In this document: piece after piece, positions 1 to 64,000 of the stretch | Position numbering within the stretch: position 1 is the stretch's first letter | Layout of the letters: each line of letters starts with the position of its first letter | Assembly: GCF_019024325.1 (NCBI RefSeq) | Contig: NZ_JAFNJS010000003.1 | Span: 248,001 to 312,000 of the forward strand | Direction: 5' to 3' | Source of the DNA: Falsiroseomonas tokyonensis | GTDB taxonomy: Bacteria; Pseudomonadota; Alphaproteobacteria; Acetobacterales; Acetobacteraceae | Length of the DNA: 64,000 nucleotides | Made by a program: the position numbers and the translations under genes | The notes under the pieces: model-generated | What the model saw: the letters and a program-made list of their open reading frames with translations, nothing else | Database searches by the model: none | Told to the model about the DNA's origin: nothing

Positions 1-1569
1 AAGTACAAGGCGAAGGTCGGCACGGCTTTCGTGGCGGAGGCCTCCGCCCGCCCGCCCGGCGCGCTGGTGCTGGTCACCGGCATCAGCCCGACGCCGGCAG
101 GCGAAGGCAAGACCACCACGACCATCGGCCTGGGCGATGCGCTGAACGCGCTGGGCACCAGGACCATGATCTGCCTGCGCGAGCCCTCGCTCGGCCCCTG
201 CTTCGGGGTGAAGGGCGGGGCGACGGGCGGCGGCTATGCGCAGGTGCTGCCGATGGAGGACATCAACCTCCATTTCACCGGCGATTTCCACGCCATCACC
301 AGCGCGAACAACCTGCTCTCCGCCATGGTGGACAACCACCTCTACTGGGGCAACGAGCTGGGTCTGGACCCGCGCCGCATCTCCTGGCGCCGCGCCATGG
401 ACATGAACGACCGCAACCTGCGGGACTGCGTGGTGGGCCTGGGCGGCGCCAGCCAGGGCGTGGTGCGCGAGGACGGTTTCGACATCACCGTGGCCAGCGA
501 GGTCATGGCGGTGTTCTGCCTGGCGAGGGACCTGGCGGATCTGCAGGAGCGTCTCGGCCGCATGATCGTCGGCCGCCGGCGCGACGGCACGGCGGTGACG
601 GCGCGGGATGTGAAGGCGGATGGCGCCATGGCGGCGCTGCTGCGCGATGCGCTCTCGCCAAACCTGGTGCAGACCATCGCAGGCTCGCCGGCGCTGGTGC
701 ATGGCGGCCCCTTCGCGAATATCGCGCATGGCTGCAACAGCGTGGTCGCCACGCGCATGGGCCTAGGGCTTGCCGATGTCGTGGTCACGGAGGCCGGCTT
801 CGGCGCGGATCTCGGCGCGGAAAAATTCCTGGACATCAAGTGCCGTCTCGCGGGGCTGAACCCGGCCGCCTGCGTCATCGTCGCCACCGTGCGCGCGCTG
901 AAGATGCATGGCGGCGTGGCGAAGTCCGATCTGGGGCGGGAGGATGTCGCGGCGGTGGAGCGCGGCGTGGCGAACCTCGCGCGCCATGTCGAGAACATGC
1001 ACAAATTCGGCCTGCCCGTGGTGGTGGCGCTGAACCGCTTCACCAGCGACACGCCGGCGGAGATCGCCGCCGTGCAGCAGGCGATGGCGCGGCTGGATAC
1101 GCAGGCGATACTCTGCACCCATTGGTCCGATGGCGCGGCCGGTGCCGCCGAACTGGCGCAGGCCGTGCAGGCGCGCATCGCGGCCGGCGCCGCGCGCTTC
1201 GCCCCGCTCTATCCGGATGCGATGCCGCTGTCCGAGAAGCTGCGTACCATTGCGCAGCAGGTCTATCGCGCGAAGGACGTCGCCATCCCCGCCCCGGCCG
1301 CCCAGAAGCTGGCGCGGTGGGAGGCGGAGGGTTTTGGCCATCTGCCGGTCTGCGTGGCGAAAACCCAGTATTCCTTCAGCGCCGATCCCACCGCGCTGGG
1401 CGCGCCGGTCGACCACACCCTGCCGGTGCGCGATGTGCGGCTTTCCGCCGGCGCCGGTTTCGTCGTGGCCGTCTGCGGAGAGATCATGACCATGCCCGGC
1501 CTGCCGCGCCGCCCGGCGGCGGAAAGCATCGGGCTGGACCAGGACGGCAGGATCGAAGGGCTGTTCTGA
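1..1569 (+). CDS. fhs: Formate-tetrahydrofolate ligase, 5'-truncated by the window edge
   Basis: This enzyme ligates formate to tetrahydrofolate using ATP, giving 10-formyl-THF in the cytoplasm. The reading frame is open from base 1 ([10 protein letters not shown]...), so the GTG at 31 is not the real start. About 522 residues are present, and the family is usually near 555, so roughly 35 N-terminal residues lie outside the window. The ATP-binding loop [11 protein letters not shown] is encoded at about 90-125, and [19 protein letters not shown] follows. The C-terminus is complete, ending [12 protein letters not shown]. With formate dehydrogenase at 51-56 kb it points to formate and one-carbon metabolism. 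Identification is secure. Confidence 0.97.
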
Positions 1570-1593
1570 AGGCGGGCAGGCGGGCCCGCGCCC

Positions 1594-1770
1594 TTAGTGG
1601 GTTTCCCGCACCAGGCGGAGAAGGTCCTCCGGCACCGGCTCCGCCAGCGCCTTGTCGTAGCGTCGGGCCAGCTCCTCCTGCAGCCACCTGTTGAAGGCGG
1701 CCGGCGGCGGCTGCGGAAGCTTCGGCCGATCCAGGGGTTGCAGGTGCAGCTTCATGTTGTGCAAGCGCAT
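1594..1770 (-). CDS. Small NepR-like anti-sigma factor (candidate)
   Basis: This protein of about 58 residues has a proline-rich N-terminus and a C-terminal segment reading LQEELARRYDKALAEPVPEDL. That matches the alphaproteobacterial NepR pattern (leucine/arginine helix, then a tyrosine or aspartate region, then EPVP, then a leucine-rich helix). NepR binds the general stress sigma factor EcfG and is displaced by phosphorylated PhyR. I chose the ATG at 1770; a TTG at 1779 and an ATG at 1755 are also in frame. No phyR or ecfG gene lies nearby, so this would be an orphan or second copy. It is convergent with fhs. The family call is inferred from motif similarity only. Confidence 0.6.
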   Translation of the reverse strand: MRLHNMKLHLQPLDRPKLPQPPPAAFNRWLQEELARRYDKALAEPVPEDLLRLVRETH

Positions 1771-1854
1771 CGGCGGCAAGAGGGTTCCCGCCCGGTTCCG
1801 AACGCATCGCGGCGCAGCGTCGCGCCGCTCGCAGGGCCGCCCCGGATACCGGCC

Positions 1855-2649
1855 TCAGTTCTGATGCCGGCGGCCGCGCAGCGCCCCGTCCAGGATGAAT
1901 TCGGTCAGCGCCTTGGCCAGGCAGTCGTGCAGTTCATCCGCCACCGCCAGGCGGCGGGCGCGCGGCGCCCTTTCGAGGTCCAGCCGCTCCGTCTCCACCC
2001 AATGGCGCATGATGACCCAGCGGCTGAACATCTGCGCGCCGCTGGCCGCGGCCGAGACACGCAGCCAGTCCCGATAGGCCTCCACATCGGCATTGCTGCG
2101 CAGGAAGCGGGAGAATTGCGGGTCCATCAGCACCACGTCGGTGCGCTCCCCCCGGATGGCGCGCAGGCGGGCGATGGCGGCCTGCACCACCTCCGCCATC
2201 TCCTCCATCGGCAGGCCGCGGGCGGCTTCCACCGTGCCGAGCTGCCAGATGATGAGATGCGGACGCACCCGCGGGCCCTGCTCGGCCAGGATCTTCGCAT
2301 GGTCCGCCGCGGTGGTGCCGCGGCCGCCGAAGACCTTCAGCTGCACGGAAACGGGGGCGATGCGCGCCGCCAGGATGGCCTGCAGCCGCTCGGGCCAGGT
2401 CGCCTCCTGGCTGGAGGTGCCGCCACCCTGGGTCGAGGCGCTGCCCACCACCAGGATGCGCAGTTCGGTATGCGCCAGCGCGGCAAACACGCCGGGCATG
2501 GGCGCGGCTTCCATGGTCTCGGCCGGCGCGCCGCAGCCCGGGCCCTCCGCCTGCGCCAGGGCAGGGCCGGGGGTGACGGCCAGCGCGGCAGCCAGGAGGG
2601 CAGCCAGGGCAGGAAGGGGCAGCCATGGGGCGCGGGGCATGACGCGCAT
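1855..2649 (-). CDS. Secreted SGNH/GDSL-family hydrolase
   Basis: This 264-residue protein has a signal peptide (hydrophobic LPALAALLAAALAVTPGPALAQA) and an SGNH-like fold. Block I reads VVGSAST with the nucleophile serine, block II is around GGRGTT, block III is WQLGT in place of the usual GxND, and a C-terminal DELH supplies the Asp-x-x-His pair. It is therefore probably a periplasmic esterase or deacylase. The ATG overlaps the TGA of the upstream opgC-like gene by one base (TGATG), so the two are likely translated together. A substrate in acylated periplasmic glucan or another surface polysaccharide is inferred from that pairing. A second ATG lies three codons downstream. Confidence 0.8.
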   Translation of the reverse strand: MRVMPRAPWLPLPALAALLAAALAVTPGPALAQAEGPGCGAPAETMEAAPMPGVFAALAHTELRILVVGSASTQGGGTSSQEATWPERLQAILAARIAPVSVQLKVFGGRGTTAADHAKILAEQGPRVRPHLIIWQLGTVEAARGLPMEEMAEVVQAAIARLRAIRGERTDVVLMDPQFSRFLRSNADVEAYRDWLRVSAAASGAQMFSRWVIMRHWVETERLDLERAPRARRLAVADELHDCLAKALTEFILDGALRGRRHQN

Positions 2650-3812
2650 CAGCTAACGACACCGTGAGCGGGCGGCAAGCCCGTTTGCGGCTTGCGCTTG
2701 CTCTCTCCGCCATACCAGGCGGAGACCACCGCCACCGCGATCAGCGCCGCCAGGCCGAGTGCATTCACCAGCAGCTGCGCCAGGGCGCCGGATTCGGTTT
2801 CCAGCGCCAGCCGGCCGAGGAAGGACAGGAAGATCCCGGCGCAGAAGACCGCCAGCCCCTGTTGGCCCATATTGACGAAGGCGGCCGGGAGGGGGTGGTT
2901 CAGCCAGGCGGCCTGGCGCGGGATCAGATGCGCCACCAGCCAGCCGAGCAGCAGCACGGAAGCCAGCCGCGCCGGGTGCAGCCCGGCCTTGTCCACCGTG
3001 GCGATGGCGCCGGCCAGCCATTCCGGCGCCGCCAGGCCCAGCCAGGGCCCGTGCCAGACCATGTTCAGCGCCACCGCGCAGGCCAGCAGCAGCAGCCCCG
3101 CCAGCACCGCCACTGCGCGATTCCAGGGGAAGCGCCGCACCAGCGCCACAGGATCTGCCCGGCCCAGCACCACGCCGATGGCGAACAGCAGCTGCCAGGC
3201 GAAGGGGTTGAAGAACCAGCCGCCGCCGGTCCAGCTCGGCAGTGTCAGGCCGCTGGCGCGGGTGACGGCGTAGAGCGCGACCGAAAGGCCCAGCAGCCAG
3301 GCTGGCCGGCGGATCAGCGGCAGCGCCAGGGCGAACAACCCCATCACCACGATGTAGAGCGGCAGGATATCCAAGAAGGCCGGCTGGTAGCGCAGCAGCA
3401 GCGCCTCCAGCAGGGCGCGATAGGGTTCCTGCCCGAAGGGGTCGAGGTGCAGCTCGTCCAGATAGGCCGCCTGGTTCAGCGCGGCGGCGGAGAAGCCCAC
3501 CTGGGCGGCGAAGACCACGAACAGGAATATATGCGCGACATAGAGCGTGCCCATGCGGCCGACGAGTCGCGCCCCCGCCGCCATCCAGCCGTCGCGTTCC
3601 AGCACGCGGCCATAGGCGATGCCGGCGGCATAGCCCGCCAGCAGCACGAAGACTTCCGTCGCATCGCAGAAGGCCACGTTGCGCAAGGTGGCGTGCGCCA
3701 GCAGATTGCCCGGCGTATGAGTGATGAAGATGAACCACAGCGCCAGGCCCCGCAGAAAATCCACCCTGATGTCGCGGGTGGGCCGCGCAGCCGGGCCGGG
3801 GGGAGGGGTCAT
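2649..3812 (-). CDS. OpgC-family membrane acyltransferase
   Basis: This integral membrane protein of about 387 residues begins MTPPPGPAARPTRDIRVDFLRG. It has a long series of hydrophobic helices and the family-typical early segment FLRGLALWFIFITHTPGN with a conserved histidine. OpgC proteins transfer succinyl groups to osmoregulated periplasmic glucans. A longer open frame extends upstream to 4403, but that stretch lies antisense to the TPR-methyltransferase gene and lacks membrane character, so I start at 3812. Together with the SGNH hydrolase it forms a two-gene operon that probably modifies periplasmic or surface glycans. Acyl donor and acceptor cannot be read from the sequence. Confidence 0.85.
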   Translation of the reverse strand: MTPPPGPAARPTRDIRVDFLRGLALWFIFITHTPGNLLAHATLRNVAFCDATEVFVLLAGYAAGIAYGRVLERDGWMAAGARLVGRMGTLYVAHIFLFVVFAAQVGFSAAALNQAAYLDELHLDPFGQEPYRALLEALLLRYQPAFLDILPLYIVVMGLFALALPLIRRPAWLLGLSVALYAVTRASGLTLPSWTGGGWFFNPFAWQLLFAIGVVLGRADPVALVRRFPWNRAVAVLAGLLLLACAVALNMVWHGPWLGLAAPEWLAGAIATVDKAGLHPARLASVLLLGWLVAHLIPRQAAWLNHPLPAAFVNMGQQGLAVFCAGIFLSFLGRLALETESGALAQLLVNALGLAALIAVAVVSAWYGGESKRKPQTGLPPAHGVVS

Positions 3813-3841
3813 GCCGGGGCAGCATCGCGGAAGGGGGCGGC

Positions 3842-5047
3842 TTGGCGCAAGTCTCGGCTGACGATCTGCTGCGCGAAGGCGCCGCCCGCCATGCGCGCGG
3901 CGAGCTGGCCATGGCGCAGCGCCTGTACCGCCGCGTGCTGAAGCTGCGGCCGGGCGATGGCAATGCGCTGAACCTACTGGCGGTCGCCGCGCGCCAGGGG
4001 GGCGACCTGCCGGCGGCCCTGGCGCTGTCCGCTGAGGCCCTGGCGAGCCAGCCGGCAAGCCCGGTCTTCCTGGCCAATCGCGGCGCCATCCTGGCCGAGG
4101 CCGGGCAGCTGGAGCCGGCGATCGCCGCGCTGCGCGAGGCGCTGGCCCGCCGCCCGGCCGATGCCACCACGCTGCGCAACCTGGGCCAGGCGCTCTGCGC
4201 CGCCGGCCAGGCCGCCGCCGCCCTCGCGCCGCTGCGCCAGGCGGTGCAACTCGCGCCCCAGGCCCCCGAGCCCTGGCTGGCCCTCGCCCATGCGCTGCGG
4301 GAGGCCGGGGAGCCAGGGGCGGCGGAGGCAGCGAAGCGCGTGCTGGCCCTGCCCGGCCTGGCGCCCGCCTTGGCCGAGCAGGCGCGCTTCCTGCTGGCCG
4401 CACTGGGCGAAGGCGCGGCGCCGGACCGCGCGCCGGCCGGCTATGTGCGCGACCTGTTCGACCAATACGCGCCGCGCTTCGACGATGACCTGCAGGACCG
4501 GCTCGGCTACCGCACGCCTTCGCTGCTGGCAGCGCTGCTCGAAGCGGCCGGGGTGGCGCCGGATGGAAGCCGCCGGGTGCTCGACCTCGGCTGCGGCACC
4601 GGGCTATCGGGGCTGGCGCTGAAACCCTGGGCCGGGCGGCTGGAGGGGCTGGACCTCTCGCCCCGGATGCTGGCGGAGGCTCGCCGGCGCGGGATCTATG
4701 ACGCGCTGCATGAGGCGGAGCTGGTGGACTTCCTGGCCACGCGGCGCGCGGGCTTCGATCTGGTAGCGGCGGTCGATGTGCTGAACTACCTGGGCGACCT
4801 CGGCCCAGCGCTCGCCGGCATCGCCCAGGCCCTGGCGCCGGGCGGCATCGCCGCTTTCAGCGTGGAAGCCGGGCAGGGCGCGCCCTTCGCGCTGGGGGAG
4901 GGGCTTCGCTACAGGCACGACCCGGACCACGTCCTGGCTCTGGCGAAAGCCGCCGGCCTGGCACCGCTGGCCCGCCGGGAGGCGGCGCTGCGGGTGGAGA
5001 AGGGCGTGCCGGTGGCGGGCGTGCTGCTCGTGCTGGGGCGGGCTTAA
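3842..5047 (+). CDS. TPR-repeat SAM-dependent methyltransferase
   Basis: This 401-residue cytoplasmic protein has two parts. Residues about 1-190 are alanine/leucine-rich tetratricopeptide repeats. Residues about 200-400 form a class I methyltransferase with the SAM-binding motif VLDLGCGTGLSG, then LDLSPRM and FDLVAAVDVLNYLGDL. The start is a TTG with a strong purine-rich ribosome binding site (ggaaggggg) 4-5 bases upstream. Such fusions are common in Rhodospirillales and usually have no defined substrate. It is divergent from opgC, and its 3' end overlaps the end of flhG by four bases. The substrate is unknown. Confidence 0.85.
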   Translation: MAQVSADDLLREGAARHARGELAMAQRLYRRVLKLRPGDGNALNLLAVAARQGGDLPAALALSAEALASQPASPVFLANRGAILAEAGQLEPAIAALREALARRPADATTLRNLGQALCAAGQAAAALAPLRQAVQLAPQAPEPWLALAHALREAGEPGAAEAAKRVLALPGLAPALAEQARFLLAALGEGAAPDRAPAGYVRDLFDQYAPRFDDDLQDRLGYRTPSLLAALLEAAGVAPDGSRRVLDLGCGTGLSGLALKPWAGRLEGLDLSPRMLAEARRRGIYDALHEAELVDFLATRRAGFDLVAAVDVLNYLGDLGPALAGIAQALAPGGIAAFSVEAGQGAPFALGEGLRYRHDPDHVLALAKAAGLAPLARREAALRVEKGVPVAGVLLVLGRA

Positions 5048-5778
5048 CCCGCCAGGCCGCGTGCCAGGGCCCGGACATCCTGCGCCGCGGCGCAGGCCGG
5101 GTGGCGGGTCAGCAGCGGGGTCTGGTGGCGGATGGAATCCGGCACCTTGGCATCCCGCCGCACCACCCCCGCCAGCACCAGCCCGCGCGCCAGGAAGCGC
5201 CGCGTCGCCGCCTCCAGCGTCGCATGGGTGCGCTGGCCGCTGGCGGCGCTGCCGGCCAGGTTCACCACCAGCCGCGCCTCGCCCCCGGGCGAATCCTTCG
5301 CGTGCAGCTTCAGCACGGCATAGGCATCGGTCAGGCTGGTCGGCTCCTCCGTCGCCACCACCAGCAGCAGGTCCGCCAGCGCGGCCAGCCGGCGCTGCGG
5401 CGCCTCCACCCCCGCGCCGAGATCCACCACCACATCCTGGAAGGCCTCGGAAAGCTGCCGCGGCAGGTCGAGCGCGGCTTCCAAGGCCGGGCCGGCCAGG
5501 CTGGCCAGCGCCCCGCTGCCGGACCGCCCCGCCAGCAGGTGAAAACCGGCGGGCAGGGCCTGGGTCGCCGTCTCCGCCGAAGCGCCCGCGAGAACCGCCG
5601 AAAGGTCGCGTGCCGGGTTCAGCCCCAGCTGCACATCCGCATTGGCCAGGCCCAGATCGGCATCCATCAGCACCACGCGACGGCCCTGCTCGGCCAGCGC
5701 ATGCGCCAAAGTGATGGAGAGCCAGGTCTTGCCGACGCCCCCCTTGCCGGAGGCGACGGCGATGATCCGTCCCGTCAT
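5044..5778 (-). CDS. flhG: FlhG (FleN/YlxH)-type MinD-like ATPase
   Basis: This is a 244-residue P-loop ATPase of the ParA/MinD class. It has the deviant Walker A motif SGKGGVGKTW near residue 10, the LMDADLGLANADVQLG segment near 40, and a VVVDLGAG Walker B near 115. FlhG works with FlhF to set the number and place of polar flagella. It lacks a clear C-terminal amphipathic membrane-targeting helix (the protein ends ALARGLAG). It is the last gene of the flagellar operon, and its ATG overlaps the flhF stop (ATGA). Convergent overlap with the TPR-methyltransferase is four bases. Confidence 0.88.
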   Translation of the reverse strand: MTGRIIAVASGKGGVGKTWLSITLAHALAEQGRRVVLMDADLGLANADVQLGLNPARDLSAVLAGASAETATQALPAGFHLLAGRSGSGALASLAGPALEAALDLPRQLSEAFQDVVVDLGAGVEAPQRRLAALADLLLVVATEEPTSLTDAYAVLKLHAKDSPGGEARLVVNLAGSAASGQRTHATLEAATRRFLARGLVLAGVVRRDAKVPDSIRHQTPLLTRHPACAAAQDVRALARGLAG

Positions 5779-6674
5779 GCTCTCTCCTGCATCGCCGGCG
5801 GCGCGGCCAGGCGCCGGGCCAGGGCTTCCGCCGTCAAGGGTTCCAGCCCGTCCGAGGCATCAGGCCCGGTGCCGGCCTCGGTCAGCTTCAGCCCCACCGC
5901 TGCGGCCGCCAGCACGCTGCCCAGCCGCCGCGCGCTGTCGAGGCGCGTCGGCAGCAGGTAGCGGCAGCCGAGCAGCTGGAAGGCGCTGGCCGTTTCCGCC
6001 GCTTCCTCCGCATCCAGGCCCGCGGGCAGCACCAGCACGCAGGCGCCGCGCGCCACGTCCAGCATCGCCGCCAGGCCACGGGCGCCGGCCGGGTTGAAGG
6101 GGTCGCAGCCCGGCAGGTCCACCAGCACCGGCTGGCCCGCCGCGCGCCGGGCCAGGGCCTTGCCGAGCGCGGAGGGGGTATTGGCGATGCCCAGCGGCAG
6201 TTCCAGCACCCGGGCGAAGGCGGCCAGCTGTTCCGCCGCGCCGGCGCGCCTGCCATCGGCGCTGATCAGCAGCGGCCGCGTGCCGGCCAGCACCAGCCGC
6301 GTGGCGAGCTTCGCCGTCGTCAGCGTCTTGCCCGCGCCGGGCGGACCGGCCAGCAGCAGCGGCGCCGGGCCAAGCGGCAACTTCGCGAAGCCCAGCACGG
6401 AATCGAGCGCCGCCGGCAGCCGTCCTTCCGCCAGCCGCTGCGCCAGCGCGGCGGGCACGTTGTGGCGGGCGAGATCGGGCGGGATGGGGCGCGCGCGCGG
6501 CGCATCCGGCGCGATCATCAGCGGCTCGTCATCCAGCTGGTCCTGCGCCGCCGTCACCTCCACCCCGCCATGCACGCGGCGGGTGGAGAGCAGCACGGCA
6601 TCCTCGCCCAGCTCGGCGCGCAACTGCGCCAGGGCGTCGGAAAGCTTGGCCGCACGGATCACGCGGAGTTTCAA
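5775..6674 (-). CDS. flhF: FlhF, SRP-type GTPase for flagellar placement
   Basis: This 299-residue protein recruits the first flagellar parts to the cell pole. The N-terminus (LKLRVIRAAKLSDALAQL) is the usual FlhF beginning. The G domain shows G1 GPPGAGKTLTTAK, the SADGRRAGAAEQL segment, a variant G3 VDLPGCDP in place of DTAG, and G4 TRLD. I start at the TTG at 6674, because GGAG sits about eight bases upstream and the longer frame to 6866 lies antisense to flhA coding sequence. It is shorter than many FlhF proteins because the linker between N-terminal and GTPase parts is short. It overlaps flhG and lies 28 bases downstream of flhA. Confidence 0.88.
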   Translation of the reverse strand: MKLRVIRAAKLSDALAQLRAELGEDAVLLSTRRVHGGVEVTAAQDQLDDEPLMIAPDAPRARPIPPDLARHNVPAALAQRLAEGRLPAALDSVLGFAKLPLGPAPLLLAGPPGAGKTLTTAKLATRLVLAGTRPLLISADGRRAGAAEQLAAFARVLELPLGIANTPSALGKALARRAAGQPVLVDLPGCDPFNPAGARGLAAMLDVARGACVLVLPAGLDAEEAAETASAFQLLGCRYLLPTRLDSARRLGSVLAAAAVGLKLTEAGTGPDASDGLEPLTAEALARRLAAPPAMQERA

Positions 6675-6702
6675 GCGCGGGGCTCCGTCACTTCCCGGCC
6701 TC

Positions 6703-8766
6703 TCACTGGACCGTGCCGATCGTGCGGATGCGGGCGCGGGGATGAATCTCGGTATGCGCCAGAACCATGGTCGCGGGGCGGAAGCGTTCCACCACGGCGC
6801 GCAGATGCGCGCGGATGCTGCCCGAACAGACCAGCACTGCCGGCTCGCCCTGCGCGCTCGCCGCATCGAAGGCGCTGCGCAGCGCCGTCATGAAGGCGGA
6901 GAGTTTCGACGGCGCCATGGCGAGCTGTTTCTCCTCGCCGGGCCCGATCAGCGATTCCGCGAAGGCCTGTTCCCATTCGGCCGAGAGCGCGATGATCGGC
7001 ACATAGCCCTGCGGCCCGCGCGCCGCATCGCTGATCTGGCGCGCCAGCCGCGTGCGCACCATGGCGAGGATCGGGCTGAGCGAACGCGCGCCACTGGCGG
7101 CCGCTTCCTGCATGCCTTCCAGGATGGTCGGCAGGTCGCGGATGGAGACGCGCTCCGCCAGCAGCGCCTGCAGCAGCCGCTGCACCGTGCCGATGCTGGT
7201 CTGCGCCGGCACCAGGTCCGCCACCAGGCGCTTGTGCTCCGGCGCCATCTCGTCCAGCAGTTTCTGTGTCTCGGCGAAAGACAGCATCTCCGGCATGTTT
7301 TCGCGGGTGACCTCGGTGAGGTGTGTCGCCAGCACGCCAGCCGCATCGACCACGGTGCAGCCCAGCGCCAGCGCCTCCTCGCGGCGAAACTCCTCGATCC
7401 AGGCGGCGGGGAGGCCGAAGGTGGGTTCCTGCACGCGCTCGCCGGGAATGGCGGGCGGGTTGCCGGAGGGGTCGATGGCCAGGTGCAGCGGCGGCTTCAG
7501 CGAACCGCGCCCGGCCTCAATCTCCTTCACCCGGATCACATAGGTATCCGGCGGCAATTGCAGATTGTCCTGGATGCGCACGCTCGGCAGCACGAAGCCC
7601 AGCTCCTGCGCCGTGGTCTTTCTCAATGTGCGAATCTGCTCCGAAAGCCGCGGCGCGTCGCCGGCGGCGAGGCTCAGCAAGCCGTAGCCGAGTTCCAGGC
7701 GCAACAGATCCATCTTCAGGGAATCGCTGGCCGGCGGCTCGCCCGGCGGCGGGGGCGGCGCCTCGGCCACGGCGCGCTTTACGCGCTCCGCGACATCCTG
7801 CAGATGCGCGGCCCAGAGGGCGCCGCCCGCCAGCGCGAGGAAAGGGATCAGCGGCATGCCCGGTAGCAGCCCCATCACCACCGCCGCGCCGGCGGCCAGG
7901 CGCATGGGCTTGGCGCCGCCGAGTTGCAGCGCCAGCGCCTCATCCGCACGGCCCTCGACGCCGCCCTTGGTCACCACGATGCCGGCGGCGAGCGAGACCA
8001 GCAGCGCGGGAATCTGCCCGACCAGCCCATCGCCCACCGTCAGCATGGAATAGGTCGTCACCGCCTCGCCGAAGGGCAGGCCCTGGCGGATGGTGCCGAT
8101 GGCGATGCCGGCCAGCAGGTTGATCAGCGTGGTGACGAGGCCGGCGATGGCATCGCCGCGGACGAATTTCGCGGCACCATCCATGGCGCCGTAGAAGCCG
8201 CTCTCCTCCTCCAGCTCGCGCCGGCGGGTGCGCGCCTGGTCCTCGGTCAGCAGGCCGGCGGAGAGGTCGGCATCGATCGCCATCTGCTTGCCCGGCATGG
8301 CGTCCAGGCTGAAGCGCGCGGCAACCTCCGCGATGCGTCCCGAACCCTTGGAGACGACCACGAAATTCACCAGCAGCAGGATGGCGAAGACGATGAGGCC
8401 GACCAGCACGTCGCCGCCCATCAGGAAGCCGCCGAAGGCCGAGATCACATGGCCGGCGGCGGCCGGCCCCTCATGCCCATGCGTCAGGATGGCGCGCGTT
8501 GTGGCGACGTTCAGGGCCAGGCGCAGCAGCGTGGTCAGCAGCAGCACGGTGGGGAAGCTGGTGAAGTCCAGCGGCCGCTTCATGAACAGCGAGACCATCA
8601 GCACCAGGACGGAGGCTGTCATGGACAGCGCCAGCCCCGCATCCATCAGCCATGTCGGCAGCGGCACCACGAGCACCGCCACCAGCAGCACCACGCCGAG
8701 CCCGAGCGCGACGTCGCCGCTGGGCCGGGCGCGGGTCAGCCAGGCAGGTAGGACCAGGCTGCCCAC
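6703..8766 (-). CDS. flhA: FlhA, flagellar type III export gate
   Basis: This 687-residue protein is the central ring of the flagellar export gate in the inner membrane. Residues about 20-320 hold eight or so membrane helices plus the FHIPEP-family loop, including RFSLDAMPGKQMAIDADLS and the KFVRGDAIAGLVTT helix. Residues about 350-687 form the cytoplasmic domain that docks chaperone-substrate complexes. The start codon is GTG at 8766, three bases after the flbD stop. The other gate proteins (FlhB, FliP, FliQ, FliR) are not in this window. Identification is secure. Confidence 0.97.
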   Translation of the reverse strand: MGSLVLPAWLTRARPSGDVALGLGVVLLVAVLVVPLPTWLMDAGLALSMTASVLVLMVSLFMKRPLDFTSFPTVLLLTTLLRLALNVATTRAILTHGHEGPAAAGHVISAFGGFLMGGDVLVGLIVFAILLLVNFVVVSKGSGRIAEVAARFSLDAMPGKQMAIDADLSAGLLTEDQARTRRRELEEESGFYGAMDGAAKFVRGDAIAGLVTTLINLLAGIAIGTIRQGLPFGEAVTTYSMLTVGDGLVGQIPALLVSLAAGIVVTKGGVEGRADEALALQLGGAKPMRLAAGAAVVMGLLPGMPLIPFLALAGGALWAAHLQDVAERVKRAVAEAPPPPPGEPPASDSLKMDLLRLELGYGLLSLAAGDAPRLSEQIRTLRKTTAQELGFVLPSVRIQDNLQLPPDTYVIRVKEIEAGRGSLKPPLHLAIDPSGNPPAIPGERVQEPTFGLPAAWIEEFRREEALALGCTVVDAAGVLATHLTEVTRENMPEMLSFAETQKLLDEMAPEHKRLVADLVPAQTSIGTVQRLLQALLAERVSIRDLPTILEGMQEAAASGARSLSPILAMVRTRLARQISDAARGPQGYVPIIALSAEWEQAFAESLIGPGEEKQLAMAPSKLSAFMTALRSAFDAASAQGEPAVLVCSGSIRAHLRAVVERFRPATMVLAHTEIHPRARIRTIGTVQ

Positions 8767-8769
8767 CGG

Positions 8770-10158
8770 TCAGATCGCGATCTGCAGCGGCGCCTGGCCC
8801 GGCGCGGGCGGCACGGCAATGCCTGCGCTGCGGTATTCGCCGAGCTTGTTGCGCAGCGTTCGGATGGAGATGCCGAGGATCTCGGCGGCGCGCGTGCGAT
8901 TGCCGAGGCAATGCGACAGCGTCTCCAGGATCAGCTCGCGCTCCACCTCCTCCACCTTGCGGCCGACCAGGGCGGAGACCTTGGTGCCGGACGGCGCCTC
9001 GGCGGCCGGCGCGGCATGCGGCCCGGCTGCGGCAGGCATGGGGGCGGGGGCGGCGGGGCGCGCCAGCTCGATCGCCTCCGGCCCGATCTCCGGCCCCTCG
9101 GCCAGCAGCACGGCGCGGTGGATGGCATTCTCCAGCTCGCGCACATTGCCCGGCCAGGGGTGGGCCAGCAGCAGGTGGCGGGCGAGCGGGGCCAGCGGGC
9201 GCGGCGGCAGGCCGTTCACCTGCGCATAGCGGGCGCTAAAATGCTCGGCCAGCGGCAGGATATCGGCGGGCCTTTCGCGCAGCGGCGGAATCCGCAGCGC
9301 CACCACGTTCAGCCGGAAATACAGGTCCTCCCGGAACCGCCCCGCCGCGACTTCCGCCGCCAGGTCCCGATGCGTCGCCGCGATGATCCGCACATCCACC
9401 TTCAGCGGCGCACCGCCGCCGAGTCGATCCACCTCCCGCTCCTGGATGACTCGCAGAATCTTGGCCTGCAGGCGGGGGTCCATCTCGCCGATCTCGTCCA
9501 GCAGCAGCGTGCCGCCCTCCGCCTGTTCGAACTTGCCCTTGCGCGTGGCGACGGCGCCGCTGAAGGCGCCCTTCTCATGGCCGAAGAGCTCCGATTCCAG
9601 CAGCGTCTCCGGCAGCGCGGCGCAGTTCAGTGCGACGAAGGGTCCGCGCGCGCGCTTCGACAGCGCGTGCAGGTGGCGCGCCATCACCTCCTTGCCCGTG
9701 CCGCTCTCGCCGGTGAGCAGGACGGAGGCCTCGGCGCGCGCCAGCGTCGCCGCCCGCGCCATCAGCGTCGTCATCGCCGGGTCGCGCGCCAGCGGCGCAT
9801 CCGCCTCCCGCGTCGCCCCGGCCGCCTCCAGCATGGCGATGATGAGATCGGCATCCGGCGGCAGCGGCAGGAAGTCCCGCGCGCCGCCCTCGATGGCGCG
9901 CACGGCGGCATCCGCATCCTCGGCGCGGCCGCAGGCGACCACGGGGCAGGCGATGCGCTCGGCGGCCAGCGCCTGCACCAGCCAGACCACGTCGTGCCGC
10001 AGATCGACCAGGGCGAGATCCGCGCCCTCGCCGCGCAGCCGCTCCAGCCCCGCCGAGACGCCCTCCGCATGGCCGAGCTTGGCGCCGCGCGCGATGGCGA
10101 CGCGCGCCGCGGCGCCCAGCTCGCCCTCCAGCGATCCGATGATGAGCAGCCGTGCCAT
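8770..10158 (-). CDS. flbD: FlbD-type sigma-54 activator for flagellar genes
   Basis: This 462-residue regulator has a degenerate receiver domain (about 1-115), an AAA+ sigma-54 interaction domain (about 125-350) and a Fis-type helix-turn-helix (about 415-455, NRTRAAEILGISIRTLRNKL). Walker A is GESGTGKE and Walker B is GTLLLDEIGEM. The receiver lacks the usual N-terminal acidic pair (it reads LLIIGSLEGE), so it may not be phosphorylated in the classical way, as known for Caulobacter FlbD. The sigma-54 contact loop reads GAFSGA instead of the consensus GAFTGA. It sits inside the fliF-flhA operon, as in other alphaproteobacteria. Confidence 0.92.
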   Translation of the reverse strand: MARLLIIGSLEGELGAAARVAIARGAKLGHAEGVSAGLERLRGEGADLALVDLRHDVVWLVQALAAERIACPVVACGRAEDADAAVRAIEGGARDFLPLPPDADLIIAMLEAAGATREADAPLARDPAMTTLMARAATLARAEASVLLTGESGTGKEVMARHLHALSKRARGPFVALNCAALPETLLESELFGHEKGAFSGAVATRKGKFEQAEGGTLLLDEIGEMDPRLQAKILRVIQEREVDRLGGGAPLKVDVRIIAATHRDLAAEVAAGRFREDLYFRLNVVALRIPPLRERPADILPLAEHFSARYAQVNGLPPRPLAPLARHLLLAHPWPGNVRELENAIHRAVLLAEGPEIGPEAIELARPAAPAPMPAAAGPHAAPAAEAPSGTKVSALVGRKVEEVERELILETLSHCLGNRTRAAEILGISIRTLRNKLGEYRSAGIAVPPAPGQAPLQIAI

Positions 10159-10162
10159 CTGC

Positions 10163-10486
10163 TCAGCCGCCCCGGTCGGACTTGACGATTTCCGTCATGG
10201 TGACGCCCAGGCGGTTGTCGTCCACCATCACCACCTCGCCGCGCGCCACCAGGCGGTTGTTGACGTAGATGTCCACCGCCTCGCCCAGCTTGCGGTCCAG
10301 CTCCACCACCGCGCCGCGGCCGAGTTTCAGCAGCTGCGAGACCTGCATGGTGGCGCGGCCGAGCACGGCGCTGACCTGCACCGGAATGTCGTAGACCGCA
10401 TCCAGGTCGCGCGGCCCGCCGGGGCTGGTGGAACCCTGCTGCGCTTCCGTCGCCGGCACCGCCTCGAAGCCATCCGTGCCGCTCAT
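10163..10486 (-). CDS. fliN: FliN, flagellar motor switch / C-ring protein
   Basis: This 107-residue protein has a low-complexity N-terminus and a SpoA domain (about 30-103) with the family sequence DIPVQVSAVLGRATMQVSQL followed by GAVVELDRKLGE and VDIYVNNRLVARGEVV. FliN forms the lower C-ring and binds FliH to dock the export ATPase complex. Its start overlaps the end of fliH by four bases. FliM, its usual partner, is not encoded in this window. Identification is secure. Confidence 0.95.
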   Translation of the reverse strand: MSGTDGFEAVPATEAQQGSTSPGGPRDLDAVYDIPVQVSAVLGRATMQVSQLLKLGRGAVVELDRKLGEAVDIYVNNRLVARGEVVMVDDNRLGVTMTEIVKSDRGG

Positions 10487-11118
10487 GCCCTCGGTTCCTC
10501 CCCCATTGTGGTGGGCTCTGTCGTGATATCCAGGCCGGCGATGCGCAGCACCTCCGCCACCGCCGCACGGCGCGCGGCGAGCGAGACCACCAGCGCGCCG
10601 TCGCGCCAGGCCAGCCGGGCATCGCCGGGTGCCACCGCGGCATCGCCGCGCACCTCCGGCCCGCCGGGCGGCATCCGCGCCGCGATCGCTTCCGCCAGCT
10701 CCGGCGCCACATGCAGCACCGCCTCCGGCCGATCCGCGATGGCGGGCAGCATGGGCACCAGCAGGCGCGGCACGATCTCCGCCCCCAGCCGCGCGGCGGC
10801 GCCGGGCAGGGCGTGGTCGATCATGCGCAGCGTCATCAGGGCCAGCGCCTCCGCCGCCGCCAGGGCGGTGTCGCGCCCGGCCTCCGCGGCTTCGGCCAGC
10901 AGCGCGGCCATGCGTTCCAGCGCGCGCTGGATGGCGGCTTCCTGCGCCCGGGCCTGTTCGGCGCGGCCTTCCGCCAACCCCGCCGCATGGCCGATGGCGC
11001 GGCCTTCCACGATGCCGGCGGCGCGCGCCTCGGCCAGCAGCACCTCCGGGTCCGGCGGAGGCGGCGGCGGCGGTTCCGGCGGCAGGCCGAGGTCTGGCAG
11101 GCGCAGCGCGTGCCTCAT
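10483..11118 (-). CDS. fliH: FliH-like flagellar assembly protein (FlbE type)
   Basis: This 211-residue protein lies between fliG and fliN, the standard place for FliH/FlbE. It starts with a proline-rich stretch ([13 protein letters not shown]), continues with a long alanine/glutamate-rich helix (about 25-85) containing glycine repeats of the AxxxG type ([20 protein letters not shown]), and ends in a compact domain. FliH binds and restrains the export ATPase FliI and tethers it to FliN. The primary sequence is poorly conserved, so the call rests partly on position. Its ATG overlaps the fliG stop (ATGA). Confidence 0.82.
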
Positions 11119-12113
11119 ACCAGCATCTCGTCGTCGCGCCCGTCGGCGATCTGGATCTGGCCCTGCGCCGCCAGATCCTTGGCGATGCCGACGATCTGCG
11201 CCTGCGCCTCGTCCACGTCGCGCAGCTTCACCGGCCCCATGCCCGCCAGATCGTCCTTCAACAGCTTGGAGGCGCGTTCGGAGAGGTTGCGGAAGAACAT
11301 GTCGCGCAGCGTTTCCGTCGCGCCCTTCAGCGCCAGCGTCAGCTTGTCCTTCGGCACGGCGCGCAGCAGCGCCTGGATGCCAGCCTGGTCCAGCCGCTGC
11401 AGGTCGTCGAAGGTGAACATCAGCGCGCGGATCTTCTCCGCGCTGTCGCGCGAGCGTTCCTCCAGCGCCGAGAGGATGCGGCCTTCCGCGGCGCGGTCGA
11501 GGTTGTTGAAGATCTCCGCCATCACCTCATGCGCATCGCGGCGCGAGCCGCGGGCGAGGTTCGACATGAATTCCATGCGCAGCGTGCGCTCGACGCCTTC
11601 CAGCGCCTCCTTCTGCACCGTCTCCATGCGCAGCATGCGCATCACCACTTCCATGGCGAAGCCTTCCGGCAGCAGCGACAGCACGCGCGCTGCATGGTCC
11701 GGCCGCACCTTGGACAGCACCACGGAGACGGTCTGCGGATATTCGTTCTTCAGGTAGTTCGCGAGCACCGCCTCATTCACATTGCCCAGCTTGTCCCACA
11801 TGGTGCGGCCGGCGGGGCCACGGATCTCCTCCATGATCTGGGCGACGCGCTCCTTCGGCAGCGTCTTCAGCAGCATCCGCTCCGTGCTCTCATACGAGCC
11901 GACGAGATGGCCCGCCTGGCCGATCTGGTTGGCGAATTCCTGCACCACCTGCTCGACCGTCGCGGCGCCGACGGAACCCAGCGCCGCCATGGCCAGCGAC
12001 AGGTCGCGGATCTCGTCCTCATGCAGCCGCGTGAAGATCTTCGCGGCATGCTCCTCGCCCAGCGCCAGCATCAGGGTGGCGGCCTTCTGCGGGCCGGTCA
12101 GGCTGCTGCTCAT
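11115..12113 (-). CDS. fliG: FliG, flagellar motor switch protein
   Basis: This 332-residue protein is the rotor part that touches the stator. It begins [22 protein letters not shown], shows the N-terminal FliF-binding domain, a middle domain, and a C-terminal domain with the charged torque helix near [21 protein letters not shown], followed by [19 protein letters not shown]. Length and all domains match the family. It overlaps fliF by four bases (ATGA) at its start and fliH by four bases at its end, which implies translational coupling. Confidence 0.96.
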
Positions 12114-13816
12114 AGCCCCTCCTCCGGGGCCAGCCAGCGGCGGATCACCGTCACGGCGGCATCGGGATTGTTGTCGACCATCTCGGCCAGCGCGGCGAGG
12201 GCGGAGGCGCGCATCTGGCCCTCGATGCGCGCGACCTTCACCATCGGGTCCTCCTCCTCGGTCGCCGCCGCCTCGCCCTGCGGCAGCAGCGGGGTGGCGC
12301 CGGGGCCGCCCACCTGGGCGGGGCCGGTGATGGTGCCATTGGCCTGGGCCAGCGCCGCCTCTGCCGCGCTGGTGAAGGTCACCGTATTGCCATCCGGCCC
12401 GATGCCGACCAGCACCGGCTGCGGCGCCATGGCCAGCACCAGGCGGTTGGCCACCGGCTTGCCGATCAGCAGGATGGCGGCCAGCGCCACCAGGGCCAGG
12501 ATGCCGCTTTCGATCAGCCGCCCCATCAGCGCCGGCGGAAGGGTCTGGCCGAGGATGGAGAAGCCTTCCGGCGCCGTCTCGCCCTGCGAAGGTTCGGCGA
12601 AGCGCAGGCTCACCACCTCCACCTTGTCGCCGCGCTCCTCGTTGAAGCCGACGGCGGAGCGGGCCAGCGACATGATGCGGCCGAGCTCATCCGCATTGCG
12701 TTCGCGGAAGCGCGGCGGCGCGCCATCCGGCTGCGGTTCCCAGACGCCATCCACCAGCACGGCCAGCGACAGCCGCTTCACCGCCGGCTGTTCCCGCAGC
12801 GTGTTGCGCGTCAGGCGGCCGATCTCGAAATTCGTCGTCTCCTCCGACCGCTGCTGCTCGTTGCGGCTGCCGCCGCTCTGAGTCTCGGCCCCCGGCAGCT
12901 GGTTGGCGACGGAGACATTGCCGGCCTCGCCGCTGCGATTGCTCTCGGTGCTGGACTGGGTGCTGCGCGGCACCTGGTTCTCCGGGTCGAAGCGTTCCTC
13001 CGTCGTCTGCACACGGTCGAAATCCATCTCGACCGAGGCCTCGGCGCGCACCCGCCCCGGGCCCAGCGTGCGCTCCAACAGATCCTCCACCGCGCGGGCC
13101 AGGCGCAGCTCCGTCGTGCGGCGCAGCTCCTCCGCCGTCTGGGCGGCGGCGGGGCCGGTCAGCGCCTGGCCGCCGCGGGCCAGCAATTCCCCGCGGCTGT
13201 CGACGATGGAGATCTGCTGCGGCCGCAGCCCGGGCACGGCGGCGGCCACCAGGTGCAGCACCGCCTGCACGCCTTCGCGGTCGAGCCGCTGCGCGCCCTG
13301 CATGGTCAGCACCACGCTGGCCTGCGCCTCGCCACGCTCACGGGAGAAGGGCTCGCGGCGCGGCAGCACCAGGTGGACGCGCGCCGTGCGCACGCCGGTC
13401 AGGCCGCGGATGCTGCGGGCGATCTCGCCCTCCAGCGCGCGCAGGCGGTTCACATCCTGCTGGAAGGGCGTGGTGGTCAGGCTTTCGCCGCGGTCGAAGA
13501 TCTCGTAGCCGACGGAGCCGCCGCTCGGCAGGCCTTCGCGCGCCATCATCAGGCGGATGCGCGGCACGTCGGATTCCGGCACCACGATCTGCGCCCCGCC
13601 GGCGGACAGCCGATGGGGAATGCGGGCACGTTCGAGGGAGGCGACCATCTGCCCGGCATCGCGCGGATCGAGGTCGCCATAGAGCAACGCCATCGGCGGT
13701 TCCGAGGCACGCAGCGCCAGCATCGCCACCAGGCCGAGCACGCCGAGACCGACGCCGACGAGGGCCGCCAGGCGCAGCGGACCAAGACCGCGCAGCTGGG
13801 CGATCAGCGCCCCCAT
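12110..13816 (-). CDS. fliF: FliF, flagellar MS-ring protein
   Basis: This 568-residue protein forms the membrane ring of the basal body. It has an N-terminal membrane helix ([20 protein letters not shown]), the YscJ/FliF ring-building domain, a low-complexity serine/asparagine stretch near 290-325, a second membrane helix ([16 protein letters not shown]) near 445, and a cytoplasmic tail whose last residues ([20 protein letters not shown]) bind FliG. The ATG at 13816 follows a strong AGGAGGAGG ribosome binding site. It is the first gene of the operon; the 236 bases upstream must hold the promoter, but I find no convincing sigma-54 box there. Confidence 0.97.
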
Positions 13817-14052
13817 GCGGAAGCCTCCTCCTGCCTTGTGGCGGGCATCCTGGCCCCTCCCGTCGATCGCATCCTGCCATCCCCAGGCCGGACAATGCCG
13901 GCTCGGCAGGTTTTGCCGGGTCCGGGGTAACGGCGCGGTTAAAGCGGCTGCGGATTTTTCGGCGGAGGAGCATCGCGGATTGGCCGAGGCCTATCGGCGC
14001 GGCGGCGAATCCGGCACGGAATATCAGAAGCTTCCGAAATTAGGTGGAGAGG

Positions 14053-14505
14053 TCACACGAACTTCTTGTCGTAGGTGATCCACATGGTGCGCGTCGCCAG
14101 CCGGTCATAGACGCCGCGGCCGCGGTAATTGTCGTCCGCCGTGATCCAGCGGATCACGCCCCAGCCGCGCTGCCGCCCGATCTCGGCCACCGCCTCGATC
14201 AGCGCATCGGCGATGCGCCGGCCGCGCTGGGTGGGATCGACGAAGAGATCGTCCAGGAAACCGCCGGTGCCGGCGGCCAGCGGCCGGGCGAAGGGGCGGT
14301 AATGCGCCAGGCCCAGCGCGGTGCCATCGGCCTCCTCCGCCACCAGCGCCTTCACCTCATGCGCCGGATCCATGATCCAGCCCCAGACGCGCGCGCGCAT
14401 CTCCGCCGTCTGCTCGACCTTGTAGAAGGCGGCGTAGCCGGCATAGAGCCTTTCCCAATCGGCGCGATGGCGCGGGGCGAGGGGTACAATGGTGAACCCG
14501 CTCAT
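14053..14505 (-). CDS. GNAT-family N-acetyltransferase
   Basis: This cytoplasmic enzyme of about 150 residues starts MSGFTIVPLAPRHRADWERL. The acetyl-CoA site appears as FLDDLFVDPTQRGRRIADAL, followed by GWGVIRWITADDNYRGRGVYD, which is typical of small GNATs. The ATG overlaps the stop of the Nudix gene (ATGA), so the pair is an operon. The open frame continues upstream to 14883, but that part overlaps the Nudix gene in another frame and is not coding. The substrate is unknown. Confidence 0.85.
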   Translation of the reverse strand: MSGFTIVPLAPRHRADWERLYAGYAAFYKVEQTAEMRARVWGWIMDPAHEVKALVAEEADGTALGLAHYRPFARPLAAGTGGFLDDLFVDPTQRGRRIADALIEAVAEIGRQRGWGVIRWITADDNYRGRGVYDRLATRTMWITYDKKFV

Positions 14506-15077
14506 GCCGCGGCCTCCAGGCTGATCCGGCCGGCGGCGGCCAGGCCCACACAAATGGCGCCCACATGCATGGACTGGCCGATCAGCCCGCGCGGCAGCCC
14601 GGCCAGCACCTCCGCCACCGGCAGCGTTTCGACGCGGATCAATTCGGTGGGCTCCGGCGCCGCCGGCGCCACCAGCCGGATGCCGGTGGCCAGGACGATA
14701 TGCAGGCGGTTGGTCTGGATCGCCGGATTGGCATGGCCGGCATAGAGGTAGGTCCATGCGCCGCCGCCAAAGCCCGTCTCCTCCAGCAATTCGCGGCGGG
14801 CGGCGGCGATCGGGTCGGCATCCTCCGCATCCATCACGCCGCCGGGCAGTTCCAGCGACCAGCTCTGCGCGCCATGCCGCCACTGGCGCACCATCACCAG
14901 CCGGTCCGCCTCATCCAGCGCCACCACAGCGCACCATTCGGGGTAGTCCAGCACGTACCAGGGCGCGATCTCCTGGCCGCTGGCGGTGCGCAGCCGGTCG
15001 GCGCGCAGGCGGATCCAGCGGTCCTCGACCAGGATTTTCGATTCGGTGGTGGTCCAGGGGGGCGTTTCGGTGTCCAT
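14502..15077 (-). CDS. Nudix hydrolase, ADP-ribose pyrophosphatase-like
   Basis: This protein of about 191 residues starts MDTETPPWTTTESKILVEDR. The Nudix box runs GGVMDAED...RRELLEETGF with two extra residues before the RREL part, and it is preceded by MVRQWRHGAQSWSLELPGG, typical of ADP-ribose or nucleoside-diphosphate-sugar pyrophosphatases. It is the first gene of an operon with the GNAT enzyme. The longer frame to 15371 overlaps the divergent YHS gene and is rejected. The family is secure; the exact substrate is not. Confidence 0.85.
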   Translation of the reverse strand: MDTETPPWTTTESKILVEDRWIRLRADRLRTASGQEIAPWYVLDYPEWCAVVALDEADRLVMVRQWRHGAQSWSLELPGGVMDAEDADPIAAARRELLEETGFGGGAWTYLYAGHANPAIQTNRLHIVLATGIRLVAPAAPEPTELIRVETLPVAEVLAGLPRGLIGQSMHVGAICVGLAAAGRISLEAAA

Positions 15078-15195
15078 GCCGCAGCCTCGCGCGGGGTGGC
15101 GGTGCGAGGCAAGGCCACCCTGGCCGTGACAATTCCGCGTAACCATCCGGTTGGTGGCGGCGAAGCCCGGGCAGAACAACCGAAAGGCCTGGCCC

Positions 15196-15642
15196 ATGCA
15201 TCGCCGCCTTCTCCTGGCCCTGGCACCCGCCCTGCTGGCCGGCAGCGCCCGCGCGCAGGCCTGGCCGCGCGCCGTCAACCACCGTTCGGGCGTGGCGCTC
15301 GATGGCTGGGACACCGTCGCCTGGTTCACCGAGGGCCGGCCGCGCCGCGGCGATCCCGCCTTCCGCGCCACGCATGCTGGGGTGGAATGGCACTTCGCCT
15401 CCGCCGCGCACCAGGCGCGCTTCCTGGCGGACCCGGCCGCCCATGCCCCCCGCTTCGGCGGCTTCTGCGCCTATGGCGTGGCGCGCGGCTACAAGGTGGA
15501 TATCGATCCGGAGGCATGGCACATCCACCAGGGCGTGCTGTTCCTCAACTACGACCGGGGGGTGCAAAGGCAGTGGCAGCGGGATATCCCCGGCCATATC
15601 GCGCGGGCCGAGGCCAATTGGCCGCGGCTTGCGGAGAGCTGA
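15196..15642 (+). CDS. Exported YHS-domain protein
   Basis: This protein of about 148 residues has a signal peptide (MHRRLLLALAPALLAGSARA) and then a YHS-like domain: GVALDGWDTVAWFTEGRPRRG, WHFASAAHQARFLADP and FGGFCAYGVARGYKVDIDPE. YHS domains are found in metal-handling or sensor proteins, and this secreted version commonly appears as a stand-alone protein with unknown role. It is followed after one base by the sigma-factor gene, so it may be part of the sigF operon and an element of that response. The ATG at 15196 is chosen because it opens the signal peptide. Confidence 0.8.
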   Translation: MHRRLLLALAPALLAGSARAQAWPRAVNHRSGVALDGWDTVAWFTEGRPRRGDPAFRATHAGVEWHFASAAHQARFLADPAAHAPRFGGFCAYGVARGYKVDIDPEAWHIHQGVLFLNYDRGVQRQWQRDIPGHIARAEANWPRLAES

Positions 15643-15643
15643 C

Positions 15644-16276
15644 ATGCGCTGCGACGCGCTTTGGCCGGTCGGGCTGCCCTGCATGGTGCTGACGGCCGGC
15701 GAGGCGCGTTCCGCGCAGGAGGAGCGCTGGGGCGGGCTGCTGGCCGCCGCCCAGGCCGGCGACAGCCGCGCCTACGACACCCTGCTGCGGGAGGTGACGC
15801 CCCGGCTGCGCCAGCTGGCCCGCGCCCGCATCCGCGATGCGGCGGAGGTGGAGGATGCGGTGCAGGACGCGCTGATGACCATCCATGCGCTGCGCCATAC
15901 CTACGACCCGACACGGCCCTTCGGCCCCTGGATGACCACCATCGCGACCCGCCGTGCGATCGACCGGCTTCGCCGCCGTGGCCGCGGCGCCGGCCGCGAA
16001 TCGGATCTCGACGACCTGCCCGAGGGCGCGGCCGCCGTGGCGCCGGTGGCGGAGGAGCGCATCGCCGCGCGCAACCTGCGCGACGCCGTCGCCGAATTGC
16101 CGGAAAGCCAGCGCACCGCGCTGCGTCTGGCGAAGCTGGAGGATCTTTCGCTGGCCGAGGCCTCCGCCCGGTCCGGCCTCAGCGTGGGTGCGCTGAAGGT
16201 GGCGACCCATCGGGCCATGCGATCGCTGCGCCGTCGCTTCGGCGTGGAGGAAGGAGACGAGCGTGCAGACCGATGA
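15644..16276 (+). CDS. sigF: ECF sigma factor, SigF-like
   Basis: This sigma factor of about 210 residues has region 2 (DAAEVEDAVQDALMTIHALR, then PFGPWMTTIATRRAIDRLRR) and region 4 (LPESQRTALRLAKLEDLSLA, then SGLSVGALKVATHRAMRSLR). The following overlapping gene is a NrsF-type membrane anti-sigma factor. This pairing is the SigF/NrsF system, known in Caulobacter and Bradyrhizobium to respond to heavy metals or oxidative stress. The ATG at 15644 is one base after the YHS stop; a second ATG at 15683 is also possible. The open frame before 15644 belongs to the YHS region and is not coding. Confidence 0.87.
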   Translation: MRCDALWPVGLPCMVLTAGEARSAQEERWGGLLAAAQAGDSRAYDTLLREVTPRLRQLARARIRDAAEVEDAVQDALMTIHALRHTYDPTRPFGPWMTTIATRRAIDRLRRRGRGAGRESDLDDLPEGAAAVAPVAEERIAARNLRDAVAELPESQRTALRLAKLEDLSLAEASARSGLSVGALKVATHRAMRSLRRRFGVEEGDERADR

Positions 16277-16904
16277 GCTGATCAGCCGCCTGTCGCAGGG
16301 CCTGACCCCGGTGCGGCGGGTGACGCCGCCGATGCGGGCGGCGCTCGGCTGGCTGGCGCTGGCCTTCGGCGTGGTGGCGGTGGCCGTGGCGCTGTCCGGC
16401 TTCCGGCACGACCTGGAGCACCGGCTGATGCTGATGCATGAGCAGGTGAACATGGTGGCCGCGCTGGCCACCGGCGCGGCGGCGGCGGTGGCCGCCTTTC
16501 ATCTCGCGCTGCCCGACCGCAGCGAACGCTGGGCGCTGCTGCCGCTGCCCTTCGCCGCCTTCTGGATCTCCGGCCTCGGCTGGGGCTGCATCGCCGAATT
16601 CGTCGAGCGCGGCTGGCCGGCGCTGGGCATGAGCCTGGGCTGCATGAGCTTCATCATCGGCTTCGGCCTGCCGCTGACGCTGGGCATGCTGTGGATGACG
16701 CGCCACGCGGCCCGCATCCGGCCTGGCCCCGTGGCGGCGCTGGCGGGCCTGGCGGCGGCGGCCATCGCCTCCGTCGGGCTTTCGCTGGTGCATCACCTGG
16801 ATGCGGCGGCGATGGTGCTGATCTGGCACGGCGGTTCGGTGCTGCTGGTGATGCTGCTGGCGCGGCGCTGGGGCGCCCGGGCGATGCAGGCGATGCGGCC
16901 GTGA
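16263..16904 (+). CDS. nrsF: NrsF-type membrane anti-sigma factor (DUF1109)
   Basis: This 213-residue inner-membrane protein has a short N-terminal cytoplasmic part (TDELISRLSQGLTPVRRVTP) and about six hydrophobic helices, matching DUF1109/NrsF. NrsF holds SigF inactive at the membrane until a signal is sensed, often through paired cysteines; here candidates lie in GLGWGCIAEF and SLGCMSF. The start is GTG at 16263, overlapping the sigF end by 14 bases. Co-translation with sigF is likely. Confidence 0.87.
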   Translation: MQTDELISRLSQGLTPVRRVTPPMRAALGWLALAFGVVAVAVALSGFRHDLEHRLMLMHEQVNMVAALATGAAAAVAAFHLALPDRSERWALLPLPFAAFWISGLGWGCIAEFVERGWPALGMSLGCMSFIIGFGLPLTLGMLWMTRHAARIRPGPVAALAGLAAAAIASVGLSLVHHLDAAAMVLIWHGGSVLLVMLLARRWGARAMQAMRP

Positions 16905-17312
16905 GGGGCCTCCGCCCGGGACAGAGGCTGTTCCAGGGCGGGGTGGCGACGGGCCGGGCGTTCAGCACCCGGGCGCGCCCATGGACCCACTCATCGCCGG
17001 GTCCGAGATAGGGCAATACGCCCGACGGGGCGCCTGTCCAACCGACGTGCTGCCCGCACCAGCGCGGGGCTGTTGCCGCGCGCTGGCACCGCCGGCGCAG
17101 CTTTCCAGCCCGGCGAAGCGGCGCACACCGGAATGTGTTCGCGCCAGGCGGCGCGGGGGCGCGAAAGCCCCGGCCGAAGCCGACAGAAGCCTATACGCAG
17201 ACGCAAGGACGGGACAAATTCCGCCCCGCCCGCCCGGCCCCTGTGAGAGCACCTTGAATGGGGCCGCGAACCACCCGGAGCCCGCGATGACCCGACTGCC
17301 TGGCCTGGGACG
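16905..17312 (+). other. 408-base gap without a supported gene
   Basis: This is the longest stretch without a convincing gene. The only structure I can point to is an 8-base inverted repeat, TTCGCGCC at 17138-17145 and GGCGCGAA at 17158-17165, with a GC-rich 12-base loop. It has no T-run and lies between two genes on the same strand, so it could be a weak terminator for nrsF or chance in such GC-rich DNA. The promoter of the downstream flavoprotein gene should lie within about 100 bases of 17313, but no clear -35/-10 pair stands out. Short open frames here lack coding character. Confidence 0.5.
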
Positions 17313-18734
17313 ATGAGCAGCCTGGCCGCCGCCCTGGCGCAGCGCCTGGGGGCCGCGCATGTCGCGACCGATGCCGCATCCTGCGCGCTGGCCACGGCCG
17401 ACCTGGCCGATTGGCCCGGCGGCGCGCCGGCCGAGATGGTCATCCGCCCCGGCAGCACGGAAGAAACCGCGACCGCGCTGCGCCTGCTGGCCGAATTCGG
17501 CCGCGCCATCGTGCCGCGTGGCGCCGGCCTGTCCTATACCGCCGGCGTGGTGCCGCGCGCCCCGGCCGTGGTGGTGGACACCAGGCGGCTGGACGGCATC
17601 ACCGTCGATGCCGAGAATCTGACGGCCGTGGTCGGCGCCGGCGCCACCTGGCAGGCCCTGGCCGCGGCACTCGCCCCGCATGGGCTGCGCGCGGCGCAGG
17701 CCTCGCCGGTCTCGGGCTCGGTCACCACCATCGGCGGCACGGTGGCGCAGAACCTGCCGGGCGGCATGGACGGCATTCTGGGGCTCGCCGTGGTGCTGGC
17801 GGATGGCAATGCGGTGCGCACCGGCGCGCTGGCGCTGCGCAACGCGCCGCCCTTCTGGCGGCATATGGGCCCGGACCTCACCGGCCTGTTCCTGGGCGAT
17901 TGCGGCGCCTTCGGGGTGAAGACCGAGGTGGCGCTGCGCCTGGCGCCGAAATGCGCGGCCGCCTTCGGATCCTTCGCCTTCGACGACAGCGCGGCGATGA
18001 TGGCGGCGATGGTGCGGATCATCCAGGCCCGGGTGGTGAACCGTGCCTTCGCCATGGACCCGCTGCCGCAGGCCGAGGCCAGCCGGCCGGAAGCCCCCTG
18101 GGCGCTGCACCTGACCGCCGAGGGCGTCACCGGCCCTTCCGCCGAGGCCGGGATCGAGGCCGCGCGCGGCCTGGCCCTGGCGCAGGGCGGGCGGGAGATT
18201 CCGGCGACGCTGCCGAAGGCGCTATGGGCGCGGCCCTACTCCATCCGTGGCCTGCTGGGGCCGGGTGGGGAACGCTGGGTGCCGGTGCACGGCATGCTGC
18301 CGCTGAGCGCCGCCGCCGATTGCCTGGCGGCGCTGGAGGCCGAGTACGCGGCCATGGCGTCCTCGCTGGCCGAGGCCGGGGTCAGCATCAGCCACATGAT
18401 CTCCTCGCTCGGCGCCTATGTGACGATCGAGCCCATGCTCTACTGGCGGGATGCGCTGGAGGCGCTGCATCTGCAGCACCTGTCGGAGGCCAGCCGCGCC
18501 AGCTTCGGCCAGTTCCCTGCCAATCCTTCGGCGCGGGACCTGGTGCGCCAGGCGCGGGACCGGCTTTCGGCCATCATGGACCAGCATGGCGCTGTGCATG
18601 CCCAGCTCGGCCGCTTCTACAAGCTGGGCTCCCGCATGGAGCCGGGGGCGGCGCAGCTGCTGCATTCGGTAAAGGCGATGCTGGACCCGCGCGGGCGGAT
18701 GAATCCCGGCGCGCTGGAGGGCTCGCAGGGCTGA
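17313..18734 (+). CDS. FAD-linked oxidase, GlcD-like (VAO family)
   Basis: This 473-residue flavoprotein has an N-terminal FAD-binding domain (PRGAGLSYTAG near 70, VVGAGATWQALAAAL near 108, then VSGSVTTIGGTVAQNLPGG) and a C-terminal substrate domain ending DPRGRMNPGALEG, which is typical of glycolate or lactate oxidase-like enzymes. It probably oxidises a 2-hydroxy acid using a quinone or protein acceptor. The ATG at 17313 fits; an upstream ATG at 17287 is out of frame. It is convergent with the GntR gene, with six bases between. The substrate is unknown, but the neighbouring catabolic operon makes a link plausible. Confidence 0.85.
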   Translation: MSSLAAALAQRLGAAHVATDAASCALATADLADWPGGAPAEMVIRPGSTEETATALRLLAEFGRAIVPRGAGLSYTAGVVPRAPAVVVDTRRLDGITVDAENLTAVVGAGATWQALAAALAPHGLRAAQASPVSGSVTTIGGTVAQNLPGGMDGILGLAVVLADGNAVRTGALALRNAPPFWRHMGPDLTGLFLGDCGAFGVKTEVALRLAPKCAAAFGSFAFDDSAAMMAAMVRIIQARVVNRAFAMDPLPQAEASRPEAPWALHLTAEGVTGPSAEAGIEAARGLALAQGGREIPATLPKALWARPYSIRGLLGPGGERWVPVHGMLPLSAAADCLAALEAEYAAMASSLAEAGVSISHMISSLGAYVTIEPMLYWRDALEALHLQHLSEASRASFGQFPANPSARDLVRQARDRLSAIMDQHGAVHAQLGRFYKLGSRMEPGAAQLLHSVKAMLDPRGRMNPGALEGSQG

Positions 18735-18740
18735 AGGCGG

Positions 18741-19499
18741 TTACGCCGTCAGCTCCGCCTGCATCACCCCGGCGGGCAGCACCACGCGCAGCGCCAGGTC
18801 ACGATCGGCGCGCAGATGCTGGCGCATCAGGCTTTCGGCCTCCTCCGGCCGGTTGGCGATCAGCGCCTCGATGATCTGGCCGTGCTCCGCCAGGGCGCGC
18901 TCCACCCGCCCGTGGCGCAGGGTCAGCAGGCCGAAGCGGTGCACCTGGTCGCCCAGCTGCGCCATGAACTGGGACAGGCGGGAATTGCCGGCCAGGCCCA
19001 GGATGCGGCTGTGCATCAGCACGGAGCTGTCATAGGCCGCGCGCAACGCGCCCGCCTGCATATGCGCCAGCGCGTCCCGGTGATCCGCCAGCAGCGCCTC
19101 CGCATCCGCAGGGCCCAGGCGCTCGGCGGCGATGCGCACGGCGAAGCCTTCCAGCTGTTCGCGTAGCTGATAGACCTCGACGATGTCCTGCACCGAGAGC
19201 TCGGAGACGACGATGCCGCGCTGCGGCAGGATGCGGACCAGCCCGCCGCCGGCCAGCTCCCGCAGCGCCTCGCGGATCGGGGTGCGGCTGATCTGCAACT
19301 CGTCCGCCAGCTGGTTCTCCGAGAGCAGCGCGCCGGGGGCGTAGCGGGAATCCAGGATGCCGCGCTTGATGGCCTCCAGCGCCTGTTCGCGCAGGCTGCG
19401 GGGCGCGGCCTCGCGCAGGCCGCCCTCGCCGATCTCGCGCTGGGCGCGGTCGGTCGCATCACGCGGCGCGCGGGCGGTCTCGGTCTTGTCCCGTGTCAT
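18741..19499 (-). CDS. GntR-family regulator, FCD subfamily
   Basis: This 252-residue DNA-binding protein has a charged N-terminal tail, a winged helix (about 35-100: AIKRGILDSRYAPGALLSE, QISRTPIREALRELAGGG) and an all-helical FCD ligand domain (about 110-235) with metal-binding-type histidines in LMHSRIL and GQIIEAL nearby. FCD regulators usually respond to carboxylates or sugar acids and act as repressors. It lies downstream of the import/catabolic operon in the same direction, with its own 84-base upstream gap that holds a GTATAC-type site. It may control itself, the flavoprotein gene, or the operon. Target genes are inferred. Confidence 0.87.
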   Translation of the reverse strand: MTRDKTETARAPRDATDRAQREIGEGGLREAAPRSLREQALEAIKRGILDSRYAPGALLSENQLADELQISRTPIREALRELAGGGLVRILPQRGIVVSELSVQDIVEVYQLREQLEGFAVRIAAERLGPADAEALLADHRDALAHMQAGALRAAYDSSVLMHSRILGLAGNSRLSQFMAQLGDQVHRFGLLTLRHGRVERALAEHGQIIEALIANRPEEAESLMRQHLRADRDLALRVVLPAGVMQAELTA

Positions 19500-19552
19500 C
19501 GGCGCTTCCGTTACCCAGTCGGGGCCGGCCTGAGGGGGCCAGCCGCGACCAA

Positions 19553-19562
19553 GGTGTATACC
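19553..19562. promoter_or_regulatory. Candidate GntR operator
   Basis: The sequence GGTGTATACC contains the palindromic core GTATAC, which is a common half-site arrangement for FCD-type GntR regulators. It lies 54 bases upstream of the gntR start codon, suitable for autorepression. The match is short, so chance cannot be excluded. Confidence 0.35.
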
Positions 19563-19583
19563 GGGAGCGCCCCTTACGGCAAA

Positions 19584-20426
19584 TCAGCGTGATTTCCAGC
19601 CGAGTGATGCCAAAATGTCATGGCTCGCCTGGATATCCGCATCCGGATCGGAGCCGGGCTGCAGCGCATCCGTGATGATCTCCAGCACCGTCTGCCCCTG
19701 GTAGCCGATCTCCCGCAGCGCAGCGCCGGCCGCCGCCGCATCCACGATGCCGGTGCCCAGCCGGGTGTGCTTGAAGACCTCATAGCCGCTATCGGAGATA
19801 TGGACGTTCTTGATGCGCTTGCCGAGCAGGCGGATGGCGGCGGCCACATCCTCCTTGATGAAGGCGCTGTTGCAGATGTCGAAGTTCAGCCCGACCTCCG
19901 GTCCGATTTCCTCGGCGACGGAAAGCATGTCCTGCGCGGAGGGCAGGTAGGTGAAGGGCACGTTCTCCAGGATGATCTCGACGCCCGAGCCCTTGGCGAA
20001 ATCCAGCAGCTCCCGCATCCCCTCGATGAACCAGGCGCGCATCCAGGCGACGGGCGGGTCGATCAGCGAATTCACCGGGCCGGGAATGGCGCAGACATAG
20101 GGGCAGCCCCAATCGGCGGCGAGGTCGATGGCCTCCCGATATCGGTCCAGCGTGTAGCGCCGCATCTTCGCGCAGACGCTGTTCGGGTTGTTGTCCAACA
20201 GCGGATAGCAGAAGGAGGTGATGGCGGAGCCACTGTCGGCGAGCCACGCCTTGTATTCGCGGCGCTTCGCGGGCGTGAGTTCCGAGGGCCAGCAATGCGG
20301 CGGGAAGATCATCATCTCGAAGGCGCGATAGCCCTGGCGGTGCAGGTGCTGCATCGCGCCGAGCCCGTCATGCGAATACAGGAAGGGAAAGGTCGAGACG
20401 GCAACCGGCAGCGCGGCCATGGGCAT
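19584..20426 (-). CDS. TIM-barrel sugar isomerase/epimerase-like protein
   Basis: This 280-residue protein belongs to the xylose-isomerase-like TIM barrel (AP-endonuclease 2) family. Supporting segments are VAVSTFPFLYSHDGL at the start, VEIILENVPF (strand with the metal-binding glutamate), VGLNFDICNSAF (metal aspartate) and KNVHISDSG (metal histidine). Such enzymes isomerise or epimerise sugars or keto sugars, or act on inositol derivatives. It ends the operon that begins with the solute-binding protein, four bases after the SDR stop. The exact reaction cannot be deduced. Confidence 0.8.
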   Translation of the reverse strand: MPMAALPVAVSTFPFLYSHDGLGAMQHLHRQGYRAFEMMIFPPHCWPSELTPAKRREYKAWLADSGSAITSFCYPLLDNNPNSVCAKMRRYTLDRYREAIDLAADWGCPYVCAIPGPVNSLIDPPVAWMRAWFIEGMRELLDFAKGSGVEIILENVPFTYLPSAQDMLSVAEEIGPEVGLNFDICNSAFIKEDVAAAIRLLGKRIKNVHISDSGYEVFKHTRLGTGIVDAAAAGAALREIGYQGQTVLEIITDALQPGSDPDADIQASHDILASLGWKSR

Positions 20427-20430
20427 CCTC

Positions 20431-21156
20431 CTACAGCGTGTGTTCGAGGCGGGTATTGACGATGAGCTCGGCGATGGTGGCGGTATCCGGCAGCCGCAGC
20501 AGCAGCGCGACGATTTCCGCGACGGTGGCGGGCGAGAGCCGCGTGGTGGAGATGCCGGGCAGGCCGGCCAGCAATTCCGTATCGATGGCGCCGGGGCAGA
20601 GCGCGGTGACGCGCAGCCCGTCTTCCCAACCCGCGAACTTCGCCGCCTGGCTGAGCGCGACGAGGGCCTGCTTGGTCATGGCATAGCCGATGGAGACGCT
20701 GGCATCGCGGATGCGCTTGCCGTCGGTGGAGGCAATGTTCACCACGCGCCCATGCCCCGCCGCGCGGAGGTGCGGGAGTGCGCGGCGTGTGGCCCGAAAA
20801 GGCGCCTTCACATTGACGGTCCAGAGCTCGTCGAGCTCCGCCTCGCCACCCTCGTCCCAGGTGACGCGGCGCAGGATGCCGGCATTGTTGATGAGGCCGT
20901 CGAGCCGCCCGTGCCGCGCCACGGCGGCATCGATCCAGCCTTCGGCGCTTTCGGGATTCATCGCGTCGTAGCGATGCGCGCTGATGCGCTCCTCACCCAG
21001 TCCGAGCCGCTTCGCCGCCGAGGGATCGCGCAGGCCGAGCGCCAGGGTGTAGCCCTCCGCATGCAGCCGCCGCGCGATGGCGGCGCCGAGGCCGCGCGAG
21101 GCGCCGGAAAGGGCGATGACGCGACCGGTGGCGGGCAGCAGCTCCGCATCGCGCAT
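20431..21156 (-). CDS. Short-chain dehydrogenase/reductase (classical)
   Basis: This 241-residue SDR has the NAD(P)-binding motif SGASRGLGAAIA near residue 18, NNAGIL near 90, the catalytic serine in NIASTDGK near 141, and the canonical YAMTK motif with active tyrosine and lysine. It therefore should be an active oxidoreductase, likely for a hydroxy acid or polyol. It lies two bases downstream of a second SDR in the same operon. No substrate is evident. Confidence 0.88.
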   Translation of the reverse strand: MRDAELLPATGRVIALSGASRGLGAAIARRLHAEGYTLALGLRDPSAAKRLGLGEERISAHRYDAMNPESAEGWIDAAVARHGRLDGLINNAGILRRVTWDEGGEAELDELWTVNVKAPFRATRRALPHLRAAGHGRVVNIASTDGKRIRDASVSIGYAMTKQALVALSQAAKFAGWEDGLRVTALCPGAIDTELLAGLPGISTTRLSPATVAEIVALLLRLPDTATIAELIVNTRLEHTL

Positions 21157-21158
21157 GG

Positions 21159-21941
21159 TCAGAACAGGCCCTGATAGACGCCACCGTCATTGACGATGTT
21201 CTGGGCGGTCATGAAGCCCGCCTGCGCGCTGCAGAGATAGGCAACCAGATCGCCGCATTCGGACGGGTCCGCGAAGCGCCCGGCGGGGCAGCCGGCGATG
21301 CGATCCTCCACCATCGCCTCATAGGTCGTGCCGCGGCGTGCGGCATGGCCGTGCAGGTTCGTGCGCAGCGCGTCCGTGTCGAAAAGGCCCGGGCAGACGG
21401 TGTTCACCGTGACATTGTGCGGGATGAGCTCCCGCGCGATCGAGCCGATGGCGCCCGAGAGCGCGACGCGCGCCGCATGCGAATGCGCGAAGCCGATCTG
21501 CGGAAACTTGATGAAGCTGACGGAGATGCTGACCACGCGGCCAAACTTGCGCTCGCACATGCCCGGCGTGGTACGGCGGATCAGCTCCATCGAGGAATGG
21601 AAATGCACATCCCACCAATAGAGCCACTCCGCGCGATCCCATTCCCGGAAGTTGCCGGGCACCTGGCGGACGCCGGGATTGCAGACCAGAATGTCCGGCG
21701 CCGGGCAGGCGGCGAGGATCGCGTCGCGGCCTTCCTCGGTGTTCACATCCGCCGCGACGATCTGCACCGCCACGCCGGTCTCGGCGCGCAGCCTTGCGGC
21801 GGCTTCCTCCAGCGCCTCCGCACCGCGCGCCACGATGGTGAGGTTGGCGCCTTCCTTGGCGAGCGAGCGCGCGCAGGCCTCGCCCAAGCCGCGGCTGCCG
21901 CCGCAGACCAGCGCGTGGCGACCCTTGATACCGAGATCCAT
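21159..21941 (-). CDS. SDR-family protein with altered catalytic motif
   Basis: This protein of about 260 residues starts MDLGIKGRHALVCGGSRGLG. The dinucleotide-binding motif GGSRGLGEA is intact, and the C-terminus keeps DGGVYQGL. The catalytic region is unusual: where most SDRs have YxxxK it reads GFAHSHAARVAL, so the tyrosine is replaced by serine (with a histidine just before it) and the lysine by arginine. A subgroup of SDRs with SNGAR-like motifs exists, so this may be a functional variant. The ATG at 21941 lies one base from the end of the DapA-like gene; the longer frame to 21983 overlaps that gene. Confidence 0.82.
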   Translation of the reverse strand: MDLGIKGRHALVCGGSRGLGEACARSLAKEGANLTIVARGAEALEEAAARLRAETGVAVQIVAADVNTEEGRDAILAACPAPDILVCNPGVRQVPGNFREWDRAEWLYWWDVHFHSSMELIRRTTPGMCERKFGRVVSISVSFIKFPQIGFAHSHAARVALSGAIGSIARELIPHNVTVNTVCPGLFDTDALRTNLHGHAARRGTTYEAMVEDRIAGCPAGRFADPSECGDLVAYLCSAQAGFMTAQNIVNDGGVYQGLF

Positions 21942-21942
21942 G

Positions 21943-22838
21943 TCAGAGCAGCCCCAGTTCCTGCAGCCCGCTGCGCAGCCCATCCAGCGGCGCGCCGGTG
22001 AGCGGCCGCAGCGGCGGGCGCGGCGTGCCGCCGCCCGGAAAACCCATCATGTCCATCGCCGCCTTGGTCGCCGGATACAGCGTGCGGCCGCCGCTGACGA
22101 AAAGATCCGTCAGCCTGCGCCCCATCTCCTGCAGCTCCGCCGCGTCGTCACGCCCATCGCGCGCCGCGTAGTAGAGGTCCAGGCAGCCGGTCCAGACATT
22201 AGGGAAGCAATCGACCGTACCATCCGCGCCCAGCGCAACGGCCGGCACGCCGAAGACGGAGGAGGGGCCGCAGAAGACGCGCAGCCGATCCTTCACCGCC
22301 AGTAGCGTGCCGTAGAAATTGTTCCAGTCGCCGGAAGATTCCTTGATGGCGACGATCTTCTCCAGATCAGCCAAACGATCCGCCAGCGCGGGCGAAATCG
22401 CGTTCACCGCATTGCCGGGAATGTTGTAAGCGATGATCGGCAGCTCGACGGCCTCCGAGACCGCCTTGTAATGGGCAAAGATCTCGTCGTCGGTCAGCTT
22501 CACGAAATAGGGCGGCAGCACCAGCACGCCATCGGCGCCGGCCTCCTTCGCCTTGGCGGCCAGCGCGATGGTATCGGCCTCGCCGACGCAGCCCGTGCCG
22601 ACGATGACGGTGCCGCGGCCAGCGGTCGCCTTTACCGCCTCATGATAGAGTGCAGCGCGTTCCTGCATGTTCAGCGCCCAGAATTCACCGGTGCAGCCGC
22701 AGGCGACCACGCCGGTGGCACCGGCATCCAACATGCGCGTGACATTCGCGGCGAAGCCGGCGCTATCGATGCGGCCCTGGCTGTCGAAGGGCGTGGTCAG
22801 CGCCGGCATCGGCCCCGACCAGTCGACATCGTCGCGGT

Positions 22839-22842
<4 letters not shown>
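21943..22842 (-). CDS. DapA-family (class I) aldolase/dehydratase
   Basis: This 299-residue TIM-barrel protein belongs to the dihydrodipicolinate synthase/N-acetylneuraminate lyase family. The keto-acid-binding motif is GCTGEF (near 50, variant of GTTGE), the active tyrosine is in YNIPGN (near 139), and the Schiff-base lysine is in AIKESSGD (near 167). Being in a catabolic operon with an ABC importer, it is more likely a sugar-acid dehydratase/aldolase or an imino-acid deaminase than a lysine-biosynthesis enzyme. It overlaps the ATPase gene by four bases. Confidence 0.88.
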
Positions 22843-23911
<1,069 letters not shown>

Positions 23912-23915
<4 letters not shown>

Positions 23916-24730
23916 CCCTTCACCCCGCCCGCGCCGAAGCCGCGTGTCAGGTATTTTTGCAGAAAGGCGAAGATGATGATGAGCGGCACACTCATCATGA
24001 CGGAGGCAGCCATCAGCAGGGACCATTCGATGTTGAAGGCGCTGACCAGCATGCTCATCACCCCGGTGGTGAGCGGCCGCGCCTCATCCGTGTTCACCAG
24101 CACCAGCGCGTAGAGATACTCGTTCCAGGACAGGATGAAGGTGAAGAGACAGGTGGAGATGATGCCCGGCAGCGCCTGCGGCAGGATGACGTCGACAAAA
24201 GCCTCCATCCGCGTCGCGCCATCCACCAGCGCCGCCGATTCCAGGTCGTCCGGAATGCCTTGCATGAAGCTGCGCAGCAGCCACAGCGCATAGGGCAGGG
24301 CGAAGCTCGTATAGGCAATCACCAGGCTCAGCAGCGAATTGGCGATGCCGAGCCAGACCATCAGCAGATACAGCGGCAGGATCAGTACGACGGAGGGCAG
24401 CAGATAGGTGAAGAGCACCAGCTGCGCCAGCCTTTCGCGGCCGGGATAGCGGAAGCGCACCAGGCTATGCGCGCCGAGCGTCGCGACAGCCACCACAAGC
24501 ACCGTGGTGGAGAAGGACAGCACCAGCGAGTTTCGCATATAGGTGAGGAAGGGCGTCTCCCACAGCAGGCGCGCGTAATGCTCGAAGGTGATCTGCTCCG
24601 GCCAGAATGTGGGCGGCATGCGGAACAGCTCGAACTGCGGCTTGATGGAGGTCAGCACCATCCAGAGCAGCGGAAAAGCGGTGACCAGCACGATGGTCCA
24701 GGCCATCAGGTTGAAAAGTACGCGCCTCAC
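23912..24730 (-). CDS. ABC transporter permease, MalG/UgpE type
   Basis: This 272-residue membrane protein has six hydrophobic helices and the coupling EAA-loop, here DDLESAALVDGATRMEAFVD. The start codon is GTG, overlapping the upstream permease stop (GTGA). It is the second permease of the importer, pairing with the gene directly upstream. Family and role are clear; the substrate is not. Confidence 0.92.
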
Positions 24731-25623
24731 TTGGCGGCATCCTGCTTCGCCTGCCGCAGGTACAGCAGCATGAAGACCAGCATGACGAACATCATGGCGA
24801 CAGCCACCGCGGTGGCGCGGCCCATCGCATCCATGCCGAAGGCTTCCTTGTAGACCATCAGCGGAAGCGTCTGCGTCGCGATCAGCGGGCCGCCGCCGGT
24901 CATCAGGTAGATCAGGTCGAATTCCTTGAAGTCCCAGATGGCGCGCAGCAGCACCACCACCAACAGCACATCCTTCAGCTGCGGCAGCGTCACATCCCAG
25001 AAGCGCCCCCAGGCGCCGGCGCCATCGATCGTCGCCGCCTCATACAGATTGTCTGGAATGGTCTGCAGCCGAGCCAGCACAGCGATGACGACGAAGGGGA
25101 AGTATTTCCAGGCACCCACCAGCACGATGCTGACCATGGCGTTGGGCATGGAGCCCAGCCAGTCCAGCGGCATGTTCAGCAGGCCCGCCCAGATCATCAG
25201 GTGGTTCAGGATGCCGTAGAGATCGTTGAACAGCCAACGCCAGACCAGCACGGCGACGACGGTGGAGACGAAATAGGGAAACAGGATCAGGCTGCGCGCC
25301 AGGGATCGGAAGATGATGGCCTGGTGCAGCATCAGCGCAGCCGCGATGCCCAGCACCACCTGCAACGTCAGCGTGCAGACCGTCCAGATCAGCGTATTGG
25401 CCAGCGAATGCCAGAACTCGCCACCCGCCAGCAGCTCCGCGTAATTGGATAGGCCGACGAAGTTGCCCTGCAGCGTCGGCGTGTAGATCGAGAACAGGCT
25501 GAGATAGATGGCCGATACAAGCGGATAGACGATGACGGCGCAGAAGATCAGCACGCTGGGGGCGATCAGCATCACCCCCAGCCAGGCATCACGCCGGTCG
25601 AGCGGATTCGTGGCAGGCTTCAC
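24727..25623 (-). CDS. ABC transporter permease, MalF/UgpA type
   Basis: This 298-residue membrane protein has six helices and the EAA-loop DNLYEAATIDGAGAWGRFWD. It starts eight bases after the solute-binding protein and overlaps the second permease by four bases. The gene order binding protein, two permeases and ATPase is the standard CUT1 arrangement. Confidence 0.92.
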   Translation of the reverse strand: MKPATNPLDRRDAWLGVMLIAPSVLIFCAVIVYPLVSAIYLSLFSIYTPTLQGNFVGLSNYAELLAGGEFWHSLANTLIWTVCTLTLQVVLGIAAALMLHQAIIFRSLARSLILFPYFVSTVVAVLVWRWLFNDLYGILNHLMIWAGLLNMPLDWLGSMPNAMVSIVLVGAWKYFPFVVIAVLARLQTIPDNLYEAATIDGAGAWGRFWDVTLPQLKDVLLVVVLLRAIWDFKEFDLIYLMTGGGPLIATQTLPLMVYKEAFGMDAMGRATAVAVAMMFVMLVFMLLYLRQAKQDAAK

Positions 25624-25631
25624 GCGCAGGA

Positions 25632-26951
25632 TCAGCCGCGCATGATCTGTTCGAGCCGCTGCGCGGTGGTGGAGACCACCTGCGCCACCGGCTCGTTGTT
25701 GACCACGTAGCGCTGCACCGCTTCCGCCAGCACATGGCTCGCGATGATGCGGCCGGCCGAGGTGTTCGGCTTGTGCGAGGTGCTCTCCCAGCCCAGGTTG
25801 TGGCCGGCGGCGGCGGCGGTGGACATGCGATCCACCTCCGCGCGGTACTTCTGGATCAGCGCATTCTCCTGATAGGCGGGCATGGCGCTGATGGTCTTCA
25901 GCACCGGCAGCACATGGCCGGGTGCGGCATGCAGCTGGCGGATATAGCCATCGGCGCGGAACAGATGCGCCGCGAAGCGCTTCGCCAGCGCCATGTTCGG
26001 CGCGACCTTCGGGATCATCACGCTGGGGAAGTCGTTGAAGGTCCAGTGCGGCACGCTGGCGGAGATGGTGGGATATTCGGCGCAGGTGATGCTGTCCGCG
26101 ATGCGCGGATTCTGCGCCGCCACATTTGCCAGCACGCGGCCCGTGTAGATGCCGGTGGCCGTGGCGCCGGCGACGAAGCCGGTCAGGCTCTCTCCCCAGG
26201 AGTAATTGGTGGCGCCGGGCGGGCAGAACTCCCGCATCGACTTGTAGAACTCCAGCGCATTGCGGAAGGCGTCGCTATCCACCGCCACCTGCAGGTCAGG
26301 CGTGAAGATCTGCCCGCCGGCGCCGTGCACGAAACAGATGAAGATCAGGCTGGTCATCGAATTGCGCGCATAGGGCAGGGGCGCGCCATAGATGCCGCCG
26401 CGCTGCGTGCGCCGGCACAGGTCGCGCAGCTGGTCCCAGGTGCGGGGCGCAGCATCGACGCCCGCGGCACGCATCAGATCCGTGCGCAGCCACATCATGT
26501 TGGCCGCAGAATTGCCGATGCCGGTGCCGGCATATTGGCCCTGCGTGATCTCATAGATCCGATTGGCACCGTCATAGTAGTTCTCGGTGCCGACGGCCGA
26601 GATCACGTCGTTCATCGGCTCCAGCAGGCCATTCTGCCAATAGGTCGCCACCGCGAAATGCGGCAGATGCGTCACCACCGAAGGAACCTGGCCAGAGGCG
26701 AAGGCCGCGGCCATCTGCGCCGGATAGCCCTCGTCGGACGTTGCCTCGAAGACCACGCGCACGCCGGGATTGGCTTCCTCGAAGCTGCGGATCTGGAAAT
26801 TGTAGGCCTCGCGCTGCGCGGGCGCGGTCTGTGGCGACCACCAGCGCAGCGTAGTCTGCTGCGCTTCCGCGGGCCGCACGCCGGCGGCGGCGAGCCCCGC
26901 GACGCCGAGCCCGAGGCTGCGGCGGGTGAATCCCTTGCTGGTGCCCATCAT
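25632..26951 (-). CDS. ABC transporter solute-binding protein, family 1
   Basis: This 439-residue periplasmic protein has an N-terminal twin-arginine-like signal (GFTRRSLGLGVAGLAAAG, cleavage near AEAQ) and a family 1 binding fold, with TTLRWWSPQTAPAQREAYNF at the mature start and PSVVTHLPHFAVATYW in the first lobe. It captures the substrate for the CUT1 importer. It is the first gene of the minus-strand operon and is divergent from iclR; the 17-bp palindrome at 27102-27118 lies between them. The start could be the first or second methionine (26951 or 26948). Confidence 0.9.
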   Translation of the reverse strand: MMGTSKGFTRRSLGLGVAGLAAAGVRPAEAQQTTLRWWSPQTAPAQREAYNFQIRSFEEANPGVRVVFEATSDEGYPAQMAAAFASGQVPSVVTHLPHFAVATYWQNGLLEPMNDVISAVGTENYYDGANRIYEITQGQYAGTGIGNSAANMMWLRTDLMRAAGVDAAPRTWDQLRDLCRRTQRGGIYGAPLPYARNSMTSLIFICFVHGAGGQIFTPDLQVAVDSDAFRNALEFYKSMREFCPPGATNYSWGESLTGFVAGATATGIYTGRVLANVAAQNPRIADSITCAEYPTISASVPHWTFNDFPSVMIPKVAPNMALAKRFAAHLFRADGYIRQLHAAPGHVLPVLKTISAMPAYQENALIQKYRAEVDRMSTAAAAGHNLGWESTSHKPNTSAGRIIASHVLAEAVQRYVVNNEPVAQVVSTTAQRLEQIMRG

Positions 26952-27101
26952 TCTCTCGTCCCCACTGCTTCCCTGGTTGTTGTCGCCTTTAACGGGTGAC
27001 CGCCAGGCGAACGAGTGGCCGCAGTGTGAAACCGGTCGAACCGTTCCCGCAAGGGTGAATCAGCCACTTTCGGCGTTGACCGTGACGATTCCGGCCCCCT
27101 A

Positions 27102-27118
27102 TGTTCGCCCTGCGAACA
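27102..27118. promoter_or_regulatory. Perfect palindrome, likely IclR operator (site 1)
   Basis: TGTTCGC-CCT-GCGAACA is a perfect 7+3+7 inverted repeat placed 26 bases upstream of the iclR start and 151 bases upstream of the solute-binding protein start. The same arms recur at 34729-34745 upstream of the second operon. Size and symmetry fit an IclR-family operator. That this regulator binds it is inferred. Confidence 0.75.
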
Positions 27119-27143
27119 CCAGCACACATGGACTCCCGCGTCG

Positions 27144-27947
27144 ATGGACGATGCCATCCCCCAGAATTTCACCCAGCCTCGCCCCGGCGAGGATCGGGAG
27201 ATCGTGCAATCCGTGCTGCGCGCGCTCGATGTGCTGCGCAGCTTCGACCGGCAGACGCCGCGGCAGACGTTGTCGCAGGTGGCGGAACGCACGGGCCTTT
27301 CGCGCGCGACCGCACGGCGCTTCCTGCTGACCTTCACCCATGCCGGCTACATGGAGCAGGATGGCGGCCGCTTCCGCCCGACGGCGAAGCTGCTGGAGCT
27401 CGGCCATTCCGCCGTCGCCTCGCTGGGGTTGTGGGACCTGGCGCGGCCGGTGATGGCGGATCTGTCCGCGCGGCTTGGCGAAGCGGCTTTCGCTGCCGTG
27501 CTCGATGGGCAGGATGCGCTCTATGTCGCGCATGCGCCCTCGCCGGGGCGTGTGGTGGCGGTGGGTATCGCGGTGGGGCGGCGGCTGCCGGCGTATTGCA
27601 CCTCCGTCGGCCGCGTGCTCCTGGCGGGTCTGCCCGATGCGGCGCTGGCGCAGGCGATGGCGGCGCTGAAGCCCACTGCCTTCACCGCGAACACGGTGAC
27701 GTCGAAGGCGAAGCTGCGCGAAATCGTGGAGCAGACGCGGCGCGATGGATACGCGATCGTGGATGAGGAGCTGGAGGTCGGGCTGCGCTCCGTCTCCGTG
27801 CCGCTGCGCGCGCCGGGCGGCGCGGTGCTCGCCGCGCTGAATGTGTGTGGCCCTTCCTCGCGCGTGACGGCGGAGGCGCTGCACAGCCGCTTCCTGCCGG
27901 AGATTCTGCAGGCCGCGGACCGCATCAACCGCTCGCTGCGCGACTGA
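27144..27947 (+). CDS. IclR-family transcriptional regulator
   Basis: This 267-residue regulator has a winged helix (about 22-80: VLRALDVLRSFDRQTPRQTL, then AERTGLSRATARRFLLTF) and the IclR ligand-binding domain (about 90-265: RPVMADLSARLGE, LPAYCTSVGRVLLAGL, YAIVDEELEVGLRSVSVPLR). Relatives of this type control aromatic acid or sugar acid catabolism and may activate or repress. It is divergent from the importer operon and shares a palindrome with the AcoX/GcvP operon at 34.7 kb. Its 3' end overlaps the end of the DadA-like gene by 23 bases, tail to tail. Confidence 0.92.
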   Translation: MDDAIPQNFTQPRPGEDREIVQSVLRALDVLRSFDRQTPRQTLSQVAERTGLSRATARRFLLTFTHAGYMEQDGGRFRPTAKLLELGHSAVASLGLWDLARPVMADLSARLGEAAFAAVLDGQDALYVAHAPSPGRVVAVGIAVGRRLPAYCTSVGRVLLAGLPDAALAQAMAALKPTAFTANTVTSKAKLREIVEQTRRDGYAIVDEELEVGLRSVSVPLRAPGGAVLAALNVCGPSSRVTAEALHSRFLPEILQAADRINRSLRD

Positions 27948-29067
27948 AGCGCGCCGGCGTGAAGCGATCCGTGGCGAAACCGGGATCGCGCCCCAGCAGC
28001 AGCGCCGCGGCCATGGAAGCCACCAGCGGGCCGAGCGTATAGCCGGCATCGCCAGGCACCGCGACGTGCACGCGCGGCTCCTGCGGCAGCGGGCCGAGGA
28101 TGCATTGCCCATCGGCCGTGGTGTTCACGCCGGCCCAACTGCGCAGCAGCCGCAACCCGCCGATTGGCGGCACGATATGCTGGGCGAGGGACAGGTTGCC
28201 GACGAGGGACGCCGCCTCCACCGTCGGGAAATCCTGCGGGCCTGCAAAGCGCGCAGGCCAGCCGCCGCCGATCACCACCTGGCCGGCGGCGAGCTGCTTC
28301 AGCGTGATCATGCGCTCCGCATGCTGCACCAGGTGCAGGATCAGCGGCGCCGTGGCCTCCGTGATGTTCATGTGCAGCGGTTCCGCCACCGTGGGCAGAG
28401 GCGCGCCCAGCGAGCCGGCCAGCGCGCCGCTGCCGGCGCCTGCGGCGAGTACAACACGGCCGGCGCGGATCACGCTGCCATCGGTGCCGTGCAGCAGCAG
28501 CGCCTCCCGCACCGCCTCAATGCGGGCGATGCGATGGCCGATGTGATACGGCACGCCGCGCGCCTGCAGGTCCCGGCGCAGCGCCTCGTTCGCCAGCAGC
28601 GGGTTCAACTTGCCTTCCTCGGCACAAAGCTCCGCGCCATGCACGGCATCGCCGAGATAGGGCGCGACGCGCCGCAGCGCCGCGCGGTCCAGCATCTCAA
28701 CCTGCAAGCCGAGCGCCTGTTCGCGCCGGCATTTTTGCGCCAGGAACTCGTAATGCTCGGCGGTCTCACAGACCATCAGGCCGCCGGATTGGCGCAGCTC
28801 GATATCCGCGCCGAGATCCTCGGCCAGCAGGCGCCAGCGGCGCGCGGCTTCGGGGTAGAGCGGCAGCGAGGCTTCGAGATTCGGCACCAGCTCCGGATAC
28901 ATCCGCAGGAAGCGCGACTGCATCTGCACATGCAGGCTGCCTGCATTGGCGGTGGTGCCGGCGTGGTGGCCGGAATCCAGCAGCGTGACATCGCGGCCCG
29001 CCATCGCCAGCTCTCGCGCCAGGCACATGCCCACAATGCCGCCGCCGATGACCGCGATATCGGTCAT
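27925..29067 (-). CDS. DadA/HcnC-type FAD-dependent amine or amino-acid dehydrogenase
   Basis: This flavoprotein of about 380 residues starts MTDIAVIGGGIVGMCLAREL, the Rossmann dinucleotide-binding fold, and belongs to the D-amino-acid oxidase (DAO) family. The C-terminal part (SWAGVNTTADGQCILGPLPQ, then VAVPGDAGYTLGPLVASMAA) is the usual second FAD contact. Members include D-amino-acid dehydrogenase, sarcosine oxidase, HcnC, opine oxidase subunit B and hydroxyproline dehydrogenase. The ATG overlaps the stop of the fused oxidoreductase gene (ATGA), so the two gene products likely form one complex. Substrate is not determinable from sequence alone. Confidence 0.87.
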   Translation of the reverse strand: MTDIAVIGGGIVGMCLARELAMAGRDVTLLDSGHHAGTTANAGSLHVQMQSRFLRMYPELVPNLEASLPLYPEAARRWRLLAEDLGADIELRQSGGLMVCETAEHYEFLAQKCRREQALGLQVEMLDRAALRRVAPYLGDAVHGAELCAEEGKLNPLLANEALRRDLQARGVPYHIGHRIARIEAVREALLLHGTDGSVIRAGRVVLAAGAGSGALAGSLGAPLPTVAEPLHMNITEATAPLILHLVQHAERMITLKQLAAGQVVIGGGWPARFAGPQDFPTVEAASLVGNLSLAQHIVPPIGGLRLLRSWAGVNTTADGQCILGPLPQEPRVHVAVPGDAGYTLGPLVASMAAALLLGRDPGFATDRFTPARFSRAASG

Positions 29068-30665
29068 GACCCGAGAAGATCCGAAATGCGCACAGGGCGC
29101 GCCGGCACGCGCGGTGCAAAACTGTCGTCCACGCCCATGCGTGCGGCGAGCAGCGGCGCGCAGTAGCGGCCCTGGCAGCGGCCCATGCCGCAGCGCGTGC
29201 GGCGCTTCACCTCGCCGATATCGCCGGGGCCGGCGGCGATGGCGGCGTCGATCTGTGCCAGCGTTACCTCCTCGCAGCGGCAGACCAGCGTCTCGGGCTG
29301 AGCAAGCACCAGGCCAGGGAAGGGGGCGCGAAACACCTGCCACAGCGCGTCCTGGAAGGCGCGGTGCCGCACCAGGCTTGCGCGCACCGGCGCATCTGAG
29401 GGCGCGCTGCGGCCCAGTGCGCGCGCCGCTGCGAGGCCGGCGATCTCGCCTTCCGCCAGTGCCGCCGGCGCGCCGCCGAGACCACAGCCATCGCCCACGG
29501 CGTAGAGGCCCTCCATGCTTGTCTGCATCTGCGCGTCGCGCTGCGGCCGCAGCAGCCCGTCCTGCATGGCATGGGTGGCGCCGATGGCGCGCAGCAGCGC
29601 AGTCTCGGGCTGGAAGCCATAGCCGCAGAGAACGGCATCCACCGTGTGGCGCGTGCCATCATCCAGCTCGGCCAGCAGCGCGCCATCTGCGGTGCGCGTG
29701 ACGCTGCGCAACAGCCGCCCACGCCGCAGCGGAATGCCATGGCGGCGCAGCGTCACGAGCATGCCGAGACCCTTGGCTGCGAGCTTTGGCGCGGCCCGCA
29801 GCATGCGCGCCAGCGCCAAAGGCCGCAGGCCGGACGAGGCTTCCGCCACGGCCACCACCTGCGCGCCACCCGCGGCGAGTTCCAGCGCCACCTGCAGGTT
29901 CAGCGGCCCATTGCCGGCCACCAGCACGCGGCGGCCAGGCAGCGTGCGGTAGCTGCGCCAGAGGGTCTGTGCGGCGCCCGTGGTCATCACGCCCGGCAGG
30001 GTCCACCCGGGGAAGGGCAGGGCGCGTTCCTGCGCGCCGGTCGCGAGCACGGCGGCGCGGGGCCGCAGCCGCAGCGTCTGGCCGTGTCGCGTCGCCAGGA
30101 AGAGCAGCGGCGCGAAGGCGCCCCAGACTTCGGTGCCGTCGAGGATGCGCACGCCAGCCTCGCGGCAGGCGGCGAGCAGGGCGGCACCCTCCGACTGCTG
30201 CGCATCCATCGGCGCGAGGCCGGGCATCGCCTGCTTGTAGTACTGGCCGCCCGGGATGCCGCGCTCATCCACCAGCAGCACCTCCACACCTGCGCGCCGT
30301 GCGGCGAGCGCGGCGGCGAGGCCACCGGCGCCACCGCCCACCACCAGCAGCTCCGGCGTCTCCTCCGGCAGATCCTCGAGCGCCAGCGGCCGTGTGCCCG
30401 TCGTGCGCTGTGGCAGCGGTGCCGGATGCGGTTGGCGCATCACCTGTTGGCCAGACACGGCTTTCGTCATGCAGGCGCGCGTATTGGGCACGCCGTCCAC
30501 GACCATCACGCAATCCTGGCAGGCGCCCATGCCACAGTAGAGGCCGCGTCCTCCCGGCCCGCGGCGCGTGTCGCGCAGGTCCAGCACGCCGGCCTCGGTC
30601 AGCGCGGCGGCCAGGCTCTGGCCGGGCCGCACCGCAATGGCGCGGCCCTCGAAGTCGAGCGTCAC
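29064..30665 (-). CDS. Fused 2Fe-2S / FAD / BFD oxidoreductase (HcnA-HcnB or OoxA type)
   Basis: This 533-residue protein joins three modules. Residues about 1-85 form a Fer2_4 [2Fe-2S] domain with CGMGACQDC and a fourth cysteine in RACMTK. Residues about 105-430 form a two-dinucleotide oxidoreductase with VVGGGAGGLAAALAARRAG and VLVAGNGPLNLQVALEL, then LYAVGDGCGLGG. Residues about 455-505 form a BFD-like [2Fe-2S] domain with CRCEEV and CGMGRCQGRYC. In HCN synthase, opine oxidase and D-hydroxyproline dehydrogenase these modules occur as separate or fused subunits that pass electrons from a DAO-type subunit. Here it overlaps gcvPB upstream and the DadA-like gene downstream. Confidence 0.87.
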   Translation of the reverse strand: MTLDFEGRAIAVRPGQSLAAALTEAGVLDLRDTRRGPGGRGLYCGMGACQDCVMVVDGVPNTRACMTKAVSGQQVMRQPHPAPLPQRTTGTRPLALEDLPEETPELLVVGGGAGGLAAALAARRAGVEVLLVDERGIPGGQYYKQAMPGLAPMDAQQSEGAALLAACREAGVRILDGTEVWGAFAPLLFLATRHGQTLRLRPRAAVLATGAQERALPFPGWTLPGVMTTGAAQTLWRSYRTLPGRRVLVAGNGPLNLQVALELAAGGAQVVAVAEASSGLRPLALARMLRAAPKLAAKGLGMLVTLRRHGIPLRRGRLLRSVTRTADGALLAELDDGTRHTVDAVLCGYGFQPETALLRAIGATHAMQDGLLRPQRDAQMQTSMEGLYAVGDGCGLGGAPAALAEGEIAGLAAARALGRSAPSDAPVRASLVRHRAFQDALWQVFRAPFPGLVLAQPETLVCRCEEVTLAQIDAAIAAGPGDIGEVKRRTRCGMGRCQGRYCAPLLAARMGVDDSFAPRVPARPVRISDLLGS

Positions 30666-32203
30666 TCGGCGGCGCGCGCGCGGGTTGCGGCGTGCTTGCG
30701 CTGATAGGCGCGCCAGGTGGTGGCCCAGCGCGCTGGGTCCTCCGGCGCCTCCGAATCCACGCGGCCGATCGGCGCGTTATGGGGCGCGGTGCGCACCAGC
30801 TCGGGATCCTGCCGCGCCTCGTCGCACACCTTGGCCAGCACCTCGCACCAGAGGTCGATATCCTCCTTCGACCACAGCTCGCCCGCTTCGGGCGTGAAGG
30901 GTTCCGGCACCACCCAGGGCTCGTGCGAAAGCCAGGGCGCGTCGATGCCGTAATCGGTCATGCGGTTGCCGACCTCGACCACGCCGAGCCCCGTCTCCTC
31001 CTTCAGCGGTCCCAGCCCGTAGCGCGTCATCTCCATCCGCCAGGTCTTGGCTTCCGGGTTCGACCGCGCGACGCCGGGAATCGCGAGCAGCTTCTTCTCC
31101 ATGTAGTTGTTGGCGAGCACGGCGAGGTCGGCCGCTTCCTTGATGCCATCCGCGCCCATCGCCCGCGCCCAGGCATAGGCGCGCATGACGATGTGCAGGT
31201 TGCCGAGAAACTCCCGCACCTTGCCGACCGATTGCGGCCTGTCGTCATCGAGACCGTAGCTGCCGTCAGAATTCTTCACGACCAGCGGCTTCGGCAGGAA
31301 GGGAGCCAGCTCGGCAGAACAGCCATAGGCGCCGACGGCCGGCCCACCGCCGCCCTTCGGCCCGCCAAAGGTCTTGTGCAGCATGAACATGCAGGCGTCG
31401 AAGCCGAGTTCGCGCGCGCGGATGCGGCCCATCACGCCGTTGAAGTTCGCGTGGTCGTAGAAGGCCAGGCCACCGGCCTGCTTCACCAGTGCGGTCCATT
31501 CGCGGATCTGCGGGTTGTAGACGCCCATATCGTCGGGGTTGTTGATCATCAGCGCCGCGGTGCGGGGGGACAGCGCCGCCTTCAAGGCGTCGATGCTGGG
31601 ATAGCCGTTCTCCTCAAGCATCAGCGTCACCACCTTGAAGCCGGCGGTCGCCGCGGTGGCGGGGTTGCAGGGATGCGCCTGGATCGAGGTGATGATCTCG
31701 TTGCGCTGCTCCAGCTCCCCCTTCGCCGCGAAATAGCCGCGGGTGACGCAGGTGTGCGTGTACGCAGCGTCGGCGCCACCGGCGGCCTGGAAGACGAACT
31801 GGTCCATGCCGGACAGTTCGCGCAGGATGAGATCGAAGTTGTGGACGATCTCCAGCAGCCCCTGGATGGAGGCGGCCGGCTGCAGCGGATGGATCTCCGC
31901 CATCTGCGGCCGCAGGCCCAGCGCCTCGCTGAGGCGTGGATTGTACTTCATGGTGCAGGTGCCGAAGAGGCTGACGCCCATCATGCCCAGCACCTGCTGC
32001 GACAGATGCAGGTAGTGGCGCAGCACGTCGTGCTCCGTCATCTCCGGCAGCGCCGGTTTTGTGCGGCGGCGCATGCCGGCGGGGATCAGCGCGGCGGCGT
32101 CCGTCTCCGGCTGCGGAAAGACCACGCCGCGGCGTCCGGCGACGCCCATTTCCATGACGACCGGCTCGTTCCAGCGCGCCTGGTGGATCAGTTTTGCGGT
32201 CAT
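30662..32203 (-). CDS. gcvPB: Glycine dehydrogenase (decarboxylating) subunit 2
   Basis: This PLP enzyme subunit of about 513 residues carries the cofactor lysine in the motif MLHKTFGGPKGGGGP. Together with GcvPA it decarboxylates glycine and passes the aminomethyl group to the lipoyl arm of H-protein. It starts MTAKLIHQARWNEPVVMEMG at the ATG at 32203, overlapping the gcvPA stop (ATGA); the frame to 32425 runs into gcvPA and is not used. Length and motifs match the two-subunit form. No gcvH, gcvT or lpd gene is in the window, so H-protein must come from elsewhere if the classical reaction takes place. Confidence 0.93.
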   Translation of the reverse strand: MTAKLIHQARWNEPVVMEMGVAGRRGVVFPQPETDAAALIPAGMRRRTKPALPEMTEHDVLRHYLHLSQQVLGMMGVSLFGTCTMKYNPRLSEALGLRPQMAEIHPLQPAASIQGLLEIVHNFDLILRELSGMDQFVFQAAGGADAAYTHTCVTRGYFAAKGELEQRNEIITSIQAHPCNPATAATAGFKVVTLMLEENGYPSIDALKAALSPRTAALMINNPDDMGVYNPQIREWTALVKQAGGLAFYDHANFNGVMGRIRARELGFDACMFMLHKTFGGPKGGGGPAVGAYGCSAELAPFLPKPLVVKNSDGSYGLDDDRPQSVGKVREFLGNLHIVMRAYAWARAMGADGIKEAADLAVLANNYMEKKLLAIPGVARSNPEAKTWRMEMTRYGLGPLKEETGLGVVEVGNRMTDYGIDAPWLSHEPWVVPEPFTPEAGELWSKEDIDLWCEVLAKVCDEARQDPELVRTAPHNAPIGRVDSEAPEDPARWATTWRAYQRKHAATRARAAE

Positions 32204-33597
32204 CGCAGGATCTCCTCCAGCGTCGTGGCCAGTCGCGCGATGTCCTCCGGCGCGTGCACTTCCGTCACGGCGAAGAGCGCGCACTGCCCGAGAGCCGGGA
32301 TGTCGGCCGACAGGTCCTTGCCACCAAAGATGCCGCGTTTCAGCAGCGCCGCATTCACCTGCGCCACGCTGCGGCCGGTCGCGGAGAAGTCGACGACGAA
32401 TTCGCGGAAGAAGCCGGACTTCCACCGAACGGACACACCCGGAATCGCATCCAGCCGCCGCGCTGCATCATGCGACCGCGCCAGCACCAGCTCGCCAAGC
32501 TCGGCAAAACCTTCCGGGCCCATCAGCGACATGTAGACGGCGTTGGCGATGGCGGTGAGGTAGACGGAATTGCCCGTCCAGTCCTTGCCCTGCTCCCGCA
32601 TGCCATAGCTGGACTGATGCGAGAGGCTGAGGGCAAAACCGTGCTCGCCGGGATTGCGCGTGGTGGTGATGGAGATGTTCAGCGTCGGATATTCGCGCGC
32701 ATAGCGTTCCTCGTCGCGGGAGGCGATGAAGCCACCCGCGCCGCCACCTGCGCTCATATGCGCGCCCAGTGTCTGCGTGGTGCCGACGACGATATCCGCG
32801 CCATAGTCGGGCGGTGGCGCCAGCACGCCGAGGCTGATCGGGTCGACTCCCACGATCACCTCCGCGCCCGCGGCATGCGCGAGCCGCGCGATCTCCGCGC
32901 CCTGCGTCTCGATGATGCCGAGGAAGCCGGGATTCTCGAAATACACGGCGGTGACGCCGTCATTCAGTTTTGTGCGCAGGTCGTCCAGATCGATCAGCCC
33001 ATCCGCCGCGCGCTGCGCCACCAGCTCCACCGCGATGCGGTTCGGCATGCCCTCCGGCTCGCAGTACTGGCGGATCACCGCCAGCCGCTCCGGGTCCATC
33101 CATTCCGGCACCAGCACGCGCCGCCGCCCGTTCAGCCGCGAGGCCAGCCGCACCGCATTGCCCGCCGCACAGCCCCAGGAATAGACGGGCAGGCCGACGA
33201 AGTCGCAGGCCACCAGCTCGCCGAGCTGGGAGGCGAATTCGAACCAGGCCTGGTTGCGGCCATGGTCCGACATCGCCGTGCCCCAGACGGATGTCAAAAA
33301 CTCCGAACGCCCCGCGATCTCGTCGCAGATCGCCGGCACATGGTGCTGCCAGATGCCGGCGCCGAGGAAGCTGAGGTTTTCCTCGCAGCTCGTGTTCTTG
33401 CGCAGCAGTGACAGCATGTGCCGCCGCAGCTCGGGCTCGGAGCGCAGGGCCGGCGGCAGCGCGAAGTCGTGCGCCGTGCGGTGCTCGGCCGGAATCTGCT
33501 CGAACAGCGCCTCGATGGAGGGCGCGCCGATCTCGCGCAGCATGGCCTGCTTGATGGCGGGCACCGAATTGGCCATCCAGGGATGGGCTATGGTCAT
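32200..33597 (-). CDS. gcvPA: Glycine dehydrogenase (decarboxylating) subunit 1
   Basis: This 465-residue subunit has the typical start (HPWMANSVPAIKQAMLREIG), followed by ENLSFLGAGIWQHHVPAICD, SEFLTSVWGTAMSDHGRNQ and TQTLGAHMSAGGGAGGF. It lacks the PLP lysine, as expected for subunit 1. It is followed by gcvPB with a four-base overlap. The gene lies 12 bases downstream of the AcoX-like gene. Being in a regulated catabolic operon rather than with gcvTH suggests a dedicated copy. Confidence 0.93.
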   Translation of the reverse strand: MTIAHPWMANSVPAIKQAMLREIGAPSIEALFEQIPAEHRTAHDFALPPALRSEPELRRHMLSLLRKNTSCEENLSFLGAGIWQHHVPAICDEIAGRSEFLTSVWGTAMSDHGRNQAWFEFASQLGELVACDFVGLPVYSWGCAAGNAVRLASRLNGRRRVLVPEWMDPERLAVIRQYCEPEGMPNRIAVELVAQRAADGLIDLDDLRTKLNDGVTAVYFENPGFLGIIETQGAEIARLAHAAGAEVIVGVDPISLGVLAPPPDYGADIVVGTTQTLGAHMSAGGGAGGFIASRDEERYAREYPTLNISITTTRNPGEHGFALSLSHQSSYGMREQGKDWTGNSVYLTAIANAVYMSLMGPEGFAELGELVLARSHDAARRLDAIPGVSVRWKSGFFREFVVDFSATGRSVAQVNAALLKRGIFGGKDLSADIPALGQCALFAVTEVHAPEDIARLATTLEEILR

Positions 33598-33609
33598 GCG
33601 GGCTCCTTC

Positions 33610-34710
33610 TCAGGCGGCGATGCGCAGCATGGCGCTGCGGTCGGGGGCGGTGCGGATGGCGATGTAGCCGGCGAGCTCCGCATCCAGCGCGGCCTCCCCG
33701 GTATCCACATGCAGGCAGGCGGGATCGAGCGCGGCGAGCTTCTGCTGCCCCGCGACCACCACCAGGTTCTCGCGACCCAGCCGGCGCAATACCGCGGGCG
33801 AGAATTGCTGGTTGCCGCGGCCGAGCAGGAATCCCTGGCCGCCGGTGACGCCGAGGATGGCGGTGGCCGGCGCCTGGTCCAGCAGCCGCAGGATCTGCGC
33901 CTCCGTCACATCCGCCGCCAGCAGCCTTCCATCGAGGGCCACGTCCACGCCCATCAGCGTGCCGGCAAAACCGAGCGCGCGCTTGATGCGCCGCATGGTG
34001 GTGCCGCAGCCCAGCAGATAGAGGCGGCCCGGCTGCATCTCCGTCACCATGCGCCGGGCCAGCGCTTCCAGCGCCGCCTCGTCCGGAATGGCGGCACCGG
34101 ACTTGCCGGCCTGCATCAGCGCGCGTTCCTGTGGCACCCGCGCGACGCCATGCAGCCGCGCGCTGACGCGGCCCTGGCGCAGCGCGTCTTCGTCGAGGTC
34201 CATCACCTCGGCCTCCTGCGTCGCGGCGCGGCCCTCCAGGAAGGCGGCGGCAACGCGGCCGGCCGCGGCAGGGTTCTGGGCAAAGACGGCGGAGTGCATC
34301 TTCACCCCCGTCGGGATGCCGAGGATCGGCAGCTGCGTGCCGACCTCGGCCAGAACGTCCCGCGCCGTGCCATCGCCACCGGCGAAGATGAGCAGGTCGA
34401 CCCCGCCGCCCAGCATGGCGCGTGCGGCTGCGCGGGTCGCGGCTGCGCCGGTGGCCTCGCCTGTCTCCACAACCTCGCAGGCCAGCCCCGCCGCGGCGCA
34501 GGCCTGTTCGCCCATCGAACCGGGCGCAGCCAGCACGGCCGGGCCCAGGCGCCGCAACTCGGCCAGCGCCCGCGCCGCGCGCGCGCCGGAGACCGGCTCC
34601 GCCCCCAATTCGCGCGCCCGCGCCAGGATGGCCGGCCCATCGGTGCCCTTCAGCCCGACCCGTCCCCCCATGCCGGCGATCGGATTGACGATCACGCCCA
34701 GGCGCTGCAC
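33610..34710 (-). CDS. ATP-NAD kinase-fold protein, AcoX-like
   Basis: This protein of about 366 residues begins VQRLGVIVNPIAGMGGRVGL and contains DLLIFAGGDGTARDV, the GGDGT motif of NAD kinases, with GIPTGVKMHSAVFA after it. It belongs to the COG3199/AcoX group, found beside acetoin-cleaving and other lipoamide-linked systems and without a settled function. I start at the GTG at 34710, because GGGGGAG lies about five bases upstream. The longer frame to 34746 would begin inside the 17-bp operator. It is the first gene of the operon with gcvPA, gcvPB and the two flavoproteins. A supply of NADP or a regulatory role are both possible. Confidence 0.82.
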   Translation of the reverse strand: MQRLGVIVNPIAGMGGRVGLKGTDGPAILARARELGAEPVSGARAARALAELRRLGPAVLAAPGSMGEQACAAAGLACEVVETGEATGAAATRAAARAMLGGGVDLLIFAGGDGTARDVLAEVGTQLPILGIPTGVKMHSAVFAQNPAAAGRVAAAFLEGRAATQEAEVMDLDEDALRQGRVSARLHGVARVPQERALMQAGKSGAAIPDEAALEALARRMVTEMQPGRLYLLGCGTTMRRIKRALGFAGTLMGVDVALDGRLLAADVTEAQILRLLDQAPATAILGVTGGQGFLLGRGNQQFSPAVLRRLGRENLVVVAGQQKLAALDPACLHVDTGEAALDAELAGYIAIRTAPDRSAMLRIAA

Positions 34711-34728
34711 GCCGTCTCCCCCAACAGA

Positions 34729-34745
34729 TGTTCGCAGCGCGAACA
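34729..34745. promoter_or_regulatory. Perfect palindrome, likely IclR operator (site 2)
   Basis: TGTTCGC-AGC-GCGAACA has the same arms and spacing as site 1 at 27102-27118 and differs only in the three central bases. It ends 19 bases upstream of the chosen start of the AcoX-like gene, a position where a bound repressor would block transcription. Identical arms at both operons strongly suggest a shared regulator. Confidence 0.75.
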
Positions 34746-34800
34746 CGGCTTCGCGATGTGCACAATCTGCGGGGGGATTCGCGCGCGCGCAATCGGAAAA

Positions 34801-34910
34801 GCGGCTCGAGCACGATCCGTCCAGTTGGGTGGATTTGGTGCTCTAGAAGTTATTGTTTCTAAAGCACGAAATCCGATAACACTGACCCAGTGTTATCGGA
34901 TTTCCTTTAG
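34801..34910. repeat. AT-rich palindromic element, REP-like, with strong hairpin
   Basis: Two hairpins lie side by side in a segment that is clearly more AT-rich than its surroundings. The first is imperfect, with arms GAGCAC near 34808 and GTGCTC near 34838. The second is perfect: 16-base arms at 34869-34884 and 34888-34903 (AAATCCGATAACACTG and its complement) around a 3-base loop, with outer arms CTAAAG (34859-34864) and CTTTAG (34905-34910). It lies between two minus-strand genes and could end transcription of the gene at 34944. The GAGCACGATCC...GTGCTCTAGA layout resembles palindromic repeats scattered in alphaproteobacterial chromosomes, but I see only one copy here. Confidence 0.6.
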
Positions 34911-34943
34911 CCGCTTCCCGTCACGCGCCGCGCGGCAGACGGA

Positions 34944-36146
34944 TCAGAGGGAGGAGGCGACCGCCGGGGCCAGGGCCGGATTCTTGCCCATCGGGTGGCC
35001 GGGGTTGCGGAAGCGCAGCTCCCCTTCCGGCGCGCCATCGGGCGGCGCCACGCCGAACAGCTCCATCCGGCTGGTGCAGGCCACGGCCACCACGCGGCGC
35101 GCCGCGGGCTCGGTCATCCAGCGGCGGGCGGCGCCCTCGAGCTCCAGGCGTTCGCGCAAGCCACGCCATTCGGCGCGGTCCACATCCTCCACGAACATGG
35201 CCAGCAGGCCGGGGCGGGTGCCGGTCAGGCGGCTTTCGGCCACCAGGGCGCAGCGGCGGGTCACGGCGGTGGCGATGGAATTCTCCCGCCCCGCCCGGGC
35301 GGCCATGACGAAGACGGAGCCATCGCCGGGGCCGGCGGTGACGGCCAGATGCGCCTCCTCGCCGAACTGGGCGCGCAGCTGGGCCGGCAGGCCCTGCACG
35401 CTGGCCTGGGCGCCGGCCAGCACCAGCGGGTCCAGCTTCAGCACGGCATCGGCGCTGGAATCCTGCCGCTTCTGGGCGGCCAGCAGACCGGCGATGCGGG
35501 CATGCAGCTCCGCCACCTGGGCGTCGGTCGCCATGCCGCCCGGCAGGGTCATCTTCAGCAGGTAGCGGCCCGGATGGGCGGCGAGCCAGGTCTGCAGTTC
35601 CGGATTCACCTTGTCGACCAGGGCGCACCAGTCGCCGCGGTGTACCTCCCGCCCTTCTTCGGCCGAGACGGATTCACAGACCACCTCGGCTTCCACGCCG
35701 TCGCGGCTGATCAGCAGGTCGAAGGGCGCTTCCTCGGCCAGGCCGGCGAACGTCACCTCGAAGCCGCGGCTGCGGTGCAGGGCGGCGGTCCGCAGCAGGT
35801 GGAACAGCGGCATCAGCGTGGCCTCGCCGGTCAGGCCGGCGGCGATCTCCGCGCGCAGCCGGGCGCGTTGCGGCACGGGCAGGCTTCCGGCCAGCTGCAC
35901 CGCCTCTCGCGCGAAGGCCAAAGCGAGGCGTTCGGCGGGGGTGGCGCGGGCCAGGGCTTTGGGGTCCGCCAGCCGGGCCAGCACCAGCTCCAGCGCATGG
36001 CGCTGCTGCGCGGCGCGGCCGGAGAGGGAGGGCGCGGCCACCCGCTGGCTGATGTCGTTCAGGCGTTTCGCCCAGAGGCGGGCGCCGCAAAGGTTGCGAA
36101 AACGGTCGAGATCGGCCGGTTCCGGCCGATGGTCGGCGAAGGGCAT
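34944..36146 (-). CDS. Conserved hypothetical protein, possible nuclease-like fold
   Basis: This 400-residue protein has no recognised family. It is rich in alanine, leucine and arginine, with no signal peptide or membrane helix, so it is likely cytoplasmic. Around residues 125-165 the sequence FEVTFAGLAEEAPFDLLISR followed by VEAEVVCESVSAEEGREVHR resembles the strand-turn-strand core of PD-(D/E)xK enzymes, with an aspartate, a glutamate and then ECxS in place of ExK, so activity is doubtful. It stands alone between the REP-like element and aroC. The start at 36146 (MPFADHRPEP) is the first in frame. Confidence 0.65.
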   Translation of the reverse strand: MPFADHRPEPADLDRFRNLCGARLWAKRLNDISQRVAAPSLSGRAAQQRHALELVLARLADPKALARATPAERLALAFAREAVQLAGSLPVPQRARLRAEIAAGLTGEATLMPLFHLLRTAALHRSRGFEVTFAGLAEEAPFDLLISRDGVEAEVVCESVSAEEGREVHRGDWCALVDKVNPELQTWLAAHPGRYLLKMTLPGGMATDAQVAELHARIAGLLAAQKRQDSSADAVLKLDPLVLAGAQASVQGLPAQLRAQFGEEAHLAVTAGPGDGSVFVMAARAGRENSIATAVTRRCALVAESRLTGTRPGLLAMFVEDVDRAEWRGLRERLELEGAARRWMTEPAARRVVAVACTSRMELFGVAPPDGAPEGELRFRNPGHPMGKNPALAPAVASSL

Positions 36147-36260
36147 GACTACGACCCGATCACGTTTGATGCCCTTCCCTAACGCCTGATCCGGAGGCCA
36201 GCGTCAAGTTTCGGATACGTGATGGGCGACTATTTTCGTCGGATATAGGCGGCGCGACGC

Positions 36261-37364
36261 TCAATTCCGCGGCAGGCGGGCCTTTTCGGGGGCATCGGGG
36301 TTCTGCGCGCGGTGCCGCAGCAGGGCATCGGCCAGCACCAGGGCCAGCATCGCCTCCCCCACCGGGACCGCGCGGATGCCGACGCAGGGGTCATGGCGAC
36401 CCTTGGTCAGCACCTCCACCTCCTGCCCGAACCGGTCCACGGACTGGCGTGGGGTGAGGATGGAGGAGGTGGGCTTCACCACGAAGCGGGCGACGATGGG
36501 CTGGCCGGTGGAGATGCCGCCCAGGATGCCGCCGGCATGGTTGGAGCCGAAGAGCACCTGGCCATCCGCGCCCATCCGCATCTCATCGGCATTGCCCTCG
36601 CCGGTCAGGGCGGCACTCGCAAAACCGTCGCCGATCTCGACGCCCTTGACGGCATTGATGCTCATCAGTGCGCTGGCGAGTTCCGCATCCAGCTTGCCGT
36701 AGATCGGCGCGCCGAGGCCGGGGGGCACGCCCTCCGCCACCACTTCCACCACGGCGCCGAGGGAGGAGCCGGATTTGCGGGCGGCGGTCAGCCGGTCCTC
36801 CCAGCGCGCCGCGGCGGCGGCATCCGGGCAGAAGAAGGGGTTCTGGTCCACCTGCGCCCAGTCGAAGCGGGTGCGGTCGATGGCGTCGCCACCCATATTC
36901 ACCAGGGCGCCGCGGATGGTGACGCCCTCCAGCACCTTCCGCGCCACCGCGCCGGCGGCGACGCGCATGGCGGTCTCCCGCGCGCTGGACCGGCCGCCGC
37001 CGCGATAGTCCCGGACCCCGTATTTCAACTCATAGGTGAGATCGGCATGGCCCGGGCGGAAGCGGTCCTTGATCTCGCCGTAGTCCTTGGAGCGTTGGTC
37101 GGTGTTCTCGATGTGCAGCGCGATCGGGGTGCCGGTGGTCACACCCTCGAAAGTGCCGGACAGGATCTTCACGGCATCCGCTTCCTGCCGCTGGGTCACG
37201 AATTTGGACTGGCCGGGGCGGCGGCGGTCCAGGAAGGGCTGGATATCGGCCTCGGTCAGCGCCAGGCGCGGCGGGCAGCCATCCACGACGCAGCCGATGG
37301 CCGGGCCGTGGGACTCGCCCCAGGTGGTGACGCGGAAGAGGTGGCCGAAGGTGTTGTGGCTCAT
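36261..37364 (-). CDS. aroC: Chorismate synthase
   Basis: This 367-residue enzyme makes chorismate from 5-enolpyruvylshikimate 3-phosphate using reduced FMN, the last step of the shikimate pathway. Family signatures are present: [16 protein letters not shown] near the start, [40 protein letters not shown], and the C-terminal [20 protein letters not shown]. Start and length are normal. It is not in an operon with other aromatic pathway genes here. Confidence 0.98.
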
Positions 37365-37537
37365 GGTGCCTGGTGCTTACCGCAACGAGACGGGGCCTCC
37401 TAGGCCAGCCCTCAGCGGCCTGGCGCCGCAGCCAGCGAGACAGCCGAGGCGCGCGACACGCCCGCCGCGCGGCCGATCTCGCAAACGTAACCGGCGGTTG
37501 TCTTTTGCGCGGGGCGCAAATCTCCAGGCAGGCGGGC

Positions 37538-38020
37538 ATGCAGACACCAGCCGAATCCGTCTCCCCATCCCCCGCCGAGACCAAGGCTTCGCATCGCTCG
37601 GTCTGGTCCTGGCTCGCCGCGCTGATGTTCGGCGCCGTGCTGGCCGCGGCCGCGACCTACACCGTGCCGAACCTGATCACCGACTGGCAGGTGCGCGACA
37701 CCGCCATCCCCTTCGCCGATGGGCGGGTGGCGGAGGGGCGCTGCCGCGCAAAGCTCTTCGTGCACCACTGCTCGGCGACGCTCTCGGCGCAGACCAAGAC
37801 AGGGCGCTTCTTCCGCGAGGTGAACTACGTCTTCTTCGACCTCCACACCGGCGACTACCGCGTGGCGGTGATGGCCGACCCGGCGCGGCCGGAGCTGCTG
37901 ACCACCGACCAGGCGCTGGAGAAGCTGTGGAGCCGCACGCTGACCCTGCTGGTGGGCGGCGGCTTGCTGCTGGCGCTGGTGCTGGCGCCCTTCGTCAGCC
38001 TGGTCCGCAGCCGCCGCTAG
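37538..38020 (+). CDS. Hypothetical membrane-anchored protein
   Basis: This protein of about 160 residues begins MQTPAESVSPSPAETKASHR and has one hydrophobic helix near residue 25-45 (WLAALMFGAVLAAAATYTV) and another near 132-155 (LLVGGGLLLALVLAPFVSLV). Between them is a loop of about 85 residues, probably periplasmic, with two cysteines (GRCRAKLFVHHC) that could form a disulfide. I do not recognise the family. The start is the ATG at 37538, since the frame upstream to 37373 has no coding character. It is divergent from aroC. Confidence 0.7.
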   Translation: MQTPAESVSPSPAETKASHRSVWSWLAALMFGAVLAAAATYTVPNLITDWQVRDTAIPFADGRVAEGRCRAKLFVHHCSATLSAQTKTGRFFREVNYVFFDLHTGDYRVAVMADPARPELLTTDQALEKLWSRTLTLLVGGGLLLALVLAPFVSLVRSRR

Positions 38021-38070
38021 GCCTGAGGGCAGGAGGGGGCCGGGCCGGCACAATCCGTCCCGCGCCCGGT

Positions 38071-38919
38071 TCAGACCGTCGCGATATCCGGCGCGTCCGG
38101 GTTCTTCATCCCGACGATGTGGTAGCCGCAATCCACATGGTGCACCTCGCCGGTGACGCCGGAGGACAGGTCCGACAGCAGGTAGAGCCCCGCGCCGCCC
38201 ACATCCTCGATCGTCACATTCCGCTCCAGCGGCGCGTTGTACTGGTTCCACTTCAGGATGTAGCGGAAATCGCCAATGCCGCTGGCGGCCAGCGTCTTGA
38301 TCGGCCCGGCCGAGATCGCATTGACCCGAATGCCTGACTTGCCGAGGTCGGCCGCCATGTACCGCACGCTGGCCTCCAGCGCCGCCTTGGCCACGCCCAT
38401 GACGTTGTAGTGCGGCGTCACGCGCTCCGCGCCCAGATAGGACATGGTGAGCAAGGACCCGCCCGGCTTCATCAGCGGCACGGCGCGCTGCGCCACGGAC
38501 ACGAAGGAATAGACGGAAATGTCCATCGCCTGCAGGAAGGCCGGCCGCGGCGTGTCCATGTAGCGGCCGCGCAGGAACTGCTTGTCGGCGAAGCCGATGG
38601 CATGCACCACGAAATCGAGGCCACCCCAGGCCTCGCCCAGCGTGGTGAAGACGGCGTCGACGCTGGCATCGTCCGTCACGTCGCAGGGCAGCACATGCCG
38701 GCTGCCGATGCTCTCGGCCAGCGGCCGCACCCGGCGTTCCAGCGCCTCCCCCTGGTAGGTGAAGGCGATCTCGGCGCCCTGGGCGGCCAGGTGCCGCGCG
38801 ATGCCCCAGGCGATGGAGCGATCATTGGCCACGCCCATGATCACGCCGCGCTTGCCCGCCATCAGCGTTCCGGTGGGAACCCCCGCACCGGCGGCTTCGT
38901 GCGTCACGTCATCTGGCAT
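38071..38919 (-). CDS. fabI: Enoyl-[acyl-carrier-protein] reductase (NADH)
   Basis: This protein of about 282 residues catalyses the last reduction in fatty acid elongation. It shows [20 protein letters not shown] for the cofactor fold, [22 protein letters not shown] with tyrosine and lysine spaced by six residues as FabI requires, and ends [11 protein letters not shown]. The ATG at 38919 is preceded by open frame to 39591 that is antisense to pdxH and not coding. It is divergent from pdxH. Confidence 0.96.
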
Positions 38920-39030
38920 GGACAGGGGGTACCGGAGGCTGGTTGCGATGGGGCTCCGGTGGTGGCACATGCCCTTGTCACGGGCAAGGGGCCTTCCACC
39001 TGTCGGGTCCCCGCCGGCAGGAGAAGCGCC

Positions 39031-39633
39031 TTGGACTCGCCCAGCACCGAAGACCCCATCGCCCTCTTCGAGGCCTGGATGGCGGAGGCGGCCAAGACCG
39101 AGCCGAACGACCCCAACGCCGTCTGCCTGGCCACCAGCACGCCGGAGGGGCGCCCCTCCGCCCGCATGGTGCTGCTGAAGGGCGTCGATCACGACCGTCC
39201 GGGGGGCGGCTTCGTCTTCTACACCAACCTCGAAAGCCGCAAGGGCGGTGAACTCGCCGCCAATCCCTTTGCCGCCCTGTGTTTCCACTGGAAGACGCTG
39301 CAGCGATCCGTGCGCGTGGAGGGCGCGGTGCAGCCGGTCTCGGCCGAGGAGGCCGATGCCTACTACGCCTCCCGCGCCCGCGGGTCCCGCATCGGCGCCT
39401 GGGCCAGCAAGCAGTCCCGGCCGCTGGAATCCCGCTACGCGCTGGAAAAGGCGGTGGCGGAGCAGACGCTGCGCTTCGGCCTGGGCGAGATCCCCCGCCC
39501 GCCGCACTGGTCCGGTTTCCGGCTGGTGCCGGATCGCATGGAATTGTGGCGGGACATGCCCTTCCGCCTGCATGAGCGCCGGGTCTTCCACCGGGATGGC
39601 GCCGGCTGGCGGATCGAGATGCTGTACCCGTGA
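39031..39633 (+). CDS. pdxH: Pyridoxamine/pyridoxine 5'-phosphate oxidase
   Basis: This protein of about 200 residues oxidises pyridoxine or pyridoxamine phosphate to pyridoxal phosphate with FMN. Family segments are [47 protein letters not shown] and WASKQSRPL, with the C-terminal [17 protein letters not shown]. The start is TTG at 39031, chosen because AGGAGA lies about six bases upstream. The frame to 38410 is antisense to fabI. Its stop overlaps the GTG of the following kinase-like gene. PLP made here would serve GcvPB among others. Confidence 0.95.
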
Positions 39634-41093
39634 CCATCCCGGAGGGTCAGGCCCCGGTCGCGGCGCTGCTGCGCCGGCTGGCCGGGGCCGATCCGGTGGA
39701 GACGCATATCTCGGCCGTCTTCATCGGCCGGGACACGGTGTGGAAGCTGAAGAAGGCAGTGCGCCTGGGCTTCCTTGATTTTTCCGACCTTGCCGCACGA
39801 CGCCATTTCGCTGAGCGCGAGTTGGCGCTGAACCAGCCGCATGCGCCGGGGATGTACCGGGACGTGGTGCCGGTGACCCGCGCTGCGGATGGCACCCTTG
39901 CCTTGGCGGGCGAGGGGGAGCCGGTGGACTGGGTGCTGCGCATGGCCCCGGTCCCGAAGGACGATTTTCTCGATGTGATCGCCCGCCGCGGCGGGCTGAC
40001 GCCGGACCTGCTGGATGCCACCGCGGATGCGGTGGTGGCACTGCATGCGGCCGCCCCGCCGGCGCCGCCCGGCTTCGATGCGCCGGCCGGCGCCGCCAAG
40101 GTCCTGGCCGGCAATATCCGCGACTGCCATGGCACCGGCCTGCCGCCGATGCGCGTCGCGGCGCTGGGCACGGCCATGCAGGCGCGGCTCGACGCACTCA
40201 TCCCGCATCTGGCGGCACGCCAGGCGGCGGGGCATGTGCGGCGCTGCCATGGCGACCTGCACCTGGGCAATCTCTGCCTCTGGGAAGGCCGGCCGACGCC
40301 CTTCGACGCGCTGGAATTCGACGAGGCCATGGCCACGACCGACACCGGCTACGACCTCGCCTTCCTGCTGATGGATCTTTGTCAGTTCGGCCAGCGCGGG
40401 GCGGCGAACCGGGTGATGAACCGCTATCTCGCCCGCACCGGTGACTTCGGTCTGCTGCCTGGGCTCGGCTTCTGGATGGCACTGCGGGCGATGGTGCGCG
40501 CGCATGTCGAGGCGCGGCGCGGCGGCGACGGGCTGGCCTATCTCGCGGCGGCGGAGGAGCATCTTCGCCCCGTGCCGCCGCGCCTCGTCGCGGTGGGTGG
40601 GCTGCAGGGCACGGGCAAGACCTGGCTGGCGCGGCAGATCGCGCCCGATCTCGGCGCCGCCCCCGGCGCGCTGCATCTCCGCACCGACGAGACCCGCAAG
40701 CGCCGCGCCGGCCTGGCGCCGGAGGCCCGGCTGCCGCCCGAAGCCTATGCCGAGGCCGAGAGCCAGGCCGTGCATGCCGAGCTCTTCGCCGCCGCGCGCC
40801 AGGCGCTGGCCGCCGGCCAAAGCGTCGTGCTGGACGCCGTCTTCCTCGACCCCGCGCAGCGCCAGGCGGCGGAGGGCGCGGCCGCGCCATACCCCTTCAC
40901 CGGCTTCTGGCTGGCCGCGCCGCTGGACCTGCTGCGCAGCCGCGTCGCCGCGCGCAGCGCGGAGGGGCGCGATGCCTCGGATGCGACGGTGGCCGTGCTG
41001 GACCGCGCCGCTGCCGCCGATCCCGGCCCCATCGCCTGGCAGGTGCTGGATGCGGCGGACCCCTTGCCGGCTGCTCGGGCCGCGCTGGCGTGA
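39630..41093 (+). CDS. Bifunctional aminoglycoside-phosphotransferase-like / P-loop kinase
   Basis: This 487-residue protein fuses two domains. Residues about 1-310 form a phosphotransferase-like domain with the [11 protein letters not shown] catalytic loop and [19 protein letters not shown], holding the metal-binding aspartate region. Residues about 325-487 form a P-loop kinase with [14 protein letters not shown]. Proteins with this fusion are widespread in Proteobacteria and have no proven role; antibiotic resistance should not be assumed. Start is GTG at 39630, overlapping the pdxH stop (GTGA). Confidence 0.87.
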
Positions 41094-41164
41094 CCGGACG
41101 GAAATAGGGCATAAAGTTTCCGGGAAGGCTTTCCGCACCCAAATCTGGATGAAGGAGAGGCGCG

Positions 41165-42043
41165 ATGGCTTATCGCCGCCTGTTGCTGCCATTGACTGGT
41201 ACCGCGGCCGGGGAAGCCGCGCTCGCCACGGCGCTGATGGTCGCGCGGATCTGGAGCGCGCATCTGCATTGCCTGCATGTGCGCGTCGATGCGCGGGACG
41301 TGGCGCCGCTGGCCGGCGAAGGCCTGTCGGGCGCCATGATCGAGGAAATGATGGCCGCCACCGAACGCGAATCCGGCGAACGTGCCGGCCGCGTCCGCGC
41401 CCTGTTCGAACGCTTCACCGCCACCCATGGCGACCTGACCATGGCGGCGGATCCGAACACCGCGCTGAAGGTGCCGGGCGTCACCCTGTCCTTCGAATCC
41501 ATCGCGGGGCGGGAGGAGGATGTGGTGGCGCAGCAATCGCGCCTCTACGACATGGCGGTAGTGCCGCACCCCGAGGCGGATGAGGATGTCTCGTCCTCCG
41601 ACGCGCTGCATGCCGTGCTGTTCGATTCCGGCCGCCCGGTGCTGATCGCGCCGCGCACGGCGCCGGAGGTGATGGGCTCCCGCGTCTGCATCGCCTGGAA
41701 CGGCAGTGCCGAAAGCGCGGCCGCGGTGGCCGCCGCGCTGCCCTGGCTGCACCGCGCCCAGGCCGTGCGCATCCTGCATTCCGAGGACTACCAGCGCCGT
41801 GGGCCGGCGGCCGAGGGCATCCAGGCCTATCTGCGCTGGCACGAGATCGAGGCGGAGCTGGTGCCCTTCAAGTCGCAGACCCGCGAAGTCGGCGCCGGCC
41901 TGCTCGGCGCGGCGCGGGATTTCGGCGCCGACCTGATGTGCCAGGGCGCCTATAGCCATTCCCGCCTGCGCCAGCTGATCCTGGGCGGCGTGACGCGGCA
42001 TGTGCTGGAGAATTCGGAAATCCCGATCCTGATGTGCCGCTGA
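41165..42043 (+). CDS. Universal stress protein, two UspA domains
   Basis: This 292-residue protein starts AYRRLLLPLTGTAAGEAALA and contains two Usp-type alpha/beta domains in tandem. The second ends YSHSRLRQLILGGVTRHVLE, followed by IPILMCR, the typical ATP-binding-type end. Tandem Usp proteins are induced by starvation or stress. An AGGAGAGG-like ribosome binding site lies just upstream of the ATG. It stands alone before a small conserved gene. Confidence 0.9.
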   Translation: MAYRRLLLPLTGTAAGEAALATALMVARIWSAHLHCLHVRVDARDVAPLAGEGLSGAMIEEMMAATERESGERAGRVRALFERFTATHGDLTMAADPNTALKVPGVTLSFESIAGREEDVVAQQSRLYDMAVVPHPEADEDVSSSDALHAVLFDSGRPVLIAPRTAPEVMGSRVCIAWNGSAESAAAVAAALPWLHRAQAVRILHSEDYQRRGPAAEGIQAYLRWHEIEAELVPFKSQTREVGAGLLGAARDFGADLMCQGAYSHSRLRQLILGGVTRHVLENSEIPILMCR

Positions 42044-42050
42044 CCGCCGC

Positions 42051-42242
42051 ATGAACCGCGACTGGCACGCGGCGCATCCGATGCCCGAGAAGGCGACGCT
42101 GGACCAGCGCGTCGCCTGGCACCTGGAACATGCCGAGGCCTGCGGCTGCCGCGATCTGCCGGCCAGCCTGCGGGCGGAACTGGCGCGGCGGGGGCAGGCG
42201 ATCCCGGCGCGCAAGGGCGGCGGCAGGGCCGCGCCGCGATAA
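42051..42242 (+). CDS. Small conserved hypothetical protein
   Basis: This 63-residue protein has a conserved core NRDWHAAHPMPEKATLDQRV, WHLEHAEACGCRDLP, ending with basic residues. Proteins of this pattern recur in many Proteobacteria as stand-alone small proteins. Two cysteines in ACGCR and several histidines suggest metal binding, but that is inference. It starts eight bases after the Usp gene and may be co-transcribed. Confidence 0.75.
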   Translation: MNRDWHAAHPMPEKATLDQRVAWHLEHAEACGCRDLPASLRAELARRGQAIPARKGGGRAAPR

Positions 42243-42375
42243 CGGTCGTTTCGCCATTCACCGGTTGAATGGTGCCCATCCGCCCCGTCCCGCTGCGCCC
42301 TGGCCCGGCCGGGCCTATCTCTCCCTTCAACAGAGCGCCGGGGCCGATGCCCGGGCGCGGAGCGGAGACCTTCCG

Positions 42376-43086
42376 ATGATCGATGTCCGACCCTTCGCCA
42401 GCCTCGGCGGCGCCAACCACGGCTGGCTCAAGGCGAAGCACCACTTCTCCTTCGCCAATTACCGCGACCCGGAGCGCATGAGCTGGGGCCGCCTGCGCGT
42501 CTGGAACGACGACGAGATCGCCCCCGGCACCGGGTTCGACGCGCATCCGCACCGCGACATGGAAATCATCACCTATGTCCGGGAGGGCGCAATCACGCAC
42601 CGCGACAATCTCGGCAATGAGGGCCGCACCGCGGCGGGCGACGTGCAGATCATGTCGGCCGGCACCGGCGTGGTGCATGCCGAATACAACCTGGAACCCG
42701 AGGTGACGAAGATCTTCCAGATCTGGATCATGCCGGATGTGCGCGGCGCCACGCCGAACTGGGGCGCCAAGGAATTCCCGAAGGCTAGCAAGGAGGCCGG
42801 CTTCGCGGTGCTCGCCTCCGGCCGTCCCGCCGATGCGGGCAGCGCGGCGCTGCCGCTGAACGTCAATGGCGCGGTGCTGGCCGCGACGCTGGCCAAGGGC
42901 CAGACGCTGACCCAGGACCTCGCCCCCGGCCGCGCCGCCTATCTGGTGGTGGCGAAGGGCGCGGCGACGGTGAATGGCGCGGCCCTGGCCACCCGCGACG
43001 GCGCCGGCATAGTCGATGAGCCGCGCATCACCATCACGGCGGAGGAGGATGCGGAGCTGGTGATGGTGGAAGTGGCGAAGGAATAG
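42376..43086 (+). CDS. Pirin-family protein
   Basis: This cupin protein of about 236 residues starts MIDVRPFASLGGANHGWLKA. Metal ligands are visible in FDAHPHRDMEII (two histidines), ITHRDN and a later HAEYN, matching pirin or quercetin 2,3-dioxygenase-like proteins. The C-terminal half (about 140-236) is a second, degenerate cupin. The ATG at 42376 is used; the frame to 42130 overlaps the small gene upstream. Its last 53 bases overlap the 3' end of the hydrolase gene on the other strand. Confidence 0.9.
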   Translation: MIDVRPFASLGGANHGWLKAKHHFSFANYRDPERMSWGRLRVWNDDEIAPGTGFDAHPHRDMEIITYVREGAITHRDNLGNEGRTAAGDVQIMSAGTGVVHAEYNLEPEVTKIFQIWIMPDVRGATPNWGAKEFPKASKEAGFAVLASGRPADAGSAALPLNVNGAVLAATLAKGQTLTQDLAPGRAAYLVVAKGAATVNGAALATRDGAGIVDEPRITITAEEDAELVMVEVAKE

Positions 43087-43879
43087 CCATGGCGGCGGGC
43101 GGGGCCTCGGCGATGTGCCAGAGCTCGGCCCGCAGCACGCCCACCGGGTCCCGCCCCGGGCCGCGGGCCACCAGCGCCCGGTGCCCGCCGGGCAGCAGCC
43201 GCTGCCGCGCGCCCGGCAGCAGGGCAGAGGCCACCGGCACCAGGCCATCGCCCGGCCCGGCGCCCTGGGCCCGCATCCAGCGCGCCAGCGGGCGATAGGC
43301 CAGTTCGCGCCAATCGCCCGCCTGCTCGATATCACTGGCAAGCGTCGCCACCGGCAGCGCCGCAAGAAGCGCCGCGACCTGTGCCGCATGGGCGCCCATC
43401 CAGGCCTGGCGCGTGGCGGTGGTCAGGTCGCGCAGGCCGCGACCGGTGCCGAGGCGCGACAGCCGCGCCAGGTGGTGCACCGCCATCAGCACGCGCCGCC
43501 GCGCCAGCAGCGCATCGGCGACCGGCGATCCCAGGAAGGGCGCCTGCAGCGCGATGAAGCCGCGGCAGCGCGCGGCCATGCCGGGCCGCAGCAGGGCGTC
43601 CAGCGCCTCCAGCCCGCCCTTGGAATGACCCACCAGGATGGCGGGCCGCGAATCCGCCAGCAGCGCGGCGGCGATCCGCCCGGCATTCACGCCGACCGGC
43701 GCCGCGGTGGGCAGCTTCACCACCTGCACCGGCATGCCCAGCCCGCGCAGCCAGGCCAGCTGGGCGCCCATGTAATCCAGCCCGACCGGCGCCAGGCCGG
43801 CGATGACCTCGCCCAGCAGCCCGTAGCAGAGCAGCACCCGGCTGCCGGCCAGCCGCTCGGCCAGCGCGGCATCCGTCAT
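43034..43879 (-). CDS. Alpha/beta hydrolase-fold protein
   Basis: This protein of about 281 residues starts MTDAALAERLAGSRVLLCYG. The nucleophile elbow reads LVGHSKGGLEAL, with serine in GHSKGG, and a possible catalytic aspartate is in GPGDGLVPVASALL and histidine in LPGGHRALVA. The C-terminus is proline-rich (PSPLPPSPAPHPPPP) and lies in the 53-base overlap with the pirin gene. It is four bases downstream of the dehydrogenase gene, so the two may be co-transcribed. The substrate is unknown. Confidence 0.75.
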   Translation of the reverse strand: MTDAALAERLAGSRVLLCYGLLGEVIAGLAPVGLDYMGAQLAWLRGLGMPVQVVKLPTAAPVGVNAGRIAAALLADSRPAILVGHSKGGLEALDALLRPGMAARCRGFIALQAPFLGSPVADALLARRRVLMAVHHLARLSRLGTGRGLRDLTTATRQAWMGAHAAQVAALLAALPVATLASDIEQAGDWRELAYRPLARWMRAQGAGPGDGLVPVASALLPGARQRLLPGGHRALVARGPGRDPVGVLRAELWHIAEAPPAAMAIPSPLPPSPAPHPPPP

Positions 43880-43883
43880 GCGC

Positions 43884-44897
43884 TCAGTCCAGCGCCACGA
43901 TCTGCTTGCCGAAATTGCGCCCCTCCAGCATGCCGATGAAGGCGGCAGGCGCATTGGCCAGCCCCTTCGCCACATCCTCCCGCCACTGCACCCGGCCGGC
44001 CTTGATGTGGCCGAGCATTTCCGTGCGGAAGCGGCCATAGCGCTTCCAGCCGCTGTCGGAGACGATGAAGCCCTGGATGCGCAGCCGCTTGCGCACCACC
44101 GGCCCCAGGTTCGGCCCGGCCATCGCGCCCTTCGCATCGGCGCCGGCGGCGGTGTTGTACTGCGCGATCATGCCGCACATCACCATGCGGCCGAAGTCGC
44201 GAAAGCGCGGGAAGACCGCGGCCTGCACCGCGCCGCCGACATTCTCCCAATAGACATCGATGCCATCCGGGCAGGCGGCATCCAGCTGCGCATCCAGGTC
44301 GCCGCGATGGTCGATCGCGGCATGCAGGCCCAGCACATCCTTCACGAAGGCGCATTTCTCCGCCCCGCCGGCGATGCCCACCACCCTGGCGCCCCGGATC
44401 TTGCCGAGCTGCCCGACCACCTGGCCCACGGCGCCGGAGGCGGCGGAGACTACCAGCGTCTCGCCCGGCTTCGGCTCGCCGATATCCTCCAGCCCCACCC
44501 AGGCGGTCAGCCCCGGCATGCCGAGCACGCCGAGCGCGGTGGAGGGCGGCGCCTCCTGCGGGTCGATCGGGATCAGCGACTGCGCCGGGCGCACCGAGAA
44601 ACCCTGCCAGCCGAAGCCGCCCAGCACCCAGTCGCCTTCCCGGAAGCGGGCATCGCTGCTGGCCGCCACCTGGCCCACCGCCTGGCACTCCATGACGCCA
44701 CCGACCGCGACCGGCGCGGCATAGGATTTCGCATCATCCATCCGCCCGCGCTGATAGGGATCCAGCGAGAGGAAGCGGTGGCGCACCAGCACCTCGCCCT
44801 GGCCTGGATCGGGCAGCGGCGTCTCGACCAGCCGGAAATCCTCCGGCACGGGCGCGCCCTGGGGGCGGCGGGCGAGCAGGATCTGCGGGTTCATCAT
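43884..44897 (-). CDS. NADP-dependent oxidoreductase, zinc-independent MDR (CurA-like)
   Basis: This enzyme of about 337 residues starts MMNPQILLARRPQGAPVPED. It shows LSLDPYQRGRMDDAKSYA, the nucleotide fold VVSAASGAVGQVVGQLGKIR, then GIAGGAEKCAFV, and IDVYWENVGG, typical of prostaglandin reductase or CurA-type alkenal/curcumin reductases. No structural zinc cysteines are seen. I start at 44897, preceded by GGAGGA at seven bases. The frame to 44963 lacks a ribosome binding site. Confidence 0.9.
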   Translation of the reverse strand: MMNPQILLARRPQGAPVPEDFRLVETPLPDPGQGEVLVRHRFLSLDPYQRGRMDDAKSYAAPVAVGGVMECQAVGQVAASSDARFREGDWVLGGFGWQGFSVRPAQSLIPIDPQEAPPSTALGVLGMPGLTAWVGLEDIGEPKPGETLVVSAASGAVGQVVGQLGKIRGARVVGIAGGAEKCAFVKDVLGLHAAIDHRGDLDAQLDAACPDGIDVYWENVGGAVQAAVFPRFRDFGRMVMCGMIAQYNTAAGADAKGAMAGPNLGPVVRKRLRIQGFIVSDSGWKRYGRFRTEMLGHIKAGRVQWREDVAKGLANAPAAFIGMLEGRNFGKQIVALD

Positions 44898-44999
44898 CAC
44901 GGCGTCCTCCGGCTTTATGGGGCAGGCTTGGGCCCTGGCGCCCGGCGCGTCCACCTCCGGCATGCGGCGCGTCGCGCGCTTGTCATCGCGGCGGCCGCG

Positions 45000-47063
45000 T
45001 CAGGACAGGTTCCGCTTCGCGCGCTCCGCCTCGCGCAGCCAGTCCTCGGTGGTCTTGGCGACCGGGCGATCGGGCCCGGCATAGGGATCGACGCCTGAAT
45101 CGGTGGCGGCGAAGGGGCGGCAATCCTCGCAGAGCCGCAGCAGCGCCAGCTGCTTCGGGTCGCGGAACATCCAATGCCCGCCCTGGGTCAGCCTGGCGGT
45201 GACGCGGTCGATCTGCGATTTTACGCCAAACGGCTTCGCACAGCGCTCGCAGCAGAACGGCGCTTCTTCCTTCACCACCTGCATCTGGCCGGAGGCGGGC
45301 GCCAGGTTCAGCCGTGGCTCGAGCGAGATCACCTTCTCAGGGCAGGTGGTGGCGCAGAGGCCGCATTGCACGCAGGCATCCTCCAGTAAGCGCAGCTGCG
45401 GCGTCTCGGGGTTCGCGGTCAGGGCGGCGGTCGGGCAGACCATGGTGCAGGCCATGCAGAGCGTGCAGCCATCGGTATCGACCTTCGCCAGGCCGAAGGG
45501 GGCCAGCGCCGGCATGGGCAGCACGGCCTCGCGCCGCTGCGCCCCCTCGGCCAAGGCGCGGCCCGCCTGCCGCAAGACCTCGCGCGGCTGGCCCATTGCG
45601 AAAAAGGTTGCGGGGGGGAAGGGCAGGCCGCGGCGGGGCAGGGCGGCCAGGGCCTCGCCCAGGCTGAAGGGATCGTCGGTCTCGATGGCGGCGGCGCGCG
45701 GCGCGCCGTGCTCGGGCACGCCGAGGCCGCCCAGCACCTCCTGCGCGAAGCCGATATTGCGCAGCACGCCCTCCGCGCCATGCGCGCGGCGGCCGCGCAT
45801 CAGCACGCGGATCTGCGCGGCACCCCAGGCGAAGCCGGCCAGGAAGAAGGCGAGGTCGAGCTGCGAGACCTCGTTCACCCGCAGCGGCAGCACCCGCGCG
45901 GGCAGGCCCTCGCCTTCGCGGGCCAGGGCGTCGATCAGCGCCTCGCCATGCTCGGCGTCATGCACCAGCAGCACCGGCACCTCGCCGCCCGCCTCGCGAT
46001 AGGTCAGCAGCAAGGCGCGCAGCCGGCGCAGCAGGCTTTCGGAGGAGGGCAGGGCGTAGCTGGCCGCCCCCGTAGGACAGACCGCCGCGCAGGCGCCGCA
46101 GCCGGCGCAGATCTCGGCCGAGATCTGCACGCTGTCGCTGATCCGCACGCCATTCGGCATGACGCCCGGCGTGATGGCGCCGGTCGGGCAGAGATCCAGG
46201 CAGCGGGTGCAGGCTGTGCGCTTGTTGCGCGAATGGGCGCAGAGCCCGGCCTCGAAGGCGATGAAGCGCGGCTTGTCGAATTCGCCGACCAGATCCCTCG
46301 CGGCACCGAGGGCGCGTTCCACCGCGGCGGCATCGGCGGGGTCGGCGCGCAGATAGCCCTGGCGGACCTCATGCGAGGGGAAGAGCGGCGTGCCGCCCGT
46401 CAAATCCACCAGCACGTCGCAGCGGCTGACGGCGCCATCGCGGCGCGGCCCCCAGTCATAGGCGGCGCGAGAGGAGGGGCGCGGCATGGCATGGCCATCC
46501 ACCACCACCTCGAAGGCGCCGAGCCAGCCGGTCGCGGCCCGCGCCCGGCCCCGCGCCACGGGAAATTCGGCGGACCGCAGCGGCGCCACGGGCGCGCTGC
46601 CATCCAGCAGCACCGTGACATCCAGCGTGCCGGCCAGGCGCTCCGCCACGCGCAGCGCCACCTCGTCCCGGCCGAGGATCAGCGTCACGCCCTCGCTCTT
46701 CAGCGGCACCAGCGGCGTGGCCGGCATCGGCACCGCGGCGGCGGCGATCAGCGCTGCCATCTTGGGCCCGGCGGCGCGCGCCTCGGCAGACCAGCCGGCG
46801 GTCTCCCGGATATTCAGGAAGTCCAGCGCCCGGGCGAAGCCGGCATCCTCCGCCACCTCGGCAAACAGTGGCGCCTGGGCCGTGCAGGCCACCGTCACCG
46901 GCAGATCCTCCGCCAGCGCGTCCCGGAAACGGTCGAGCTGGGCGATGCAGAGCTGTTCCGCCAGGCGCGGCGCCCCGCCGGCGCAGCCGCGCGCGATGGC
47001 GCGGCCATCCAGCGGCATCGTATCCTCGCAGCTGCAGACGAAGGTGATCGGGGATCGGGTCAT
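45000..47063 (-). CDS. Multi-cluster 4Fe-4S protein linked to formate dehydrogenase
   Basis: This protein of about 687 residues begins MTRSPITFVCSCEDTMPLDG. Four ferredoxin-type cysteine motifs are visible: CTRCLDLCPTGA, CAGCGACAAVCPTGA (middle), CTLCMACTMVCPTAAL and CVQCGLCATTCPEKV (C-terminal third), plus a CERC and a CEDC pair near the end. No membrane helix is seen. It is divergent from the DUF4444/DUF6505/DUF6352/DUF3305/DUF3306 genes, a layout found with formate dehydrogenase loci in alphaproteobacteria. It may pass electrons or take part in enzyme maturation. Confidence 0.85.
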   Translation of the reverse strand: MTRSPITFVCSCEDTMPLDGRAIARGCAGGAPRLAEQLCIAQLDRFRDALAEDLPVTVACTAQAPLFAEVAEDAGFARALDFLNIRETAGWSAEARAAGPKMAALIAAAAVPMPATPLVPLKSEGVTLILGRDEVALRVAERLAGTLDVTVLLDGSAPVAPLRSAEFPVARGRARAATGWLGAFEVVVDGHAMPRPSSRAAYDWGPRRDGAVSRCDVLVDLTGGTPLFPSHEVRQGYLRADPADAAAVERALGAARDLVGEFDKPRFIAFEAGLCAHSRNKRTACTRCLDLCPTGAITPGVMPNGVRISDSVQISAEICAGCGACAAVCPTGAASYALPSSESLLRRLRALLLTYREAGGEVPVLLVHDAEHGEALIDALAREGEGLPARVLPLRVNEVSQLDLAFFLAGFAWGAAQIRVLMRGRRAHGAEGVLRNIGFAQEVLGGLGVPEHGAPRAAAIETDDPFSLGEALAALPRRGLPFPPATFFAMGQPREVLRQAGRALAEGAQRREAVLPMPALAPFGLAKVDTDGCTLCMACTMVCPTAALTANPETPQLRLLEDACVQCGLCATTCPEKVISLEPRLNLAPASGQMQVVKEEAPFCCERCAKPFGVKSQIDRVTARLTQGGHWMFRDPKQLALLRLCEDCRPFAATDSGVDPYAGPDRPVAKTTEDWLREAERAKRNLS

Positions 47064-47172
47064 GCGGGCGTGGCGCGTCCTCTGCCTTCCAGGCCTAGGC
47101 CCAGGGGTTGGCCCGCCATATATGCCGGGCCTCGCGCCGTTGCGAGGACTGTCGAGGGAAGACACTGCCGCC

Positions 47173-47898
47173 GTGACAACCGGCCTGCCGGACCTGCCCC
47201 CCGTCTTCGGCCCCATCATCCCGCTGCGGGAGGGGGGCGACGCGCTATCCCGCGCCGTGCAGCTCGCACCGCAGCATGGTGCCGGCACCCTCGCCTGGGT
47301 GCGCTCCAGCGCGCGGATCGAGGCCGCGGTGGTGCTGGAGCCGGAGCTGCCTCTGGCCGCCGCCCGCCCCGCGCTGTTTGCCGCCGCCAGCGCCTTGGCC
47401 GATGCGCTCGGCGCCTATGGCCCGGCGGAGGTGCCGATCACCTTCCGCTGGCCGGCGACCATCCGGGTGAATGGCGGCGCGATCGGCCAGGCGCGCCTCG
47501 CCTCGCCACCCGGCACGGCGGATCAGGCAGTGCCGGACTGGCTGGTGGTGGGGATCGAGGCGCGGCTGGCCTTCCCCCAGGGCTGGGAGCCAGGCCATGG
47601 CCTGCAGCAGGCCGCCCTGAGGGAGGAAGGCTGGACGGAGGAGGAAATCCCCGCCGCCGACCTGACCGCCGCCTGGGCGCGCCACCTGATGGCGGGGCTG
47701 GCCGAATGGCAGCAGCCGGGGCCGCGCGGCGGCTTTTCGCGATTGGCCGAGCGCTACCTGGCCCGGCTGGAGGCAGAGCCCTGGATGGCGGGCGCCCGGC
47801 GGGGGCTGGATCCGTCCAGCGGCGCGCTGGTGCTGGACCGCGATGGGACGCGCCGCAGCATCCCCCTGACCGAGGCCCTTGCGGAGTCCGCCGCATGA
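47173..47898 (+). CDS. Biotin/lipoate-protein-ligase-like protein (DUF4444)
   Basis: This protein of about 241 residues begins TTGLPDLPPVFGPIIPLREG and resembles the biotin/lipoate ligase fold: GAGTLAWVRSSARIEAAVVL, then PITFRWPATIRVNGGAIGQA, in which the usual ligase catalytic lysine region is altered. It is the first gene of an operon of conserved accessory genes near formate dehydrogenase. I choose the GTG at 47173; an ATG near 47120 is in the same frame but lies in the likely promoter region. A true ligase activity is uncertain. Confidence 0.72.
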   Translation: MTTGLPDLPPVFGPIIPLREGGDALSRAVQLAPQHGAGTLAWVRSSARIEAAVVLEPELPLAAARPALFAAASALADALGAYGPAEVPITFRWPATIRVNGGAIGQARLASPPGTADQAVPDWLVVGIEARLAFPQGWEPGHGLQQAALREEGWTEEEIPAADLTAAWARHLMAGLAEWQQPGPRGGFSRLAERYLARLEAEPWMAGARRGLDPSSGALVLDRDGTRRSIPLTEALAESAA

Positions 47899-48443
47899 CC
47901 CATCGCCTGCCGCGCACCCTGCGTCTCGACCCCTCCGATACCGTGATTTTTGCCGAAGCCGCCGAGCCCGGCGAATGGGCCGTGCCGGGCGGCTTCGAAT
48001 TCTGGGAGGAGGCGCCCGAGACGCTCTCCGGCCAGCGCCGCCAGGCTTTTCGCGGCGGTTTTCTGGGGATCGGCTCCTTCGGCTGGTCGACGCTGGTGGA
48101 GGTGGCGGAGGCGACGCCCGCGCAATACGCCGCCGCCCTGGCGGCCCTGGCCGCGCATATCCGCCGGCAGCACGGCGCGCCCGATGCGGCGGCGGCCGAG
48201 GCGGCGGCGCGGGAGGAGCTGGCCTTCGCCGAAAGCCTCTGCGACCACCCCCTCGGCACCGTGCTGGCCCTGTCCCGCAGCGTGGAGGAGGGCGCGGTGC
48301 GCGAACGTTTCCGGACGCTGCACCGGCGGGAGACGCCGCGCGAAGGCTATGCGGGCCTGCCGGTCTTCGCCGTGGTGGAGACGGAGGAAGAGGCGGTGGA
48401 GCATCCGGACCTGACGGCACTCGCCCGGCGCCGCAACCCATGA
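47895..48443 (+). CDS. DUF6505-type conserved protein
   Basis: This protein of about 182 residues begins MTHRLPRTLRLDPSDTVIFA, followed by FRGGFLGIGSFGWSTLVEVA. It has no signal peptide or membrane helix. I recognise it as a conserved member of the alphaproteobacterial formate dehydrogenase neighbourhood (DUF6505-like), function unknown. It overlaps both neighbours by four bases, so it is tightly coupled with them. The family number is from memory. Confidence 0.7.
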   Translation: MTHRLPRTLRLDPSDTVIFAEAAEPGEWAVPGGFEFWEEAPETLSGQRRQAFRGGFLGIGSFGWSTLVEVAEATPAQYAAALAALAAHIRRQHGAPDAAAAEAAAREELAFAESLCDHPLGTVLALSRSVEEGAVRERFRTLHRRETPREGYAGLPVFAVVETEEEAVEHPDLTALARRRNP

Positions 48444-49486
48444 GCGCCCCCGCAGGCCTTGCACCGGGCGACTTCTGGGTCGCCTCTGGCCACCACCTGT
48501 GCGACCGCGACGACCAGGGCCGCATCCTCGGTACGCCCGACCTCTGGCGCGCCTTCTGCGCCCGGCCGGAGCTGGTGCCGCCGACGGAAGCCTGCCCGGC
48601 GGAACGCGCGCTGCATGCCGCGCTGCTGCTCGACCCGATGCGCGCGGTGACCGCGGCCGAGCTCGACCGCCTCGCCGACCCCGATGCGCGGGAGAACTTC
48701 GCCGTCTTCCTCGGCTTTCGCGACCGCGTGGCGGCGCAGCCGAGCCTGGAGGCGGCCTGGCTCGACCTGTTCCGCAGCGGCGTGCAGGGCGTGCCGCCGA
48801 TCTTCCTGCAGATACTGACCCACCTCGTCACCCGCGCCGCGCTGGAAGGCGTGGAGGATCCCTTCGTGCTGCGCGCCGCGGAGCTGTTCTTCCGCCCGCA
48901 GCGCGCCGCCATCCACCAGGGCGCGCTGCTGCTGGCGGATGAGGAATATCTGGACGCACGCGGTGGCGATGGCGGCTACGGGGCATTGGGCCAATTGCTG
49001 ACCGAGGCCGGCTCGCCGCCGCGGGAGGTGGAGCTGGACGTGCTGTCGGAGGAGACGGCGCCGCTCTATCGCGGCCGGTCGGACGCGCACGACTTCGCCC
49101 TGGACATCGCCGAGAACCGCCCCGGCCAGCACGGCCTGGCCCGCGCGCTGGAACACTTCATCTTCCATGTGATCGGGGAGCGGGTGACGATCCGCCCGGT
49201 GCCGGTAATCGAGGACCGCAACTGGACCTGGCATGTCGGGCTGGATGCGGAGGCGACGGCGATCGCCAATGACCTCTGGCAGGGGAAGAAGGTGAAGCAG
49301 GCGCGGCTGGCCCGCATCCTCTGGCTCGGCGTGCTGGAATTCGCCGAAGCCTCCCGCGTGCTGCCGCGCGTGGCGGGCCGGCCGGTCTATCTGGCGCTGG
49401 CCATGGATGCGGCCCAGAAGCTGCGGATGAAGCCGCAGAACCTGGTCACCGGCCTGCCGCTGCGGGCGCGGGAGAACGGCGCGTGA
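48440..49486 (+). CDS. DUF6352-type conserved protein
   Basis: This protein of about 348 residues begins MSAPAGLAPGDFWVASGHHL, continuing with GTPDLWRAFCARPELVPP. It appears soluble and cytoplasmic, with no known catalytic motif. It matches a conserved family (DUF6352-like) that travels with DUF3305 and DUF3306 beside formate dehydrogenase genes. It overlaps both neighbours by four bases. Function unknown; a role in enzyme assembly is inferred from context. Confidence 0.72.
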   Translation: MSAPAGLAPGDFWVASGHHLCDRDDQGRILGTPDLWRAFCARPELVPPTEACPAERALHAALLLDPMRAVTAAELDRLADPDARENFAVFLGFRDRVAAQPSLEAAWLDLFRSGVQGVPPIFLQILTHLVTRAALEGVEDPFVLRAAELFFRPQRAAIHQGALLLADEEYLDARGGDGGYGALGQLLTEAGSPPREVELDVLSEETAPLYRGRSDAHDFALDIAENRPGQHGLARALEHFIFHVIGERVTIRPVPVIEDRNWTWHVGLDAEATAIANDLWQGKKVKQARLARILWLGVLEFAEASRVLPRVAGRPVYLALAMDAAQKLRMKPQNLVTGLPLRARENGA

Positions 49487-50007
49487 CGCGCACCCACAAC
49501 CCCGACAGCCTGTTCATCCCGCTCGCCGTGCTGGTGGAGCGCCGGCCCGGCGTCACCCGCTGGGCGGAGCATGCCTGGCGCGCCATCGAGGTGCTGGAGG
49601 AAGCGCCGGAAGTGGTGCCCTGGACCCTGCTGCGGCAGGAGCCGGACGGCCGCGCCGTCTTCTTCGCAGGCTCCGCGGAGGTGGCGCTGTATCCCACCGA
49701 TACCGACAACTACCGCCACAACCTGGCCTCCGCCCAGCCGCTGGTCTGGGTGCTGCTGCGCCCGGCGGAGACGCCGACGGGCTGGAGGCTGCAGACCGTC
49801 ACGGCCGATCCGGGGGAGGCGCATCTCTACGCCGATGTCGGCCAGGACCTGCTGGAGTCCCTGCCGATGCCGCCGCAGCTGCAGGCGGTGATGCAGGATT
49901 TCTGCGCGCGCCATCACAAGGAACGCGGCTTCTGGAAGCGCAAGCGCGACCAGGCGGATCCCGAGGCGCTGGCGCATCGTGCCCCCATCGCGGAGCGGGA
50001 AGAATGA
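49483..50007 (+). CDS. DUF3305 protein of the formate dehydrogenase locus
   Basis: This 174-residue protein contains FIPLAVLVERRPGVTRWAEH, FFAGSAEVALYPTDTDNYRH and LESLPMPPQLQAVMQDFCAR, then HHKERGFWKRKRDQ, all features of DUF3305. DUF3305 genes lie beside DUF3306 and formate dehydrogenase genes, and their role is unknown. The start is GTG at 49483, overlapping the previous stop. Its end overlaps the DUF3306 gene by four bases. Confidence 0.85.
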   Translation: MTRTHNPDSLFIPLAVLVERRPGVTRWAEHAWRAIEVLEEAPEVVPWTLLRQEPDGRAVFFAGSAEVALYPTDTDNYRHNLASAQPLVWVLLRPAETPTGWRLQTVTADPGEAHLYADVGQDLLESLPMPPQLQAVMQDFCARHHKERGFWKRKRDQADPEALAHRAPIAEREE

Positions 50008-50597
50008 GCGAGGACGGCTTCCTGGGTCGGTGGTCCCGCCTGAAGCGCGCGGCCGAGCCGGCGCCGGAGCCTAAGCCCGAGCCTGAGATCGAGGCCGAGG
50101 ACGCCGTGGCGTTGCCGCAGCCGGCCGCCTGCCCGCTGCCCGGCGTGCCGGAGATCGACCTCAGCGCCCTGCCGCGCATCGAGGAGCTGACCGAATCGAG
50201 CGACTTCAGCCTGTTCCTGCGCCCCGGCATTCCCGCCGCCCTGCGCGGCGCGGCGCTGCGGCGCATGTGGTCGCTGGACCCTGGCATCCGCGACTTCATC
50301 GGCCCGGCCGATTATGCCTGGGACTACAACAACCCTGCCGGCATGCCGCCCGGTTTCTCGCTGGACCTGGGCGGCGAGTTGAAGAAGCTGCTCGCCCAGG
50401 CGATCGGCGAGCGGCCGGAGGAGGAGGCCCCCGAGGCCGAGGCGGCGGCGGAGACCCCCGCCGAGCCGGAGGCGCCGCCCGAAGCAGTGGCGGAGACGCT
50501 GCCCCAGCCCGAGGCGGCCGCACCGCGCCTGGCCGAGGCACCCGCGGCGGAGCCGGCGTCGCCACGCCGCCGGCATGGCGGGGCCATGCCCGCCTGA
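50004..50597 (+). CDS. DUF3306 protein of the formate dehydrogenase locus
   Basis: This protein of about 197 residues has the conserved start FLGRWSRLKRAA, a middle DFSLFLRPGIPAALRGAALR and WDYNNPAGMPPGF, and a long alanine/glutamate/proline tail (about 135-197) of low complexity. That matches DUF3306. The gene ends at TGA 50595-50597, but the same frame stays open for another 32 codons after the stop, with a recognisable peptide character (see the next entry). Confidence 0.85.
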   Translation: MSEDGFLGRWSRLKRAAEPAPEPKPEPEIEAEDAVALPQPAACPLPGVPEIDLSALPRIEELTESSDFSLFLRPGIPAALRGAALRRMWSLDPGIRDFIGPADYAWDYNNPAGMPPGFSLDLGGELKKLLAQAIGERPEEEAPEAEAAAETPAEPEAPPEAVAETLPQPEAAAPRLAEAPAAEPASPRRRHGGAMPA

Positions 50598-50696
50598 CCC
50601 ACCCCGCTGCCGCTGGACCAGGCCGCGCTCGGCCGCGTGGCCGGCGGCTATATGGGCCAGAAGAGCACGGTGAGCCCCTTCGACGAGCTGCCCTGA
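50598..50696 (+). other. In-frame open stretch after the DUF3306 stop
   Basis: After the TGA at 50595-50597 the same frame reads 32 codons to a second TGA at 50694-50696, giving PTPLPLDQAALGRVAGGYMG followed by QKSTVSPFDELP. Codon choice looks like coding sequence. It could be the old C-terminus of DUF3306 cut off by a nonsense change, a remnant of another gene, or a tiny separate gene starting at an internal GTG or ATG. None can be preferred. Confidence 0.35.
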
Positions 50697-50716
50697 CCGC
50701 GCGCGACCAGGGCAGT

Positions 50717-50731
50717 TGCGAACTATTCGCA
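50717..50731. promoter_or_regulatory. Palindrome in the likely formate dehydrogenase promoter
   Basis: TGCGAA-CTA-TTCGCA is a perfect 6+3+6 inverted repeat in a short AT-rich island (AGTTAATAATCAAGG follows) about 115 bases upstream of the chaperone gene. In such GC-rich DNA the AT-rich block is a good candidate for the promoter of the chaperone-fdh operon, with the palindrome as an operator. The regulator is unknown. Confidence 0.45.
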
Positions 50732-50846
50732 GTTAATAATCAAGGACTTGCGTCGGCCGGGGCTTTGCGCTTGTTTGCTCGTCCGGCGGGTGTCGCAGGT
50801 GGCTGGGGAGCCGCCCGGCCTCGGCCGACGACAACGAAGCGCAAGA

Positions 50847-51446
50847 ATGCAGGACGGTCACGCCGAGGCGGTACTTGACCCTGTGGATGCGGAACGTGCG
50901 CGCCTCTTCGCCCTGCTCGGGCGGCTGCTGGGCGCCGCGCCGGATGCCGGGCTGCTGATCCGCATGCGCGCGCTGCGCGCCGAGACAGGGGAGCTGGGCG
51001 CGGCCTATGGCGACCTGGCCGAGGCCGCGGGGCGCTGCCAGGCCGAGGCGGCGGAGCGCGAGTTCTTCAACCTGTTCATCGGCGTGGGCCGTGGCGAGCT
51101 GCTGCCCTATGCCAGCTACTACTTGACCGGCTTCCTGCACGAACGCCCTCTGGCCGATCTGCGCGGCGACCTCGACCGGCTCGGCATCGCGCGGGTCGAG
51201 GGGGTGGCGGAGCCGGAGGACCATATCGCCTTCCTCTGCGAGGCCTATGCCGGGCTGCTCGCCGGCGCCTTCCCGGTTGCGGCCGAGGCGGCGATGCCCT
51301 TCTTCACCCGCCACATCCGACCCTGGGCCGCGCGCTTCTTCGCCGACCTGGAGAAGGCCCAGGCGGCGGATTTCTATCGCGCGGTGGGGCGGCTCGGCCG
51401 CCTCGCCGTGGAAGTCGAGGCCGCGGCGGCCGACCTGCCGACCTGA
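50847..51446 (+). CDS. TorD/DmsD-family maturation chaperone
   Basis: This protein of about 199 residues is helical and contains AAEREFFNLFIGVGRGELLP, then ASYYLTGFLHERPLADLRGD, and PEDHIAFLCEAYAGLLAG, which match TorD-type chaperones that hold molybdoenzymes before Tat export. It is directly upstream of a small Tat protein and the formate dehydrogenase alpha gene. The ATG at 50847 is used; the frame upstream to 50748 crosses the promoter region. Confidence 0.87.
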   Translation: MQDGHAEAVLDPVDAERARLFALLGRLLGAAPDAGLLIRMRALRAETGELGAAYGDLAEAAGRCQAEAAEREFFNLFIGVGRGELLPYASYYLTGFLHERPLADLRGDLDRLGIARVEGVAEPEDHIAFLCEAYAGLLAGAFPVAAEAAMPFFTRHIRPWAARFFADLEKAQAADFYRAVGRLGRLAVEVEAAAADLPT

Positions 51447-51491
51447 AACGGCCAGACTTGAACGACCCGATTTGAACAGGGAGTGCCAGCA

Positions 51492-51713
51492 ATGAGCGAG
51501 CAGGGGAACGACAAGCCCGTCCGCCGCGGATTCCTGAAGGCGCTGGGCCTCGGCACCGCCGCCGCGGCCGCGACGCCGGCGCTCGCGCAGCGCGCCGACC
51601 AGGTGCCCGCGCGCGACGCGCGGAAGGAGAATGAGGCGCAGCGCCTGGCCGCCCGGTACAAGCCGGATTCGGCCCATGTGCAGGCCTTCTACCGCACCAA
51701 TCGCTACGAATAA
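51492..51713 (+). CDS. Small twin-arginine-signal protein of the formate dehydrogenase region
   Basis: This 73-residue protein has a twin-arginine signal (PVRRGFLKALGLGTAAAAAT) ending near ALAQ, then a short mature part NEAQRLAARYKPDSAHVQAF, ending YRTNRYE. It matches the short Tat-signal proteins found just upstream of formate dehydrogenase alpha genes. It may escort the enzyme or be a small periplasmic subunit. The ATG at 51492 lies 18 bases before fdhA in the same operon. Confidence 0.87.
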   Translation: MSEQGNDKPVRRGFLKALGLGTAAAAATPALAQRADQVPARDARKENEAQRLAARYKPDSAHVQAFYRTNRYE

Positions 51714-51731
51714 GACGCGGGAGCACGCCAG

Positions 51732-54653
51732 ATGCTGATCAAGCGCTCCGAGGGCAAGGCCGCACGCCAGCGCCTCGCCGCCGCCTATCAGGGCCTTTCC
51801 TCCGGCGGGCTCGACCGCCGCAGCTTCCTGCGCCAGGCGGGCTTCGCCGGCGCGGGGCTCGCGGCGCTGGGCTCGCTCGGCCCCTCCCGCGCCCAGGCGG
51901 CCGGCGCCGCCACGGGGGTGCAGGACCACAGCCAGCCGGTGCAGCGGATCAAGAACATCTGCACCCATTGCTCGGTCGGCTGCACCGTGACGGCGGAGGT
52001 GCAGAACGGCGTCTGGACCGGGCAGGAGCCGACCTGGGCCAGCCCGATCAACCGCGGCACGCATTGCGCCAAGGGCGCCAGCGTGCGGGAACTGGTGCAT
52101 GGCGACCGCCGCCTGAAGTACCCGATGAAGCTGGTGGGCGGCCAGTGGCAGCGCCTGAGCTGGGACGTGGCGCTGAACGAGATCGCCGAGAAGATGATGA
52201 CGATCCGGCAGGAATCCGGGCCGGACAGCATGTTCCTGCTGGGCAGCGCCAAGTTCAGCAATGAGGGCGCCTACCTGTTCCGCAAGTTCGCCGCCTTCTG
52301 GGGCACGAACTCGGTCGACCACCAGGCGCGCATCTGCCACTCCACCACGGTGGCGGGCGTGGCGAACACCTGGGGCTACGGCGCGCAGACCAATTCCTAC
52401 AACGACATCCGCAATTCCAAGACCATGATCATCATGGGCGGGAATCCGGCGGAGGCGCATCCCGTCAGCCTGCAGCACGTGCTGAGCGGCAAGGAACGCA
52501 ACCGCGCGAATCTGATCGTCATCGATCCGCGCTTCACCCGCACCGCGGCGCATGCCAACGAATACGTCCGCATCCGCCCGGGCACGGACATCCCCATCAT
52601 CTGGGGCATGCTGCACCACATTTTTGCGAACGGCTGGGAAGACAAGACCTTCATCGCGCAGCGCGTCTACGGGATGGAGGAGATCCGGGCCGAATGCGCG
52701 AAGTGGACGCCGGAGGAGGTGGAGCGCGTCACTGGCGTGCCGGGCGCGCAGCTGAGGAAGGTGGCGGAGACCTTTGCCACCCAGAAGCCCTCGACGCTGA
52801 TCTGGTGCATGGGCGCGACGCAGAAGACGGTGGGCACCGCCAATGTGCGCGCCTTCTCCATCCTGCTGCTGGCCACCGGCAATGTCGGCAACAATGGCGG
52901 CGGCGCGAACATCTTCCGCGGCCATTGCAACGTGCAGGGCGCGACCGACTTCGGCCTGGATGTCACCACGCTGCCGGCCTATTACGGGCTGGACGAGAAT
53001 GCCTGGCGGCATTGGTCGCGCGTCTGGAACGTGCGCTACGAGGATATGGTCGCGCGCTTCGACAGCCCGGCGATGATGGGCACCCCGGGCATCCCCACCA
53101 CGCGCTACTTCGATGCGGTGACCCTGCCGAAGAACCAGATCCAGCAGCGCGACCGGCTGCGCGGCATGCTGGTGGTGGGCCATGGCGGCAATACCGTCAC
53201 CCGCATGCCGGAAGCGGTGAAGGGGCTGGAGGCGCTGGACCTGCTGGTCGTCGCCGACCCGCATCCCACCACCTTCGCCGTGCTCGCCGACCGCAAGGAG
53301 AATACCTACCTCCTGCCGGCCAGCACGCAATTCGAATGTGACGGCAGCCGCAGCGCCTCCAACCGCTCGGTCCAATGGGGCAGCCGCATCGTCGCGCCGC
53401 TGTTCGAAAGCAAGACCGACTACGAGCTGATGTACCGCCTGGCCGGCGCGCTGGATGGCGCGGCGGAGCGCAAGGGCATGCCGATCCGCTTCCAGGCAGA
53501 AATGTTCAAGCCCTACGAGATCCGCAACAACGCGCCAACCGCCGAGAGCATCCTGCGCGAAATCAACCGCGGCTCGCTGTCCACCGGCTATTCCGGCCAG
53601 TCGCCGGAACGCCTCAAGCTGCACATGGAACACCAGGACAAGTTCGACCTGGTGACGCTGCGCGGCGCCCCCGGTACGCCGGTGGAGGGCGAGTTCTACG
53701 GCCTGCCCTGGCCCTGCTGGGGCACGCCGGAGATGAAGCACCCCGGCACCCACGTGCTCTACAACACGAACCTCCACGTGAAGAACGGCGGCGGCACGTT
53801 CCGCGCGCGGTTCGGGGTCGAGCGGGAAGGCAAGACGCTGCTGGCGGAAGGCTCCTACTCGCTGGGGTCGGAGATACAGGACGGCTATCCGGAATTCACC
53901 GTGGCCGTGCTGAAGCGCCTCGGCTGGTACGAGGAGCTGACCGAGGCCGAGCGCGGCTGGATCGAATCCAACGGCGGCACCTTCTCCTGGGCCACCGACC
54001 TCTCCTGCGGCATCATTCGCGTCGCCATGGAACATGGCTGCGTCCCCTACGGGAATGCGAAGGCGCGTGCGGTCGCGTGGAACCTGCCGGACCCGGTGCC
54101 GGTGCACCGGGAGCCGATCTACACGCCGCGCACCGACCTGATCGCGCAGTATCCCACCCTGCCGGACCGCCGCGGCTTCCGCCTTCCGCATCTCGGCCAG
54201 TCCGTGCAGAATCGCAGCCACCAAGTGGCGGGCGACTTCCCCATCATCCTCACCTCCGGTCGGCTGGTGGAGTATGAGGGCGGCGGCGAGGAGACACGCT
54301 CCAACAAGTGGCTCGCCGAGCTACAGCAGGACATGTTCGTCGAGATCAACCCGGAGGATGCAAGCGCCCGCAATATCCGGGACGGCCAGTTCGTCTGGGT
54401 GATGGGGCCGGAGAACAATGCCCGCGCCCGGGTGAAGGCGCTGGTGACGCCGCGCGTCGGCCGCGGCGTGGCCTGGATGCCCTTCCATTTCGCCGGCTGG
54501 TTCCAGGGCGTGGACCAGCGCGGCAAGTATCCGCAGGGCACCGACCCGATCGTGCTCGGCGAAAGCGTGAACGCCGTGACCACCTATGGCTATGACCCGG
54601 TGACCTTCATGCAGGAAACCAAGGTCACCCTCTGCCAGATCCGGAGTGCCTGA
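51732..54653 (+). CDS. fdhA: Formate dehydrogenase alpha subunit (molybdopterin, Cys form)
   Basis: This 973-residue catalytic subunit oxidises formate to CO2. It has a twin-arginine signal (LDRRSFLRQAGFAGAGLAAL, about 27-46), so it is exported to the periplasm. A [4Fe-4S] site uses C77, C80, C84 and C112 (CTHCSVGC and HCAKG). The metal ligand is a cysteine, C202 in ARICHSTTV, where some relatives have selenocysteine; no in-frame TGA is present. MGGNPAEAHPVSLQH is the usual molybdopterin contact. The operon order chaperone, Tat protein, alpha, beta, gamma is the membrane-bound FdnGHI/FdoGHI layout. Confidence 0.97.
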   Translation: MLIKRSEGKAARQRLAAAYQGLSSGGLDRRSFLRQAGFAGAGLAALGSLGPSRAQAAGAATGVQDHSQPVQRIKNICTHCSVGCTVTAEVQNGVWTGQEPTWASPINRGTHCAKGASVRELVHGDRRLKYPMKLVGGQWQRLSWDVALNEIAEKMMTIRQESGPDSMFLLGSAKFSNEGAYLFRKFAAFWGTNSVDHQARICHSTTVAGVANTWGYGAQTNSYNDIRNSKTMIIMGGNPAEAHPVSLQHVLSGKERNRANLIVIDPRFTRTAAHANEYVRIRPGTDIPIIWGMLHHIFANGWEDKTFIAQRVYGMEEIRAECAKWTPEEVERVTGVPGAQLRKVAETFATQKPSTLIWCMGATQKTVGTANVRAFSILLLATGNVGNNGGGANIFRGHCNVQGATDFGLDVTTLPAYYGLDENAWRHWSRVWNVRYEDMVARFDSPAMMGTPGIPTTRYFDAVTLPKNQIQQRDRLRGMLVVGHGGNTVTRMPEAVKGLEALDLLVVADPHPTTFAVLADRKENTYLLPASTQFECDGSRSASNRSVQWGSRIVAPLFESKTDYELMYRLAGALDGAAERKGMPIRFQAEMFKPYEIRNNAPTAESILREINRGSLSTGYSGQSPERLKLHMEHQDKFDLVTLRGAPGTPVEGEFYGLPWPCWGTPEMKHPGTHVLYNTNLHVKNGGGTFRARFGVEREGKTLLAEGSYSLGSEIQDGYPEFTVAVLKRLGWYEELTEAERGWIESNGGTFSWATDLSCGIIRVAMEHGCVPYGNAKARAVAWNLPDPVPVHREPIYTPRTDLIAQYPTLPDRRGFRLPHLGQSVQNRSHQVAGDFPIILTSGRLVEYEGGGEETRSNKWLAELQQDMFVEINPEDASARNIRDGQFVWVMGPENNARARVKALVTPRVGRGVAWMPFHFAGWFQGVDQRGKYPQGTDPIVLGESVNAVTTYGYDPVTFMQETKVTLCQIRSA

Positions 54654-54655
54654 CC

Positions 54656-55252
54656 ATGGCGCGCATGAAGTTCCTCTGTGACAGCGACCGCTGCATCGAA
54701 TGCAACGCCTGCGTCACCGCCTGCAAGAACGAGCACGAGGTGCCCTGGGGCATCAATCGCCGCCGCGTCGTCACCATTAATGACGGACGGCCCGGCGAGC
54801 GCTCCATCTCCATGGCCTGCATGCACTGCACCGATGCGCCTTGCGCCGCGGTCTGTCCGGTCAGCTGCTTCTACACGACGGCCGATGCCATCGTGCTGCA
54901 CGACAAGGACCTGTGCATCGGCTGCGGCTATTGCTTCTACGCCTGCCCGTTCGGGGCGCCGCAATATCCGCGCGTCGGCAATTTCGGTGGCCGCGGCAAG
55001 ATGGACAAATGCACCTACTGCGCCGGCGGGCCGCAGCAGGACAACACCATCGTCGAATATACGCAGTACGGCTCCAACCGCATCGCCGAAGGCAAGCTGC
55101 CGCTCTGCGCCGAGATGTGCAGCACGAAGGCGCTGCTGGCCGGTGATGGCGAGATGATCGCCACCATCTACCGCGAGCGCGTGCAAGCCCGCGGCTACGG
55201 CGCCGGCGCCTGGGGCTGGCGCACCGCCTATCGCGAGACGGTGACGGTATGA
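54656..55252 (+). CDS. fdhB: Formate dehydrogenase beta subunit (four 4Fe-4S clusters)
   Basis: This 198-residue iron-sulfur subunit passes electrons from the alpha to the gamma subunit. Ferredoxin motifs are CIECNACVTACKNEHEVPWG, CMHCTDAPCAAVCPV, CIGCGYCFYACPFGAPQYP and a last set around CTYC and CAEMC. It begins two bases after fdhA. Unlike E. coli FdnH it lacks a C-terminal membrane anchor, which is common in alphaproteobacterial forms. Confidence 0.95.
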   Translation: MARMKFLCDSDRCIECNACVTACKNEHEVPWGINRRRVVTINDGRPGERSISMACMHCTDAPCAAVCPVSCFYTTADAIVLHDKDLCIGCGYCFYACPFGAPQYPRVGNFGGRGKMDKCTYCAGGPQQDNTIVEYTQYGSNRIAEGKLPLCAEMCSTKALLAGDGEMIATIYRERVQARGYGAGAWGWRTAYRETVTV

Positions 55253-56442
55253 CCCGCCTCGCTTTTGCGCTGGCGCTGCTGCTGGCGGCGCCGGCCTTCG
55301 GCCAGTCCCAGCCCGGCGCACCTGCCGCCGGCGCGCCGGAAATCCAGGCCCCGGTGCCGGAGGTTGGCGCCGGCCGCGGCGCGCAACCGGCCGGCCAGGT
55401 GCCGGAATCGACGGCGACCGGCGATCGGCCCACCGGCCAGCAGCCGACCCCCGCGGCCCAGGCCGTGACCGCGCCGCAGCCGCGCCAGCCCTCCGCCCAG
55501 GCCCCGACGCCTGCCCCCTTCAGCGACCGCGGTCAGCCTTCGGCCGAGGAGCTGGAACTGCAGGCCGCGCTGCGCGGCGAACGCATCAGCGGCCGCATCA
55601 CCATCCCGGACCGCCAGGCCGGCAACCTGATCCAGCCGGAAGGGCGGGATTGGCGCGACTTCCACAACCGCACCCTCACCTGGGTGGGCGGTGTCGCCGT
55701 GCTGGGCATGCTGGCGATCCTGGCGCTGTTCTTCCTGGTGAAGGGGCGGCTGGAAGTGGAAGCCGGCCCCGCCGGCCGCACCATCCAGCGCTTCAACCTG
55801 TTCGAGCGCGTGGCGCATTGGATGACAGCCTCCAGCTTCGTGGTGCTCGGCCTGTCCGGCCTGAACCTGACCTTCGGCCGCTTCCTGCTGCTGCCGCTGA
55901 TCGGGCCGGAGGCTTTCACCGCCGTCAGCCTCTGGGGCAAGATCGCGCACAACTACCTGGCCTTCCCCTTCACGCTCGGCATCGTCCTGCTTTTCCTGAT
56001 CTGGGTGCGCGACAATATCCCGAACAAGCTCGACATCGCCTGGCTGAAGGCCGGCGGCGGCTTCGTCGGCCATGCGCATCCGGATGCGCATCGCTTCAAC
56101 GCCGGGCAGAAGGCTGTGTTCTGGATTACGGTGCTGGGCGGCACGCTGGTGGCCGTCTCCGGCTATGTGCTGATCTTCCCCTTCGCCGTCACCGATATCG
56201 CCGGGCAGCAGCTGGCGCATACGGTGCACGGCATCCTTTCCGTGCTCATGGTCGCCGTCATGCTGGGCCATATCTATATCGGCTCGCTGGGCATGAAGGG
56301 CGCCTTCGATGCCATGGGCTCGGGCGAGGTCGACCTGAATTGGGCGCGGGAGCACCACAACCTGTGGGTGGAGGAGGAGCTGTCCAAGGCCCGCACCACC
56401 GTTACCGGGCCGAATGCGCCGCGCCCGCTCGGCGCCGACTGA
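55249..56442 (+). CDS. fdhC: Formate dehydrogenase gamma subunit (cytochrome b)
   Basis: This 397-residue subunit anchors the enzyme and delivers electrons to quinone. It starts with a signal peptide (RLAFALALLLAAPAFGQSQ), then has an unusually long proline/alanine-rich region (about 20-95), and then about five hydrophobic helices from residue 145 on. Histidines in VAHWMTA, KIAHNY and LAHTVHGIL are likely heme ligands. Its ATG overlaps the fdhB stop (ATGA). It is followed by a strong terminator. Confidence 0.94.
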   Translation: MTRLAFALALLLAAPAFGQSQPGAPAAGAPEIQAPVPEVGAGRGAQPAGQVPESTATGDRPTGQQPTPAAQAVTAPQPRQPSAQAPTPAPFSDRGQPSAEELELQAALRGERISGRITIPDRQAGNLIQPEGRDWRDFHNRTLTWVGGVAVLGMLAILALFFLVKGRLEVEAGPAGRTIQRFNLFERVAHWMTASSFVVLGLSGLNLTFGRFLLLPLIGPEAFTAVSLWGKIAHNYLAFPFTLGIVLLFLIWVRDNIPNKLDIAWLKAGGGFVGHAHPDAHRFNAGQKAVFWITVLGGTLVAVSGYVLIFPFAVTDIAGQQLAHTVHGILSVLMVAVMLGHIYIGSLGMKGAFDAMGSGEVDLNWAREHHNLWVEEELSKARTTVTGPNAPRPLGAD

Positions 56443-56463
56443 ACCAGGCCCCTTGCCGAAGCC

Positions 56464-56503
56464 GGGCCGGCCGTGGTGAAGCCATGGCCGGCCCTTTTCG
56501 TTT
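56464..56503 (+). terminator. Rho-independent terminator after fdhC
   Basis: A GC-rich stem (GGGCCGGCC at 56464-56472 paired with GGCCGGCCC at 56486-56494, extended inward by four more pairs) is followed by TTTTCGTTT. This is a classical intrinsic terminator 22 bases after the fdhC stop. Any mobB transcription would need readthrough or a promoter between the hairpin and 56522. Confidence 0.85.
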
Positions 56504-56521
56504 CAACGGGATTCCACGACC

Positions 56522-57025
56522 TTGCGCCTGATCGGACTGGCGGGCTGGAGCGGCTCCGGCAAGACCACGCTGCTGAGCCGGCTGATCCCGGAACTCGCCG
56601 CCCGCGGCGTCGCCGTCTCCACCGTGAAGCATGCGCATCACCACTTCGACGTGGACCGCCCGGGCAAGGATAGCTTCGTGCATCGCGAATCCGGCGCGCG
56701 GCAGGTGCTGGTCTCCTCCGCCCGCCGCTGGGCACTGATGACGGAGCTGCGCGGCGCCGCGGAACCGCCGCTGACCGAGCTGCTGGCGCGGCTCGATGCG
56801 GTGGACCTGGTGATCGTCGAGGGCTTCAAGCGCGACCCGCATCCGAAGATCGAGGTGTTCCGGGACGCCAATGCCAAGCCCTGGCTGCATCCGGAGGATC
56901 CGGCGATCATCGGCATCGCCGCGGATGTGGCGCCGCCAGCCGGCCGTCTGCCGCATCTGCACCTGGACGATGTGGCCGGGATCGCCGATCTGGTGCTGGC
57001 GCGGGCCGTGACGCTGCGCGGGTGA
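56522..57025 (+). CDS. mobB: Molybdopterin-guanine dinucleotide biosynthesis protein B
   Basis: This protein of about 167 residues is a P-loop GTPase with GWSGSGKTTLLSRLIPEL, VSTVKHAHHHFDVDRPGKDS and VDLVIVEGFKRDPHPKIEVF, all MobB signatures. It helps attach GMP to molybdopterin for enzymes such as formate dehydrogenase. The start codon is TTG at 56522. moeA follows after 13 bases. Confidence 0.93.
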   Translation: MRLIGLAGWSGSGKTTLLSRLIPELAARGVAVSTVKHAHHHFDVDRPGKDSFVHRESGARQVLVSSARRWALMTELRGAAEPPLTELLARLDAVDLVIVEGFKRDPHPKIEVFRDANAKPWLHPEDPAIIGIAADVAPPAGRLPHLHLDDVAGIADLVLARAVTLRG

Positions 57026-57038
57026 GGGGGAGGCCGGC

Positions 57039-58286
57039 ATGGCGCAGCTGAGCGACGACTGCTTCGCCTTCGGCGGGAAGCTGATGTCGGTGGAGCAGGC
57101 GCAGGCTCTGATCGCCGAACGCATCCCGCCGCTGGCGGAGGTCGAGCCGGCCGGGCTGCGCCAGGCGCTGGGCCGCGTGCTGGCCGAGGATCTGCGCGCG
57201 CCGCTGCCGCTGCCGCCCTTCTTCAATTCCGCGGTCGATGGCTATGCCTTTCGCCACGCCGACCTGGCGGCGGAGGGCGAGACGCGCCTGCCCATCGCGG
57301 CGCGCCTGCAGGCCGGCCAGGCCGCCGCCCCCATTGCCCCCGGCACCGCCATCCGCATCTTCACCGGCGCGCCCATGCCGGACGGCGCCGATACCGTGAT
57401 GATGCAGGAGGATGCGCGGGAGGAGGATGGCGCCGTGCTGCTGCTGCCCGGCCTGAAGCGCGGCGCCAATTGCCGCCCGGCGGGGGAGGATGTGGCCCGG
57501 GGCGCGCTCGCCCTGCCGGCCGGGCGTCGGCTGCTGCCGCAGGATCTCGGCCTGGCCGCCGCGCTGGGCCTGACGCAGCTGCCGGTGCGGCGGCGGGTGC
57601 GCGTCGGCGTCTTCTCGACGGGTGACGAATTGGCGGAGCCGGGGCGCCCCCTCGGCGCGGCGCAGACCTATGACTCCAACCGCTTCACCCTGCTGGCGCT
57701 GCTGGACGGGCTGCCGGTGGCGGCGAGCGACCTCGGCATTTTGGCCGACGAGCCCCAGGCCACCGCTGCGGCGCTGACCGCTGCCGCGGCCACCCACGAC
57801 CTGCTGCTGACCTCGGGCGGCGTCTCGACCGGGGAGGCCGACCATGTGAAGGCCGCGATCGACCAGGGCGGGCGGCTGGTCTTCTGGCGGCTGGCCATCA
57901 AGCCGGGGCGGCCGGCAGCCATGGGGGTGATCGGCGGCACGCCGGTGGTGGGGCTGCCCGGCAATCCGGTGGCCGCCGTCGTCACCTTCCTGCACCTGGC
58001 CCGCCCGCTGGTGCTGCGCCTGGCCGGCGCGCTGCCGGAGGCGCTGCCCCGCTTCCCGGCCGAGGCGGCCTTCGCCTATCGCAAGAAGGCCGGTCGGCGC
58101 GAATATGTGCGCGTGCGCCTGTCCGAAGGCGACGGCCTGCCGCGGGCGGAAAAATTCGCGCGGGAGGGGGCGGGCCTGCTGACCTCGCTGACGCAATCCG
58201 ACGCGCTGGCCGAACTGCCGGAGGAGGTCACCAGTGTGGCCCCAGGCGACCGGATCCGGGTGCTGCCCTTCCGCGGGATGTTCTGA
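57039..58286 (+). CDS. moeA: Molybdopterin molybdenumtransferase
   Basis: This 415-residue enzyme inserts molybdate into molybdopterin. It contains FFNSAVDGYAF, FTGAPMPDGADTVMMQED, GVFSTGDELAEPG, TSGGVSTGEADHVK and VGLPGNPVAAVVTFLH, all typical of MoeA, with the C-terminal domain after 330. Start ATG at 57039. It forms an operon with mobB and serves the formate dehydrogenase made just upstream. Confidence 0.96.
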   Translation: MAQLSDDCFAFGGKLMSVEQAQALIAERIPPLAEVEPAGLRQALGRVLAEDLRAPLPLPPFFNSAVDGYAFRHADLAAEGETRLPIAARLQAGQAAAPIAPGTAIRIFTGAPMPDGADTVMMQEDAREEDGAVLLLPGLKRGANCRPAGEDVARGALALPAGRRLLPQDLGLAAALGLTQLPVRRRVRVGVFSTGDELAEPGRPLGAAQTYDSNRFTLLALLDGLPVAASDLGILADEPQATAAALTAAAATHDLLLTSGGVSTGEADHVKAAIDQGGRLVFWRLAIKPGRPAAMGVIGGTPVVGLPGNPVAAVVTFLHLARPLVLRLAGALPEALPRFPAEAAFAYRKKAGRREYVRVRLSEGDGLPRAEKFAREGAGLLTSLTQSDALAELPEEVTSVAPGDRIRVLPFRGMF

Positions 58287-58289
58287 CGC

Positions 58290-58415
58290 CTACAGCCGCA
58301 CGCCCTGCGTCGTGTAGCGCTGGTCGGCGGTCTGCTGGAAGTTGCGGTCCAGCACGGCATAGGCGCCGATGGCCAGGATGATGGCGGCGAAGGTGCCGAG
58401 CAGCACGGATTTCAT
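58290..58415 (-). CDS. Small conserved single-helix membrane protein
   Basis: This 41-residue protein starts MKSVLLGTFAAIILAIGAYA, one membrane helix, and ends FQQTADQRYTTQGVRL. I recall similar short proteins in other alphaproteobacteria with the same polar C-terminus, so it is probably a real gene rather than noise. It is convergent with moeA, three bases apart, and upstream lies mobA in the same direction. Function unknown. Confidence 0.65.
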   Translation of the reverse strand: MKSVLLGTFAAIILAIGAYAVLDRNFQQTADQRYTTQGVRL

Positions 58416-58456
58416 GCGGGCGTTCCCAGGGGCTTGGACCTGCCCATGGTATCGGG

Positions 58457-59083
58457 TCAGTCCGGCGCCGTTGCAAGGGCCGCGAGCATCGCCTCCGCCT
58501 CGGCGAGATCTTCGGGCGCATTGGCGTTGAAGAAGGGGTCGATGGGCGTGCTCGGCCAATCGGCATGGGCGATGCCGTGGCGTGCCGTCCAGCGGTCGAT
58601 CTTGCGTTCGCCGGCGGCCAGCGCGGCGCGCAGGTCCTCGCGCAGCGCGACGGGCCAGAGGCCGATCGGCGGATGCGCCTGGCCGGCGGACCGCGCGCAG
58701 GCCAGCGGCACCGCCGCCGCTTGCCGCGCCGCATGCAGCCGCGCCACCAGGTCGGCCGGGATCAGCGGGGAATCGCCGGGCACGGAGACCACCCAGGGGC
58801 AGTCGGGCCGCTCCGCCGCCGCCCAGTCCAGCGCGGCCAGGATTCCGGCCAGCGGGCCGGGATGGTCCGGCAGCCCATCCGGCACCACCGGCAGGCCCCA
58901 GCCGGCAAATCGGCCCGGATCGCCGTTGGCGTTCAGGATGGTGTCCGCCACCTGCGACCGCAGCCGTTCCAGCACATGGTCCAGCAACGGCCGACCCGCG
59001 AGCAGGCGGAGCGGCTTGTCGCCGCCCCCCATGCGCCGGGCCAGCCCGCCCGCCAGCACCACGGCAAGCGTGCTATCCGGCAT
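58457..59083 (-). CDS. mobA: Molybdenum cofactor guanylyltransferase
   Basis: This enzyme of about 208 residues transfers GMP to molybdopterin. It starts [20 protein letters not shown] with the nucleotide-binding [16 protein letters not shown] motif, then [13 protein letters not shown] and [12 protein letters not shown]. The ATG at 59083 lies inside the end of fdhD (11-base overlap); the frame to 59146 overlaps fdhD further and is rejected. Confidence 0.93.
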
Positions 59084-59963
59084 CGGCCGCACCCATCGCC
59101 TCGGCGCTGTTCTTGCGCCAGTGCTTCGCCGATTCCTCCGGCACATGCGCGAGGTCCGCGTCGAAGACCAGGCGCTGCTCGCCGGCCAGCGCCATGAACC
59201 GCTTGCCCTTGCAGCGGCCGATCAGGGTCAGGTTCGCCTCCCGCGCCAGTTCCACTCCCCAGGCGGTGAAGCCGGAGCGGGAGAGCAGGATGGGGATGCC
59301 CATGCGGACGGTCTTGATCACCATCTCCGAGGTCAGCCGGCCGGTGGTGTAGAAGATCTTGTCCTCCGGCGCCTCCTGCTCCCGGAACATCCAGCCGGCG
59401 ATCTTGTCCACGGCGTTGTGGCGGCCGACGTCCTCCATATAGACGATCGGCTCATCCTCCCGGCACAGCGCGCAGCCATGGATGGCGCCGGCCTCCAGGT
59501 ACAGGCTGGGCAGGGTATTGATCCGGTGCAGCAGGCGATACAGCCAGGAGGTGCGCAGCTGCGCCGCCTCCGGCAGCCGCACGCCGGCAAAATCCTCCAT
59601 GAGATCGCCAAAGGCGGTGCCCTGGGCGCAGCCGGAGGTCAGCGTCTTCTTGCGCAGCTTGGCCTCGAAGTCGGTCTTCGCCTCGGTGCGGACGACGACC
59701 ACGGCCAGGTCCTCGTCATACTCCACCCCGGTGACGCGATCCGCCCGGCGCAGCATGCCCTGGTTCAGCAGATAGCCCAGCGCCAGCTCCTCCGGCCGGT
59801 CCAGGATCGTCATCATGGTGACGATCTCCTGCCCGTTGAGATAGAGCGTGAGCGGACGCTCCACCGTGACGCTGGTCTCGATCGCCCGGCCGGTCTGGTC
59901 GAGGCCGGTGAGGCGGCGGGTCAGGCGGGGATCGGTCGGGTCGGGTTGGACGCGAAGGGACAT
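59073..59963 (-). CDS. fdhD: Formate dehydrogenase accessory sulfurtransferase
   Basis: This 296-residue protein passes sulfur from IscS to the molybdenum cofactor of formate dehydrogenase. It has [18 protein letters not shown] near the start, [20 protein letters not shown] in the middle and [20 protein letters not shown] near the end, all FdhD-typical. The cysteine loop reads [10 protein letters not shown], with one cysteine instead of the CxxC pair of the E. coli protein. It is transcribed with mobA away from the LuxR gene. Confidence 0.93.
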
Positions 59964-60056
59964 GCGGCCAAGGTGGCGGGCGGCCCTGGCGGGCGCAAGA
60001 AGGCCGCCTGGGCGCCCGAAGAAATCCGCGAATCCGGCGTTGCAGGACGATTACAC

Positions 60057-60090
60057 GATCACGTCGCTGTGCTATTATTAATACGTGATC
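60057..60090. promoter_or_regulatory. Inverted repeat in AT-rich gap upstream of the LuxR gene
   Basis: GATCACGT (60057-60064) and ACGTGATC (60083-60090) are perfect 8-base arms separated by an AT-rich 18-base spacer (GCTATTATTAAT core). The site lies in the 121-base gap between the divergent fdhD and luxR-type genes, so it may control one or both. It overlaps a possible GTG start at 60085, which argues for the later ATG. Confidence 0.45.
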
Positions 60091-60102
60091 AACCTTTCCA
60101 AG

Positions 60103-61245
60103 ATGTCCGACCTCTCCTCGCCCGAGGGTTTTGCGCTGGATCTCTATGCCGCGGTGCTGGAAGGCCGCAGCCTGGCGGATGCCGTCGCGCCCCTGGCGCG
60201 CGCGCTGGAAACCAGCACCCATGCGGTGCATCTCATGCAATACGAGGCCGGCGAGCTGCGGGAAAGCCGCTGCGATGGCGGCGGCCTGGCGGCGGATGTG
60301 ACCGCGGAATATGAGGGTCACTGGATCCACCACGATCCCTGGGCCCTGGCCGCCAGCCGGGCCGGGGAGGGTGTGGTGAACCTGGGCCGGGTCGTGCCGA
60401 TGGAGGCCTATCGGAAGGCCGCGATCTGGCGGGACTGGAAGGCCAAGCGCGACGGTGCCTTCCACTGCCTCTCCGCCCTGATGCAGGGGCCCGATGGCAC
60501 GGTGGGGCGGATCGCCTTCCACCGGTCGGTCCGCGCCCAGGCCTTCGGCACGGCGGAGGAAGCGCTGCTCGCGCCGCTGTTTCCGCATCTGCGCCGCGCC
60601 CTGGTGGCGGAAGCGCGGCTGTCCGCCGGTGGCTGGCAGACGGCGCGGGCCATGCGGGCGGGCTTCGCGGCCCTGCCGCAGGGGGTGGTGCTGATGGACC
60701 GGCAGCGCCGCATCGTACTGACCAATCCGGCGATCGAGGCCATGGCCCGCCGGGGGGATGGCCTGGCGCTGGCGCCGGAGGGTGGCCTGGCCACGCGGGA
60801 TCCAGAGGCACGGCAGGCGCTGGCGCGGGCCGTGGGCTCCGCCGTCGCGGCGATCTCGGGCAAGGTGAAGATGATGCCGGATGCCGCCAGCGTGGCCCTG
60901 CCGCGTCCGGACCATGCCGCGCCCTACCTGGTCCAGGCGCTGCCGCTGAAGCGGGTCGAGGCGCCCGGCATGCCGGAAGGTTTTTGCGGCGTCATGCTGA
61001 TGGTCTCGGATGATACCATCCGGCCACGCCCGCGGGCGCCCCTGCTGCGCCAGGCCTTCGGCCTGACGCCGGCCGAAGCTTCCCTTGCGGCGGCGCTGGC
61101 CGCCGGGCGGACTCCGGCCCAGCATGCTGCAACGCGCAAGATCGCCCTGGAGACGGTGCATGCGCAGCTGGCGGGCGTGCGGCGCAAGACCGGCTGCCGG
61201 CGCCTGACGGATCTGATGGCCCTGCTGGGACGCTTCGCCGCCTGA
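60103..61245 (+). CDS. LuxR-type (HTH) transcriptional regulator
   Basis: This protein of about 380 residues has no recognised N-terminal input domain (about 1-190), a PAS-like middle (GVVLMDRQRRIVLTNPAIEA near 205) and a C-terminal LuxR-type helix-turn-helix (AFGLTPAEASLAAALAAGRT, ATRKIALETVHAQLAGVRRK, TGCRRLTDLMALL). I use the ATG at 60103; a GTG at 60085 is six codons earlier. It is divergent from fdhD/mobA and is the only regulator near the formate dehydrogenase genes, so control of that locus is possible but unproven. Confidence 0.82.
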   Translation: MSDLSSPEGFALDLYAAVLEGRSLADAVAPLARALETSTHAVHLMQYEAGELRESRCDGGGLAADVTAEYEGHWIHHDPWALAASRAGEGVVNLGRVVPMEAYRKAAIWRDWKAKRDGAFHCLSALMQGPDGTVGRIAFHRSVRAQAFGTAEEALLAPLFPHLRRALVAEARLSAGGWQTARAMRAGFAALPQGVVLMDRQRRIVLTNPAIEAMARRGDGLALAPEGGLATRDPEARQALARAVGSAVAAISGKVKMMPDAASVALPRPDHAAPYLVQALPLKRVEAPGMPEGFCGVMLMVSDDTIRPRPRAPLLRQAFGLTPAEASLAAALAAGRTPAQHAATRKIALETVHAQLAGVRRKTGCRRLTDLMALLGRFAA

Positions 61246-61263
61246 GACGGGACGCGCTGCGCT

Positions 61264-61722
61264 TCAGCCGCCGCGCAGCGAGAAGGGCCGCATCAGGAAG
61301 GCCGCACCCCAGCCGAAGGCGCCGTTCAGCAGCGCCGCCCGCGCCCAGACGATGCCATTGCCGCCCGCCCACATCGGCGCGCCGCGCAGCTGCGCCACCA
61401 CGGTGAAGCCCACGACGGTGCAGACCACCGCCCCCAGCACGAAGCCGGTCAGCAGGTCCGGCAGCCGCCCCCAGCGGATCAGCGCCGCCAGCACGATTCC
61501 CCAGAGCCCGCCCCAGAAGGCGGCCGAGAGAACCTGCGGCACGCCCAGCGGCGGCACCGGGCGGATATTGAAGCCGGGCGAGGCCGGGCGGAAAGCCTCC
61601 GGCACGAAGGGCAGCATCTTGATCAGCGGGAACTGATGGAACAGGACCCAGAGCGTGCCCTGGTGAAAGACCAGCACGGCGAGCGCGCCGCAGATGAAGC
61701 CGACCAGCAAAACCTTCTTCAT
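61264..61722 (-). CDS. Hypothetical integral membrane protein
   Basis: This protein of about 152 residues begins MKKVLLVGFICGALAVLVFH and has about four hydrophobic helices, ending GAAFLMRPFSLRGG. The loop after helix 1 reads QGTLWVLFHQFPLIKMLPFV. Similar small membrane proteins of unknown role occur in Rhodospirillales and Rhizobiales. The start could also be the ATG at 61731. It lies 62 bases downstream of the spermidine-synthase-like gene in the same direction. Confidence 0.72.
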   Translation of the reverse strand: MKKVLLVGFICGALAVLVFHQGTLWVLFHQFPLIKMLPFVPEAFRPASPGFNIRPVPPLGVPQVLSAAFWGGLWGIVLAALIRWGRLPDLLTGFVLGAVVCTVVGFTVVAQLRGAPMWAGGNGIVWARAALLNGAFGWGAAFLMRPFSLRGG

Positions 61723-61783
61723 CGACTCCATCCGCAGCGTTTTCGCAGGGGCGGAGGTTAACCCGCCCTCCGGGTCGGCACCA

Positions 61784-64000
61784 TCACTCCTCCAGCAGAT
61801 CCTCGGGCCGGCGCAGCGCATGCGTCTGGCGCACCCCGTTGTTCAGATAGAATTCGTCACGCGGAAAGACATCCGTCAGCCGCACCTCCGGCCGCGCCGA
61901 GCCCGGGCCCCAGGCCAGGGCCGGCCGCGCGAAAAGCGTGGCATAGTCGCGGAAGTCGCGATTGCCGCGGGCCAGGTGGGCGGCCACCGCCGGCTGGGCG
62001 AAGCGCTGCGCCAGGGCCACCGGATCATAGGGGATGGGGCTGTCGGAGCCGACCAGGACGGAGCCCGGCATCAGCAGCAGCGTATGCGGAAAGACCGCGG
62101 CGAAGGTCGCCACCACGCGCCGGCTCGGCCCCCACTGCACATAGATCCCGCCCGGCGCCAGCCGCGCCCGCACCTGCTGCAGGAATTCCGCCGAATAGAG
62201 CAGGCCGGAATGCGACCCCTCCGGCAGGATCGCATCGGCCTGGATCACGTCGTACAGCTCCTCCCCCCGCGCCAGGGCGCGGCGGCCATCGCCATATTCC
62301 AGGTCCCAGCGCGGATTGGTCACCATCTCGGCGATCGGGCTGCCGGGGTAGCGGGCGGCGATCTGCGCATGCGCGGTCAGCACCGGCCCCACCAGCTCGA
62401 TCGCGCGCACCGATTGCGTGGCGGGCGAGACGCCGGCCGCCCAGGGCGTGCCGCCGGAGCCGATGCCGATGCAGAGGACCTTCTTGGGATCCGGATGCAG
62501 CAGCGGCCCGACCGCGCCCAGGAACTGGTGGATCGGCAGGAAGGGAATGCGGCCCTGGCTGAAGCCCTGGATGAAGAAGGGCCCGTGCGGGCCGAGCTCG
62601 GGCCGGTTGTCGTCGCGGAAGAAGGCGATGCCGGAGCGGTCCTCAGACCAGGCGACCAGCTGGCCCGGCTTCTCGGCATGCAGGCGGGACCACAGCGCGG
62701 CATTGCCCGGCAGCGCCACCAGCGCCAGGGCGCAGGCCGCCGCCAGCGCCATCTCCGGCTTCCGCCCCCGGCCCGCGCGCCAGAGCCAGCCCAGCAGCAG
62801 CAGCAGCGACAGCGCCGCCAGCAGCCGCAGCGTGCCCGCGGTGCCGATGAGGTGGAAGGTCACCAGCCCGGTCAGGATCGACCCCGCCGCATTGCCCAGG
62901 ATGTTGAACAGCTGCACCCAGCCGACGCGGGCGCCGACGCTCGCCAGGTCCTGCTGCACGGCGCGCTGCACGAAGGGGAAGGTCATGCCGATGAGGAAGC
63001 TCGGCGGGCCCACCACGGCCAGCGTCAGCAGCACCGTCGTCACCAGCCCGCCATCGCGCAGCCGCTGCAGATCGGCCGAGACGAACTGGTTGATCGGCCA
63101 GTGCGGCAGCGCCCAGACCAGCAGCAGGATCAGCGCCGCCCCCAGGGCGAAGCCGCCCGCCTGGGTCAGGAAGAAGGCCGGCCGCGGATCGCGCATCCGC
63201 CGCACAAGGCGGGAGGCCACCGCGATCCCGGCGCCATCCGCCAGCAGGAAGATGCCGAGCACGGTGGGGAAGAGATAGGCGTGGTACTGGCCGATCTGCC
63301 CCATCAGCCGGACCCAGACGATCTCCATCGCCACGATGATATAGCCCGAGAGAAAGACCAGCAGGCACCACAGCCGCAGGCTGCCGAAGGGCTCGGCCTG
63401 GGTGGCGGCGACCCGGCGCGGCGCCGGGGGCGGCGGCGCGATGCGGGACAGGCCCGGCAGCAGGGTCAGCGCCAGCAGCGCGGCCAGCACATCCAGCCCT
63501 GCCGCCAGGGCGAGCGCGCCGACGAAGCCCAGATGCCCCACCAGCACCCAGCCGCCGAGCAGCGCGCCCAGCCCGGCCCCCAGCGTGTTCAGCCCGTAGA
63601 GGCTGCCGATGCGCTCCGCCACCGTGTCCAGGCTGGTGGCCACCGCGCGGGCCAGCAGGGGCAGGGAGGCGCCCATCAGCGTCGTCGGCAGCACCAGGCC
63701 CGCGAAGCACAGCGCGAAGATCGCCACCGGGCTGTCCACCACCCCGGCCAGGTCTGTGGCCAGCAGGTCATAGAGGAACAGCTTGGAGACCAGCGCGAAG
63801 CCCGCCACGCCGGCCTCCGCCAGGGCGAAGCCCAGCAGGGCATGGAAGGGCGAAAGCCGGTCCGCCAGCCGGGCGCCCAGGATGGAGCCGAGCCCCAGCC
63901 CGGCCAGGAAGGCGCCCACCACCAGGGCGGCCGAGACCGTGTCGGAGCCCGCGAAGATGCCGAGCATCCGCTGCCAGACGATCTGGCAGAGCAGGGCGGC
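61784..64000 (-). CDS. Fused membrane transporter/spermidine-synthase-like protein, 5'-truncated
   Basis: At least 738 residues are present; the frame stays open through the window edge (upstream codons read AALLCQIVWQR before the ATG at 63967), so the start lies outside. The N-terminal half has 11 or more membrane helices in an MFS-like layout (FLAGLGLGSILGARLADRLS, VLPTTLMGASLPLLARAVAT). The C-terminal part is a spermidine-synthase-like methyltransferase fold (VLCIGIGSGGTPWAAG, DLEYGDGRRALARGEELYDV, IQADAILPEG, GGIYVQW). Whether it makes polyamines is unknown. Confidence 0.87.
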   Translation of the reverse strand, partial: AALLCQIVWQRMLGIFAGSDTVSAALVVGAFLAGLGLGSILGARLADRLSPFHALLGFALAEAGVAGFALVSKLFLYDLLATDLAGVVDSPVAIFALCFAGLVLPTTLMGASLPLLARAVATSLDTVAERIGSLYGLNTLGAGLGALLGGWVLVGHLGFVGALALAAGLDVLAALLALTLLPGLSRIAPPPPAPRRVAATQAEPFGSLRLWCLLVFLSGYIIVAMEIVWVRLMGQIGQYHAYLFPTVLGIFLLADGAGIAVASRLVRRMRDPRPAFFLTQAGGFALGAALILLLVWALPHWPINQFVSADLQRLRDGGLVTTVLLTLAVVGPPSFLIGMTFPFVQRAVQQDLASVGARVGWVQLFNILGNAAGSILTGLVTFHLIGTAGTLRLLAALSLLLLLGWLWRAGRGRKPEMALAAACALALVALPGNAALWSRLHAEKPGQLVAWSEDRSGIAFFRDDNRPELGPHGPFFIQGFSQGRIPFLPIHQFLGAVGPLLHPDPKKVLCIGIGSGGTPWAAGVSPATQSVRAIELVGPVLTAHAQIAARYPGSPIAEMVTNPRWDLEYGDGRRALARGEELYDVIQADAILPEGSHSGLLYSAEFLQQVRARLAPGGIYVQWGPSRRVVATFAAVFPHTLLLMPGSVLVGSDSPIPYDPVALAQRFAQPAVAAHLARGNRDFRDYATLFARPALAWGPGSARPEVRLTDVFPRDEFYLNNGVRQTHALRRPEDLLEE

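Follow-up and report, generated by a model that had tools for sequence, protein, structure and literature searches.

An AcoX-like protein and a divergent GcvPA/GcvPB pair as the core of a candidate mobile catabolic module

Genes for an AcoX-like protein and for two subunits related to glycine decarboxylase, here called PA (GcvPA-like) and PB (GcvPB-like), form a near-constant three-gene core, AcoX-PA-PB. This triad is probably the centre of a horizontally mobile catabolic module in which PA/PB constitutes a distinct family that has moved past the reaction with glycine and lipoyl-H-protein. On sequence grounds, our best reading is that PA/PB is a PLP heterodimer, a neofunctionalised relative of the glycine-cleavage P-protein, which would act as the PLP enzyme of amine or amino-acid catabolism alongside interchangeable oxidases. 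The family occurs in Pseudomonadota, Actinomycetota and Bacteroidota, and also on a haloarchaeal plasmid. If this reading is true, a family in three bacterial phyla and on that plasmid has an uncharacterised PLP reaction, and the role of the kinase-fold family could be approached through AcoX, its near-constant companion. Current annotation names the PA/PB genes glycine dehydrogenase, so pathway reconstructions may count them in the glycine cleavage system.

Locus layout and conservation of the triad

Within the window (the whole 64,000-nucleotide stretch of Falsiroseomonas tokyonensis DNA analysed), open reading frames and domain profiles confirmed a minus-strand run of five genes leading from AcoX-like through gcvPA and gcvPB to a fused oxidoreductase (FES) and a DAO-type flavoprotein (DAO). 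The gene set extends past these five to an IclR-family regulator, an ABC transporter, a DHDPS-family enzyme, two SDRs and an isomerase-like protein:

33610-34710, minus strand: AcoX-like protein, core gene 1; GTG start, NAD-kinase/DAGK-type fold, GGDGT motif
32200-33597, minus strand: GcvPA-like subunit, core gene 2; divergent, without YTPYQ, REQHIRREKATSNI mostly replaced
30662-32203, minus strand: GcvPB-like PLP subunit, core gene 3; K277 retained, new R389/R394
29064-30665, minus strand: FES, a fused 2Fe-2S/FAD/BFD oxidoreductase, variable partner; PF13510, PF07992, PF04324
27925-29067, minus strand: DAO-type flavoprotein, variable partner; PF01266 E 3.4e-49
27144-27947, plus strand: IclR-family regulator; convergent, 23 bp overlap with the end of DAO; PF01614, PF09339
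22839-26951, minus strand: sugar-type ABC transporter; SBP 25632-26951, permeases 24727-25623 and 23912-24730, ATPase 22839-23915
21943-22842, minus strand: DHDPS-family lyase/aldolase; PF00701 E 1.1e-56
21159-21983 and 20431-21156, minus strand: two SDRs
19584-20426, minus strand: TIM-barrel isomerase-like protein; homologue annotated 'sugar phosphate isomerase/epimerase' in L035 and L036
18741-19499, minus strand: GntR/PhnR-like regulator

Intergenic distances down the five-gene run are +12, -4, -4 and -4 bp, and the run is a single tight operon. Coordinates, strands and gaps thus bear out the preliminary description, which had reported five overlapping or nearly touching genes. Its likening of FES and DAO to HcnABC and opine oxidase in architecture agrees with their Pfam domains, and its statement that no described pathway has exactly these genes agrees with our literature search, which found no description of the set.

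We compared 88 loci, namely the best 80 of 271 relatives, the window and seven plasmid loci, a selection that under-samples distant members. AcoX adjoins PA/PB in 83 of these, and four of the five misses fall at contig ends. Among the 83, the genes share a strand with a gap below 400 bp in 67, lie on opposite strands in 14 and share a strand across larger gaps in 2. In the archaeon L041, AcoX lies ~54 kb from PA/PB. Partner genes were tallied as tblastn matches to 38 query proteins within flanks of at most ~10-12 kb, shorter where a contig stops; the partner counts are therefore lower bounds and are silent on genes without a query. By this measure FES is present in at least 35 of 88 loci and FES together with DAO in at least 28, and the triad also stands without any FES/DAO match (L037, L039 and L040). 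In the four nearest relatives (L043-L046), PB is followed directly by DAO, with no FES in the available flanking DNA. A search with FES in 14 same-genus genomes, taking the best FES place in each, gave short loci that stop before PA and AcoX; PB-FES-DAO is contiguous in at least three of them (L006-L008), and PB-FES runs to the contig end in L021. The neighbourhood comparison, which the preliminary description had preset as a test of its five-gene system, therefore found the five genes not kept together in L043-L046, though PB-FES-DAO recurs in congeners. We rejected the five genes as an indivisible set: FES and DAO vary across loci, and only the triad is near-constant.

Divergence of PA/PB from the ordinary P-protein

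PA carries a GDC-P domain. Both subunits exceed the cut-offs of the corresponding NCBIfam equivalogs (GcvPA, 425 bits against 364; GcvPB, 500 bits against 441), calls that count against a non-glycine reading.

Measured against six ordinary P-proteins, 28 of the 65 residues invariant in that comparison set are replaced in PA (84-sequence set), as are 34 of 101 in PB. A PB tree splits 23 rows of types I-III from six canonical rows with support 100/100. The PLP lysine K277 (HKTF), H177 and D250 are retained in all 88 PB sequences; we take H177 to be the ring-stacking His and D250 the pyridine Asp. Elsewhere in PB, HxN becomes MxM ahead of HKTF, H283 is replaced by Lys, and R389 and R394 are new, Arg394 being present in 88/88 PB sequences versus 0/7 canonical ones.

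PMC7259800 places GLDC Y161/Y164 (YTPYQ) in the active site and gives R373/K376 as H-protein contacts predicted by docking. We mapped these residues onto the PA alignments by eye. The first Tyr of YTPYQ is found in 0/84 type I PA sequences, and the column of the second Tyr is a gap in 84/84. The HxN and PHGG motifs are likewise replaced in the window's type. Sister types II and III retain the first Tyr, the Asn and the PHGG His (8/8 each), so the loss is graded. In the REQHIRREKATSNI segment, which holds the docking-predicted H-protein contacts, most columns are replaced. The R373 equivalent is the one predicted contact that is lost; at the K376 equivalent the residue is variable, with Lys persisting in certain members (L039, L040 and L064). 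A neighbouring Arg (PA 327) is retained in 84/84.

The hosts carry other P-proteins. In the window's genome, a separate contig carries GcvT and GcvH beside an ordinary GcvP (1082-aa frame), and each of the 24 host genomes sampled has a second strong GcvP match (by score, with a best PF02347 E of 1.1e-114 or better). PA/PB is thus neither encoded with GcvT/GcvH nor the sole P-protein of these genomes. Because PA/PB is without many glycine-decarboxylase residues and each sampled host has a second GcvP, the step proposed earlier, that GcvP consumes the glycine, is unlikely. We judge from these sequences that PA/PB is probably no longer a glycine decarboxylase.

AcoX, the flavoprotein pair and the wider neighbourhood

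The AcoX-like protein matches NAD_kinase (PF01513, E 2.1e-20) and NAD_kinase_C (PF20143, E 1.9e-10), and the GGDGT motif is present in both AcoX-like alignments. Its AlphaFold model (pLDDT 90.5) has diacylglycerol kinases as best PDB fold matches, which are weak (E ~1e-3, TM ~0.25), and its profile gave no match to PDB sequences up to E 0.01. Searching with AcoX first in 385 genomes of the class returned nine strong matches, all with PA or PB within short loci; one is split over two contigs and one (L188, genome G109) has a canonical-type PA. Another 15 genomes gave weak matches, none with PA/PB. In a Pseudomonadota sample, AcoX-like genes occur in 38 of 398 genomes, and 18 of 20 loci opened from these 38 (chosen, not random) have no PA/PB match. 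Exclusive dedication of AcoX to the pair, which held among the strong matches of the class, thus failed in the phylum. A quick midpoint-rooted AcoX tree places the PA/PB-unlinked sequences on one side of a branch with support 94. At L188, a KBL-like gene (E 7e-101), AcoX and canonical-type gcvPA/PB stand in a row; this gcvPA keeps 64 of 65 canonical residues, yet is coupled to AcoX. An order-level AcoX search around L188 (four genomes) found no second such case. At L064, a pyruvate-dehydrogenase-E1-type gene lies ~1.2 kb before AcoX.

FES combines Fer2_4, Pyr_redox_2 and Fer2_BFD domains, and its closest PDB relative is 1y56_A. The PDB chains closest to DAO are glycine oxidases, then 1y56_B, and its best NCBIfam match is ThiO (E 1.8e-31), below that family's cut-off. 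Among the 40 of 405 plasmid records listed, the best relatives outside triad loci share 36-41% identity with DAO. We examined four of these relatives; three are long and resemble FES-DAO fusions, encoded within DHDPS/dihydropyrimidinase clusters. In the identity ranking of the same 40 of 405 records, DAO is ~30% identical to Agrobacterium/Rhizobium plasmid homologues, which are presumably of the opine-oxidase kind.

Downstream of DAO, the window's gene order is preserved in the nearest relatives, L043-L046. The two SDRs and the isomerase homologue are ordered alike there, the available DNA stopping near the expected position of the regulator, and ABC transporter homologues appear in matching order in L036, L038 and L043-L046. 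An IclR match was found in at least 41 of 88 loci. SDR matches occur in 62/88 triad loci versus 1/18 AcoX loci without PA/PB, the latter being shorter loci from other taxa. Importers and oxidases beside the triad differ from locus to locus; some contexts hold a copper amine oxidase, AMP-ligase, APC permease or LLM, so no one common substrate is dictated. None of the partner proteins scanned with NCBIfam (LLM, ADH, AMP-ligase, SDR, amine oxidase and DHDPS) received a specific name.

Candidate reactions and comparison with known systems

We envisage the window as an IclR-linked catabolic cluster in which import by the ABC transporter would be combined with oxidation by DAO, FES acting as its electron-transfer protein, and with SDR and DHDPS-family steps. 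In PLP enzymes, the choice of bond follows stereoelectronics (Dunathan). The new Arg394 (and Arg389) may hold the substrate carboxylate, in which case a bond other than that from C-alpha to COO- would be turned out of plane. We tentatively suggest that PA/PB would then cleave the C-alpha to C-beta bond of an alpha-amino-beta-oxo compound, or of an alpha-aminoketone, supplied by the SDR or flavoenzyme encoded nearby. AcoX might assist this ketone chemistry as a kinase-fold protein, since its relative is found among acetoin-cleavage genes. A more speculative extension, which we consider rather doubtful, is that the P-protein scaffold was rebuilt through Arg gain and loss of lipoyl/H-protein use into an undescribed AcoX-PA-PB PLP C-C lyase, a counterpart of ThDP acetoin cleavage. 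If true, this would explain AcoX-family proteins beside both.

It is also possible that PA/PB, independently of H-protein, decarboxylates or oxidatively deaminates an amino acid other than glycine, and that DAO/FES handles the product. Kinship with P-protein, the invariant H177, D250 and K277, and amine-handling genes such as the primary-amine oxidases at L037, L159 and L122 are consistent with this; however, the invariant Arg389/Arg394 suggest a carboxylate retained rather than lost, and no further partner is constant. Improbable, by comparison, is a route in which DAO/FES frees glycine from an N-substituted glycine for cleavage by PA/PB with chromosomal GcvH, GcvT and Lpd. The proximity of DAO to glycine/sarcosine-oxidase-type families, the GcvH, GcvT and GcvP genes elsewhere in the genome, the L188 gene row and the Lys persisting at the K376 equivalent would fit it, but the replaced motifs and the other GcvP in every sampled host speak against it, as does the lack of gcvT or gcvH in the (incomplete) gene tables of the seven annotated triad loci. 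Equally improbable is a D-hydroxyproline-like pathway of FES/DAO dehydrogenase, DHDPS-family deaminase and semialdehyde dehydrogenase with PA/PB-AcoX as a late or accessory step, for although at least 47 of 88 loci have a DHDPS-family match and at least 14 an SSADH-like one (703 bits against TIGR01780 at L121), the window's DHDPS protein has dapA as its best NCBIfam match, below cut-off, and the triad also occurs without FES/DAO.

The PA/PB heterodimer proposed here resembles split GcvPA/GcvPB (T. thermophilus, 1wyt) as a two-subunit PLP enzyme with the PLP Lys, aligned His and Asp retained and with equivalog matches for both subunits. It differs from the ordinary P-protein in its replaced active-site motif, in the replacement of most of a predicted H-protein segment, in R389/R394, and in being partnered with AcoX instead of GcvT/H, with a second GcvP match in each of the 24 genomes sampled. 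FES and DAO share the 2Fe-2S-FAD-BFD plus DAO architecture with HcnABC, opine oxidase (OoxAB) and PH1363-type dehydrogenases, but in a ranking by identity DAO is only ~30% identical to plasmid DAO proteins presumed to be of the opine kind, against 36-41% for its best plasmid relatives outside triad loci. AcoX of acetoin catabolism, described as a predicted NAD kinase in PMC9676059, would share NAD-kinase-type domains with the window's protein; no acetoin dehydrogenase is among the genes listed for the seven annotated triad loci, while L064 has the pyruvate-dehydrogenase-E1-type gene before AcoX. Finally, 2-amino-3-ketobutyrate CoA ligase (KBL) belongs to another PLP family than PA/PB, and the likeness is one of proposed mechanism: it would cleave the same bond, and a KBL-like gene adjoins AcoX and gcvPA/PB at L188.

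The three-gene core and its partners

Five genes of the window lie in an arrangement resembling a transcription unit, with gaps of +12, -4, -4 and -4 bp. Their positions in the preliminary description were borne out, as were their domain assignments in Pfam and NCBIfam scans:

33610-34710, minus strand: AcoX-like gene
32200-33597, minus strand: gcvPA (PA)
30662-32203, minus strand: gcvPB (PB)
29064-30665, minus strand: fused 2Fe-2S/FAD/BFD protein (FES)
27925-29067, minus strand: DAO-type flavoprotein (DAO)

Directly upstream lies a 400-aa ORF (34944-36146, minus strand) that matches nothing in Pfam at E 0.001. An IclR gene faces the operon, and beyond it are a sugar-type ABC transporter, a DHDPS-family enzyme, two SDRs and a TIM-barrel isomerase-like protein.

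We scanned genome contigs with a PB profile, which yielded 271 relatives; the best 80 of these, the window and seven plasmid loci make up the 88 loci considered here. The AcoX-PA-PB arrangement is real and conserved. AcoX adjoins PA/PB in 83 of 88 loci (same strand and close in 67, opposite strand in 14, same strand at a greater distance in 2). Of the five exceptions, four are contig ends; the last is a Natronosalvus plasmid on which AcoX lies ~54 kb away. The flavoproteins are less constant, with matches in the examined DNA to FES in 35/88, DAO in 33/88, both in 28/88 and any DAO-type query in 52/88. Other partners matched there are SDR (62/88), DHDPS-family (47/88), IclR (41/88), class III aminotransferase (17/88) and AMP-ligase (12/88) genes. 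Plasmid loci of Rhodococcus, Gemmobacter and Sphingomonas gave no FES or DAO match in the examined DNA and carry APC permease, SDR, AMP-ligase, primary-amine oxidase, LLM or Zn-ADH genes. From these tallies and the FES/DAO-free plasmid loci it follows that AcoX-PA-PB is a three-gene core and the five-gene set a single local assembly around it; the fixed five-gene system proposed earlier did not hold.

The four nearest relatives (Falsiroseomonas, Roseomonas and Acetobacteraceae; PB 92-93% identical) keep the window's gene order, with PB followed directly by DAO and no FES seen in the examined DNA. PB, FES and DAO are contiguous in at least 3 of 14 congeners, a fourth has PB-FES as far as the contig end, and long FES-matching frames, similar to the fusion-like proteins described below, are common among congeners. 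At L040, L068, L098 and L072, the triad's surroundings are near-identical among sphingomonads (DUF1330 94%, Zn-ADH 89-92%), and an ADH reaches 89% identity in Aurantimonas, which points to recent horizontal spread.

AcoX and the flavoproteins beyond the core

Among 385 genomes of the class, an AcoX-profile search matched 24, nine of them strongly. PA or PB adjoined all nine strong matches, and neither was found within 1.5 kb of the 15 weak ones. In the sample of the phylum, 38 of 398 genomes matched; of 20 loci opened, two contained PA/PB (one of the window's type, or type I, and one of type II, the actinobacterial PA-PB-AcoX with an SDR) and 18 contained none, six of these with aroC close by. 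A dedication of AcoX to PA/PB thus held for the strong matches of the class sample but failed in the phylum sample, and AcoX-like proteins therefore form a larger family. A quick AcoX tree (74 rows) placed PA/PB-linked type I and the unlinked group on two sides of a branch (94), with three ungrouped rows left out of the grouping. AcoX has kinase-type Pfam domains, and its structural model weakly matches diacylglycerol kinases. At L227, L228, L230, L233, L236 and L240, an AcoX-like gene lies a few kb from an aroC homologue without gcvPA/PB; this is another context, perhaps a housekeeping one. On a Peptoclostridium acidaminophilum plasmid (L155, 9031-11107), an AcoX-like gene and a gene for a class I/II-fold PLP enzyme overlap at the start of the latter.

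DAO falls nearest to glycine/sarcosine-oxidase-type families, below NCBIfam cut-offs (25 of 34 families listed). Its Agrobacterium/Rhizobium plasmid homologues, which we take to be of the opine kind, are ~30% identical to it, and the best plasmid relatives outside triad loci 36-41% (among matches listed). Four such non-triad loci were opened. Three (L243, L244 and L246) encode a single 966-992-aa protein whose C-terminal part matches DAO, presumably an FES-DAO fusion, adjoining amino-acid ABC, DHDPS-family and dihydropyrimidinase genes; the fourth, from Bradyrhizobium, has separate genes adjoining a DHDPS-family gene.

PA and PB compared with the canonical P-protein

We compared 84 PA and 88 PB type I sequences with six canonical P-proteins (split ones and the window's own fused one), counting a column as replaced when the canonical-invariant residue occurred in at most 10% of type I rows. 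By this measure, 28 of 65 canonical-invariant columns are replaced in PA and 34 of 101 in PB, while H177, D250 and K277 of PB are invariant. YTPYQ is lost from type I PA (first Tyr in 0/84, second Tyr column a gap in 84/84), and REQHIRREKATSNI is mostly replaced, the R373 equivalent included; the K376 equivalent varies between members, some of which have Lys, and PA 327 has retained its Arg. In PMC7259800, the YTPYQ tyrosines of human GLDC are annotated as active site, and R373 and K376 are predicted H-protein contacts. Around HKTF, type I PB has lost the His and Asn that precede the motif and the His that follows it; the column of the preceding His holds Met in 87/88 and Gln in 1/88. Arg389 and Arg394 are new relative to canonical PB, R394 being present in 88/88 type I, 8/8 type II/III and 0/7 canonical sequences. 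Types II and III (the latter alphaproteobacterial PA-PB-AcoX) retain the first Tyr, Asn and PHGG His; their second Tyr is missing, as is the REQHIRR-SNI sequence. An unrooted PB tree split 15 rows of type I, together with seven of type II and one of type III, from six canonical ones (100/100); PA/PB presumably descend from the P-protein.

Another GcvP match (PF02347, E 1.1e-114 or better) occurs in 24/24 host genomes sampled, and in these genomes the triad PA matches PF02347 far more weakly than the second GcvP. Judged by sequence, PA/PB are probably not a glycine decarboxylase. An earlier proposal had the oxidase free glycine for GcvP to consume; with canonical residues replaced and another GcvP in every sampled genome, that glycine step is unlikely.

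Canonical-type pairs also occur. A Deinococcus plasmid (L123, 1556-6577) carries gcvPA-gcvPB with canonical residues (59/65 and 94/101), then MOSC and class III aminotransferase genes, with no gcvT or gcvH listed beside the pair. L188 (G109:C47, 6891-13019) is a counter-case in which AcoX is coupled to canonical-type gcvPA/gcvPB (PB in two frames), a KBL-like gene and a dehydrogenase gene in a row; no gcvT or gcvH was found among five neighbour proteins scanned.

A candidate reaction

The proposed order would be import, oxidation (DAO/FES, SDR) and then a PLP step. In fold-type I enzymes such as KBL, aspartate aminotransferase and SHMT, the carboxylate-binding Arg lies ~125-135 residues past the PLP lysine. 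Arg394 sits 117 residues past it, a spacing near enough to suggest a similar role by analogy. If Arg394 binds the carboxylate, this group would be kept in plane, and the bond broken would be one from C-alpha to C-beta or to H, not the one to COO-. We tentatively favour cleavage of alpha-amino-beta-oxo compounds, a possibility we hold with low confidence, because SDR matches are more frequent at triad loci (62/88 versus 1/18 PA/PB-free AcoX loci, although taxa and locus lengths differ) and KBL lies beside AcoX in L188.

Within the collection of papers searched, no description of this set was found, in agreement with the preliminary description, which knew of no pathway with this composition. 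PA/PB are a variant of the P-protein kind, and their annotation as a glycine-cleaving enzyme probably misnames them.
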